Positions 1 through 38,737 of a stretch of DNA of 38,737 nucleotides are shown here, piece after piece (position 1 is the first letter of the stretch; every line of letters starts with the position of its first letter). This DNA is from Bacillota bacterium (lineage in GTDB: Bacteria; Bacillota; UBA994; UBA5500): contig JAKOXL010000017.1 of assembly GCA_029781045.1 (NCBI GenBank), positions 1-38,737 on the forward strand, written 5' to 3'. The translations under genes and the position numbers were made by a program. The notes beneath the pieces are model-generated. The model was not told the origin of the DNA. It worked only from the letters and a program-made list of their open reading frames with translations, and did no database searches.

Positions 1-186
1 CTCCATACCGCCAGCCTGATAGCGAAGAAACCAGTTCTGCAGGGTGGTTCTCCCAACCCCATACCTACGTGCAACAGATGTTAGAGACTGTCCACCTTCT
101 ACTTCCAACACTAACCTTAGGCGAAACTCCCTACTGAACTTGGTCAAAAGAAATGCACCTCCAAATGCTAGATTGGTGTCTAACAT
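1..186 (-). CDS. IS3-family transposase OrfA, N-terminal fragment (runs off left edge)
   Basis: Sixty-two codons read on the minus strand from an ATG at 186 to the window edge with no stop. The peptide begins MLDTNLAFGG and contains a helix-turn-helix segment, ending SVARRYGVGRTTLQNW and then RYQAGG, as in the first ORF of IS150-like IS3 elements. OrfA binds the element ends and is normally fused to OrfB by -1 frameshifting. The terminal inverted repeat overlaps the first codons, the usual compact IS3 layout. The rest of the gene lies outside the window, so it cannot be judged intact or broken. An unrelated HTH protein is unlikely given the matching repeat at the right edge. Confidence 0.8.
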   Translation of the reverse strand, partial: MLDTNLAFGGAFLLTKFSREFRLRLVLEVEGGQSLTSVARRYGVGRTTLQNWFLRYQAGGME

Positions 187-213
187 CTGGGGTGCACTTC
201 AAAGAACAGCCCC
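177..213. repeat. IS terminal inverted repeat, orfA side
   Basis: Thirty-seven bases upstream of and overlapping the orfA start match the inverse of 38527-38563 at 30 of 37 positions by hand count. Shared blocks include GGGGCTGTT at the outer side and TGCACCCCA further in. The TGCACCCC core resembles IS150-type ends. The exact tip of the element is not certain. Confidence 0.8.
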
Positions 214-250
214 TTTCCTTCATCCCGGGAACCTAAACAAGCTAATCATA

Positions 251-1669
251 TTACTCGACCAATACCAGTTCCGGACGCCCTTGCTTTTGCTTCACTAGCC
301 CTTTCTCACGCCACTTCCCCCTCTTGTAGAAGTAGGTGGTGATCAAAGAGCCTATCACCCAGGTAATCAACAGCGAGATAAAGATTGATTCGGGTCGACC
401 GTTGGGATAGGCTGGGCTACGGGTCAGATAGGCGATACCGTAGGCCAGAGGCACCCGCAAACAGACGGTGTTTATCAATGAGATCCACATGGGCGTGGTT
501 GTATCACCTGCACCTCGCATTACCCCAGAGAGACACTGAGTTATAGCCATAGCGATATAGCCCACTGCCAGAATGCGCATCATCTTAACGCTGTAATCAA
601 TGAGGGCCGGGGTGTCAGTAAAGAAGCTAACCAGTATCCTACCGAAGAGCAAAATCATAATGGTCAGGGTGGTGGCAACGCCCACTGCAATCATAGTGCC
701 ATCTCGGGTACCCTTCTCTACCCGATCCATTCGGTTGGCCCCAATGTTCTGGCCCGCGTAGGTGGTCATGGCAGTGCCAAAGGAGAAGTTGGGCATCATG
801 GCAAAGCCGTCCACCCGCATGACGATAACATTGGTGGCAATAAACATTTCACCAAAAGTATTGGTCAGCGACTGCACCACTATCATAGAAAGCGAGAAGA
901 TTGCCTGGGTTAAGCCGGAGGGCAAGCCCAGTCTGATGAGTTTCACCACATACTCTTTGTCTAACTTCAACATCTGCCAACTGAGCTCGAAGTCGCTCTT
1001 CATGCCTATCAGCTTGATGGCGCACAAGACCGCCGATATACCCTGGGCAATCACGGTGGCCAGTGCCACGCCAGGAACTCCCATGTTGAACTGGATAACA
1101 AACCAGAGGTCCAGTACCACATTAAGCGCGGTAGCTATCAGCAAGAACACGAGGGCCGAGAACGAATCTCCAAGTCCGCGCAAGATACCGGCCAGAATGT
1201 TATAAAAGGCAAATCCAGCGATACCCAAGAAGAAGATGGTTAGGTAGTCTTCGCACCAATCAACTATAGACACGGGTGTGTTCAGTAGCTCTAACAACGG
1301 CCGAGTAACTAGAGGACCAATAATCATGATGATAACAGATACAATGGCCGTGAGAGTCATACAGATACCAATCGTCCGTGATAACCGCTCCCTATCCTTG
1401 GCCCCAAAGAACTGGGACACCATAATGCCAGCGCCAACAGAAATGCCCACAAATAATACCAGCAGAAGATTTAGTACCGGCGAGGCACTGCCAACGGCAG
1501 CCAAAGCATTATCGCCCACATATTTACCGACTATGATGGAGTCAGCGGTATTATAAAACTGCTGCGCTATATTACCTATCAACATCGGTATAGCAAACAT
1601 TACAATCCGTTTCCACGGTGTGCCTTCTGTTAAGTCCTTGGGAGCAAATAGCTCCTTCAGTCTGCTCAT
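251..1669 (-). CDS. MATE family multidrug/drug efflux transporter
   Basis: A 472-residue polytopic membrane protein typical of the MATE family, Na+ or H+ coupled exporters of cationic drugs and metabolites. The N-terminal half shows the family pattern: AIPMLIGNIAQQFYNTADS near residues 27-45, IVGKYVGDNALAAVGSASP near 46-64, then repeated hydrophobic segments consistent with twelve helices in two homologous six-helix bundles (the second starts near residue 240). Length is normal for the family. A purine-rich AGGGGGC lies about 8 bases before the ATG. It is the last gene of a minus-strand run after the MFS transporter and the broken DUF4180 gene. The IS end begins about 40 bases downstream of its stop. 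The substrate cannot be predicted. Confidence 0.9.
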   Translation of the reverse strand: MSRLKELFAPKDLTEGTPWKRIVMFAIPMLIGNIAQQFYNTADSIIVGKYVGDNALAAVGSASPVLNLLLVLFVGISVGAGIMVSQFFGAKDRERLSRTIGICMTLTAIVSVIIMIIGPLVTRPLLELLNTPVSIVDWCEDYLTIFFLGIAGFAFYNILAGILRGLGDSFSALVFLLIATALNVVLDLWFVIQFNMGVPGVALATVIAQGISAVLCAIKLIGMKSDFELSWQMLKLDKEYVVKLIRLGLPSGLTQAIFSLSMIVVQSLTNTFGEMFIATNVIVMRVDGFAMMPNFSFGTAMTTYAGQNIGANRMDRVEKGTRDGTMIAVGVATTLTIMILLFGRILVSFFTDTPALIDYSVKMMRILAVGYIAMAITQCLSGVMRGAGDTTTPMWISLINTVCLRVPLAYGIAYLTRSPAYPNGRPESIFISLLITWVIGSLITTYFYKRGKWREKGLVKQKQGRPELVLVE

Positions 1670-1714
1670 AAACCTGCCCCCTATTTACCATGTCAGTCTG
1701 CAAGAAAAACAGTA

Positions 1715-2160
1715 TTAGCAATTGGCCAATCTTTCTATGGCCTGCCTCTCATCGGCAAAGAAAAACACATTCTGCCCCTGATTGGACTCATAGATAAAAT
1801 CCCTCAGGCTTTTGTTGGTGTAAGTGGAAAAATCGCCTACTATCGCCACCTTCACCCGAAATTGGTGAACTTTTGTAGCATCTCCCCCGCTAAGCGGGTG
1901 CGCAAGTCGAAGAACTCTTCGCTCAGCACCGCTTTGGGTAAGACAATGCGGTCACACCCGTCCCCAAAGGCCACAGTGGCAACCAGATCCAGCGCCGATT
2001 GCCCATCCTTTATCACCATCTCATCGGCACGCACAATAGCTATATCCAACCCATCTCCGGCTATTATCTTCGCAGCAAAGTTGGCTACTGCCAAGGCGTG
2101 TTCAATGTAATGCTGTTCCTGAAAGTAATCCTGCATTAGAGAAAGTGCCTCTTCATTCAT
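1715..2160 (-). pseudogene. HD-domain stub joined to DUF4180, frameshifted
   Basis: The frame opened by the ATG at 2160 (GGAGGTAAGG upstream) runs 102 codons to a TGA at 1852. The DUF4180 fold continues in another frame from about 1861, reading RVKVAIVGDFSTYTN and on to a TAA at 1715-1717. One extra C near 1857-1861 would restore a continuous DUF4180 domain (KFTNF then RVKVAIVGDF). The N-terminus is also odd. Residues 1-34, containing HYIEHALAVANFAAKI, look like the first helix of an HD-type phosphohydrolase, whereas DUF4180 proteins normally start just before the IAIV...D strand. The gene may be a fusion left by a deletion that later frameshifted, or the frameshift may be a sequencing error. 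The function of DUF4180 is unknown. It sits between two transporters, 34 bases after the MFS gene. Confidence 0.75.
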
Positions 2161-2194
2161 GGTGCCTTACCTCCATCCCATGACTAGATAGGTA

Positions 2195-3475
2195 TTAACT
2201 GGGGACGCCGTTCCTTCCACGCCGCCCCAAGCTAATAAAGAGCAGGGCTATCAGCACCTGATTGGTCAGAAGCAAGTAGAAGGGAAAACGGGGATGCAGC
2301 CGATAAAGGGTACCGGCCAGTGGCCCGATGGGGATGCTGGCCAAAAGGCTAAAGGCTGACCCGACAGCAACTACTCTCGGCAACAACGCAGAAGCAACCA
2401 CATCAGCCTGCAAACTGGAACGCAGGGATTGCAGTAGGGCATTACCCCCATTAAAGCAAAGGGCAAAGACAACTAGGGGCCAGTAGACGTGACTGGGGAT
2501 TAACAGAAACAGCGCCAGCCCGAGTGCCATAGTGGCAGAACCTAAGAACAGGTACCACATATACTGGTCTGCCTGTATTCGGGGAATAACGAATAACAAT
2601 ACCAGCGCGATGCTCAGAGAACTTAGCAGAGGAAAAACTGAAACTAGCCCCGCTGAAAGGGCCAATCCCTGCGGGCTAGTCATGTACAGGCTGGAATAGT
2701 TGTTCCAGATGATTAGGGTGTAGTTGCTTAATACGGTCGTAAGCATAATAACACGAACGCGGTAATCTTTCCATATGAAACTTATAGTCTGCCGAAAAGT
2801 TAACTCTGCACCTATCGCGCTATCGATTGTAAGATCGGCCTGTTGTGGCGAGTCAGAACGTATAAACAGCTGGCGAACCAGTATGGCAGCTCCCACAATC
2901 AGGAGACCCGCTGCATAAATCACCCGATTCCCAGTCACCAGTCCATAGCGCGACACAAAATAGCCGGCCACGGGACCAAAAAGCCCTGAACCCAGATAGC
3001 AAAGATGAATCAAACCGTAAACGGTGGGCCGCCTCCCCGAGGGAGTATTGTCGGCAACAATGCGGTTCCAATTGGGAATGGCACCATAAAAAAGACCGTT
3101 AATCAAGGCTGCTGCAGCAAAGTACCAGAAGTTTTGTGCCAGAAACCAGAGGGTGATTGCCACCCCCCAGGCCAAGCCATCGAAAAGCTGCATAGCCCGC
3201 TTGCTGCCTAGCCGCCCAGCGGTCCAACCTCCTAACACGGCACCTACCGATTGGGAGCAGAAGAGCAACGCACTAATGACACCGATCTGCACTTCGGTAA
3301 CTCCCAGCGCCGCCATGTATAGAGGGCGGTAAACGGTGAACCAGCCGATAGCCGTACCGAAAAGAATCTCACTGATTAAAATGGCATAGATGCTGCGATT
3401 ATGTCCTTTAAAAGTACTAGACAACTGCGCGAGCCAGGATACTGGCCGCACAGCTGCCTGTTTATCAGAACTCAC
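2195..3475 (-). CDS. MFS transporter
   Basis: A 426-residue major facilitator superfamily protein with about twelve predicted helices. The conserved loop between helices 2 and 3 appears as GGWTAGRLGSKRAMQL (near residues 81-96), matching the family G-x-x-x-D/G-R-x-G-x-R/K motif in relaxed form. A central hydrophilic stretch (SDSPQQADLTIDSAIGAELT) separates the two six-helix halves. The chosen start is GTG at 3475, with GGGAGAGG about 11 bases upstream. The gene lies 37 bases after the pyruvate-kinase-C-like gene and 34 bases before the DUF4180 remnant, so co-transcription is likely. The substrate is unknown. Confidence 0.85.
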   Translation of the reverse strand: MSSDKQAAVRPVSWLAQLSSTFKGHNRSIYAILISEILFGTAIGWFTVYRPLYMAALGVTEVQIGVISALLFCSQSVGAVLGGWTAGRLGSKRAMQLFDGLAWGVAITLWFLAQNFWYFAAAALINGLFYGAIPNWNRIVADNTPSGRRPTVYGLIHLCYLGSGLFGPVAGYFVSRYGLVTGNRVIYAAGLLIVGAAILVRQLFIRSDSPQQADLTIDSAIGAELTFRQTISFIWKDYRVRVIMLTTVLSNYTLIIWNNYSSLYMTSPQGLALSAGLVSVFPLLSSLSIALVLLFVIPRIQADQYMWYLFLGSATMALGLALFLLIPSHVYWPLVVFALCFNGGNALLQSLRSSLQADVVASALLPRVVAVGSAFSLLASIPIGPLAGTLYRLHPRFPFYLLLTNQVLIALLFISLGRRGRNGVPS

Positions 3476-3512
3476 TCTCTACTCTTCCTCTCCCGACAGC
3501 CCAGATTCTCCT

Positions 3513-4058
3513 CTAGGGCTTACATATGATCTCTTTGATTTTGGTCTCCAGTATGCGCTGAGCATGAGCAGGAACAATCACGCAAGCCGTATCGGCGCCA
3601 CGGCCAGTGCCGCCAATGGCCACTATGGGCGTTTGCTCCGGGATAAGCCCGGCATCAAGGGCCATCACACTAACCTCCACCGCCACTTTCACACCTTGAC
3701 TAAACATACGCAGTGTGTGGGCGATAATCTCAACTGGGTAGACCCCCTGGAAACGAGTGCTCAAGCCTCGTTCGGCCCCCGATAGCACGTGGGTACCAAA
3801 GTAGACTTGCATGCCGGCAGCCTGCAGTTTATCGCGCATTTCGCTGCTCATGGGATGGGGTTGACCATCGCCACGAAAGCCGTACACTTGGCTCACAACT
3901 ATAATCTCAAACTCCTGGGCGTAAGGTAGCAACTGTTCAGCTGTGTCTCCCGCATTGGAAGCAACCACCAAATGCTTGATACCCGCCTGCCGAGCATGTT
4001 CAACTGCCAATCGAATGGTTTCTTGGGTACTCTCTTTCCCTGGTTTGGTAACAATCAC
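3513..4058 (-). CDS. Pyruvate kinase alpha/beta (C-terminal) domain-like protein
   Basis: A 181-residue stand-alone protein resembling the C-terminal (PK_C) domain of pyruvate kinase without the catalytic barrel. It opens with KPGKESTQETIRLAVEHARQAGIKHLVVASNAGDTAEQL and ends with a glycine-rich PIVAIGGTGRGADTACVIVPA stretch, as in the conserved archaeal/bacterial PK_C-like family. In pyruvate kinase this domain holds the allosteric site. The stand-alone proteins have no established function. The start is GTG (4058), preceded by AAGGAGG with 9-base spacing, a strong signal. It appears to lead the run that continues with MFS, DUF4180 and MATE genes. No signal peptide or membrane segment is visible. 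Confidence 0.75.
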   Translation of the reverse strand: MIVTKPGKESTQETIRLAVEHARQAGIKHLVVASNAGDTAEQLLPYAQEFEIIVVSQVYGFRGDGQPHPMSSEMRDKLQAAGMQVYFGTHVLSGAERGLSTRFQGVYPVEIIAHTLRMFSQGVKVAVEVSVMALDAGLIPEQTPIVAIGGTGRGADTACVIVPAHAQRILETKIKEIICKP

Positions 4059-4224
4059 GGTTAAAGGCCTCCTTCTAGTTATTATCGTCGTATTATCCTA
4101 TTTCCCGCCCCGGTTGAATTATCCTGCTGAAACAAACAACGGAACAGAACTAACGGCAACAGTGCAAAAAGGAGGCGGATACGGTAGCCATTGCTGGCCA
4201 CCATATCAGCCTCTGCTATCTCTA

Positions 4225-4539
4225 CTACGCCAATCTTGCCAGCGCCTGTGCCACCTTCACCATTTGGTCCAGCAGGAACACGTAGAGTTCGTGCTGGTAA
4301 GCCCGATAGGTGCTCATAACGATTCTATCGAGCTGGATGGTGAAGAAGTAATCCAACCCCGACTCGTTAAGGAATTCTCGCAGTTCCCTAGGCAACACCT
4401 CATCTACCTGACTGGGCTCCAGGGAGATACCAGCATTCAACTGCTTCGCCTCAGCCGGAGTGCGGGAGAACATAGCCATGCCCTCCGTATTATGCTGTTC
4501 AAAGCGGTACCGATTGCCCTCCGGCAGGTAGAGTATCAA
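4225..4539 (-). CDS. Hypothetical protein, about 104 aa
   Basis: I do not recognise this family. The acidic, helical protein contains LREFLNESGLDYFFTIQLDRIV and a C-terminal helix ending VKVAQALARLA. No membrane segment or metal motif is seen. The start is uncertain. A TTG at 4539 has no clear ribosome binding site, while CGGAGGGC just before two in-frame ATGs (MAMFSRT, residues 20-22) suggests a shorter product of about 83 residues. The frame stays open upstream into the terminator that follows the rhodanese gene, so it probably has its own promoter. It lies upstream of the pyruvate-kinase-C-like gene, 166 bases away. Confidence 0.55.
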   Translation of the reverse strand: MILYLPEGNRYRFEQHNTEGMAMFSRTPAEAKQLNAGISLEPSQVDEVLPRELREFLNESGLDYFFTIQLDRIVMSTYRAYQHELYVFLLDQMVKVAQALARLA

Positions 4540-4575
4540 GGAGATGGACGGTATTTTCCCAATCTGAGTCTGAGA

Positions 4576-4617
4576 TAAAAAACCGGAGTAAACGCCAGGA
4601 GGCGATTACTCCGGTTT
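4576..4617 (-). terminator. Intrinsic terminator of the FmdB-Trx-CsoR-rhodanese operon
   Basis: A perfect 12-base stem (AAACCGGAGTAA at 4580-4591 with its complement at 4606-4617) is followed on the minus strand by a T-rich run. It begins 10 bases after the rhodanese stop. Confidence 0.85.
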
Positions 4618-4626
4618 ACTTGCGTG

Positions 4627-4971
4627 CTAACGAGTTATTGGGCCTTCCCAGCCGTCCATACCGCCCAGCAATACACCCACTTGGATAAACCCATACTCGG
4701 CTAACATAGCGGCAGCTCGGCGAGCCTTACTCCCGCTATAACAGATAACAACATAGGTCCGATCTTGCTGGAGATCAGCCATGGCCTGTTCCAGCGATCT
4801 AAGGGGAATATTGAAGGCCCCTGGAATGTGACCCTGACTATATTCATAGGGCTCGCGCACATCCAGCAGAACTGGCGCCACGGCAGCATGGGCCAGATAC
4901 TGATGGAGCTCGCTAGACTTAATTTCTTGCCATTCCACCTGGCCGTTACCAGAACGATATCCGGGTAGCAT
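4627..4971 (-). CDS. Single-domain rhodanese-like sulfurtransferase
   Basis: A 114-residue single rhodanese domain. LLDVREPYEYSQGHIPGAFN (residues 35-54) is the CH2-type signature. The active-site loop is CYSGSKA with catalytic Cys77, close to the C-x-x-G-x-R pattern. GGMDGWEGP near the C-terminus is also typical. Such domains accept sulfane sulfur as a cysteine persulfide and pass it to acceptors. There is no signal peptide, so it should be cytoplasmic. It is the last gene of the four-gene operon, 13 bases after the CsoR-family gene, with a terminator immediately downstream. The context with thioredoxin and a CsoR-family repressor suggests persulfide or thiol handling, which is an inference. 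Confidence 0.88.
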   Translation of the reverse strand: MLPGYRSGNGQVEWQEIKSSELHQYLAHAAVAPVLLDVREPYEYSQGHIPGAFNIPLRSLEQAMADLQQDRTYVVICYSGSKARRAAAMLAEYGFIQVGVLLGGMDGWEGPITR

Positions 4972-4984
4972 AGGTATCTACCCC

Positions 4985-5266
4985 CTACAGCTTGCTAAGC
5001 AATTTCTTGGCCCTCGCGACGGCTGCGCTAGTATCGGCGCCGGTCTGCAAAGAATGACGCAAAGAATTCTCTAGCAGGCAAGCGACCATTGCCACCCCCA
5101 CCTGCTCCACTGCTGCCTTCAGGGCGGCCACCTGGGTCACAATTTCTTCACAGTCGCGCCCGGCCGCCAGCATAGCTTGAATACCCCGCGCCTGCCCCTC
5201 TATACGCTTGAGGCGACGAATCAACTCGGGCACTATGTCTTCTAGCTCAAACAAGTCTTGCGTCAT
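4985..5266 (-). CDS. CsoR/FrmR-family (DUF156) transcriptional repressor with atypical cysteines
   Basis: A 93-residue all-helical protein. IRRLKRIEGQARGIQ (residues 16-30) is the DNA-contacting first helix of the CsoR/FrmR/RcnR/CstR family. Cys39 sits where family members carry their first ligand. By hand count the usual His (25 residues later) and second Cys (29 later) are Leu64 and Ser68. A cysteine instead occurs at position 63. This does not match Cu-sensing CsoR (Cys-His-Cys) or CstR (two Cys, 29 apart). It lies between thioredoxin (1-base gap) and rhodanese, and a textbook family operator lies in the operon leader, so autoregulation is likely. A thiol-based or persulfide signal is plausible but unproven. 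Confidence 0.88.
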   Translation of the reverse strand: MTQDLFELEDIVPELIRRLKRIEGQARGIQAMLAAGRDCEEIVTQVAALKAAVEQVGVAMVACLLENSLRHSLQTGADTSAAVARAKKLLSKL

Positions 5267-5267
5267 G

Positions 5268-5588
5268 CTATACCGCCAGCAATTGGTCGAGGATTTGCTT
5301 CAAATGGGATTCAGGCAGTAAGCCAGCGATGTTCTGGATTGGCTGACCGTCTTTGAAGATGATCAAGGTGGGAATGGCCATTATCTCATACTTGGCTGAC
5401 ATGGCCGGATTCTCATCGGTGTTCAACTTCACCACCTTGACGCGGCCGGCATACTCCTGTGCCAGTTTGTCGATTATGGGACCCAAAATGCGGCATGGCA
5501 TGCACCAGGGCGCCCAAAAATCAACTAGAACAAAGCCCGGGTGCTCGAGCACTTCCTGCCGAAAGTTGGCATCGGTTACTTGGATCAT
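5268..5588 (-). CDS. Thioredoxin with WCMPC active site
   Basis: A 106-residue thioredoxin of normal length. The active site is WAPWCMPC, with Cys29 and Cys32. The central residue is Met in place of the usual Gly of WCGPC, a change that can shift redox potential. The cis-proline loop is AIPTLIIFKDG, as expected. It is cytoplasmic, with no signal peptide, and reduces protein disulfides or persulfides with thioredoxin reductase. The ATG at 5588 has GGAGGGATAAC before it. It follows FmdB by 23 bases and is followed by the CsoR-family gene after one base, so the genes are probably translationally linked. It may be a dedicated thioredoxin of this operon rather than the housekeeping copy. Confidence 0.92.
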   Translation of the reverse strand: MIQVTDANFRQEVLEHPGFVLVDFWAPWCMPCRILGPIIDKLAQEYAGRVKVVKLNTDENPAMSAKYEIMAIPTLIIFKDGQPIQNIAGLLPESHLKQILDQLLAV

Positions 5589-5611
5589 GTTATCCCTCCT
5601 CCGTTACTCTC

Positions 5612-5818
5612 TCATTGACGGCCAGCCCATTGACAACCGGCCTGTGCACAGGTAGAGCATTGGCTCTGAGTAGCGCCTCTGTTGAAGTTAAGGGCAGTAA
5701 AGATCTGTTCCGGTTGGCTGGCACAAACAGGACACCGCACCTGGCCCTTATCGGTGATAGAGGTGCGCACGCTGAAACGCTCCCCACATTGGGGGCAACG
5801 GAAATCATAAACGGGCAC
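5612..5818 (-). CDS. FmdB-family zinc ribbon protein
   Basis: A 68-residue protein starting MPVYDFRCPQCGERF, the hallmark of the FmdB/CxxC_CXXC_SSSS putative regulatory family. The ribbon ligands are Cys8, Cys11, Cys29 and Cys32. Three more cysteines (54, 57, 62) form an unusual CSTCAQAGC tail. The start is GTG at 5818, because a perfect GGAGGTGATC lies 5 bases upstream. Longer in-frame starts would read through the operator and promoter. FmdB proteins are of unsettled function. It is the first gene of the operon with thioredoxin, CsoR-type repressor and rhodanese. Confidence 0.85.
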   Translation of the reverse strand: MPVYDFRCPQCGERFSVRTSITDKGQVRCPVCASQPEQIFTALNFNRGATQSQCSTCAQAGCQWAGRQ

Positions 5819-5838
5819 AAGATCACCTCCAATACCCC

Positions 5839-5852
5839 TACCCCTAGGGGTA
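5839..5852. promoter_or_regulatory. CsoR-family operator
   Basis: TACCCCTAGGGGTA is a perfect 14-base palindrome, extended by a second C4 tract on the left (5831-5854). A/T-flanked C/G tracts of this form are the known operators of the CsoR/CstR family. It lies between the promoter and the FmdB ribosome binding site, about 9-22 bases into the transcript, where a repressor would block elongation or open-complex formation. Confidence 0.8.
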
Positions 5853-5867
5853 TTATATGCTAATATC

Positions 5868-5896
5868 ATGATATATAGATGCTGCTTCCTTGTCAA
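5868..5896 (-). promoter_or_regulatory. Sigma-A promoter of the thiol operon
   Basis: On the minus strand TTGACA (5891-5896) and TATCAT (5868-5873) are separated by 17 bases. The start of transcription is expected near 5861, just upstream of the CsoR-type operator. Confidence 0.7.
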
Positions 5897-5940
5897 CCAT
5901 ATACGCAAGGGTGCCACATGACATCCTATACGATCAAGTA

Positions 5941-5978
5941 AAAGCAAAAGCCGCCTGGAGTACCCCTCCTGGGCGGCT
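5941..5978 (-). terminator. Intrinsic terminator of the YpeB-like gene
   Basis: AGCCGCC and GGCGGCT arms (5949-5978, enclosing a second pairing) are followed on the minus strand by TTTGCTTTT. It begins about 15 bases after the stop at 5994. Confidence 0.8.
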
Positions 5979-5993
5979 AATGGTCAGTTTCTC

Positions 5994-7316
5994 TTACCAG
6001 CCTGAGCCGCTACGCTCTAAGCGGCCGTTTTTCACATTAACGAAGTAGTGCCCCACTTTTACCTTACCAGCCACCTCAATGCCGTCACTATAGGTGATCC
6101 AATAGCACAGGGTTGGTTGGTCGGTGATGGTGGAACGCACAACCACCAGACCGTACTCAGAAAAACCTTGCGTATCGGTTACATTGATCTGTTTAGCCAG
6201 ACGAGGCAGAACATCGATGACCGGAATGGAAGCCTGCCAGTTGCTTATCTGGGTGCCCCAGCTGTGGTTTTCCCACTTTAGGAGTTCACCCGTAGCGGCG
6301 TTGAAGCTAACGATCACATAGTCGGTGAGCACCGGAACGTCATTCACTGTGCGGACCACCACTGCCCACGGATGCTCATCTTCAGGCTGGTATATCTCAA
6401 ATACCCTTTTCTCACCCGACAGGGATGCAGTGGCCTCCAGCGCCCAGGCCTCCAATTCTTCCTCGCTCACTGGAGCTGTCTTCCTCGCCACTGGTTGTTT
6501 CCATTCCACCAGTACTATTCGTCCCTCTTGGCGATGAACGCCAACTAAGAGTTCCTGTTTGTCGCCCGCATACTTGGAAGTGGGCTTAAAGCGCAGATCA
6601 TAGAAGTCATGGCCAACTCGTAGTGCAATAGTAGCCGATTGCTGTTCAACCAACTGCCATTCGTCTCCCAAGCCCAGCTGCTGACGGGCAATAGCGGCTG
6701 CCTCTTCCCAGCTGATTTTGGCCTCTTGCGCCACTTGGGGCGGTACCCCATTGAGCAGGTAGCTCTCAGCCAGTGCCACCGTTTCTTGCACCATCTTACT
6801 CATTTTCTCCACTTCATCCATGCGTAGGCGCACGCCAGGGGCGGCTCCATCGGCCACGATAGGAGCATCCATAGCCTGGATGATTTCTTTCAGCTCTGAG
6901 ATCAAGGTTTCCACGTAGGCCAGATCAGCCTCTGACAGACCGGCCACGGTGAAATAGCGCACCCGTTCATTGAGCTTATCTATTGACTTAGTGATCATAC
7001 CCCAGTCGTTGCGCATGAAACGGGACCACGGGCCGTCCATGCCTTTAGGCACCAAGTTCGCCAAGGGACGGGCTACATTGGATACGGTAGCGATTTCCAC
7101 GTTGGCCTGCCGCAGTGCTGCATCATCTCGAGTTTCCAGATACTCTTCCAATGACGCGGCTCCGGCCCGCAGGCTATTGAGCATGATACGATAATATCCG
7201 GCAAAGGTAACAGCGCGGGTAACTTGAGCTTGGTTCAACTGCATGCCCAAATACCAACTGATACCCAATAGACCTAGAACTAAAGTTACTACCACAAAAA
7301 CCTGTTTCTTGCGCAA
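5994..7316 (-). CDS. Membrane-anchored YpeB-like / PepSY-type repeat protein
   Basis: The start is TTG at 7316, with AGGAGG 7 bases upstream, giving 440 residues. Residues 5-22 form one transmembrane segment (VFVVVTLVLGLLGISWYL). The helical region 30-190 is followed by PepSY-like repeats: one from ISWEEAAAIARQQLGL, a second from VSEEELEAWALEATASL ending in NAATGELLKWENHSW, and a third module ending HYFVNVKNGRLERSGSGW. The layout and length fit the germination protein YpeB, which sits in the inner spore membrane and holds the cortex-lytic enzyme SleB. The N-terminal resemblance is only architectural, and no sleB is adjacent, so another PepSY protein is possible. It is monocistronic with its own terminator. 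Confidence 0.5.
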   Translation of the reverse strand: MRKKQVFVVVTLVLGLLGISWYLGMQLNQAQVTRAVTFAGYYRIMLNSLRAGAASLEEYLETRDDAALRQANVEIATVSNVARPLANLVPKGMDGPWSRFMRNDWGMITKSIDKLNERVRYFTVAGLSEADLAYVETLISELKEIIQAMDAPIVADGAAPGVRLRMDEVEKMSKMVQETVALAESYLLNGVPPQVAQEAKISWEEAAAIARQQLGLGDEWQLVEQQSATIALRVGHDFYDLRFKPTSKYAGDKQELLVGVHRQEGRIVLVEWKQPVARKTAPVSEEELEAWALEATASLSGEKRVFEIYQPEDEHPWAVVVRTVNDVPVLTDYVIVSFNAATGELLKWENHSWGTQISNWQASIPVIDVLPRLAKQINVTDTQGFSEYGLVVVRSTITDQPTLCYWITYSDGIEVAGKVKVGHYFVNVKNGRLERSGSGW

Positions 7317-7626
7317 GTTGCCACCTCCTGTTGCTGTAACGACATTATCATAACATAGGTAGCTAGGGGGAAACATGGAGAAAGTGTAATCAAGCCCCTG
7401 AGACATCAGCCTCCGGAGCCTCTGCTACTCCTTGCATATATGCTGCAGAGGAAGCATCAGCTACCCATGATGCCCCCCAAATCAAGCGGCCAATGACGTT
7501 GCTCAGGGCTCCAGTTTCCTTTCGATGCCTATTGGCAAGTACGTGCGTGGCATTACCACAGGGACGCCCACTCTAGCAACTCACGGCCAAAGCTGTTGCC
7601 TTCGGTACACCTCCATAACTTGAATG

Positions 7627-7655
7627 GGTAAGAAGGAGCTGTCACGCAACAGTCC
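7627..7655 (-). terminator. Possible terminator of the BceAB-TVP38 transcription unit
   Basis: The imperfect hairpin GGACTGT/ACAGCTCC (7635-7655) is followed by CTTCTT on the minus strand, about 30 bases after the small ORF. The 7317-7626 stretch upstream of the YpeB-like gene shows no gene that I recognise. Confidence 0.4.
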
Positions 7656-7684
7656 CTCTTGCCTTGCTTTCGGCAAAGTCATGA

Positions 7685-7831
7685 TCATAAGTACCTAACC
7701 TGCAAGCTCAGGGAAACGATGGCATAGATAACCCAGTTAAATAGACTTGGCAGAAGAATCAGGGCGCGCCGCAAAGCCTGCGACCTGCCCGGAGGGACTT
7801 CGAGACCAAACTTCAGCGGGTTAGTTAGCAT
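7685..7831 (-). CDS. Putative 48-aa small membrane protein
   Basis: A short frame starting at an ATG (7831) that overlaps the stop of the TVP38 gene. It begins MLTNPLKFGLEVPPGRSQAL and has one clear hydrophobic segment, ALILLPSLFNWVIYAIVSLS (residues 23-42), after a basic patch (RR at 21-22), then a short basic end. It is of the length of many single-pass regulatory peptides and lies before a possible terminator. The overlap suggests translational coupling. No strong ribosome binding site is visible and I recognise no family, so it could be a chance frame. Hydrophobicity and position are the only support. Confidence 0.4.
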   Translation of the reverse strand: MLTNPLKFGLEVPPGRSQALRRALILLPSLFNWVIYAIVSLSLQVRYL

Positions 7832-8498
7832 CAATAAAGTCTAGTACCCGGTTGCCCAACCGCTGCAGCCTATCCTTGTAGCGCCAAGCAAGAAGCAAAA
7901 GGATGGCACCGGCAATAATGAGAGCTATCCAACCTTCCCGCGGCATGTTAATCACACCCGCCCCGGTCAAGCTGGCAGTCAATAACCCGGGGGTGCGGAA
8001 GATCAACACTAGTAAAGCAAACAGCCTGGCGCGGATGGGAGTAAGAGCTGCCAGGAAACAGACCACATCATCGGGGGCAAAGGGGAACACGAACACGGTG
8101 GCGATTATGAGGGCGCCCCGTTTGCCACGGAGGCGGGCCAAGAGAGCATCATAGCGATCCCCAAAAAGGCGGTGCACCAACGGTTTACCGAAATAGCGGG
8201 CCAAGCCGAAGGCAATCATTGCCCCGAGGGTAAAGCCCATGAGGTTGAGAAGGAAGCCTCGCAGAGCTCCAAAGATGTAACCCCCCACCAACCCCACCAC
8301 CAGGCCAGGCAAGGGGGCCACCACCACTTGGGCAGCCATCAGAACCACAAACACAAGGGGAGCCCACATGCCCGCCTCATGTAAGAGAGCCTCTATGTTA
8401 TCGCGGTCGCTGGTGATGCGGTAAACAGTTGGACCGTAAAAGTATACAAGCGCAGCAACTGTGACTGCTAGCAAAGCCCCGATGATGATACGTTTCAT
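7821..8498 (-). CDS. TVP38/TMEM64 family (VTT domain) membrane protein
   Basis: A 225-residue membrane protein with the VTT (DedA-like, SNARE-associated) fold. MKRIIIGALLAVTVAALVYF is the first helix. PLPGLVVGLVGGYIFGALRG carries the family glycine-rich re-entrant motif. FPFAPDDVVCFLAA and FRTPGLLTASLTGAG form the second half. Eukaryotic relatives are lipid scramblases, and bacterial relatives affect membrane homeostasis. The start is ATG 8498, preceded by GGAAGGGAAG, rather than the in-frame codon nine residues upstream. It begins 29 bases after the BceB-like stop, so it is probably co-transcribed with the transporter, which hints at a role in envelope stress response. Confidence 0.85.
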   Translation of the reverse strand: MKRIIIGALLAVTVAALVYFYGPTVYRITSDRDNIEALLHEAGMWAPLVFVVLMAAQVVVAPLPGLVVGLVGGYIFGALRGFLLNLMGFTLGAMIAFGLARYFGKPLVHRLFGDRYDALLARLRGKRGALIIATVFVFPFAPDDVVCFLAALTPIRARLFALLVLIFRTPGLLTASLTGAGVINMPREGWIALIIAGAILLLLAWRYKDRLQRLGNRVLDFIDAN

Positions 8499-8527
8499 TC
8501 CTTTTCTTCCCTTCCAATGTAGCATGT

Positions 8528-10435
8528 TTAGCCTAGCAACTGCTTCAGATAGGCCCTGCGGGCCAGAAAGAAGTAGATCATCTGCAATACTACATAGATT
8601 CCGGCTACCATGGCGGCCCCTGTTATCACATGCAAGTGGGGCGCAAGATTAGACAAGGTTTTCATGGCAAAGGCTGTATGCAAGATGCCAATAGCAACTG
8701 GGAGGAAAAAAAGAATCCCCAACTCCCGATTGACGATCTGTAGTCTCTCTCGCCGAGTAATACCTATGTCACGCAAGGTATTGAACTGACGTTTGTCCAC
8801 GTCGATCTCTGTAAAGAGCTTGAAGTAGATCAGACTCCCACTAGCGATAAAGAAGAGAAAGCTGACAAACGCACCAATGAACATGGTGAGAGCCGCTGTA
8901 TTGCGCAGTTCTCCGTATCCGTCGGCCCGACAAGGAAACCACCGGATTCCCACCGGCACGTGCTCACCAACTATTGGCTCCACATTGGTTAGCTTGTGCC
9001 ACTGCTTAGTTTCAAAGCACAGGTAATGAAAGAGCTGCTGTCTATCACCATTTTCAACTAACTGCTTATAGATAGCATCCGGCACTACCAATGTGCACAT
9101 ACCCAACAGGGATTGGTTAGCAAACTCTACGTCTGGAAGTTCCAAAGTCAGATTGCCAAGAGTGATGGCACCTCTGCCGAGAGACCCAGCTGCCTGCTCA
9201 TTAGACCAATAGAAAAGCAGCGAGCTATCAGCATCCATTTCCAAATCGGGTAAGTGGGGAGCAATCTTCATCGCCGCTTGGTAGTCCCGCGTGGGGATAA
9301 CAACCACCAACTGCTCCGTTACTGGCGGAATATCCAGATGACCCCATAGGCCGGAGACTAACAACCAGTTTACTTCTCCACCAGCGCGGTACTGCAAAGC
9401 TTGGGCAACTATCTCCCCCACCTGGGACAACTGGTCTGTGTCGAAAGTAGCATCTGCTCTCATGGTGATGGCAAAGCCATACTCCTCCAAGGCCACGGCC
9501 CTGGCCCCCTGTAGTACCGTGTTAACGGTACCCAGAGCAGTGCAAACCACAGCGATCAGAATAGCACTAGTAAATATGACGCGGGCGTTCTCCCGTAAGC
9601 GGAAGGTGAGCCGGTTAAGGACCACCATATTGGTCCCACGGAAGTATATGGCTCGCCTTCTCTCAAACCACCGACATACGGCCACGCCGCCTTGACTGAC
9701 GGCCAAGTAGGTGCCAGTGATAACAAGACCCAGAATGGGTAACATGTTCTCCATCAGATTGACGCCGTAGGTATGCCAGGCCTTGCCGTAGCCCCACCCC
9801 ACCAAGACCAATCCTAAACAGAAAACTAACGGTCGCCAGCGGGGTATCGCTTTTCCCTGTCTTTTCACCGCCATTAGCTCCCTCACACTACTCTGCCGCA
9901 ACTGGAGAACAACCACCATTGTCAAGAAGGCAAACACCGTTATGAACACTAGCACGGTTATCATCACTGCGACCGGCGGAACGAAAAAGTAGATGGGATT
10001 GGTTACGGCCAGAAGCACACCCATGGCCATGAAGAATAACTTAGAAAAGAGTATACCACTTAATAAACCGACGACAATAGATAAAAGAGAAATCACCATA
10101 AACTCTACCCATACCATGCGGCGCTGTTGTCTTTGGGTCATGCCCAGAAGCGTGAGTAATCCAAACTCGTATTTACGTAGGCGCAGGAAGGCACTGGTTG
10201 AGTAGAAGATAAAGATGAAGGAAAAGATAAGTATTACTACTTCGCATGCGAGCATGCCCCGTTGTACCGCCTCTTTACCGTTTCGCACAATATGGCCTTG
10301 GACGACCGCCGGGTGTAACACGAAGCTCAAGAACAGATAAAACACAAACACCGAGAAGGTGCAGCTGAGAAAATAGGCCAGATAGCGGTGCCAGTTCCCT
10401 CTAATGTTGCTTATTGCCAGCTGACGCAAGGTCAT
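8528..10435 (-). CDS. BceB-type ABC transporter permease (FtsX-like domains)
   Basis: A 635-residue permease matching the BceB architecture: an N-terminal helix (residues 17-38), a first FtsX-like cluster of helices (about 60-300), a roughly 200-residue external domain (about 310-515, including the VLQGARAVALEEYGFAITMR stretch) and a C-terminal FtsX-like part (about 520-635). In the family the large external domain recognises lipid-II-cycle antibiotics such as bacitracin or peptides, and the protein signals to an intramembrane kinase. The ATG lies inside the ATPase gene (35-base overlap), with GGGAGGGAG just upstream. The TVP38 gene follows at 29 bases. The exact antibiotic cannot be inferred. 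Confidence 0.88.
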   Translation of the reverse strand: MTLRQLAISNIRGNWHRYLAYFLSCTFSVFVFYLFLSFVLHPAVVQGHIVRNGKEAVQRGMLACEVVILIFSFIFIFYSTSAFLRLRKYEFGLLTLLGMTQRQQRRMVWVEFMVISLLSIVVGLLSGILFSKLFFMAMGVLLAVTNPIYFFVPPVAVMITVLVFITVFAFLTMVVVLQLRQSSVRELMAVKRQGKAIPRWRPLVFCLGLVLVGWGYGKAWHTYGVNLMENMLPILGLVITGTYLAVSQGGVAVCRWFERRRAIYFRGTNMVVLNRLTFRLRENARVIFTSAILIAVVCTALGTVNTVLQGARAVALEEYGFAITMRADATFDTDQLSQVGEIVAQALQYRAGGEVNWLLVSGLWGHLDIPPVTEQLVVVIPTRDYQAAMKIAPHLPDLEMDADSSLLFYWSNEQAAGSLGRGAITLGNLTLELPDVEFANQSLLGMCTLVVPDAIYKQLVENGDRQQLFHYLCFETKQWHKLTNVEPIVGEHVPVGIRWFPCRADGYGELRNTAALTMFIGAFVSFLFFIASGSLIYFKLFTEIDVDKRQFNTLRDIGITRRERLQIVNRELGILFFLPVAIGILHTAFAMKTLSNLAPHLHVITGAAMVAGIYVVLQMIYFFLARRAYLKQLLG

Positions 10436-11186
10436 GGCTACTCCCTCCCATCAACGATAGGACATCGAGAATCTGCTGATAAAAGGCATGGCGATTGCTA
10501 CCACGCCGCACTTCGGAGTAAATGCGTCCATCGCGAATGAAGAGTATACGCTGGCAGTAGCTGGCTACGAGGGGATCATGGGTCACCATGGTGATGGTAA
10601 CGTTCCTTTCTTCATTCTGACGGCTGAGGATCTCCATCAGTTCCTTAGCCGACTTGGAGTCTAAGTTGCCTGTAGGTTCATCTGCTAGCACTAACATCGG
10701 TTCGTGTATAAGGGCCCGAGCTGCGGCAGCCCGCTGCTGTTCGCCGCCTGATGTTTGGCTAGGACGCTTATCTAAGATGTGCTCTATATGAAAGCTGCTG
10801 GCCACAACCTGTAACTTGCGTTCTATCTCCGACACCGACACTTTATCGAGAGCAAGCGGCAAAATGATATTATCTCGGATACTCAGAGTATCTAACAGAT
10901 TGTAATCCTGGAAGATAAAGCCCAATTGTCGACGGCGAAAGAGAGCCAACTCATCGCCTCGTAATTGTCGAGGATCGGTACCCTTTAGCCTCACTGAGCC
11001 AGCTGTGGGCTCATCAATAGTGGCCAGAATGTTGAGCAAAGTTGTTTTGCCGCTGCCGGAAGGCCCCATAATTCCTACGAACTCGCCTGCATGCACCTGC
11101 AAGTCGATGCCATCTAGAGCTCTGTGATAAACAGTACCGCGACTACCGTACACCTTGCAGACTGCTTTCGCTTCTAGTACAACCAT
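10401..11186 (-). CDS. BceA-type ABC transporter ATP-binding protein
   Basis: A 261-residue ATPase of the MacB/LolD/BceA type. It has Walker [10 protein letters not shown] (residues 41-49), Q-loop region [13 protein letters not shown], signature SGGEQQR, Walker [15 protein letters not shown] and the switch His in VTHD. It powers the partner permease to free or release cell-wall antibiotics from their targets. GGAGGAGG lies 9 bases before the ATG. The last 35 bases overlap the permease start. A perfect palindrome separates the gene from the upstream kinase, so the transporter may have its own promoter as in B. subtilis bceRS-bceAB. Confidence 0.92.
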
Positions 11187-11265
11187 CGTACAATACCTCC
11201 TCCCGCTCTTGTGTATAATTTACCGCAGCCTCAGCCCCACTTCCATTTTTCAAGCTTACATAGTA

Positions 11266-11299
11266 ACAGCCTGGCTTACAGTACTGTAAGCCAGGCTGT
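11266..11299. terminator. Perfect 34-base palindrome between kinase and ABC genes
   Basis: ACAGCCTGGCTTACAGT (11266-11282) is followed directly by its exact complement with no spacer. A hairpin with a 15-base stem and minimal loop would form in either transcript. No T-run follows on either strand, so it may be a partial terminator, an mRNA 3'-end stabiliser or a protein site. It lies 20 bases after the kinase stop. Confidence 0.55.
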
Positions 11300-11318
11300 C
11301 ACGCTTTCTATCATTGCA

Positions 11319-12398
11319 CTATAACCACACTTGTTCATCTGCGGACAAGCGATGAAGGTGGTCGGCAGCTACAAATGTGATTGTGACCGTAGTCCCTCTA
11401 TTCACTTCGGAACTGATGGCTATGGGGTGCCCCAACTGGTCACACACCTTCTTGGCTAGATATAGGCCCATACCAGTTGCCTCGGGGAAACGCCTGCCGT
11501 TGGTCCCAGTGAAAAAGGGTTGCCAAACTCTATCCAAATCCTCCGGCGGAATACCGATACCAAAGTCGCGGCAGGCTACCCTTACTTCCCTTTGTGAACG
11601 GCAAATAGTGAACTCTACAGTTCTCTCCGCTCCTTCGCGGCGAGAGTATTTGAGGGCATTACTTAGAACCTGTCTTAGCACAAATTGCAGCCACTTGGGA
11701 TCAGTCTCTACCTCAACCCGCTCCGGTTCGCTAATTACTTTCGGGTATATCCCATAGCGAATGAACGTGGCCTTTTGCTCATTTATGATTTGCCGTACCA
11801 ACTGAAGGAGATCTACCTGCTGTACCACAAAGTCCAGCTCAAATTGGCTCAGACGGATATTATACAGCATGAGTTCTAGCCCGGCCGCCAATCTGTCACG
11901 CACGTCCCGTAAGCTGCTTACCAGCTCCTCACAATCTACTTCCCCAGCCTCCCACTGCTGCAAAAGCAGGTCGAGTACAGCCAAGGGTGTTTTCATCTGG
12001 TGGGCCCACCGACTCTGAAAGTGATTTTGCAGCTCTTGCTGGCTTCGGTAGTTGGTTAGCTTAGCTTCGTACAGTCGATACTGCTCTTTTAGTACCTCCC
12101 GTACTGCCCTCTGTTCCCAAGTTATGGCCTCTTGTGGCACTGAGGGTAGATCTGCACTAGATTGCGACAGAAGAAGGGATATCTCTTGGTACCAAGGCTT
12201 TTGCCTTGCCCAGTCCAGCAAGAGAGCGAAAAACAGTAGCAATATAGCCAGAACAATGGCGTAGAAGGTAGTGCCAGGAGTAAACGCATGCTCCCTCTGC
12301 CTATTATCCAGGTAAAAAACACCGACAATCACAGCAAAGGCAATCAGGGCAGCTAAAATAAGAGAAATACGATCACGCCAATAAGCGCCCTTAGGCAT
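11319..12398 (-). CDS. BceS-like intramembrane-sensing histidine kinase
   Basis: A 359-residue kinase with two closely spaced transmembrane helices (about residues 12-30 and 46-61), almost no external loop between them and a short linker: the intramembrane-sensing class that reads transporter state rather than a ligand. The phosphoacceptor His133 is in WAHQMKTPL. The HATPase domain has SNALKYS (N-box), DFGIGIP (G1) and ATGMGLYLAKK (G2). The start is ATG 12398, preceded by GGAGGAGCGAAGC, overlapping the regulator stop by 8 bases. An upstream in-frame codon would add nine residues without a good signal. The BceAB-like pair follows. Confidence 0.9.
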   Translation of the reverse strand: MPKGAYWRDRISLILAALIAFAVIVGVFYLDNRQREHAFTPGTTFYAIVLAILLLFFALLLDWARQKPWYQEISLLLSQSSADLPSVPQEAITWEQRAVREVLKEQYRLYEAKLTNYRSQQELQNHFQSRWAHQMKTPLAVLDLLLQQWEAGEVDCEELVSSLRDVRDRLAAGLELMLYNIRLSQFELDFVVQQVDLLQLVRQIINEQKATFIRYGIYPKVISEPERVEVETDPKWLQFVLRQVLSNALKYSRREGAERTVEFTICRSQREVRVACRDFGIGIPPEDLDRVWQPFFTGTNGRRFPEATGMGLYLAKKVCDQLGHPIAISSEVNRGTTVTITFVAADHLHRLSADEQVWL

Positions 12399-13098
12399 GC
12401 TTCGCTCCTCCCAGCACCAAAGCATAGCCTTGACCCCGCTTGGTTTCTATAACTCCCACTAAACCGATGTCCTGCAAGCGGCGCCGCACTCTCGCCACAT
12501 TTACGGTTAGGGTGTTATCATCAACGAAGCTCACATCATCCCACAAAGCAGAGAGCAGCTCTTCCCTGGTCACGATCCTTCCTGCTTTCCGCGCCAAACA
12601 CTTTAGCAATCTAAACTCTGTCAGGCTCAACTCCGTGTGTTGTTCTCCCCAGCTAACGCTGTTTCTCTCCTCATCAAAAACAAGGCCATCCACTTCCCAG
12701 AGTGACTTATGACGATCGCTGGGAACAGCGTACGCCCCATAGGTGCGACGCAAGACACTGCGAATCTTAGCTCGTAACACTTCTAGACTGAAGGGTTTGG
12801 TTATATAATCATCCCCACCGTTTTCGATGGCCAACACTTGATCCATTTCCCCAGTGCGTGCAGAAAGAAAAATGATGGGAACAGTCGAGACCGTGCGGAT
12901 CTGGCGACACCAATAGAAGCCATCGTAAAGTGGCAGATTGATGTCCATTATGACCAGGTCAGGTTGCAGACGCAAGAACTCCAGCTTAATCTGGGCAAAG
13001 TCGCTTACTCGCTGGGCCTCATAACCGTAGCGAGACAATTCCCCTGCTATGATAGACGCTATCTGCTCATCGTCTTCCACAATCAAAACACGGAACAC
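12391..13098 (-). CDS. OmpR/PhoB-type response regulator, BceR-like
   Basis: A 235-residue regulator. The receiver domain (about 1-120) has the acidic pair EDD at residues 8-10, phosphoacceptor Asp in VIMDINLP and Lys in DYITKPF. The winged-helix domain contains LSLTEFRLLKCLARKAGRIV and ends with VRRRLQDIGLVGVIETKRGQGYAL, the standard recognition helix and wing. It is expected to activate the downstream ABC genes on cell-wall antibiotic stress. It has a GTG start, with AGGGGGATGAGG upstream. The first gene of the minus-strand unit, it is divergent from the metallophosphoesterase. Confidence 0.93.
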   Translation of the reverse strand: MFRVLIVEDDEQIASIIAGELSRYGYEAQRVSDFAQIKLEFLRLQPDLVIMDINLPLYDGFYWCRQIRTVSTVPIIFLSARTGEMDQVLAIENGGDDYITKPFSLEVLRAKIRSVLRRTYGAYAVPSDRHKSLWEVDGLVFDEERNSVSWGEQHTELSLTEFRLLKCLARKAGRIVTREELLSALWDDVSFVDDNTLTVNVARVRRRLQDIGLVGVIETKRGQGYALVLGGAKHA

Positions 13099-13195
13099 AA
13101 CCTCATCCCCCTTCTATTAATTGTAACCTAACCATGCGCACGAGAAAACGGAACCTCGTGCTCCATCCGCCGTATAAGTGGCAAAACGGCAAGAG

Positions 13196-13204
13196 TGTTA
13201 TAAT
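13196..13204 (+). promoter_or_regulatory. Extended -10 promoter of the metallophosphoesterase
   Basis: TGTTATAAT (TGn-TATAAT) lies about 30 bases before the start codon. No good -35 hexamer is seen, which is usual for extended -10 promoters. Confidence 0.5.
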
Positions 13205-13234
13205 GGAGCAAACTGCTAGACTGAGGTGAACAAC

Positions 13235-14095
13235 GTGCGCAGGAGGTGTCGGGGAGTTTTGCCCACCATTCTGGGATTATTACTGTTGGCCATCATAGGC
13301 ATCTACGTCTGGGAAAACCACATCATAGACGTGGCAGAAGTTGAAGTACCTATCAAAGGACTGGCTGCAGATATAGATGGTATGAGAATCGCCCTGTTCA
13401 GCGACCTACACGGCCGACCCTTAAATGTGGGCTGGGTGGAGAACCTGTTATTAAGACACGATGTGGATCTAATTGCCTTAACAGGTGATTATGTGCGCGG
13501 TCGCGATGTTGGTAGCCTGGCGCGTTTGGGGCCGTTACTCAAACTACTACCCCAGATCGCACCTACCTATGCCATCTGTGGTAACCACGATCGGGCGGCC
13601 GGCTGGGACGAAATCAAAGCATTGTTAGAACAACATGGTATTAGTGTACTAGATAACTCTTATACCTACATAACACGAGGTGCCGCTCAGCTTATTTTAG
13701 CCGGACTAAGCTATCCTTACGATTCAATAGCCGACTTACAGAGAACATTACCCCTAAGCGCTGACACCATCGTTCTGCTGACCCATTCGCCCCAGGTCTT
13801 CCGGCCAGAGCATCTAATCATGATGGAGACAGAACGGACCCTATGGCAGGAGTTGATGCAGCGCCCTTCCCTCACGCTAGTTGGCCATACCCACGGTGGG
13901 CAAATCAAATTACCGCTATTAGGCGCCGTCACGACGGCCAGCGGGCAACTGTTTCCTCAGGAACATGTTGAGGGGTTATCGTGGGAAGGTTCGGGCTGGC
14001 TTTATATATCCCGCGGCCTTGGCTACACGGGTATGCAGATGCGCTTCTTGTCACGGCCAGAAATAGCAATTATCACGTTAAGAGGCGCGGATTAG
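13235..14095 (+). CDS. Membrane-anchored metallophosphoesterase (YkuE-like)
   Basis: A 286-residue protein with one N-terminal membrane segment (VLPTILGLLLLAIIGIYVW) followed by a calcineurin-like phosphoesterase domain. The metal-binding motifs are all present in order: FSDLHGRP (D-x-H), LTGDYV (GD), CGNHDR (GNHD), THSP and VGHTHGGQ (GHTH). YkuE-type enzymes hydrolyse lipid or cell-wall-linked phosphoesters outside the membrane; the substrate here is not known. GTG 13235 is preferred, because TGAGGTG lies 6 bases upstream. A GTG three codons earlier overlaps that site. It is transcribed divergently from the response regulator. Confidence 0.88.
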   Translation: MRRRCRGVLPTILGLLLLAIIGIYVWENHIIDVAEVEVPIKGLAADIDGMRIALFSDLHGRPLNVGWVENLLLRHDVDLIALTGDYVRGRDVGSLARLGPLLKLLPQIAPTYAICGNHDRAAGWDEIKALLEQHGISVLDNSYTYITRGAAQLILAGLSYPYDSIADLQRTLPLSADTIVLLTHSPQVFRPEHLIMMETERTLWQELMQRPSLTLVGHTHGGQIKLPLLGAVTTASGQLFPQEHVEGLSWEGSGWLYISRGLGYTGMQMRFLSRPEIAIITLRGAD

Positions 14096-14111
14096 AGTTA
14101 GTGAATCTCCG

Positions 14112-14144
14112 GGGCTGTCGCAAACTCAGCTTTGCGAACAGCCC
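14112..14144. terminator. Hairpin after the metallophosphoesterase
   Basis: GGGCTGT-C-GCAAA pairs with TTTGC-GA-ACAGCCC around a short loop, 17 bases after the stop at 14095. No T-run follows, so it is a weak or Rho-assisted terminator candidate. A related GGCTGTC/GACAGCC stem lies at 26837-26854. Confidence 0.5.
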
Positions 14145-14254
14145 ATAGCATTTGAAGCGGTAAGTCTGTACTGGACACATCTTGAGACTGCATGCTCCCC
14201 CTAACATTGGCAAACACTAGTTGAGATAGTAGTACGATATTGGGAGGAGAAAAG

Positions 14255-15505
14255 ATGCAGGTGCCCATCACAGAGTGGATCATTCTCGTGTTGCTTATTG
14301 CAGCTTCTGCCTTTTTCTCTGCCTCCGAAAGTGCCCTCATGGGACTGAGTCAGCTGCGGGTAAGAACTCTAGTGGAAGCGGGACAAGGGCGGGCTCAGCT
14401 GATAGCGAAACTGAAGTCACGACCAGAGCGCTTGCTTATTACTATTCTGGTGGGCAACAATCTGGTCAATATTGGGGCTTCTGCACTTTTCACCGCCATA
14501 GCTCTCCGTACCTTTGGCGCTGGAACCGCTGTCACTCTGGCCACGACACTCATGACGTTCATCATACTAGTTTTCGGTGAAATCGCACCTAAGACTTTGG
14601 CTACCCGTGATCCCCTGCGCGTCTCCTACCAGGTTGCGAGACCACTAAACCTTTTGATGCTGCTGTTACGGCCACTGGTTGCAGCCCTTACATGGTTTTC
14701 AAATCTCTTGGTTCACCCTAAGGGTCCCGCAGGCGCTATGCCGGAGCAGGTCACAGAAGCGGAGATTCGTACCCTAGTCAATGTGGGGGAAGAACAGGGC
14801 ATCATTGAGGACGACGAGAGCCGCATGATCCATAGTGTGCTGGAATTGACAGATACTCCGGTGCGTAACGTAATGGTACCCCGCACCGCCATAACTGCCG
14901 TAGAAGTAAACACAACCCATGACGAACTAATTGAAATCATTAGGCGCGACCGCTACTCTCGTTTGCCTGTCTATGAAGGAGATATTGATAACATCATTGG
15001 CCTACTTCATGCAAAAGACATTTGCTCTTTGACAGAAGAGGAAAAGGCCGCCTTTGACTTGCGCAAGCTCTTGCGCCCCACCATTTTTGTGGTGTCAACC
15101 AAGAAAAGCGGGCTGGTTCTGCGGGAGTTGCAAAAACACCGGGTCTACATGGCCATCATAATCGATGAATATGGCGGCACTGCCGGACTGGTAACGATTG
15201 AAGATTTAATTGAAGAGATCGTAGGGGAAATTGTAGATGAGTATGATGAGGAAGATCCTCCGCTGGAGATTCTGGATGCCAACACTACCTTTTTAGATGC
15301 CCGCTTAACAGTGGAAGAAGTCAATGAGCAACTGGGCATTGCGTTACCAACGGACCGCGCCCTTACCATCGGCGGTCTGATCTATGATTTACTAGGACGT
15401 ATCCCCCGTGCCGGGGAAACGGTCACCAGTGGGAACGTTTCTCTAACGGTAGACAAGCTGGATCGGCGGACAATAGAAAGGGTAAAAATCACTATAAAGG
15501 AGTAG
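14255..15505 (+). CDS. CNNM/HlyC-CorC family membrane protein with CBS pair
   Basis: A 416-residue protein. The N-terminal CNNM (DUF21) membrane domain (residues 1-170) contains SAFFSASESALMGLSQLRVR and LVGNNLVNIGASAL. Residues about 185-310 carry a CBS domain pair (NVMVPRTAITAVEV, DRYSRLPVYEGDIDNIIGLL, IIDEYGGTAGLVTIEDLIEE), and a CorC/HlyC domain closes it (VEEVNEQLGIALP and GGLIYDLLGRIP). Relatives take part in Mg2+ efflux or resistance and some were called hemolysins. The start is ATG 14255, preceded by GGGAGGAG. It is a single-gene unit with a strong hairpin 55 bases downstream. Confidence 0.92.
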   Translation: MQVPITEWIILVLLIAASAFFSASESALMGLSQLRVRTLVEAGQGRAQLIAKLKSRPERLLITILVGNNLVNIGASALFTAIALRTFGAGTAVTLATTLMTFIILVFGEIAPKTLATRDPLRVSYQVARPLNLLMLLLRPLVAALTWFSNLLVHPKGPAGAMPEQVTEAEIRTLVNVGEEQGIIEDDESRMIHSVLELTDTPVRNVMVPRTAITAVEVNTTHDELIEIIRRDRYSRLPVYEGDIDNIIGLLHAKDICSLTEEEKAAFDLRKLLRPTIFVVSTKKSGLVLRELQKHRVYMAIIIDEYGGTAGLVTIEDLIEEIVGEIVDEYDEEDPPLEILDANTTFLDARLTVEEVNEQLGIALPTDRALTIGGLIYDLLGRIPRAGETVTSGNVSLTVDKLDRRTIERVKITIKE

Positions 15506-15560
15506 TTGAAAAATCTGTCAAAAGGCAGCAAAACCAGCGTTTGGTAGTAGCCTTTAAGAA

Positions 15561-15599
15561 GGCAAAGGGCTACAAGCGTAATGCTTGCAGCCCTTTGCC
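15561..15599 (+). terminator. Strong hairpin after the CNNM gene
   Basis: GGCAAAGGGCT pairs with AGCCCTTTGCC, and inner AAGC pairs with GCTT, across a 5-base loop. The T-run is absent, so termination efficiency is uncertain. The rest of 15600-15714 is the SASP leader. Confidence 0.6.
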
Positions 15600-15654
15600 T
15601 CTGGGCGAAACGGTCACCTGTAATTACTTTCCGCTGCAGCACCAAACACTGACA

Positions 15655-15685
15655 GTATTCAGAGTAGGGCTTCGTGAAATACTTA
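15655..15685 (+). promoter_or_regulatory. Possible sigma-G-like promoter of the SASP gene
   Basis: GTATTC and AATACTTA, 17 bases apart, loosely resemble the G-H-A-T-R and CATnnTA elements used by forespore sigma-G. The match is partial. The argument is mainly that SASP genes are normally sigma-G dependent. Confidence 0.25.
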
Positions 15686-15714
15686 AGATAGCAACGGTAA
15701 AGGAGGTGACACAG

Positions 15715-15945
15715 ATGGCACTAGGTTCTTCTTCTAGCAACGTCCCGGTAGTACCCAATGCCAAGAAGGCTCTTGACCAGTTCAAATATGAAGTGGCCAA
15801 CGAGTTGGGTATCCAGGTTCCTGCTGACGGTTATTGGGGCACTATGACCACTCGTGACACCGGTGCAATCGGTGGGCACATGGTTCGTAAGATGATCGCC
15901 ATGGCCGAACAGTCATTGGCGACCCGTACGACTGGTCAGCAGTAG
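15715..15945 (+). CDS. Alpha/beta-type small acid-soluble spore protein
   Basis: A 76-residue protein of the classic length. KYEVANELG (residues 24-32) is the GPR germination-protease site (family KYEIASEFG). GYWGTMTTRDTGAIGGHMVRKM is the second conserved helix region that coats DNA in the spore core, protecting it from UV and hydrolysis, before being degraded at germination. The ATG has a perfect AAGGAGGTGA 6 bases upstream, fitting a very highly expressed protein. It is monocistronic, with a textbook terminator 25 bases downstream. This gene is the firmest evidence that the host makes endospores. Confidence 0.97.
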   Translation: MALGSSSSNVPVVPNAKKALDQFKYEVANELGIQVPADGYWGTMTTRDTGAIGGHMVRKMIAMAEQSLATRTTGQQ

Positions 15946-15969
15946 TAGTCCATCATTGTTTCGCCTACG

Positions 15970-15998
15970 GAGCGGACCCTTTGGTCCGCTCATTTTTG
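15970..15998 (+). terminator. Intrinsic terminator of the SASP gene
   Basis: GAGCGGACC and GGTCCGCTC form a perfect 9-base stem with a 4-base loop, followed by ATTTTTGT. Confidence 0.92.
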
Positions 15999-16147
15999 TG
16001 TTCCCCAGATTTATGGCAAATTATACAACTGCTGGGAAAAGGACTGGAAGCAATTTGGCCGCGCTCACTCGCTGTCACCCTTACTTGCGCCTGTGAATAA
16101 GTTAATTTGAGTTACTTACTATGATGGAAACAGAGGAGTGATGCGCT

Positions 16148-17035
16148 TTGGCGGCCGTCCGGAGACACCGTCTGGCTTGGCGAGACACATTACACGGGTT
16201 TCCTTGGCCCGGTCACAGTGGCAAACCACGCCAGACGGGTTGTACCATGTTACTCGACAAAGGCATGGGGCTGACTGAGACCCGTGACTTGTTGGAACTG
16301 GCTTGCGACTACATAGATATGATTAAGCTTACGTGCGGTACATCTGCCCTCTATCCCGAACAGCTGCTTAGAGAGAAAATCAGGCTGATCCGTTTTTACG
16401 GGATTGATGTCTTTCCAGGAGGTACTTTGTTCGAAATAGCTATTTGGCAGAGGCAATTGGAGCCCTTTTTGCAGCAGGCCGCCCAGCTTGGCTTTAACGG
16501 CATTGAGATTTCCGATGGCACCATTCCCCTCAGCACCCAAGAACGGCGCCAAGCCATCCAAAGGGCAAAGACCTACGGGTTTAAAGTAGTGACTGAGGTG
16601 GGCAAGAAGAACGGCACTCCCCTCCCTCTTTGGCGCATGCAACAGACTATTGTCGATGATCTGGAACATGGAGCCGATCGGGTAATTATTGAAGGCCGGG
16701 AGTCGGGCAAAGGGGTTGGGTTTTATGATAAGGATGGTAACATAAAGGAGAATGATATGGAAACATTCATCAGCGGATTACCGTCCTTGGAATCCTACAT
16801 AATATGGGAAGCACCGCTAAAGAATCAGCAGGTAAGTCTTATCAAGCGCTTTGGTCCCAACGTAAACCTTGGGAACATAGCGCCCCACGAGGCTCTGGCT
16901 CTCGAAGCTCTCCGCTGCGGTTTGCGCGGTGATACCCTGGAGTTTTGTCTTGAACATATGGCTTCAGCTCAACAGCCTATGTCCGCTGCAATGCTCGAGG
17001 TGCAGGGAGCCGAGGATGCTAACAAAGATTTCTAG
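16148..17035 (+). CDS. comA: Phosphosulfolactate synthase (ComA/YitD family)
   Basis: A 295-residue TIM-barrel enzyme that adds sulfite to phosphoenolpyruvate to form (R)-2-phospho-3-sulfolactate. Family features seen: TMLLDKGMGL (catalytic Lys region), DYIDMIKLTCGTSALYP, GIDVFPGGTLFEIA, GFNGIEISDGTIPL, VVTEVGKK, ADRVIIEGRESGKG and NVNLGNIAPHE. In archaea it starts coenzyme M synthesis. In Bacillus the homologue YitD is linked to the sulfolactate stored in spores. No comB or comC is present here. The start is TTG 16148, with AGAGGAG 9 bases upstream. An overlapping ATG at 16141 is in another frame that stops within about 45 codons. Its position directly after the SASP gene supports a sporulation role. 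Confidence 0.9.
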   Translation: MAAVRRHRLAWRDTLHGFPWPGHSGKPRQTGCTMLLDKGMGLTETRDLLELACDYIDMIKLTCGTSALYPEQLLREKIRLIRFYGIDVFPGGTLFEIAIWQRQLEPFLQQAAQLGFNGIEISDGTIPLSTQERRQAIQRAKTYGFKVVTEVGKKNGTPLPLWRMQQTIVDDLEHGADRVIIEGRESGKGVGFYDKDGNIKENDMETFISGLPSLESYIIWEAPLKNQQVSLIKRFGPNVNLGNIAPHEALALEALRCGLRGDTLEFCLEHMASAQQPMSAAMLEVQGAEDANKDF

Positions 17036-17053
17036 CTGAGGCTTCCGCTTGAT

Positions 17054-17083
17054 AAGGGGCGCCCTAGGGAGCGCCCCTTTGCT
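17054..17083. terminator. Bidirectional terminator between convergent genes
   Basis: AAGGGGCGC and GCGCCCCTT form a 9-base stem with an 8-base loop. T-rich sequence follows on the plus strand (TTTGCTTACTTT). It serves comA and possibly the convergent FMN gene ending at 17083. Confidence 0.8.
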
Positions 17084-18528
17084 TACTTTGGTGTCTTATA
17101 GCCCAAAGGCACCTCGCAGATCTCAGCAGTAACCGGGTCGAGAGCAAACAGATAGCGCCTATCTACTTCCTTAATGGAAGTAAGGCCAAGCGCTCGCACT
17201 GCCAGTGCCATTTCCTCCGTACAGGACCGCAAATAGTTGGCCAGTGAACAACCACCACTGGTGGCATCATAGAGTTGAATGCCCTTACCGTTGTACCAGA
17301 CGGCTTGGGTAGGTGGTTCAAAGGGAATGGCGTGGGTAACCTGGGTGTGAGTGATGGCGAAGAGGGCCATGGTCCCAATGGCAACCACGTCGGCTCCCAG
17401 AGCTAAAGCTTTCAGATAGTCGCCGGGGGTTTTTAGGCCACCGGAAATGATCAAGGTAACCCGACCTCTTAGTCGCTGCTGTTCAAACCACTTGCTGGCT
17501 CGCACTAGGGCATAAAGAGTAGGCAAACCAAAGTCGTCTTGTAATATGGGTGGCGAACCCTTTGTGGCACCGTTGGCTCCATCGAGGGTTATAAAATCCA
17601 CGCCTGCCTCTACGGCAACTTGTAAGTCCTGTTCCAGGTGTTGACCCGCTGCCATTTTGACCCCGATGGGCACGCCTCCCGACTGTTCCCGCAGAGATTG
17701 CACCAACCTGCCTAGATCATCAGGACGATGGATACTGGGCTGACGAGCGTAGGAAACCAGTGGCTCCGAGGGTCCTAGACCAAACATGCGACGCAGACGT
17801 TCATCGAGATGCTCGGGCATCATCAACATACCGCTGCCCGCAGCCGCTCCTTGTCCCAGCTGAATCTCAATGGCATCGGAGGCCTGGTATATTTCCGGCC
17901 GTTTGGACCAGTCACCCCGGTTGTATTGAAAGATAAGCTTGTCGGCAGCCTTGCGTTCCGACTCTAACCACGGGCCTTGTCCCGTATTAGTAGCTGTGCC
18001 CACAGCGCTAGCTCCTAAAGCCAGAGCAATCTTAGCCTTTTCCGAGAGTGCCCAACCATAGGCCATACCAGAAACGATAATTGGTATATCAATGTGTAAC
18101 GGCTTGGCCACTTTCGGTCCGATCACTGTCTCCATGGCTACGGGCACGTTTAGCTGGGTTGGCAGGGTGGCCAACTGGGCCGGGTCAAACATAAGGCCAG
18201 AGAAGTCCAGAACTCTCTTGGGCGAACCCAAAGGCCTTTCGATAGCGGCACCCACATGGGACCTGAGATTGGTTTCACCTATCGTGAGGAGTCCCGCCCG
18301 CGTAGCTGCCGAATAGAGCTCTAGCAGATTCTCTGAATACTCATCGGTCATCAGTATTTTAACAGCGTTTCTTACCAATCTACCGGCCATCTGTCTTCCT
18401 GCCAACAATAGACCGAAACTCCCAGCTGCAGCTCCGGCTCCAAAGGCCAGGGCACTGCTTACCCAATCTCGTCTAGCCTTGTCAACTAGCGGTAGCCTTG
18501 GAGTAAGAGCCGCCTTCTTCTTCCACAT
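17083..18528 (-). CDS. Membrane-tethered glutamate synthase-like FMN protein
   Basis: A 481-residue protein with the FMN-binding central domain of glutamate synthase (GltB domain 2) but no glutaminase domain. Residues 24-48 form a hydrophobic segment (WVSSALAFGAGAAAGSFGLLL). The barrel contains IIVSGMAYGWALSEKAK, AVGTATNTGQGPW, IGVKMAAGQH, GVDFITLDGANGATKGSP and the phosphate-binding ISGGLKTPGDYLKALALGADVVAIGT. Two cysteines occur in GGCSLANYLRSC, where GltB carries its iron-sulfur ligands, so the cluster may be lost or changed. Stand-alone members are of uncertain activity (amidotransfer or general FMN oxidoreduction). The ATG is preceded by GGAGGCCCT. It stands alone, ending at the shared terminator with comA. 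Confidence 0.85.
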   Translation of the reverse strand: MWKKKAALTPRLPLVDKARRDWVSSALAFGAGAAAGSFGLLLAGRQMAGRLVRNAVKILMTDEYSENLLELYSAATRAGLLTIGETNLRSHVGAAIERPLGSPKRVLDFSGLMFDPAQLATLPTQLNVPVAMETVIGPKVAKPLHIDIPIIVSGMAYGWALSEKAKIALALGASAVGTATNTGQGPWLESERKAADKLIFQYNRGDWSKRPEIYQASDAIEIQLGQGAAAGSGMLMMPEHLDERLRRMFGLGPSEPLVSYARQPSIHRPDDLGRLVQSLREQSGGVPIGVKMAAGQHLEQDLQVAVEAGVDFITLDGANGATKGSPPILQDDFGLPTLYALVRASKWFEQQRLRGRVTLIISGGLKTPGDYLKALALGADVVAIGTMALFAITHTQVTHAIPFEPPTQAVWYNGKGIQLYDATSGGCSLANYLRSCTEEMALAVRALGLTSIKEVDRRYLFALDPVTAEICEVPLGYKTPK

Positions 18529-18686
18529 AGGGCCTCCGCCTCCCTATTTTCTTATTTGGTTATCCTATAGTGTTTATCGGCGGGAGGGATTTATGTATAT
18601 CGGCGCTTTCGCGCCCTCTTGACTTGCACCGCTAGAAAAACAACGGTTATTCTATTGTTAGTTATGCTAGATGTGAGGTGTTGTAA

Positions 18687-19556
18687 TTGGCTTTCCAGTG
18701 GCAGGCTAGGGTGACGGCTGCCGACCACGGTCGGCTACTAAGGGACGTGCTGAGAAGTAGACTGGGAATCTCTAGTCGAATGTTGATCGCACTAAAATAT
18801 AGGGGACAGATCCTACTTAACGGCCAGCCCATCACGGTGCGCGCGCAATTACGGGAAGGCGATGTAATAGAGCTTTATCTGCCTGAGGAGGCAGAGGCTC
18901 GGGTGGTGGCAGAAGACCTACCTTTGAGTATAGTCTACGAAGACGAGGATCTACTGGTTGTGAACAAACCGCCGGGCCAGATAGTACACCCCATACCACC
19001 AGAACCTCAAGGAACCTTAGCCAATGCTATTGCCTGGCACTGGGAGAAAAATGATATATCCCGACCAGTGCGCATCATTACGCGCCTTGACCGGGATACA
19101 AGTGGCTTAGTCTTGGTTGCCAAGCATGCTTTGTCTCAGCACCTGCTGACACAGCATACAGAAATGATAGATAAATACTACTTGGCCCTAGTGGAGGGGA
19201 CCCCCACACCTCTGGAGGGCACAATCAACGCACCAATATCCATCAACACTGCTAATCCGGTTACCCGGCTGGTGTCACCCAACGGAAGACCAGCCCAGAC
19301 AGCCTACCGGGTGCTACGTTCAGGGGAAATATGCCTAGTGCAAGCGCGATTACTGACAGGACGCACTCACCAAATCCGGGTGCACTTTGCCTGGATAGGC
19401 CACCCCATACTGGGGGACCAACAATATGGCCATGGGTCCCCCCTCATACAGAGGCAAGCCCTGCACTGCCATGGATTGCGGCTGGTACACCCCCGCACGC
19501 AGCAGGAGTTGGACTTGTTGGCCCCTCTACCAGAAGACATGGGATTCCTACTCTAG
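18687..19556 (+). CDS. RluA-family RNA pseudouridine synthase
   Basis: A 289-residue pseudouridine synthase. An N-terminal S4-like RNA-binding segment (residues 12-65, SRMLIALKYRGQILLNG) precedes the catalytic domain. The hallmark motif TRLDRDTSG holds catalytic Asp135. VVNKPPGQIVHP, DKYYLALVEG and LTGRTHQIRVHFAWIGHPILGD are also standard. It converts selected uridines in rRNA or tRNA; the target cannot be told from the sequence. The start is TTG 18687, with GAGGTG 6 bases upstream. It is convergent with the MarR gene, with only 8 bases between their stops. A small GGCGC/GCGCC hairpin lies upstream at 18602-18615. Confidence 0.92.
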   Translation: MAFQWQARVTAADHGRLLRDVLRSRLGISSRMLIALKYRGQILLNGQPITVRAQLREGDVIELYLPEEAEARVVAEDLPLSIVYEDEDLLVVNKPPGQIVHPIPPEPQGTLANAIAWHWEKNDISRPVRIITRLDRDTSGLVLVAKHALSQHLLTQHTEMIDKYYLALVEGTPTPLEGTINAPISINTANPVTRLVSPNGRPAQTAYRVLRSGEICLVQARLLTGRTHQIRVHFAWIGHPILGDQQYGHGSPLIQRQALHCHGLRLVHPRTQQELDLLAPLPEDMGFLL

Positions 19557-19564
19557 TGACGTTA

Positions 19565-20089
19565 TCATGAGCTTTGCATCTCTCTCATAGCTAAAGGGCA
19601 ATCGGAGGCATGGTTCTGGCCGCAGAATAGGCAAATCTTCTGCCCTGTCGACAGCCGCATGGAATGACTAATAAAGGCCTGAATTCCACTTACCAGTTGC
19701 TCCCGTTCCTCGGGTGTCAACCCTTGCAGGACTTCTTGCAACACCCTATCGGTGCAGCCCGCCAGCTGTTCAACCACCTCACGACCGCTGGCACTGAGGT
19801 TGAGCAACGTATGGCGCCGATCGTGGGGCGAATCTTGCCGCTCTAACCAGCCTGCCACCTCTAAACGGTCTGCCATTTTGGTGGCGGCTGGGACGCTGGT
19901 GCCCAGAGCGCTAGCCAGACTAGAAATGTCACATTGGCCAGTGTGAACGGTAGCATGGGCCACATAGCGCAAAGCATTGTACTGAGCCGGCGACAAGTCG
20001 TGATTCGCCAAGTCGGTAGCCAATGCCTCGGCCAGCAGGTTCCTTAGCACCAGATGAAATACCCTCAACAAACGGGACTCTTGCAGCAC
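19565..20089 (-). CDS. MarR-family transcriptional regulator with Cys-rich C-terminal tail
   Basis: A 174-residue winged-helix regulator. The DNA-binding region reads DISSLASALGTSVPAATKMADRLEVAGWLERQDSPHDRRHTLLNLS, with the conserved DxRR wing. The C-terminus is unusual: after the dimerisation helix comes ICLFCGQNHASDCPL, three cysteines and a histidine that could bind Zn or act as a thiol switch. GTG 20089 is chosen, because AGGAGG lies 7 bases upstream. A distal ATG at 20149 has no ribosome site and abuts a terminator. It is transcribed in the same direction as the SPFH operon but is separated from it by that terminator. Its targets are unknown. Confidence 0.88.
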   Translation of the reverse strand: MLQESRLLRVFHLVLRNLLAEALATDLANHDLSPAQYNALRYVAHATVHTGQCDISSLASALGTSVPAATKMADRLEVAGWLERQDSPHDRRHTLLNLSASGREVVEQLAGCTDRVLQEVLQGLTPEEREQLVSGIQAFISHSMRLSTGQKICLFCGQNHASDCPLAMREMQSS

Positions 20090-20146
20090 AAGTACCCTCC
20101 TCCTTCCTATCGTTTCTAGTTCTACTTTCCTAGTGGTCTTCCCTGC

Positions 20147-20185
20147 CATAGAAAAAGACCTGCATCATCTGGATACAGGTCTTTT
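20147..20185 (-). terminator. Intrinsic terminator of the YkgJ-NfeD-SPFH unit
   Basis: AAAAGACCTG (20153-20162) and CAGGTCTTTT (20176-20185) form a perfect 10-base stem. On the minus strand the stem runs into TTTTTCT. It lies 16 bases after the SPFH stop. Confidence 0.9.
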
Positions 20186-20200
20186 GAACTCTGCTGACAA

Positions 20201-21181
20201 TTACTCGTTCTTCTTCTCTGTCGTCTGTTCCACCTTTACGCCCAAAGACTCCACCATAGCTGGGATGGCTCCTAGCAGTTTGGCAGCCTCTGTCGGGATC
20301 ACCAGCTTGCTGCTGGGGCTCTGTCCCAACGCTTTGAGAGCTTCTACTCCTTGCAACATCACGTATTGGTCGGGTGTTAGACCGGCAGCCTGCACCAAGC
20401 GTAAACCCTCAGCCGTGGCCTGCTGTACCCGCACAATAGCCTCCGCTTGACCTTCAGCCTCCAGGATACGCACCTGCTTCTCTGCCTCTGCCGCCAAAAT
20501 CTCTTTCTGCCTTTGAGCCTCTGCGTCTAAGATAATGGCCTGCTTGCGGCCTTCAGCAGTGAGCACCGCCGCTGCCTTCTCGCCTTCCGCCCGCAAAATC
20601 GCCTCGCGACGCTCGCGCTCTGCCCGCATCTGCTTCTCCATGGCATCTTGAATGTCGCGGGGTGGCGTGATGTTCTTCAGTTCCACCCGGTTAACCTTTA
20701 TCCCCCATTTGTCGGTGGCTTCATCCAGAATGGCTCGCAGCTTAGTGTTCACTATATCTCTGGAGGTAAGAGTCTCGTCTAGATCTAGTTCACCAATGAT
20801 GTTGCGCAAGGTGGTGGCTGTAAGGTATTCAATGGCCCCGTAGGGGTTAGATATCTCGTAAACAAAGCTGACCACGTCGGTTACCTGGAAATAGACCACT
20901 GTATCAATCTGCATAGTTACATTGTCTTTCGTTATTACCGGTTGGGGAGGAAAGTCAACCACCTGCTCCCGCAGGTCTACCACAGCACGAACCCGATCAA
21001 TGAAAGGCACTGTGAAGTTTAGACCGCTATCTAGCACACGATGGAAACGACCCAGCCTTTCCACCACCACTTGTGTCGATTGCCGTACCACTCGAACGGC
21101 CGATCCCACAATAGCCAGAACAAAGATGATGAGAATGGGAAGAAGAGTAAGACCAATTACATTACCCACATCTACTGGCAT
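20201..21181 (-). CDS. SPFH/Band 7 (stomatin/QmcA-type) membrane scaffold protein
   Basis: A 326-residue protein. One N-terminal transmembrane helix (residues 8-30) is followed by the SPFH domain: QVVVERLGRFHRVLDSGLNFTVPFIDRV, then PPQPVITKDNVTMQIDTVVYFQVTD. A long Ala/Glu-rich coiled coil (about 180-265; RAEGEKAAAVLTAEGRKQAI) and a short tail follow. Such proteins oligomerise into membrane microdomains and often pair with NfeD proteins, here encoded 4 bases upstream. The ATG has AAAGGAGGACTG before it, inside the NfeD 3' end. Probable roles are membrane organisation or quality control. Confidence 0.92.
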   Translation of the reverse strand: MPVDVGNVIGLTLLPILIIFVLAIVGSAVRVVRQSTQVVVERLGRFHRVLDSGLNFTVPFIDRVRAVVDLREQVVDFPPQPVITKDNVTMQIDTVVYFQVTDVVSFVYEISNPYGAIEYLTATTLRNIIGELDLDETLTSRDIVNTKLRAILDEATDKWGIKVNRVELKNITPPRDIQDAMEKQMRAERERREAILRAEGEKAAAVLTAEGRKQAIILDAEAQRQKEILAAEAEKQVRILEAEGQAEAIVRVQQATAEGLRLVQAAGLTPDQYVMLQGVEALKALGQSPSSKLVIPTEAAKLLGAIPAMVESLGVKVEQTTEKKNE

Positions 21182-21185
21182 CTGC

Positions 21186-21620
21186 TCAGTCCTCCTTTAC
21201 TTTTACTACAGCCCGAACTCCCTCTATGCGTACCACTTCTACTAAAGTGTCCACTGGGATGGGCTCGCCCGTCAGGCTACGGGCAGTCCAAATCTCGCCG
21301 TCCACTTTTACCTGACCAACGCCCTCAGTGTTATCGATGGCAACAATAACACAACCGGGTCTACCAATTAGGCGATTGACGTTGGTCCGCAGCTTTTCTT
21401 CCGGGAAGCTCCTGCGTATGACCGGCCGCAACAGGAGTACGAAACAAACAGAAGCTACAATAAAGACTATGGTCTGCCAGATCCAATCGGCTATCAAGAG
21501 TGACGACAAAGCTGCAACTAGGGCCCCCAAACCAAAGAGTGAGGAGAAGAAGCTGACCGTTGCCAACTCAACGGCACCAAAGGCTAAGGCGATTAATACC
21601 CAGATAACCCAGTTTGGCAT
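21186..21620 (-). CDS. NfeD-like membrane protein (NfeD1b type)
   Basis: A 144-residue protein. Membrane helices (about residues 4-22, 28-45 and 49-66, NWVIWVLIALAFGAVELATV first) precede a C-terminal OB-fold domain (NRLIGRPGCVIVAIDNTEGVGQVKVDGEIWTARS). Length and layout fit short NfeD proteins without the ClpP-like protease part. ATG 21620 is preferred, since AGGGGGTGGG lies 6 bases upstream. The longer frame would overlap the YkgJ gene. The 4-base gap to the SPFH gene indicates the known NfeD-stomatin pair, in which the OB domain is thought to interact with the SPFH partner. Confidence 0.9.
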   Translation of the reverse strand: MPNWVIWVLIALAFGAVELATVSFFSSLFGLGALVAALSSLLIADWIWQTIVFIVASVCFVLLLRPVIRRSFPEEKLRTNVNRLIGRPGCVIVAIDNTEGVGQVKVDGEIWTARSLTGEPIPVDTLVEVVRIEGVRAVVKVKED

Positions 21621-21681
21621 TTTCCCACCCCCTTCAATACTTACTACGTCTGAAAGGTCTACAAGTTTCATTAGTCTCTGG

Positions 21682-22395
21682 TTATTCTTCTGCAATATTA
21701 TTACAAATCTGTAACCAAAGATCCCCGCTGCAACACTCTCTTAGCTTTGTGTCATCATAGCCTTTGCCGGCTAGGAAAGGATTACCATGTAGTAGCTCCA
21801 ACTGTTCCTGCTCCCTTTCGAACTCATCCATGGTAAGAGCACCACTGCGATAGCGTCGATACAGAGACTCTTGTAACTGTCGTTCTTGCCAGTGGCGCGC
21901 GACCACTCCCTCTTCCAACAAGCGTTGCCGCAAGGCCGCTTCCCCCATGAGCAAAACGGCTGCACGCAGCTTCTCCAGCCGCTCGGTCATTGGTGTACAG
22001 AGGTAAAGCCGACAAATGAGGGCCCGGTTAACATAGACCGTGCAGCAGTCATCGACTAGGAAAGGGCACGGACGTCGCTTGAACTCGGGAAAGGGCAGAT
22101 CGGAATGACAAGACAAGTAGCTATGGGCAAAATCACGGAGGCTAAGACCTAGATGGGCGGATAGACGCTCGGCTGCCACCAGGTCCACCACTATGGAGTT
22201 GTATTTGCAGCAGTTGTTAACACAGCCGCGACAAACACCATAACGTTGTTTATGGTAGGGTTTAATAATGGTAGAATCATCGGCGGGCTGTTGAAGAGCT
22301 TGAATCAGGTCGGCGACGGTGGCATCCTGGTTGGCAATAACCACATCGAGACCGACTTCTCCTTCAATTTCACATGGTATCAACTTCACTGCCAT
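21682..22395 (-). CDS. YkgJ-family cysteine cluster protein
   Basis: A 237-residue protein with the CxxCxxxCC pattern of YkgJ/UPF0153 proteins: Cys55, 58, 62 and 63 (GVCRGCVNNCC), then Cys110, 117, 118, 128 and 133 (PCPFLVDDCCTVY and ICRLYLC). These are thought to bind Zn or an Fe-S cluster; the function is unestablished. A C-terminal helical region with Cys226-227 (RECCSG) is extra. It lies 61 bases upstream of NfeD on the same strand and may head the YkgJ-NfeD-SPFH unit. The ribosome site (GGCGGTG) is weak. It is divergent from the DUF2500 gene. Confidence 0.85.
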   Translation of the reverse strand: MAVKLIPCEIEGEVGLDVVIANQDATVADLIQALQQPADDSTIIKPYHKQRYGVCRGCVNNCCKYNSIVVDLVAAERLSAHLGLSLRDFAHSYLSCHSDLPFPEFKRRPCPFLVDDCCTVYVNRALICRLYLCTPMTERLEKLRAAVLLMGEAALRQRLLEEGVVARHWQERQLQESLYRRYRSGALTMDEFEREQEQLELLHGNPFLAGKGYDDTKLRECCSGDLWLQICNNIAEE

Positions 22396-22529
22396 GCTTT
22401 CACCGCCATCACTTCATTAGGGACAAGCAATCTATATACTATAGTAACAGATTCCAGCGTAGAACGTAATGATGAGGGGAAGGAGAGCAATCGGCTAAAG
22501 AGAATAGAGCTTACGAGGAGGTATGCCGA

Positions 22530-22892
22530 GTGTTCCACAATGCAATGCCCTCACCCCCGCCTCTTTTCAGTTTAGCCTTTGCGTTGGTCCTAATGGTCTT
22601 TGCCTATATCATCATCAGTCACATAGCCGAGTGGGCCAAAAACCAAGCCAGCGAGGCACACATGCGAGATGTGCGGGTAGTAGCCAAACGTACCAGCGTT
22701 CATGGTCACAGCTACGCCCATACCACCTACTATGTTACCTTTGAGTTCCTCGACGACGGTAGTCGCTTGGAGCTGCGGGTACCGGACCGACACTTTGGAC
22801 TCATGGCGGAAGGCGATTTGGGAATACTTAGCTATCAAGGCACCCAGTTTAACGCTTTCGAGCGTACCAAGAATAGGGAGGTTTATCGATGA
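22530..22892 (+). CDS. DUF2500 family single-pass membrane protein
   Basis: A 120-residue protein. The helix at about residues 12-30 (LFSLAFALVLMVFAYIIIS) is followed by AEWAKNQASEAH and a beta-rich soluble domain: RVVAKRTSV, TYYVTFEFLDDGSRLELRVPDRHFGLMAEGDLGILSYQGTQFNAFER, which is the DUF2500 signature. The function is unknown. The start is GTG 22530, with AGGAGGT 7 bases upstream. Its stop overlaps the next ATG by 4 bases (ATGA), so the PPC gene is translationally coupled. A paralogue lies two genes downstream, sharing the soluble domain almost throughout. Confidence 0.85.
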   Translation: MFHNAMPSPPPLFSLAFALVLMVFAYIIISHIAEWAKNQASEAHMRDVRVVAKRTSVHGHSYAHTTYYVTFEFLDDGSRLELRVPDRHFGLMAEGDLGILSYQGTQFNAFERTKNREVYR

Positions 22893-23308
22893 TCCAGAAA
22901 TACGAGCCAGGATATGTCTATCAGCTGCCCTTACCACGCAATGGCGACCTATTAGAGGAAATTGAGAAGGCGGTTAGACAGCAGTTGGTTGATGCTGGAA
23001 CATTACAGTTCATCGGGGCTGTCTATGAAGCCCGTGTGGGCTTTTTCGATGTGGAAACCGGCGAGTATGTGACTACTGAGGTTAACGAGTTCGCCGAAAT
23101 AGCTAGCGGCATGGGTACCATTTCCCAACGGGACGGGGAAACAGCTGTACATGTGCACGTAGTGCTGGCAGGCAAGAGTGGTCGCATCTATGCGGGCCAC
23201 CTCTTCCCTGGTAGCCGTATTTTCGTTACGGAGCTTACCATTTTTGACCTAGACGGCACCCCGCAGGAACGCAAACTGGATCCAGAAACCGGCCTCTACC
23301 TGTGGTAG
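22889..23308 (+). CDS. PPC/DUF296 domain protein
   Basis: A 139-residue single-domain PPC (DUF296) protein. GDLLEEIEKAVRQQLVDAGTLQFIGAVYEARVGFFD opens the fold, VHVHVVLAGKSGRIYAGHLFPG carries the conserved His pair and glycine, and RIFVTELTIFDLDG closes it. Bacterial PPC proteins form trimers and are sometimes annotated as DNA-binding because the domain occurs with AT-hooks in plants; no AT-hook is visible here. Its biochemical role is not established. The start ATG overlaps the DUF2500 stop. The gap to the second DUF2500 gene is 96 bases, with a fresh ribosome site, so a three-gene unit is likely. Confidence 0.85.
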   Translation: MIQKYEPGYVYQLPLPRNGDLLEEIEKAVRQQLVDAGTLQFIGAVYEARVGFFDVETGEYVTTEVNEFAEIASGMGTISQRDGETAVHVHVVLAGKSGRIYAGHLFPGSRIFVTELTIFDLDGTPQERKLDPETGLYLW

Positions 23309-23404
23309 TGTGACAAATCCGCTACTTCCTGGGCCATTGCAGGTATGGGGGTCGACTTGTGACCTCCATAGTGGTTCTTTTCAACAACAGAGGAGGTGAT
23401 TCTC

Positions 23405-23845
23405 ATGCCCGGATTCGGAACAGACCCGTTTGCTCTCTTTAGCCTCTTCTTTTTTGTGGCCCTCGCCTTTATTGTCTTTTCTATTGCCAGTAAAATTGCA
23501 GAATGGAGCAAAAATCAAGTCAGTGACGTAAGGATGCGTAACGTACGGGTTGTAGCCAAACGCACCTATGTGCACCGCCGCAGTGGCACCACCCACATAC
23601 ACCACCATTCTACAAGCCAGGGGGTGTACCATAGTCATCCTATCCACACCAGCGGCCACGCATATACCGCCTATTACATTACCTTCGAGTTCCTCGACGA
23701 TGGCGAACGCCTAGAACTGCGCGTGCCTGACAAACAGTATGGCCTCATCGCCGAAGGCGACTATGGCATACTCAACTACCAGGGCACCCAGTTCAATGCC
23801 TTTGAACGCACAACCAACCCAGAAACTTATAGGAATTACGGCTAA
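23405..23845 (+). CDS. DUF2500 family membrane protein with His-rich loop
   Basis: A 146-residue paralogue of the 22530 product. The membrane helix is at about residues 10-28, then AEWSKNQVSDVRMRNVRVVAKRTYV. A roughly 20-residue insertion holds nine histidines between 57 and 85 (THIHHHSTSQGVYHSHPIH), followed by the shared AYYITFEFLDDGERLELRVPDKQYGLIAEGDYGILNYQGTQFNAFER. The loop could bind metal ions. Variable loops at this place occur in other DUF2500 proteins. The ATG at 23405 has AGAGGAGGTGAT just upstream and is preferred to the start three codons earlier. A terminator hairpin follows. Confidence 0.85.
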   Translation: MPGFGTDPFALFSLFFFVALAFIVFSIASKIAEWSKNQVSDVRMRNVRVVAKRTYVHRRSGTTHIHHHSTSQGVYHSHPIHTSGHAYTAYYITFEFLDDGERLELRVPDKQYGLIAEGDYGILNYQGTQFNAFERTTNPETYRNYG

Positions 23846-23853
23846 AAGTATGT

Positions 23854-23880
23854 AGGCACGCCGCTTGGCGTGCCTTATAC
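23854..23880 (+). terminator. Terminator after the DUF2500-PPC-DUF2500 cluster
   Basis: AGGCACGCC and GGCGTGCCT form a 9-base stem with a GCTT loop, then TATACC and an A/T-rich stretch. Confidence 0.75.
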
Positions 23881-23896
23881 CATATATTTATGCAAC

Positions 23897-25717
23897 TTAG
23901 GAAAGAGGCTTTCCGTAGTGCTCAGCCACAATCAAGTCAACGAACTCAAAGTTCACCGTATCTACTAGTCCTCGGTTTGTAAGTCGCAACTCTGGCAATA
24001 CTGGCAGTGCCAAAAGGGCCATTGTCATAAAAGGCGATACCAGTTGGCAGCCCAAGGCCTTCCATGCCTTGTCCAACTCGGCAACGGCAGCAGCCACTTC
24101 GTCCAGTGGCCGATCCGACATGAGACCGGCTATGGGCAGCGGCAACAAGGCCAACACCTGGCCGTCACGCACCACCGCCATACCCCCACCAACTTCCCAC
24201 AGCTTATTACCGGCAAGGGCCATGTCCTCATCGTTGGTACCTATAATAAGTAGGTTATGGCTATCATGAGCCACCGTAGAGGCCACTGCGCCCCCCTTTA
24301 GCTGAAAGCCTTGCACAAACCCGAGCCCCATTGTCCCGGTTGCACGGTGGCGCTCCACTACGGCTACCTTGGCCACGTCTTGGCTAAAGTCATTTTGCAC
24401 GAATCCATCCTCCACTGGCAGTACCAGTTGTTTGGCAATCGTCCCCACCTTGGCCTCCATAATCTGCATAACACGTGCAATAACACTGGTTACGTGTGGA
24501 TTGGAGGCTGGGATGGCAAAGTCGATGGGCATCAGTTCAGCAGCTAAGCGCACCGATTGTCGAGCAAAACTGGGGTACAGGAACTCGGGGCTGTTAGCCA
24601 ACATGCTCCCCTGCTGTGCCACCAGCTGCCCATTGATGAGCACCTGTTCTACTCTTACTCTGGTCAAGTCGGAGAGCAGTAGAATATCCGCGAACTTCCC
24701 GGGAGCTACACCACCGAGGTCCCGAGACATGCCAAAACATTCTGCTACGTTCAGCGTAACCATTTGGATAGCGGTGATAGGACTTATGCCTTCCTCTATG
24801 GCCCGCCGAACGATGTGATCCAGATGGCCCTGCTTGATCAAGGTGTGGGGATGGGTATCATCGGAAACCAGAGTAGCTAGGCGGGTATCTATACGGTGTT
24901 GGGTAATGCTACGAGCCACCTCTTTCAAGTCATGCCAAGCCGAGCCTTCTCGCAACTGGGCATACATGCCTAGGCGCATTTTGGCCAGTGCATCTTCCAT
25001 GCGTACCGACTCGTGGTCGCAACGAATTCCGGCGGCTATATAAGCCACTAGGGCACGGCCAGTGTCGGGCAGTGAAAAGTGACCGGTTACGGTCTTATTG
25101 GCAGTCAAAGTGGCCTGCAATTCGCTGTGCATTTGCTTATCGCCAAAGATAACTCCGGGGAAGTTCATCAACTCCCCTAGAGCCACCACTTCTTCCCACG
25201 CCATCGCTTCCCGTACTTCCTCGGGACCAATAGAGGCCCCCGTATCTTCAAAACCGGGTGCCGCTGGTACACAGGACGGCATAGCCACAAAGACTCGCAG
25301 AGGAACATGTTTGCTTTCCTCTATCATAAGGCGAATACCGGGAAGGCCCAGCACGTTGGCAATCTCATGGGGATCCATGTAAATGGCGGTAGTACCATGT
25401 GGAACCACAGCCTTAGCGTACTCGCTCACAGTGATCATGCTGCTTTCAATGTGAATATGCCCATCCATGAAGCCGGGCGTAATGTAATGGTCAGTAGCAT
25501 CGATCACCTGGGTTGTCTCACCTATAGCATGGCTAGCATCTTCACCCACGTAGGCTATACGTCCATGGGTAATGGCCACGTCGATACCGTTTTGAATCTC
25601 GCCGGTGAGGACATTCACTAGGCGTCCGTTCTTAATCACGACATCGGCCGGTTCACGGCCCATGGCCACCGCCACAAGATGTTCGGTCACTTGGGCTAAT
25701 TGGTAACGCTGATGCAC
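23897..25717 (-). CDS. ade: Adenine deaminase
   Basis: A 606-residue amidohydrolase converting adenine to hypoxanthine and ammonia in purine salvage. Metal ligands appear in GFMDGHIHIESS (His87, His89). MDPHEIANVLG, DDTHPHTLIKQGHLDHIVRRA and the catalytic-region VASTVAHDSHNLLIIG are family hallmarks, and the AdeC C-terminal domain is complete (ending VAEHYGKPLS). Length is typical. GTG 25717 is preferred, because GGAGGT lies 7 bases upstream. An ATG five codons earlier overlaps that site. It lies 38 bases downstream of the MBL hydrolase gene on the same strand. No purine riboswitch was recognised upstream. Confidence 0.94.
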   Translation of the reverse strand: MHQRYQLAQVTEHLVAVAMGREPADVVIKNGRLVNVLTGEIQNGIDVAITHGRIAYVGEDASHAIGETTQVIDATDHYITPGFMDGHIHIESSMITVSEYAKAVVPHGTTAIYMDPHEIANVLGLPGIRLMIEESKHVPLRVFVAMPSCVPAAPGFEDTGASIGPEEVREAMAWEEVVALGELMNFPGVIFGDKQMHSELQATLTANKTVTGHFSLPDTGRALVAYIAAGIRCDHESVRMEDALAKMRLGMYAQLREGSAWHDLKEVARSITQHRIDTRLATLVSDDTHPHTLIKQGHLDHIVRRAIEEGISPITAIQMVTLNVAECFGMSRDLGGVAPGKFADILLLSDLTRVRVEQVLINGQLVAQQGSMLANSPEFLYPSFARQSVRLAAELMPIDFAIPASNPHVTSVIARVMQIMEAKVGTIAKQLVLPVEDGFVQNDFSQDVAKVAVVERHRATGTMGLGFVQGFQLKGGAVASTVAHDSHNLLIIGTNDEDMALAGNKLWEVGGGMAVVRDGQVLALLPLPIAGLMSDRPLDEVAAAVAELDKAWKALGCQLVSPFMTMALLALPVLPELRLTNRGLVDTVNFEFVDLIVAEHYGKPLS

Positions 25718-25755
25718 TATTTTGACCTCCATTCGCCGTTAATTATGGTGAAAGA

Positions 25756-26589
25756 CTAGACTGTTTCAACGAGGCTTAACTGTTCATAACCGCAGCCATG
25801 ACCATACAGGGGGCTTGGCTCGCGAGCAGGTAAATAGTATACGGGAACTGAGAGACCGGCCTGCCTCAGTGAACTCCTAATGACAGCACAGGCTAGCTGG
25901 GGTCGATTGCACTCCTCGCTCAGATGGGCTAGCCATACACCCTTGGCCGCCCCAGCCAGACGCATTAAGGCCTGCGCCGCCTGTTCATTGGACAAGTGGC
26001 CGTGGGGACCCAGCACCCGCTGCTTCAGCGACCAAGGCCGGGCCGAGCCTTCTTCCATTTCCACATCGTGATTGGCCTCAAAGATGTAATAGTCGCAACC
26101 CTGCAGGTCAGCCAATAGTTGATCCGTATAGGTACCTAGGTCGGTCACTAGCGCCAACCGCTCCCTTTGGCCGGCAACGGTGAAGCAAACGGCTCCGGCC
26201 GCATCATGCTGTTTGGCGTGGGCAGTAATCGTAAGGTCCCCGATTTGTACCGACTGGCTGGGTTCCAGCCGATGGCAAGCACCATGGTCCAGTTCCCCAC
26301 AACCGCAGCGAAGCAGCTCACGCCATGTACCGGTACTGGCATACGTACGCAGACCGTAGCGGGTAGCAAAGGGCTTCTTAATCAGGTAGGAGGCTACATG
26401 GTCGCGGTGAGCATGGGTTAGGAAAATACCCCCAATCTGCCGGGGGTTAATACCTACTTCTCTTAAGTTACTCTCCAGCCGCCGCAGAGGCACACCTGCA
26501 TCGATAAGGATAGAGGTACCGTCGGAACTCTGAATGAAATAGCAGTTGCCAGCACTACTACTAGCAAAGGAACAGAATCTTAGGCTCAA
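25756..26589 (-). CDS. MBL-fold metallo-hydrolase, WalJ/YycJ-like
   Basis: A 277-residue metallo-beta-lactamase-fold protein. FASSSAGNCYFIQSSDGTSILIDAG is the YycJ/WalJ N-terminus. The metal motif is FLTHAHRDHVAS (THxHxDH form), followed by AKQHDAAG, LVTDLGTYTDQLL, EANHD and LAHLSEECNRP, all as expected for this group. In B. subtilis the gene lies beside walRK and affects cell-wall metabolism and DNA repair; the molecular substrate is unsettled. No walRK is near. The start is TTG 26589, with AAAGGA upstream. It is probably co-transcribed with adenine deaminase (38 bases). Confidence 0.85.
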   Translation of the reverse strand: MSLRFCSFASSSAGNCYFIQSSDGTSILIDAGVPLRRLESNLREVGINPRQIGGIFLTHAHRDHVASYLIKKPFATRYGLRTYASTGTWRELLRCGCGELDHGACHRLEPSQSVQIGDLTITAHAKQHDAAGAVCFTVAGQRERLALVTDLGTYTDQLLADLQGCDYYIFEANHDVEMEEGSARPWSLKQRVLGPHGHLSNEQAAQALMRLAGAAKGVWLAHLSEECNRPQLACAVIRSSLRQAGLSVPVYYLPAREPSPLYGHGCGYEQLSLVETV

Positions 26590-26828
26590 GGGACTAGTCC
26601 TTTCTACATGTGATACAAACTGCTGCCTACTTGGCTAAGGCGCGCCAAAAGTATAACTATATCTATTCGCACACGGACGCCAAATCCCTGCTCCTTGTTG
26701 AGCAGATTTACAGACTTGAAGCTCCCAAGGCCTGGGGCAGTAACCCTTAGGCGTAACGCACTGTGCCCAAGGAAAGCCCGCAGGCTTTTCCTTGCCGCCT
26801 AATATGACCAAAGCCAACCAATACTATA

Positions 26829-26855
26829 GGAAAAGAGGCTGTCGTAAGACAGCCC
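26829..26855 (-). terminator. Probable intrinsic terminator downstream of glyQS
   Basis: GGCTGTC-GTAA-GACAGCC (26837-26854) is a perfect 7-base stem followed on the minus strand by TCTTTTCC. It is about 265 bases past the glyQS stop. Confidence 0.7.
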
Positions 26856-27011
26856 TTACTTCTTGTAAACGGGCAATGGGCATACTGGAATGCAGTACCC
26901 AACCTCTGATAGGATAAGCTCGGTTCGCTATGGGCAGCAATGGCCCCACTCTGTGCAAGCTTGGCAGCCTGCAGATAAATGTGAATTTATCTTTGGTGCA
27001 ACCTCCAAGCA

Positions 27012-27065
27012 GCTCGGCCCTTTGTCGCTGCCAGCTCCTTTGATTATTGGGCCCAACATGCTGTG
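27012..27065. repeat. Dispersed intergenic repeat, copy A
   Basis: It shares GCTCGGCC, TTGTCGCTGC, TTATTG and a GGnCCAAnC...GCTnTG core with 30984-31053, after allowing one gap of about 12 bases and one of 3. An AnCTnGGTTC...CTATGG block upstream of both copies (near 26916 and 30952) may also match. No identity is known. Confidence 0.4.
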
Positions 27066-27119
27066 GGGATGACCAGCGGCCCGTAATGTGGTTTGAGCTG
27101 GTGCGACAATCCCTTTAGA

Positions 27120-28508
27120 TCAGAACTGTAGCCGCTCCAGCAGATAGGCTAGAAGATCGGCCATGGGCAGACGGACCTGCTCCATACTGTCGCGTTCCCG
27201 CACAGTAACGGCGTGGTCCTCTAAAGAATCAAAGTCAAAGGTGACACAGAAGGGCGTACCGATCTCATCTTGCCGACGATAGCGCTTACCAATACTGCCC
27301 GCTTCGTCGTAATCGCAGACCATATGACGGCGCAGAAGATCGTAAAGCTCCCGTGCTGGTTCCGCCAGTTTCTTGCTCAGCGGCAAGACAGCCACCTTAA
27401 TGGGTGCCAGAGCCGGATGCAAGTGCAATACGGTGCGCACATCACCAGGTGCAATCTCCTCCTCTTCATAGGCATCAACTAAGAAGGTGAGGAGCAAACG
27501 TTCAACGCCCACTGAAGGCTCAATGCAATAGGGTATGTAACGCTCATTGGTCTCCGGATCCAGATAAGTTAAGTCTTCCCCGGAGACTTCTTGGTGGGCT
27601 TTCAAGTCAAAATCGGTGCGATCGGCGATGCCCCACAGTTCACCCCAGCCGAAGGGGAAAAGGTACTCGAAGTCGGTGGTAGCCCGGCTGTAATGGGATA
27701 GCTCCTCCGGCGAATGATCGCGCAGTCGCAAATAATCCTCACGCAAACCTAAGGATAGGAGCCAGTTCTTACAGAAGGTACGCCAATAGTCAAACCAATG
27801 CAGGGATTCCTCTGGCTTGCAGAAGAATTCCAGCTCCATCTGCTCAAACTCCCGGGTACGGAATATAAAGTTGCCGGGAGTGATCTCGTTGCGGAATGAC
27901 TTACCGATTTGACCGATGCCAAAGGGCAGTTTCTTGCGCGTGGTGCGCTGGATGTGCTTGAAGTTAACGAAAATTCCTTGGGCCGTTTCCGGGCGCAGGT
28001 AAACCACCGCTTGGGAGTCCTCCGTCACTCCTTGGAAAGTCTTGAACATGAGGTTGAATTGACGGATATCGGTGAAATTGGTGGCACCGCATTTGGGACA
28101 GGGAATCTTCTTCTCGTCGATTAGGGCCTTCAGCTCTTTATTGTCCAAACCTTCCACCGCTACTGTTTCACCCTGCTCTGTGGCCCAGCCTTCAATAAGA
28201 TGATCGGCCCGGAAGCGGGAGCGACACTCACGGCAGTCCAACAGTGGATCAGCAAAGTTGCCTAAGTGCCCGGACGCCACCCAAGTCTGGGGATTCATGA
28301 GAATGGAGGCATCCACGCCCACATTATAGGGTGATTCCTGCACGAATTTCTTCCACCAAGCCTGCTTGATGTTGTTCTTAAGTTCCACCCCTAGAGGCCC
28401 ATAGTCCCAGGTGTTGGCCAGACCGCCGTAGATCTCTGAACCGGGGAAAATGAAACCCCGCGACTTGCAGAGGGCGACCAGCTTTTCCATTGTTACTCTT
28501 TCAGCCAT
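27120..28508 (-). CDS. glyQS: Glycyl-tRNA synthetase, dimeric class II type
   Basis: A 462-residue single-chain (alpha2) glycyl-tRNA synthetase. [29 protein letters not shown] is motif 1 and its flanks. Zn-like CRECRSRF and CPKCGATNF pairs follow. [15 protein letters not shown] and [25 protein letters not shown] are motif 2, and [13 protein letters not shown] is motif 3. The C-terminal anticodon domain ends with [15 protein letters not shown]. It charges tRNA-Gly in the cytoplasm. ATG 28508 is preferred, with GGAGGAG upstream; a TTG two codons earlier overlaps the spacing. Expression is controlled by the T-box leader. This is not the tetrameric GlyQ/GlyS type found in Bacillus subtilis. Confidence 0.97.
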
Positions 28509-28552
28509 TGACAACTCCTCCTCGCAAACTCTTGGGCGACTGCCCAGTCAAA

Positions 28553-28765
28553 AATAAACAGGCCATCATCCCCAAAGGGACGAAAGGCCTGTGCTTCCGC
28601 GGTTCCACCCTTGTTGACCTGCCGCTGTCAGAGGCAAGCCCACCTTAATTATATGAGACTCCAGGGCGCCACTCTATCCCGCTTGCCGCCAGGCTTCCAC
28701 CATCCCCGGCTCGCTAGGGCAAGTTCTGTGGGCTAAAGCCTCCCCTTCCCCGTCTCCTATGTAGT
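28553..28765 (-). promoter_or_regulatory. Glycine T-box riboswitch leader
   Basis: The minus strand reads the T-box signature AAGGGTGGAACCGCGGAAGC at 28592-28611. Downstream lies an intrinsic terminator, ACAGGCC...GGCCTGT with inner TCCC/GGGA, ending in TTTATTTTT at 28553-28593. Upstream a long stem I includes AGCGAGCCGGGGATGGTGGAAGCC. The likely specifier is GGC (28668-28670), before GCCCTGGAGTC. Uncharged tRNA-Gly pairs with the specifier and the T-box bulge and favours readthrough into glyQS. Confidence 0.95.
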
Positions 28766-28775
28766 TATTGGCTAA

Positions 28776-28804
28776 ATATTAGCAGCCTGGGGGATCGAAG
28801 TCAA
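28776..28804 (-). promoter_or_regulatory. Sigma-A promoter of the glyQS leader
   Basis: TTGACT (28799-28804) and TAATAT (28776-28781) with exactly 17 bases between them, on the minus strand. It directs transcription into the T-box. Confidence 0.75.
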
Positions 28805-28816
28805 GGGCTAACGCTC

Positions 28817-30097
28817 TTACAGCTTGTACACACGAAAACCCACATCAAGGTCTGCTTCCTTATAGTGGGAGACCAGCAGGTCCCCAGCCCGCCGGATACG
28901 TTCTTTCCCGATTTCACTGATATTCGTATAGCCGGCCATATAAGCTGCACTACGCTTGCCGGTCGGCTCCGGCCATTGCACCATAATAAAACGGCGCCTG
29001 CTGCCGGTCTCGGCGTTGAGCTCCATCACCGCATGGGCTGTGGTGGCAGAACCAGAAAAGAAATCTAGAACTACTGCTTCGGGCCCGATACCGCTCATGA
29101 GTATAAGTCGCTTTATCAGTTCCACCGGCTTAGGATAGTCAAAAACCTTGCGGCCGAAGAGTTGCTTAAGTAAAGGCGCTCCGCTGCTCACCCCAATGTC
29201 ATCAATCCAAGTGGTGAACTTCTTGGTAGCAGGACCAGTGGCAGGTGCATAAACCTTCTCATAGGCCACGTAGCCGTGCTCGGTCTTGACGAACTCCACA
29301 TTACCCTTAGCCAGCTCCCTTTCCATGCGGGCCCGCCCCCAACGCCAACAGCCTTCTTCCGTAGGCGACAACATGGGGTAAACCGGTGTGTTGTCAGGTG
29401 CGAGAATGGGGTAATACAAGTTGGGTCGATCACTACGCCGACTATTAGCCCCCCACTTGCGCAGTAGCCGGGTTTTATAGTAACGCTGTTTTACCGGGTC
29501 AAACTTGGGGTAGATTTCACCTTGCTTGACCTGCTGGCCAGCTTGAAACTTAGACGTGTTCTTGGCATAACACAGGATGTACTCATGCACAGCAGCAAAA
29601 TGCCGACTGTCTTGGCGTCCTCCCCTACCCTTCCAACAAATCTGAGCCACAAAGTTCTGCTGGCCGAAGACTTCCTGGCCCAACAGGCGCAGGTTGACCA
29701 ATTCATTGTCATCGATACTGATGAAGATGACACCTTGCTCGCGCAGGAGCTGACGGGCAAGTTGCAAGCGCGGGAGCATCATTTGCCGCCAGTCATGGGA
29801 TTTTGGGAAGCTATCGTTATATACAAAACCCTTGCCCCTATTGTAAGGGGGATCAATGTAGATCATATCGATGGAGTTGGCATGGCTGGCCACGAGACGC
29901 TGCAAAACTGCCAGGTTGTCACCTTCCAGATAGAGATTGCGGGTGGTGTTCCACTCCTTACTCTCCTGTCGACAAGGCAAGAATACCTGCTCTAGAGAAT
30001 CTGGGCAGCCCAAAGAGGCGGGTTGTTTCCCCGCCCGACAAGCCCCCTTCTGTTCCGCAACTAACTCAGATCTCTCCATCCCATTTCCCAGCCTCAC
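28817..30097 (-). CDS. Orphan type III-like (beta-class) adenine DNA methyltransferase, shortened
   Basis: A 426-residue site-specific methyltransferase of the Mod type. NLYLEGDNLAVLQRL and MIYIDPPYNRGKGFVYNDSF (catalytic motif IV, DPPY) precede the SAM-binding motif I, VLDFFSGSATTAHAVMEL, the beta-class order for N6-adenine or N4-cytosine enzymes. WIDDIGVSSGAPLLKQLFGRKVFDYPKPVELIKRL is the typical Mod region before motif I. It ends at VGFRVYKL, where full Mod subunits usually continue for about 100 residues, and the N-terminus is short too. No Res helicase-nuclease gene is present, so it is orphan. It begins 17 bases after MntP, likely as one operon. The start (GTG 30097 or ATG 30079) is uncertain. 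Confidence 0.85.
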   Translation of the reverse strand: MRLGNGMERSELVAEQKGACRAGKQPASLGCPDSLEQVFLPCRQESKEWNTTRNLYLEGDNLAVLQRLVASHANSIDMIYIDPPYNRGKGFVYNDSFPKSHDWRQMMLPRLQLARQLLREQGVIFISIDDNELVNLRLLGQEVFGQQNFVAQICWKGRGGRQDSRHFAAVHEYILCYAKNTSKFQAGQQVKQGEIYPKFDPVKQRYYKTRLLRKWGANSRRSDRPNLYYPILAPDNTPVYPMLSPTEEGCWRWGRARMERELAKGNVEFVKTEHGYVAYEKVYAPATGPATKKFTTWIDDIGVSSGAPLLKQLFGRKVFDYPKPVELIKRLILMSGIGPEAVVLDFFSGSATTAHAVMELNAETGSRRRFIMVQWPEPTGKRSAAYMAGYTNISEIGKERIRRAGDLLVSHYKEADLDVGFRVYKL

Positions 30098-30114
30098 TTC
30101 TAGAGACTGCCTTG

Positions 30115-30744
30115 CTAACCAAAAAAGCCCAAATGCTCCGCCAAAATCTTAGAACCGATCAGAATCAACATGATGCCTCCGATCAACTCGGCCTTCGTCT
30201 TGACGCCGGAGCCAAATATGTTTCCTACCTTAACACCGAGCATAGACAAGGTGAAAGTGGTTGTCCCAATCAACACTACCGGCTGCAGAATACTTATTTG
30301 GAGGAAAGCCAACGATACCCCAACCGCTAGGGCATCGATGCTGGTGGCCACAGCCAGAGGTAACATGGCCCCCGGTTTGAGCGAAGCCTCCCGCCTCTCC
30401 GGACGCTTCCCACCGGGACACTCCCGATCCTTGCAGGTTCCGGCTGGACACTCTCGGTCGGGGCAACCTTCTCGATCAAAACTCTCGCCGATCATTCTCG
30501 CCCCCAGGAAAGCCAGTAAACCGAAGGCAATCCAGTGATCATAGGTGATAACATACCTGGCGAAACGGGTGGCTATTAAGTAGCCGACAAGCGGCATTAT
30601 AGCTTGAAAAACACCAAAGTACAGTCCCACTATGCTAGCCTTTCTCACAGTAACCTTTCGCATGGTCAACCCGGTACAGATCGCCACAGCTACCGCATCC
30701 ATCGAAAGCCCGACCGCGAGAGCAAGCGTTTCAAACAAACCCAT
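30115..30744 (-). CDS. mntP: MntP-type manganese efflux pump with Cys-repeat loop
   Basis: A 209-residue six-helix protein of the MntP family (exporter of Mn2+). Conserved membrane aspartates lie in GLSMDAVAVAI (Asp16) and TSIDALAVG (Asp137), and the two halves are homologous. It is longer than usual because of a charged cytoplasmic loop (residues 88-122) with four cysteines spaced exactly five apart (Cys94, 99, 104, 109; CPDRECPAGTCKDREC). This could sense or bind metal. ATG 30744 is chosen, with GGAGG about 10 bases upstream. It is first of a two-gene unit with the orphan methyltransferase. The promoter and a leader of about 110 bases are visible. Confidence 0.88.
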   Translation of the reverse strand: MGLFETLALAVGLSMDAVAVAICTGLTMRKVTVRKASIVGLYFGVFQAIMPLVGYLIATRFARYVITYDHWIAFGLLAFLGARMIGESFDREGCPDRECPAGTCKDRECPGGKRPERREASLKPGAMLPLAVATSIDALAVGVSLAFLQISILQPVVLIGTTTFTLSMLGVKVGNIFGSGVKTKAELIGGIMLILIGSKILAEHLGFFG

Positions 30745-30856
30745 TCGCCTATATCCTCCGTAGCAGCATGCAGTTAATGGGGCCGCATTTGAGCCCACCT
30801 CCATCGGTCGGGGCGGCTCAGCAACGGGTTCTAAACCGTCCAGGACAACCCATCGT
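30745..30856 (-). promoter_or_regulatory. Structured 5' leader of mntP, class unknown
   Basis: About 110 bases lie between the predicted start of transcription and the mntP ATG. Stems visible on the minus strand include TGAGCC/GGCTCA and ACGGTT/AACCCGT. I do not see the GGGGAGUAGC-type signature of the yybP-ykoY Mn riboswitch, so this is at most a candidate regulatory RNA. Confidence 0.35.
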
Positions 30857-30862
30857 ACAGGC

Positions 30863-30891
30863 AATATAACATAGAGCCTCGAGAGTGTCAA
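30863..30891 (-). promoter_or_regulatory. Sigma-A promoter of mntP
   Basis: A perfect TTGACA (30886-30891) and TATATT (30863-30868), 17 bases apart, on the minus strand. Confidence 0.8.
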
Positions 30892-30983
30892 TTTACTCCC
30901 CCGAGGCCTCTTATTACGTTGTGCCCTGTTGAGACTGTAGGAATATCGGAAACTAGGTTCTCACTATGGTACGGCGGGAGCCT

Positions 30984-31053
30984 GCTCGGCCGCTTGTCGC
31001 TGCTCTTCTTTGGCTCAGCCGCTCTACTTATTGTTGGACCAAACGCGCTATGC
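30984..31053. repeat. Dispersed intergenic repeat, copy B
   Basis: It matches copy A at 27012-27065 with gaps (see that entry). It lies between the mntP promoter and the end of the serine hydrolase gene. An 88-codon frame crosses it but lacks a ribosome site, so I do not call a gene. Confidence 0.4.
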
Positions 31054-31126
31054 GTGTACCTGCGGCTCTATAGCAATATCCGCTCAGAGTACTTGAAAAC
31101 CTTAGTCGACAACCCCACATTTCTTG

Positions 31127-32704
31127 CTATTGCTTTACAAAACGCACATGGCGCATGCGCATACTGCTTATTCCAAAGCCTCTAATCTCACCGCCGTCAC
31201 GCTCAAACCGCAACTCAAAGCCGGGCAGAGTACGCTGCAGGAATCGGTCTGGTCCAAAGGGCACAAGGGCCGTATCGGACAAGCGCTGATGGGTGACCAC
31301 CAGTTCCTTGTCTCGAAGTTCAACGGTGTAGGTGGTATCCAGTTCCGGGCTGTAATAAGTACCCTCATAGGCGGCCAGCTCAGTCAGAGTGAGCTCTTCC
31401 TCTGGTAATCGCTTGGATATCATGTTAATATCCCACTGCTCCCAAGTGCACTGCGGGTGGCCGTTCTCGTCCTTGCCAAAGGTGACCCGAGCTTGCTTGG
31501 TCTCATACTTCGCTCCCTCCATATGCCGCAACACTTGCGGATCCTGACCCTCGAACTGGGCCACCAGCTGTTCTCCATCTTGGCGAATAGCTAGCTTCTT
31601 GCCAAAAAGGTGTACCAAGTAGGTGCCCACATACTCGGCGGGGGTGGGTTCCTGGCTTTCCGGCTCTGGCTTAACAGCCACATCGGCTAGGATTATCTCC
31701 GCTACCCGACGCGCCAAATCTCTTGGCACAGCGGTGGCATAGTTGGCCAGAATGATAACCCCTAGGCCGTAGGGCTCTACTCGTCCGCACCAGCTGCGGA
31801 ATCCGGCATCGGCTCCCGTATGCCCGATTTCTTGCCAGCCCATGTACTCAGCAAACACAAGTCCAAAACCATAGGGGATTTCTTCCCCGTTTTTCAACAC
31901 ATAACGCTGGTGCATCAGGTCCATAACCTGGCGACCACCGACTTTCGCATGTTTAAAGTTGGCCAGCCACTTACTGAGATCGCGGGCGGTGGTAAAGAGA
32001 CTGGTGGCACCCACATTGGCGTAACTAAGCACACTCTTCTTCCAGCCACCGGCTAGATCGGGCTTGTAGGAGTAGGCCCTGTTTCTTACAATCTCCTCGT
32101 GGTCATCATGAAAATGGGTGTTAGTCATACCTAGGGGCTGAAAGATCCGCTCCTGGGCGAACTCACGCAAAGTCTGACCGCTGACCCGCCGCACGATCTC
32201 GGCCATCAGTGTATACCCACTGTTGCAATAGAGGAACTCAGTACCAGGCTCAAAGTTAAGTTCTCGTTGACGGAAGACCATTTTGAGCAGATGCTCGGTA
32301 GTGATCACATCGTCCATGCGCCAGCCAGCGGCCCGCACCAGTTCCCAATGATCCCGTAGACCACTGACATGATGGACTAAATGTCTAACCGTAATCAAAT
32401 GGCCGAAGTCGGCCAGTTCCGGCACATACTGTCGCACGCTGGCATCCAGATCAATGCGGCCATCGGCGGCCAGTAGAGCTATGGCCATGGCAGTAAACTG
32501 TTTGGAAACGGAAGCCACGTGGAATACGGTGTCGGGGGTAATGGGTATGTCATACTCCAATTGGGCATAGCCATAACCCCGCTCGTAGACTATTTCGTTG
32601 CTCTGCGTGATGACCAGCGCACATCCAGGCGAGGCGGGCCGATCGTAGGGGGCAAGGATAGTGTCAATCTGCCTGACTAGGTTGGGATTGAGTTTGTTGG
32701 TCAT
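31127..32704 (-). CDS. Serine hydrolase of the beta-lactamase/class C esterase family
   Basis: A 525-residue protein. The catalytic domain (1-345) has the SxxK motif SVSK (Ser65, Lys68), YxN as YCN (Tyr159-Asn161) and HTGADAG as the KTG-like third motif. A roughly 180-residue C-terminal part (from TPAEYVGTYLVHLFGKKLAI) contains two lipocalin-like repeats (YVGTYL... and YEGTYYSPELDTTYTV). No signal peptide is seen, so it is cytoplasmic or non-classically placed. Members include D-amino-acid peptidases and esterases; the substrate is unknown. ATG 32704 is preferred (TAGGAG upstream) over a GTG four codons before it. It stands alone. Confidence 0.88.
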   Translation of the reverse strand: MTNKLNPNLVRQIDTILAPYDRPASPGCALVITQSNEIVYERGYGYAQLEYDIPITPDTVFHVASVSKQFTAMAIALLAADGRIDLDASVRQYVPELADFGHLITVRHLVHHVSGLRDHWELVRAAGWRMDDVITTEHLLKMVFRQRELNFEPGTEFLYCNSGYTLMAEIVRRVSGQTLREFAQERIFQPLGMTNTHFHDDHEEIVRNRAYSYKPDLAGGWKKSVLSYANVGATSLFTTARDLSKWLANFKHAKVGGRQVMDLMHQRYVLKNGEEIPYGFGLVFAEYMGWQEIGHTGADAGFRSWCGRVEPYGLGVIILANYATAVPRDLARRVAEIILADVAVKPEPESQEPTPAEYVGTYLVHLFGKKLAIRQDGEQLVAQFEGQDPQVLRHMEGAKYETKQARVTFGKDENGHPQCTWEQWDINMISKRLPEEELTLTELAAYEGTYYSPELDTTYTVELRDKELVVTHQRLSDTALVPFGPDRFLQRTLPGFELRFERDGGEIRGFGISSMRMRHVRFVKQ

Positions 32705-32790
32705 AAAGTCTAACACTCCTAACTTAGAGCTTATGCATCCCTATCTTCTCGCTGCTGACGAGTACTCCTGCCCCGCACATACACAGCAGG

Positions 32791-32835
32791 AAAATTCGGA
32801 AGGGAGCACAATGCCTGCTAACGCGGCACGCTCCC
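32791..32835 (-). terminator. Hairpin after the DUF1980/permease unit
   Basis: GGGAGC/GCTCCC with inner TGCC/GGCA arms (32802-32835). On the minus strand it is followed by a short A/T-rich stretch ending in TTTT. It lies 9 bases beyond the 32844 stop. Confidence 0.6.
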
Positions 32836-32843
32836 CAGCCTAC

Positions 32844-33596
32844 TTACGGATAAATATACTCCTGTGGTGGCTTTTCCACTTTTCGTACCTGAAACACTTC
32901 CAAATAGGGCATTTCAATAACCGTCTTCTCGGCTCCGTTATAATAGGGCAGTTTTCCTATAGTACCGCGTACGGTGATCCACTGCCCCGGCACCAGGCTG
33001 TTGCGTTCCGGATAGCGGCATAGCAAGCCGGCCATTTGGGCATCGGCGGCACAGCAGGTCATTATTAGCCTAGCCAGAACAAAATCCTGAGGACCGAGGA
33101 CCGGATCAATGTAGACAAAGCCGAGCATCTCCACTTCTCGGCCCACGTACGTATCGGTGTTAGACCATAGGGCGTCCATGATACTGATGAAGTTTTCATC
33201 GTCTATGACGATGGTTTGGTCCTGGGCGAGGGCCGGTAAGGGCCGTTGCTCCTCATTTAGATTGGCAACAGGCCCCCTTAACACACCAAATAGCCCCTTC
33301 TGGCTAAGTATCTCTGGCGTAAGCATTTGCGGTGGGTACATCAATGCCAGGAGCAAGGGGAGCAAGAACAGTATATGCCCCCAGCTTATAGGACTATAGG
33401 TTTCAGAAGACCGGACCTGTCGCCAAGTGCTAACGCTTAGTAAGAGCAACATAACCACAGCAAGTGCTAAGGCCTTTTCCATGCGGGGATGTATGAACAA
33501 AGCCAGTTTCGAACTTAGGAAAAGGTAAAGAATACTCAGGGCGGCTAGGCCCAGCAGTAGGCTCCAGAGAAGAGCACCCGCATTTGCTCGTCGCAT
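32844..33596 (-). CDS. TIGR03943/DUF1980 (YcgQ-like) permease partner
   Basis: A 250-residue protein. Two N-terminal membrane segments (about residues 7-25 and 38-58) are followed by a third near 72-90 and an external domain: FISIMDALWSNTDTYVGREVEMLGFVYIDP and FVLARLIMTCCAADAQMAGLLCRYP, with the CCAADA motif of the YcgQ/DUF1980 family. ITVRGTIGKLPYY ends an OB-like fold. It always occurs with the DUF318 permease, here 16 bases upstream. Cysteines in CCAADAQ...LLC may bind metal. ATG 33596 (with GGGGGGGATGGAG before it) is preferred to one nine codons upstream. Its biochemical role is unknown. Confidence 0.85.
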   Translation of the reverse strand: MRRANAGALLWSLLLGLAALSILYLFLSSKLALFIHPRMEKALALAVVMLLLLSVSTWRQVRSSETYSPISWGHILFLLPLLLALMYPPQMLTPEILSQKGLFGVLRGPVANLNEEQRPLPALAQDQTIVIDDENFISIMDALWSNTDTYVGREVEMLGFVYIDPVLGPQDFVLARLIMTCCAADAQMAGLLCRYPERNSLVPGQWITVRGTIGKLPYYNGAEKTVIEMPYLEVFQVRKVEKPPQEYIYP

Positions 33597-33612
33597 GACT
33601 CCATCCCCCCCA

Positions 33613-34635
33613 TCAGAAGCCAAAGCAATTGGCCAGCAACCCTAGGGCAAGAACGGCTGCGAACGTGGTGGCAGCCAGCCGGCGCACGAAGGTGCCGGAA
33701 AAGGCATCGGTAAGTAGTAGAGTTCCTTTCAGGTCCAGCATGGGACCCAATACCAGAAAGGCCAAAATGGAACCTCCTGTGAAGTGACCGACAAAAGTAC
33801 GGGCGATGAAGGCGTCCGCTTCCGAACACAGGGAAAGCCCGTAGGCCAGAAACATAAGAGCAACAACGGAAAGCAGATTGCTTTGCCCAACAGCCGCCAA
33901 CCATTGACGTGGCAACAGGGTTTGCAGAGCCGCTGAGAGGGCGGCTCCAATGATCAGATAACGGCCTACACCAAAGAACTCTTCGCTAGTATGTTCCAGA
34001 AGACGTCTCACAGCGGTTAAGCCACCATTAGCTGGCGGTCTGTTGTGGCTGTGGCCGTGTTCCCACTCTTCCGTTTCATGGAAGCGAGTGTTCCGGGCCG
34101 GATAATGATCTTTGAGCCGCGATCCCAAGTAATCACCAACAAACACGGCTACTAGAAAACCGCAGAGGGCACGCAGCAGAACCACGCCCCAAGCTCCAGC
34201 GAAGGCGTAGTAGGTGGATGCCAGAACGATGGGATTAACAATGGGTACTGCCAGCAAGAAGGCCACTGCCATGCCTAATGGTACCCCTTTGCGCACTAAG
34301 CTACGAGTGATCGGAACTATGGCACATTCGCAGACAGGTACCAGAAAGCCCAGAAGGGCAGCGGCACAAATTCCCAGCTGGGGGTTCTTAGGCAGCATAT
34401 GAGCCACAGCATCCGCATTCAAATGCAGATGTACTAACGAAGAGATCAGTGCTCCCAACAACACAAAGGGCAGTGCCTCCAACAAGATACCGAGAAACAT
34501 CATGGTAAAACCCTGAAGGAAGCCGGCCCTCGCAGAGCCAATCCACACTAGGCCTGACCCCAGCAAAACTAGCATTAACAACACCCAAAACCCATTCCGG
34601 GTAACATGTAGAGCACGATCTTCTCTCAGCCGCAT
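33613..34635 (-). CDS. DUF318/UPF0718 (YcgR-like) permease
   Basis: A 340-residue permease with about eight helices. The family repeats are GILLEALPFVLLGALISSLVHLHL (first half), then LLGFLVPVCECAIVPITRSLVRKGVPLGMAVAFLLAVPIVNPIVL, where the conserved Cys pair VCEC sits, and SEADAFIARTFVGHF. A central loop has EEWEHGHSHNRP, a likely metal-binding His cluster. Relatives include ArsP and SO_0444-type metal exporters, so metal or metalloid efflux is plausible. The ATG has AAGGAGGGAGACC upstream. It precedes the DUF1980 partner, and is divergent from the Na/Pi cotransporter. Confidence 0.88.
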   Translation of the reverse strand: MRLREDRALHVTRNGFWVLLMLVLLGSGLVWIGSARAGFLQGFTMMFLGILLEALPFVLLGALISSLVHLHLNADAVAHMLPKNPQLGICAAALLGFLVPVCECAIVPITRSLVRKGVPLGMAVAFLLAVPIVNPIVLASTYYAFAGAWGVVLLRALCGFLVAVFVGDYLGSRLKDHYPARNTRFHETEEWEHGHSHNRPPANGGLTAVRRLLEHTSEEFFGVGRYLIIGAALSAALQTLLPRQWLAAVGQSNLLSVVALMFLAYGLSLCSEADAFIARTFVGHFTGGSILAFLVLGPMLDLKGTLLLTDAFSGTFVRRLAATTFAAVLALGLLANCFGF

Positions 34636-34738
34636 CAGGTCTCCCTCCTTGTCTCTTCTTTATGTCTATGCCAAGTTGTCCTGACTAAAAACAGCAATTA
34701 GAGCAAAGAGTAGACCCATGATGGATACACTAAAGCAG

Positions 34739-34777
34739 CTTAACGAGACCTTAAGAATGCCTTAATCTAACCTTAAC
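34739..34777 (+). promoter_or_regulatory. Pho box: four direct repeats phased at 11 bases
   Basis: CTTAAC, CTTAAG, CTTAAT and CTTAAC start at 34739, 34750, 34761 and 34772, exactly 11 apart with 5-base spacers. This is the arrangement of Bacillus PhoP boxes (TTAACA-like hexamers at 11-base period). The last repeat ends 21 bases before a TACAAT -10 element (34799-34804), the usual place for activation. Confidence 0.85.
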
Positions 34778-34795
34778 TCGCCCACAAATAGGGGT

Positions 34796-34804
34796 TGCTA
34801 CAAT
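34796..34804 (+). promoter_or_regulatory. Extended -10 element of the Na/Pi cotransporter promoter
   Basis: TGCTACAAT (TGn plus TACAAT) with no recognisable -35 hexamer; the Pho box occupies that position, as in PhoP-activated promoters. Confidence 0.65.
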
Positions 34805-34839
34805 GTTGCTGTAAATCTATGCGGCGGGAGGTTTCTTAC

Positions 34840-36471
34840 ATGTCGGCATATCTACCATTAGCTTTTGGGCTGGTGGGCGGACTGGGTCTATTTCTCTATG
34901 GTATGCAGCTAATGGCCGATGGCTTACAGAAGATCGCCGGAGACCGGCTGCGACGGATACTCGAAATCCTAACCAGCACGCCAATAGTTGGGGTCTTAGT
35001 TGGTGCTGGCGTCACCATGCTGATCCAAAGTAGCAGCGCCACCACCGTGATGGTTGTGGGCTTTGTAAATGCCGGTCTATTAACCCTTAAACAGGCAGTT
35101 TCGCTAATCATGGGTGCCAACATCGGTACCACGGTGACGGCTTTCATGGTTTCGCTTAAGCTGACTGACTTAGCTTTGCCGGCCATCGGCATCGGTTTCC
35201 TGCTGACTCTTCTTAGCAAGAGAAAGAACCAGCGGTTTATCGGCCAAGCAGTTCTTGGCTTTGGCTTGCTTTTCCTAGGCATGAAGGTCATGGGTGACAC
35301 CATGCAGCCACTAAAAGACAGTTCGGCTTTCACCCACGCGGTTTTAAGCCTCAGTCGCAACCCTTTGCTAGGAATGCTGGCCGGCATGGTCCTAACAGCT
35401 ATCATCCAGAGCAGTAGCGCCGTCACCGGTTTGGTTGTTACCTTAGCCGCAGAAGGCCTCATTGATCTGAACTTGGGTGTGGCTGTCACTTTGGGCAGCA
35501 ACATTGGTACCTGCGTTACCGCCCTCCTGGCATCCATCGGCACCCAGCTGGTGGCCAAACGGGCTGCGGTAGCCCACTTGCTCTTCAACGTCATTGGTGC
35601 AATCATCTTCATATCCTATTTCCGCCCCTTCGTGGCCTTTGTGGCTGCCACCCACCCCTTCCTGGAGCGGCAGGTGGCCAACGCCCATATAATCTTCAAC
35701 ACAACCAATACACTCCTGCTTCTACCCTTTATTAACCTCTTTACCCGCCTAGTTGAGATTTTGACGCCGGGTGAAGTTAGTACCGAGCATATGGGGCCCA
35801 TGTATTTGGTTGAGAATCTAATGAAAACGCCGTCGGTAGCCCTCGGTCAAGCGAGGCGCGAACTGGTGCGGATGGGAAAGCTGTCCCTAGCCATGCTAGC
35901 AGAGGTATATACAGCTTTTGCCCATGGCAGTACGGAAGGGCTGGAAGCGGCAGCGAAGAAGGAAGAGACTATTAACCGCCTAGAGCACGCGGTAGTCGAG
36001 TACTTGGCTCGTTTGTCACAAGAGTCGTTGACTAGTGAGCAATCGGGCAGGTTATCAACTTTGCTCAGCGTCTCCAGTGACATAGAACGCATCGGAGATC
36101 TGGCTGAGAATATTGGGGAACTGGCCGAATACCGAGCCGAACACCGTTTGCCATTCTCCGAAGAGGCAACGAAAGAAATGCAATCCATGTACGAAAAAGT
36201 CTACACCCTGGCGGAGGAAGCCATAAACTTGTTGGAGACAGAGGATATCAGGCGGGCCACCAGTTTGCTAGCTGATGAAAGCGAAGTCGATGAACTGGAA
36301 AAGACTCTGCGCTTACGGCATATTCACCGCCTTAACTCGGGTAGCTGTTTCCCCGCATCGGGAATCATCTTTCTCGATCTCATTTCCAATCTGGAAAGGG
36401 TGGCTGATCACGCCACCAACGTCATTGAAGCGATGGCCGGCATTCCATCGGACGAGAGCGTTGGTGGTTGA
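34840..36471 (+). CDS. Na/Pi cotransporter (NptA-like) with PhoU-type C-terminal domain
   Basis: A 543-residue protein. Two inverted membrane repeats carry the QSSSA signatures: MLIQSSSATTVMVVGFVNAGL (about residues 63-83) and AIIQSSSAVTGLVVTLAAEGL. LGSNIGTCVTALLASIG and MGANIGTTVTAF are partner motifs. The C-terminal 200 residues form a PhoU-like helical domain (SSDIERIGDLAENIGELAEYR and ISNLERVADHATNVIEAM). It imports phosphate using Na+. ATG 34840 is preferred, with GGGAGGT 8 bases upstream. The Pho box and the downstream 5'-nucleotidase place it in a phosphate starvation response. Confidence 0.93.
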   Translation: MSAYLPLAFGLVGGLGLFLYGMQLMADGLQKIAGDRLRRILEILTSTPIVGVLVGAGVTMLIQSSSATTVMVVGFVNAGLLTLKQAVSLIMGANIGTTVTAFMVSLKLTDLALPAIGIGFLLTLLSKRKNQRFIGQAVLGFGLLFLGMKVMGDTMQPLKDSSAFTHAVLSLSRNPLLGMLAGMVLTAIIQSSSAVTGLVVTLAAEGLIDLNLGVAVTLGSNIGTCVTALLASIGTQLVAKRAAVAHLLFNVIGAIIFISYFRPFVAFVAATHPFLERQVANAHIIFNTTNTLLLLPFINLFTRLVEILTPGEVSTEHMGPMYLVENLMKTPSVALGQARRELVRMGKLSLAMLAEVYTAFAHGSTEGLEAAAKKEETINRLEHAVVEYLARLSQESLTSEQSGRLSTLLSVSSDIERIGDLAENIGELAEYRAEHRLPFSEEATKEMQSMYEKVYTLAEEAINLLETEDIRRATSLLADESEVDELEKTLRLRHIHRLNSGSCFPASGIIFLDLISNLERVADHATNVIEAMAGIPSDESVGG

Positions 36472-36486
36472 CAGAACGGAAGGTAT

Positions 36487-36520
36487 AATCCCCTTGCTAC
36501 GCGAATATAGCAAGGGGATT
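36487..36520 (+). terminator. Perfect hairpin between cotransporter and 5'-nucleotidase
   Basis: AATCCCCTTGCTA and TAGCAAGGGGATT, a 13-base perfect stem with an 8-base loop. No T-run follows, so it may limit readthrough or process the mRNA rather than fully terminate. It sits 24 bases before the next start. Confidence 0.6.
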
Positions 36521-36544
36521 ATCGCTGTAGAGGAGGCTTCTGCC

Positions 36545-38518
36545 TTGAAGCAAATGAAGAAATTGGTGATGCTATTTCTGTGCCTATTATTGTTGGTTAG
36601 CAACATACCGATACCGCGGCTAGCCGCCAGCAGCCAAGAGCAAGAGTTGTATTTCACTCTGCTACATACCAATGATGAACACTCGGGCCTGCTGCCGTCA
36701 CCCTTGATTGACTTCGACCCGACCGCCCCACAGGGGGCTACGGGAGGTTTTGCCCGCCTAGCCAGCAGCGTGAAAGCCATCCGGGCTCGCAAACAGGCGG
36801 AAGCAGAACCGGTTGTATTGGTCTCCTCTGGTGACTTCCTCACCGGTTCACCTTTTGCTTGGTTGGCACTGGAGCAAAAGGCACCCGAGTTAGGCCTAAT
36901 GCTGGAACTGGGCTACGATGCCATTACTCTGGGTAACCATGAATTCGACTACGGCACCGACGTCCTTGCTGACTACTTGCGGGCTGCTGGTTACCCTCAG
37001 GCGGGGAGTAAGACTCCCATTATCGCCAGCAACATGCTTGTCCCAGCCGAACACCCGCTAACAGAAGTGGGCATACAGAAGACCTACATCAAGGAACTGG
37101 ACAATGATTTACGTATTGGGCTCTTCGCCATCTTAGGCAAGGATGCGGCTGAGTACACCCCCTATGCCGCGCCTATCACTTTTAGCGAGCAAACGGAGGC
37201 TGCGCGTAACGCTGTGGCAGAGCTGCAGGCAGCCGGTGCGGATATAATCATCGCCCTCTCCCACAGTGGGGAAATGGAAGAGGCTGCGCTAGCAGCTGCC
37301 GTGCCTGGCATTGACATTATTGTCGGTGGACACACCCACAAGGCCTTGGAACAACCCATAATTGTCGGCGAAACCATCATCGCTCAAGCCGGAACCCAAC
37401 TCTCTCATTTGGGTGTATTGGAAATAGCATTCAATAGAGCCAGTGGTAAAGTAAGCCTACGCAACGAACGCAATGGCCAACCTTTCCTACTGCCTTTGGA
37501 TACCAGTATCCCCTTTGATCCGGTTTATGCCAAAAGAATCGACCAACTGGCTCAAGAGTTGGACCGCATGCTCCAACGCTTGACCGATGGCCGTTTCCCG
37601 CATATGAACCAAACCATACTGCATACTGCTTTTACGGTAAGCAACAAGCCCGAGCTGGCCGAATCCGCTTTCGGCAACTTTGTTACCGATGCCATGCGCT
37701 TGATAGGCGAAAGAGTTACGGGGGAGAAGGTGGACTTTGCCTTTCAGGCCAACGGAGTAATCCGCGGCGGCCTGGAACCCGGCACTCTGCCTGGACGAGA
37801 AGGGCAAGTGGCCCTCTTCGACCTAGTTAACCAAGTGGGCATGGGTTCGGGCCCCGACGGCCAGCCCGGTTACCCGTTGGTTTCCATCTACTTCACCGGC
37901 GAAGAAGTGCGGCGTATCCTTGAAATAGACGCTTTGCTGCCGCTACTCAAAGGAGATGCCTTCTTCTTGCAGACCTCTGGACTGCGCATGGAGTATGATC
38001 CGGAAAGGGCCATTCTAGCCTGGTTGCCAATCAAGAACATACCTATCCCCACCACCCGAGCAGTAATGAAAGCGGAGCGCTATAAGGGTAGTGGCGTACA
38101 GATCAATGAAAGCTCCGACTGGGTACCCCTGCATCGCGGCGATCAGCAACTGTATCATGTGGTTTCCGACTACTATCTGGCCGCCTTCTTACCAATGGTG
38201 GGGGACCTGCTGCCCAGTTTAGGACTGGTGATGAAAGATAAGAACGGCAACCCGGTAACTGTAGAAGACTGTATCGTTTACCGTGATGACCATGAGTTCA
38301 AAGTGTGGCAGGCGGTTCTAGAGTATGCAGCCAGCTTGCCACCGGGAGAGAAAGGCATACCCGAGGTACCCTCCTACTATGCCATGACTAATAACCGCAT
38401 CGTAACAGTAAGAACTCTCCCCATCTGGCTAATGCCACTGGTAATCATTCTGGCGGTGTTTGTGCTCCTGTATTTCTGGTTACGCCGCCGTCGGCAGCGG
38501 CGTCCAGCTCGCCCATAG
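36545..38518 (+). CDS. Secreted, membrane-anchored 5'-nucleotidase/phosphoesterase
   Basis: A 657-residue exported enzyme. The signal peptide MKQMKKLVMLFLCLLLLVSN is probably cleaved after PRLAA. The metallophosphatase domain has LLHTNDEHSG (Asp44, His46), SSGDFLTG, LGNHEFDYG and VGGHTHKA. The C-terminal 5'-nucleotidase domain has FGNFVTDAMRL and FQANGVIRGGL. The end is a transmembrane anchor (LPIWLMPLVIILAVFVLLYFW) followed by RRRRQRR, a stop-transfer tail rather than LPxTG. It likely releases phosphate from extracellular nucleotides for the NptA-like transporter. TTG 36545 is chosen, with AGGAGG 8 bases upstream; the ATG at 36554 lies too far from it. Confidence 0.9.
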   Translation: MKQMKKLVMLFLCLLLLVSNIPIPRLAASSQEQELYFTLLHTNDEHSGLLPSPLIDFDPTAPQGATGGFARLASSVKAIRARKQAEAEPVVLVSSGDFLTGSPFAWLALEQKAPELGLMLELGYDAITLGNHEFDYGTDVLADYLRAAGYPQAGSKTPIIASNMLVPAEHPLTEVGIQKTYIKELDNDLRIGLFAILGKDAAEYTPYAAPITFSEQTEAARNAVAELQAAGADIIIALSHSGEMEEAALAAAVPGIDIIVGGHTHKALEQPIIVGETIIAQAGTQLSHLGVLEIAFNRASGKVSLRNERNGQPFLLPLDTSIPFDPVYAKRIDQLAQELDRMLQRLTDGRFPHMNQTILHTAFTVSNKPELAESAFGNFVTDAMRLIGERVTGEKVDFAFQANGVIRGGLEPGTLPGREGQVALFDLVNQVGMGSGPDGQPGYPLVSIYFTGEEVRRILEIDALLPLLKGDAFFLQTSGLRMEYDPERAILAWLPIKNIPIPTTRAVMKAERYKGSGVQINESSDWVPLHRGDQQLYHVVSDYYLAAFLPMVGDLLPSLGLVMKDKNGNPVTVEDCIVYRDDHEFKVWQAVLEYAASLPPGEKGIPEVPSYYAMTNNRIVTVRTLPIWLMPLVIILAVFVLLYFWLRRRRQRRPARP

Positions 38519-38526
38519 ATAATAAG

Positions 38527-38563
38527 GGGGCTGTTGCGTGATCTGCACCCCAAATGTTGGACA
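38527..38563. repeat. IS terminal inverted repeat, orfB side
   Basis: This matches 177-213 in inverted sense (30 of 37 by hand count). It begins 5 bases past the orfB stop when read on the minus strand, as IS3 ends do. Confidence 0.8.
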
Positions 38564-38568
38564 GATTA

Positions 38569-38737
38569 TTAAGTAGCAGCTTCGAAGGAATGAGTCCGGT
38601 ATTCAACTGGGCTCATTCCTTTTAGCTTCAGCTTAATTCGTCGATGGTTGTAGTAATCTATGTACTTTTCCAGCTGCTCTCGGAAGTCTTCAACGGATTC
38701 GAAGCTTTGGAGATAGAGTAATTCGGATTTGAGTAGT
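38569..38737 (-). CDS. IS3-family transposase OrfB (DDE integrase), C-terminal 55 codons
   Basis: The minus strand entering from the right edge reads [40 protein letters not shown] and a TAA at 38569. The [21 protein letters not shown] pattern is the C-terminal end of IS3-family (IS150-like) DDE transposases. The gene continues outside the window. Together with orfA at the left edge and the matching repeats it shows the same IS type at both ends, in the same orientation. Confidence 0.9.

Follow-up and report, generated by a model that had tools for sequence, protein, structure and literature searches.

A trimmed DNA methylase of type III descent, conserved in one Bacillota genus and adjoined in two of its three species by an MntP-family protein with a four-cysteine loop

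The Mod subunit of the type III enzyme EcoP15I is composed of an N-terminal domain (NTD, residues 14-60), a methyltransferase core (62-262 and 390-516), a target-recognition domain (TRD, 263-384) and a C-terminal domain (CTD, 539-644); the NTD contributes to the dimer interface, and the CTD of ModA contacts Res extensively (PMC4490356). Orphan methylases of the same catalytic class, such as CcrM (6pbd) and M.BceJIV, have no restriction partner. As for manganese, the MntP/YebN exporters of Mn2+ are classified as TC 2.A.107 (PMC4608589) and are proteins of about 200 aa with 3+3 transmembrane helices (TM) and conserved Asp residues in TM1 and TM4.

The locus reported here lies in a stretch of 38,737 nucleotides (contig JAKOXL010000017.1 of the Bacillota assembly GCA_029781045.1), here referred to as the window, whose genome (G000) is 2.0 Mb in size and 100% complete. 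We compared the genus in three species, namely G000, its sister species G001 (locus L064) and a third species, G002 (locus L065), and also considered G003, which belongs to another genus of the family. The finding is a genus-conserved, Res-free and trimmed methylase derived from a type III system, here called short Mod, which a Cys-loop MntP adjoins in two of the three species. Both components belong to known kinds, and it is the variant form that is new. The probability that the whole account is correct, that is, a trimmed orphan methylase of type III descent in an operon with a Cys-loop exporter, is put at about 0.68. The features are listed in Table 1. The preliminary description had placed the pair at 28817-30891, a span that begins at the end of mod and extends upstream of the true mntP start.

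Table 1. Positions of the mntP-mod features in the window
Feature	Position	Strand	Remarks
T-box-like leader of glyS	28573..28759	(-)	51.5 bits against a gathering score of 93; closes the mntP-mod unit; also in L064
mod, short Mod of beta-class N6-adenine type	28817..30079	(-)	no NTD or CTD; likely start ATG 30079, mechanical ORF from GTG 30097
Motif I region DFFSG(SATT), AdoMet binding	29051..29065	(-)	residues 345-349 onward; intact, Mod alignment
TRD of Mod	29210..29545	(-)	residues 185-296; 71-85% identity within the genus
Motif IV, DPPY	29843..29854	(-)	residues 82-85; invariant among 16 Mods
mntP, six-helix Mn2+ exporter family (PF02659)	30115..30744	(-)	ATG 30744, stop 30115, 209 aa
Enlarged central loop of MntP	30376..30471	(-)	residues 92-123, TM3-TM4 interval; of low confidence or disordered in the model
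C-x4-C-x4-C-x4-C, Cys94-Cys109	30418..30465	(-)	CPDRECPAGTCKDREC; conserved in L064 as CPDRECPAGNCRDRDC
Sigma-70-type promoter of mntP, TTGACA-17-TATATT	30863..30891	(-)	same boxes upstream of L064 mntP, with an 18-nt spacer

The frame of mod spans 28817-30097 when read from the GTG and encodes 426 aa, or 420 aa from ATG 30079. The latter is the likelier start, because the stretch of 43 residues that it leaves before the conserved ESKxW aligns gaplessly with the L064 protein, and because GTGAGG can then be taken for a ribosome-binding site placed as in L064. The distance of 17 bases between mntP and mod given in the preliminary description thus holds for the GTG, but with the favoured ATG the gap is probably 35 bp; in L064 it is 18 bp. 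From either start the protein is indeed shortened, as had been claimed, since its nearest full-length relatives have about 600-640 aa.

The motifs of the window Mod follow the beta-class arrangement IV...TRD...X, I and include DPPY and an AdoMet motif. In its AlphaFold model, confidence is good from about residue 40 onward except in two loops, and Foldseek ranks the type III Mods 6k0w, 4zcf and 7dsu as its best matches, with CcrM and RsrI next. It is like the EcoP15I Mod (4zcf) in having DPPY before motif I, the TRD between motifs VIII and X, and the core fold. However, it lacks the dimer arm formed by the N-terminal domain of about 70 residues, a segment of about 30 residues after DPPY, the whole Res-holding CTD and a Res gene, and the same parts of the protein are missing from the short Mods of all three species. 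The alignment to EcoP15I runs from about residue 87 to 510 and the last residue of the protein corresponds to 510-512, ahead of the CTD, which puts the cut at the MTase/CTD boundary. The same endpoint, after GF(R)VxK, is found in a type III-like Mod of 461 aa (L162:4053-5438, on a contig that ends soon after the gene) and in the CTD-less PADLOC model PDLC03637 (513 aa, matched to 511/513); both differ from the window Mod in keeping the N-terminal domain. A CTD-less end is thus not unique to the short Mods. Nor is the NTD universal in type III Mods, because L071 and L073 contain Mods that lack it and lie next to a Res-like ORF.

The three short Mods group together in a single clade (100/100 support). 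Among full-length relatives with enough flanking sequence, most have a large helicase-like ORF alongside, which we read as Res, and this makes the type III ancestry clear. Although CcrM and M.BceJIV resemble the window Mod in catalytic class and in having no restriction partner, the window Mod differs from them in its type III TRD, and it matches the NCBIfam CcrM model weakly (34.7 of 830 bits). As a member of a type III system the short Mod fails on two of the features tested, Res and CTD. The best reading of the sequences is that the short Mod would be a genus-wide orphan methylase descended from a type III system. Its target base is probably m6A; since type III Mods making m4C can also bear DPPY (PMC8259958), this motif alone fits both and m4C is possible as well.

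An orphan type III-like methyltransferase with no restriction partner had already been proposed, and both points are borne out in the window genome. A type III Res query against G000 returned nothing at E<=0.01, and the ResIII-domain proteins inspected there, judged by eye from their sequences, look like ordinary housekeeping helicases and motor ATPases, UvrB, PriA and Mfd among them. The methylases of G000 comprise one PF01555 protein, the window Mod, and zero PF02384 proteins. The absence of Res from the genome applies to G000, because in G001 and G002 a type III Res, or a fragment of one, lies on another contig; the Res of G001 adjoins a partial, CTD-bearing Mod of its own. The short Mod thus has no partner endonuclease in G000 and is conserved across the lineage, as is expected of an orphan methyltransferase. 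A viral origin was considered and rejected, since viral contigs encode no relative. Plasmid relatives of Mod are plentiful, all with less than 60% identity.

The target-recognition domain divides the relatives into two sets. In L066-L069, L071, L073 and L082 the TRD is shared at 53-63%, and in L075-L078, L080 and L087, where about half of the core is identical, it reaches merely 14-27%. From this split, the short Mods probably read the motif class of the first set. Full-length type III Mods of this kind, such as those of L066 (Bacillota), L068 (Chloroflexota) and L082 (Nomurabacteria), are 53-63% identical in TRD and core, but they possess both NTD and CTD, and those of L067, L068 and L082 have a helicase-like ORF, taken to be Res, nearby. 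An alternative account builds on this likeness and regards the short Mod as an immunity ("anti-restriction") methylase, which would pre-methylate the sites of type III systems with a shared TRD and so confer tolerance or resistance. The owners of the similar TRDs are spread over Bacillota, Chloroflexota, Patescibacteria and Bacteroidota, with a Res-like ORF beside most of them, and the much lower TRD identity of other Mods with a comparable core agrees with this account as well. However, the type III system of G001 apparently has a different TRD, as seen in its partial sequence, and there is no direct evidence of such attacks. We therefore regard the immunity role as unlikely.

The second component, MntP, matches PF02659 (Mntp) with 163.7 bits against a curated cut-off of 24.4 (E=3.5e-48, Pfam), and it scores 126.1 bits against the cut-off of 214 for the NCBIfam equivalog MntP (NF008546). 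Six TM are present with a conserved Asp in TM1 and TM4, and Asp16 and Asp137 of the SMDA/SIDA motifs are intact. No PDB structure matched at E<=0.001. In size, 3+3 topology and conserved Asp residues the protein is like MntP/YebN, but its central loop is about 20 residues longer and carries four Cys, and the gene is without a yybP-ykoY leader. From its family we infer that it exports Mn2+. To judge from their sequences, mntP and mod in the window both look functional.

Four cysteines exactly five residues apart in a loop longer than usual had been noticed from the window, and both observations hold. Cys94, Cys99, Cys104 and Cys109 follow one another at that spacing in the TM3-TM4 loop, and the loop-spanning segment has 58 residues versus 35-43 in most of the Bacillota relatives compared. 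From the Cys content of the window's long frames about 0.0005 such patterns would be expected, and one was observed. The proposed alignment of MntP orthologues had one orthologue available, that of L064 in the sister species, which retains all four Cys and their spacing with 3/4 Cys codons differing. Between the two loops, pS is 0.91 (saturated) and pN is 0.14. The retention of every Cys despite saturated synonymous change argues that the pattern is under selection, in a comparison of two sequences, just one other MntP being known with such a loop.

Shorter Cys-bearing central loops recur among Bacillota MntPs, often with one or two Cys together with acidic residues, and with three once and four once (L152, L133); the window loop seems to be an extreme version of this recurrent feature. 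The MntP of G152 (L098) is a second, unrelated-looking case, with a long Cys-rich central loop of six Cys (KKCSEDGNCKDCTNKECPRC...). It differs in Cys spacing and is 33-38% identical overall to the window MntP, and its loop was probably gained independently. A functionless origin may also be proposed for the four-Cys loop, namely the neutral repeat expansion of a short CP element common in MntP loops. Two ten-residue units, CPDRECPAGT/CKDRECPGGK, do resemble an internal duplication, and single CP elements occur in the loops of L106, L151 and L161. But neutrality sits poorly with four Cys and a spacing preserved in L064 while the synonymous sites of the loop became saturated, and we doubt this explanation.

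The window loop contains 8 Lys/Arg, and the positive-inside rule makes a cytoplasmic position probable. The AlphaFold model has no confident fold within it. Metal binding or thiol-redox sensing would be plausible functions, and the metal sensor suggested in the preliminary description is possible as one among several roles.

Across the genus the two genes behave differently. L064 has an adjacent mntP (74% identity) and short mod (74-75%), followed by a kinase-like gene, a T-box-like leader and glyS. L065 has a short mod (65-67% identity) at the same locus between a serine hydrolase and glyS, with a beta-eliminating lyase gene after it; mntP was found neither in the 139 bp upstream of this mod nor elsewhere in the 86%-complete genome of G002. 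In G003 neither mntP nor short mod was found. Hence mod is the part that stays constant, with mntP as a variable neighbour, and the conservation of the mntP-mod neighbourhood extends to the sister species but not to G002. Several other features of the neighbourhood were recorded. The interval between mod and glyS is a spot of gene turnover, empty in the window (28560-28816) and occupied in L064:6906-7748 by an APH(3')-like kinase, below the curated cut-off, and in L065:7306-8799 by the beta-eliminating lyase. The T-box-like leader of glyS is structurally complete, yet it was missed by the Rfam gathering search of the window. At 32847-34635 of the window, an ArsP_1-family permease and then a DUF1980 protein lie beside a Na+/Pi cotransporter with PhoU domains, and this neighbourhood is also kept in L065.

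The interval between mntP and mod showed no terminator-like site. Together with the promoter and the gaps of 18-35 bp, this makes co-transcription of mntP and mod likely in two species. The search for a yybP-ykoY Mn riboswitch (RF00080) upstream of mntP found none, in a weak test where 9/14 control genomes gave any match and 2/14 a passing one. The 5' leader of the window mntP folds no better than shuffles (z=0.39). In L064, a 16-bp terminator-like hairpin with a U run lies downstream of the mntP promoter (L064:4880-4914; surrounding fold z=-5.4), which is absent from the window's leader; attenuation by this hairpin is possible.

The suggested co-expression of Mn export and DNA methylation is thus upheld as far as adjacency and a shared, conserved promoter in two species go, but a functional coupling is not. 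A stronger version would make the two a single module, in which Mn stress induces the operon and methylation switches a metal/oxidative-stress regulon. Apart from the adjacency, the common orientation and the promoter conserved in two species, the evidence speaks against it: the third species has mod without mntP, genes upstream of glyS turn over (kinase-like in L064, beta-eliminating lyase in L065), and the weak riboswitch test gave nothing. As mod stands alone in that third species, methylation is independent of mntP. At present a joint function lacks support, and the single module appears quite improbable.

Mod itself is under purifying selection within the genus (pN 0.15-0.22, pS 0.77-0.84 and saturated, pN/pS about 0.2-0.26). 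Its TRD is no less conserved than the core (71-85%), internal stops are absent and all catalytic motifs are intact. Selection, motifs, TRD and the single clade together argue for a working gene rather than debris, and a pseudogene was rejected on the first two. That the short Mod is a decaying, inactive remnant of a type III system after loss of Res and both ends is very improbable: two domains and Res are indeed missing, and the first 45 or so residues (14-33% identity) are modelled with low confidence, but the same short form recurs in three species under this strong selection and a CTD-less Mod is also known to PADLOC.

We therefore return to the trimmed orphan methylase beside a Cys-loop exporter. 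Mod has retained its catalytic core and TRD, lost the N-terminal dimerisation domain, and shed cleanly at the domain boundary the CTD by which the EcoP15I Mod holds Res. It would most likely act as a solitary core-dimer beta-class enzyme, as do CcrM, RsrI and MboIIA, methylating adenine at an asymmetric site. In place of restriction, its role may be to set housekeeping or epigenetic marks or to guard against incoming type III systems of equal specificity. In the window species and its sister, the mntP promoter probably drives mod as well, the two genes forming an mntP-mod operon. The cytoplasmic loop of MntP would have been lengthened into a four-Cys element, probably binding a soft or transition metal or answering thiol redox, and this element most likely tunes the exporter itself and not the methylase. 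A highly speculative extension, to which we give very little weight, is that this Res-free, genus-wide writer marks one strand of asymmetric sites, so that one daughter is unmarked after replication, with the dose set by the operon of a metal- or redox-gated Mn exporter.

The short Mod clearly exemplifies a restriction-modification subunit that shed exactly its partner-recruiting module and was then kept by selection. The function of an orphan methylase becomes testable in a lineage where the window Mod is the sole PF01555 methylase found, and, given the shared TRD, full-length relatives are predicted to reveal its motif. If its cysteines bind metal, the Cys-loop MntP would widen the known ways of regulating Mn exporters.
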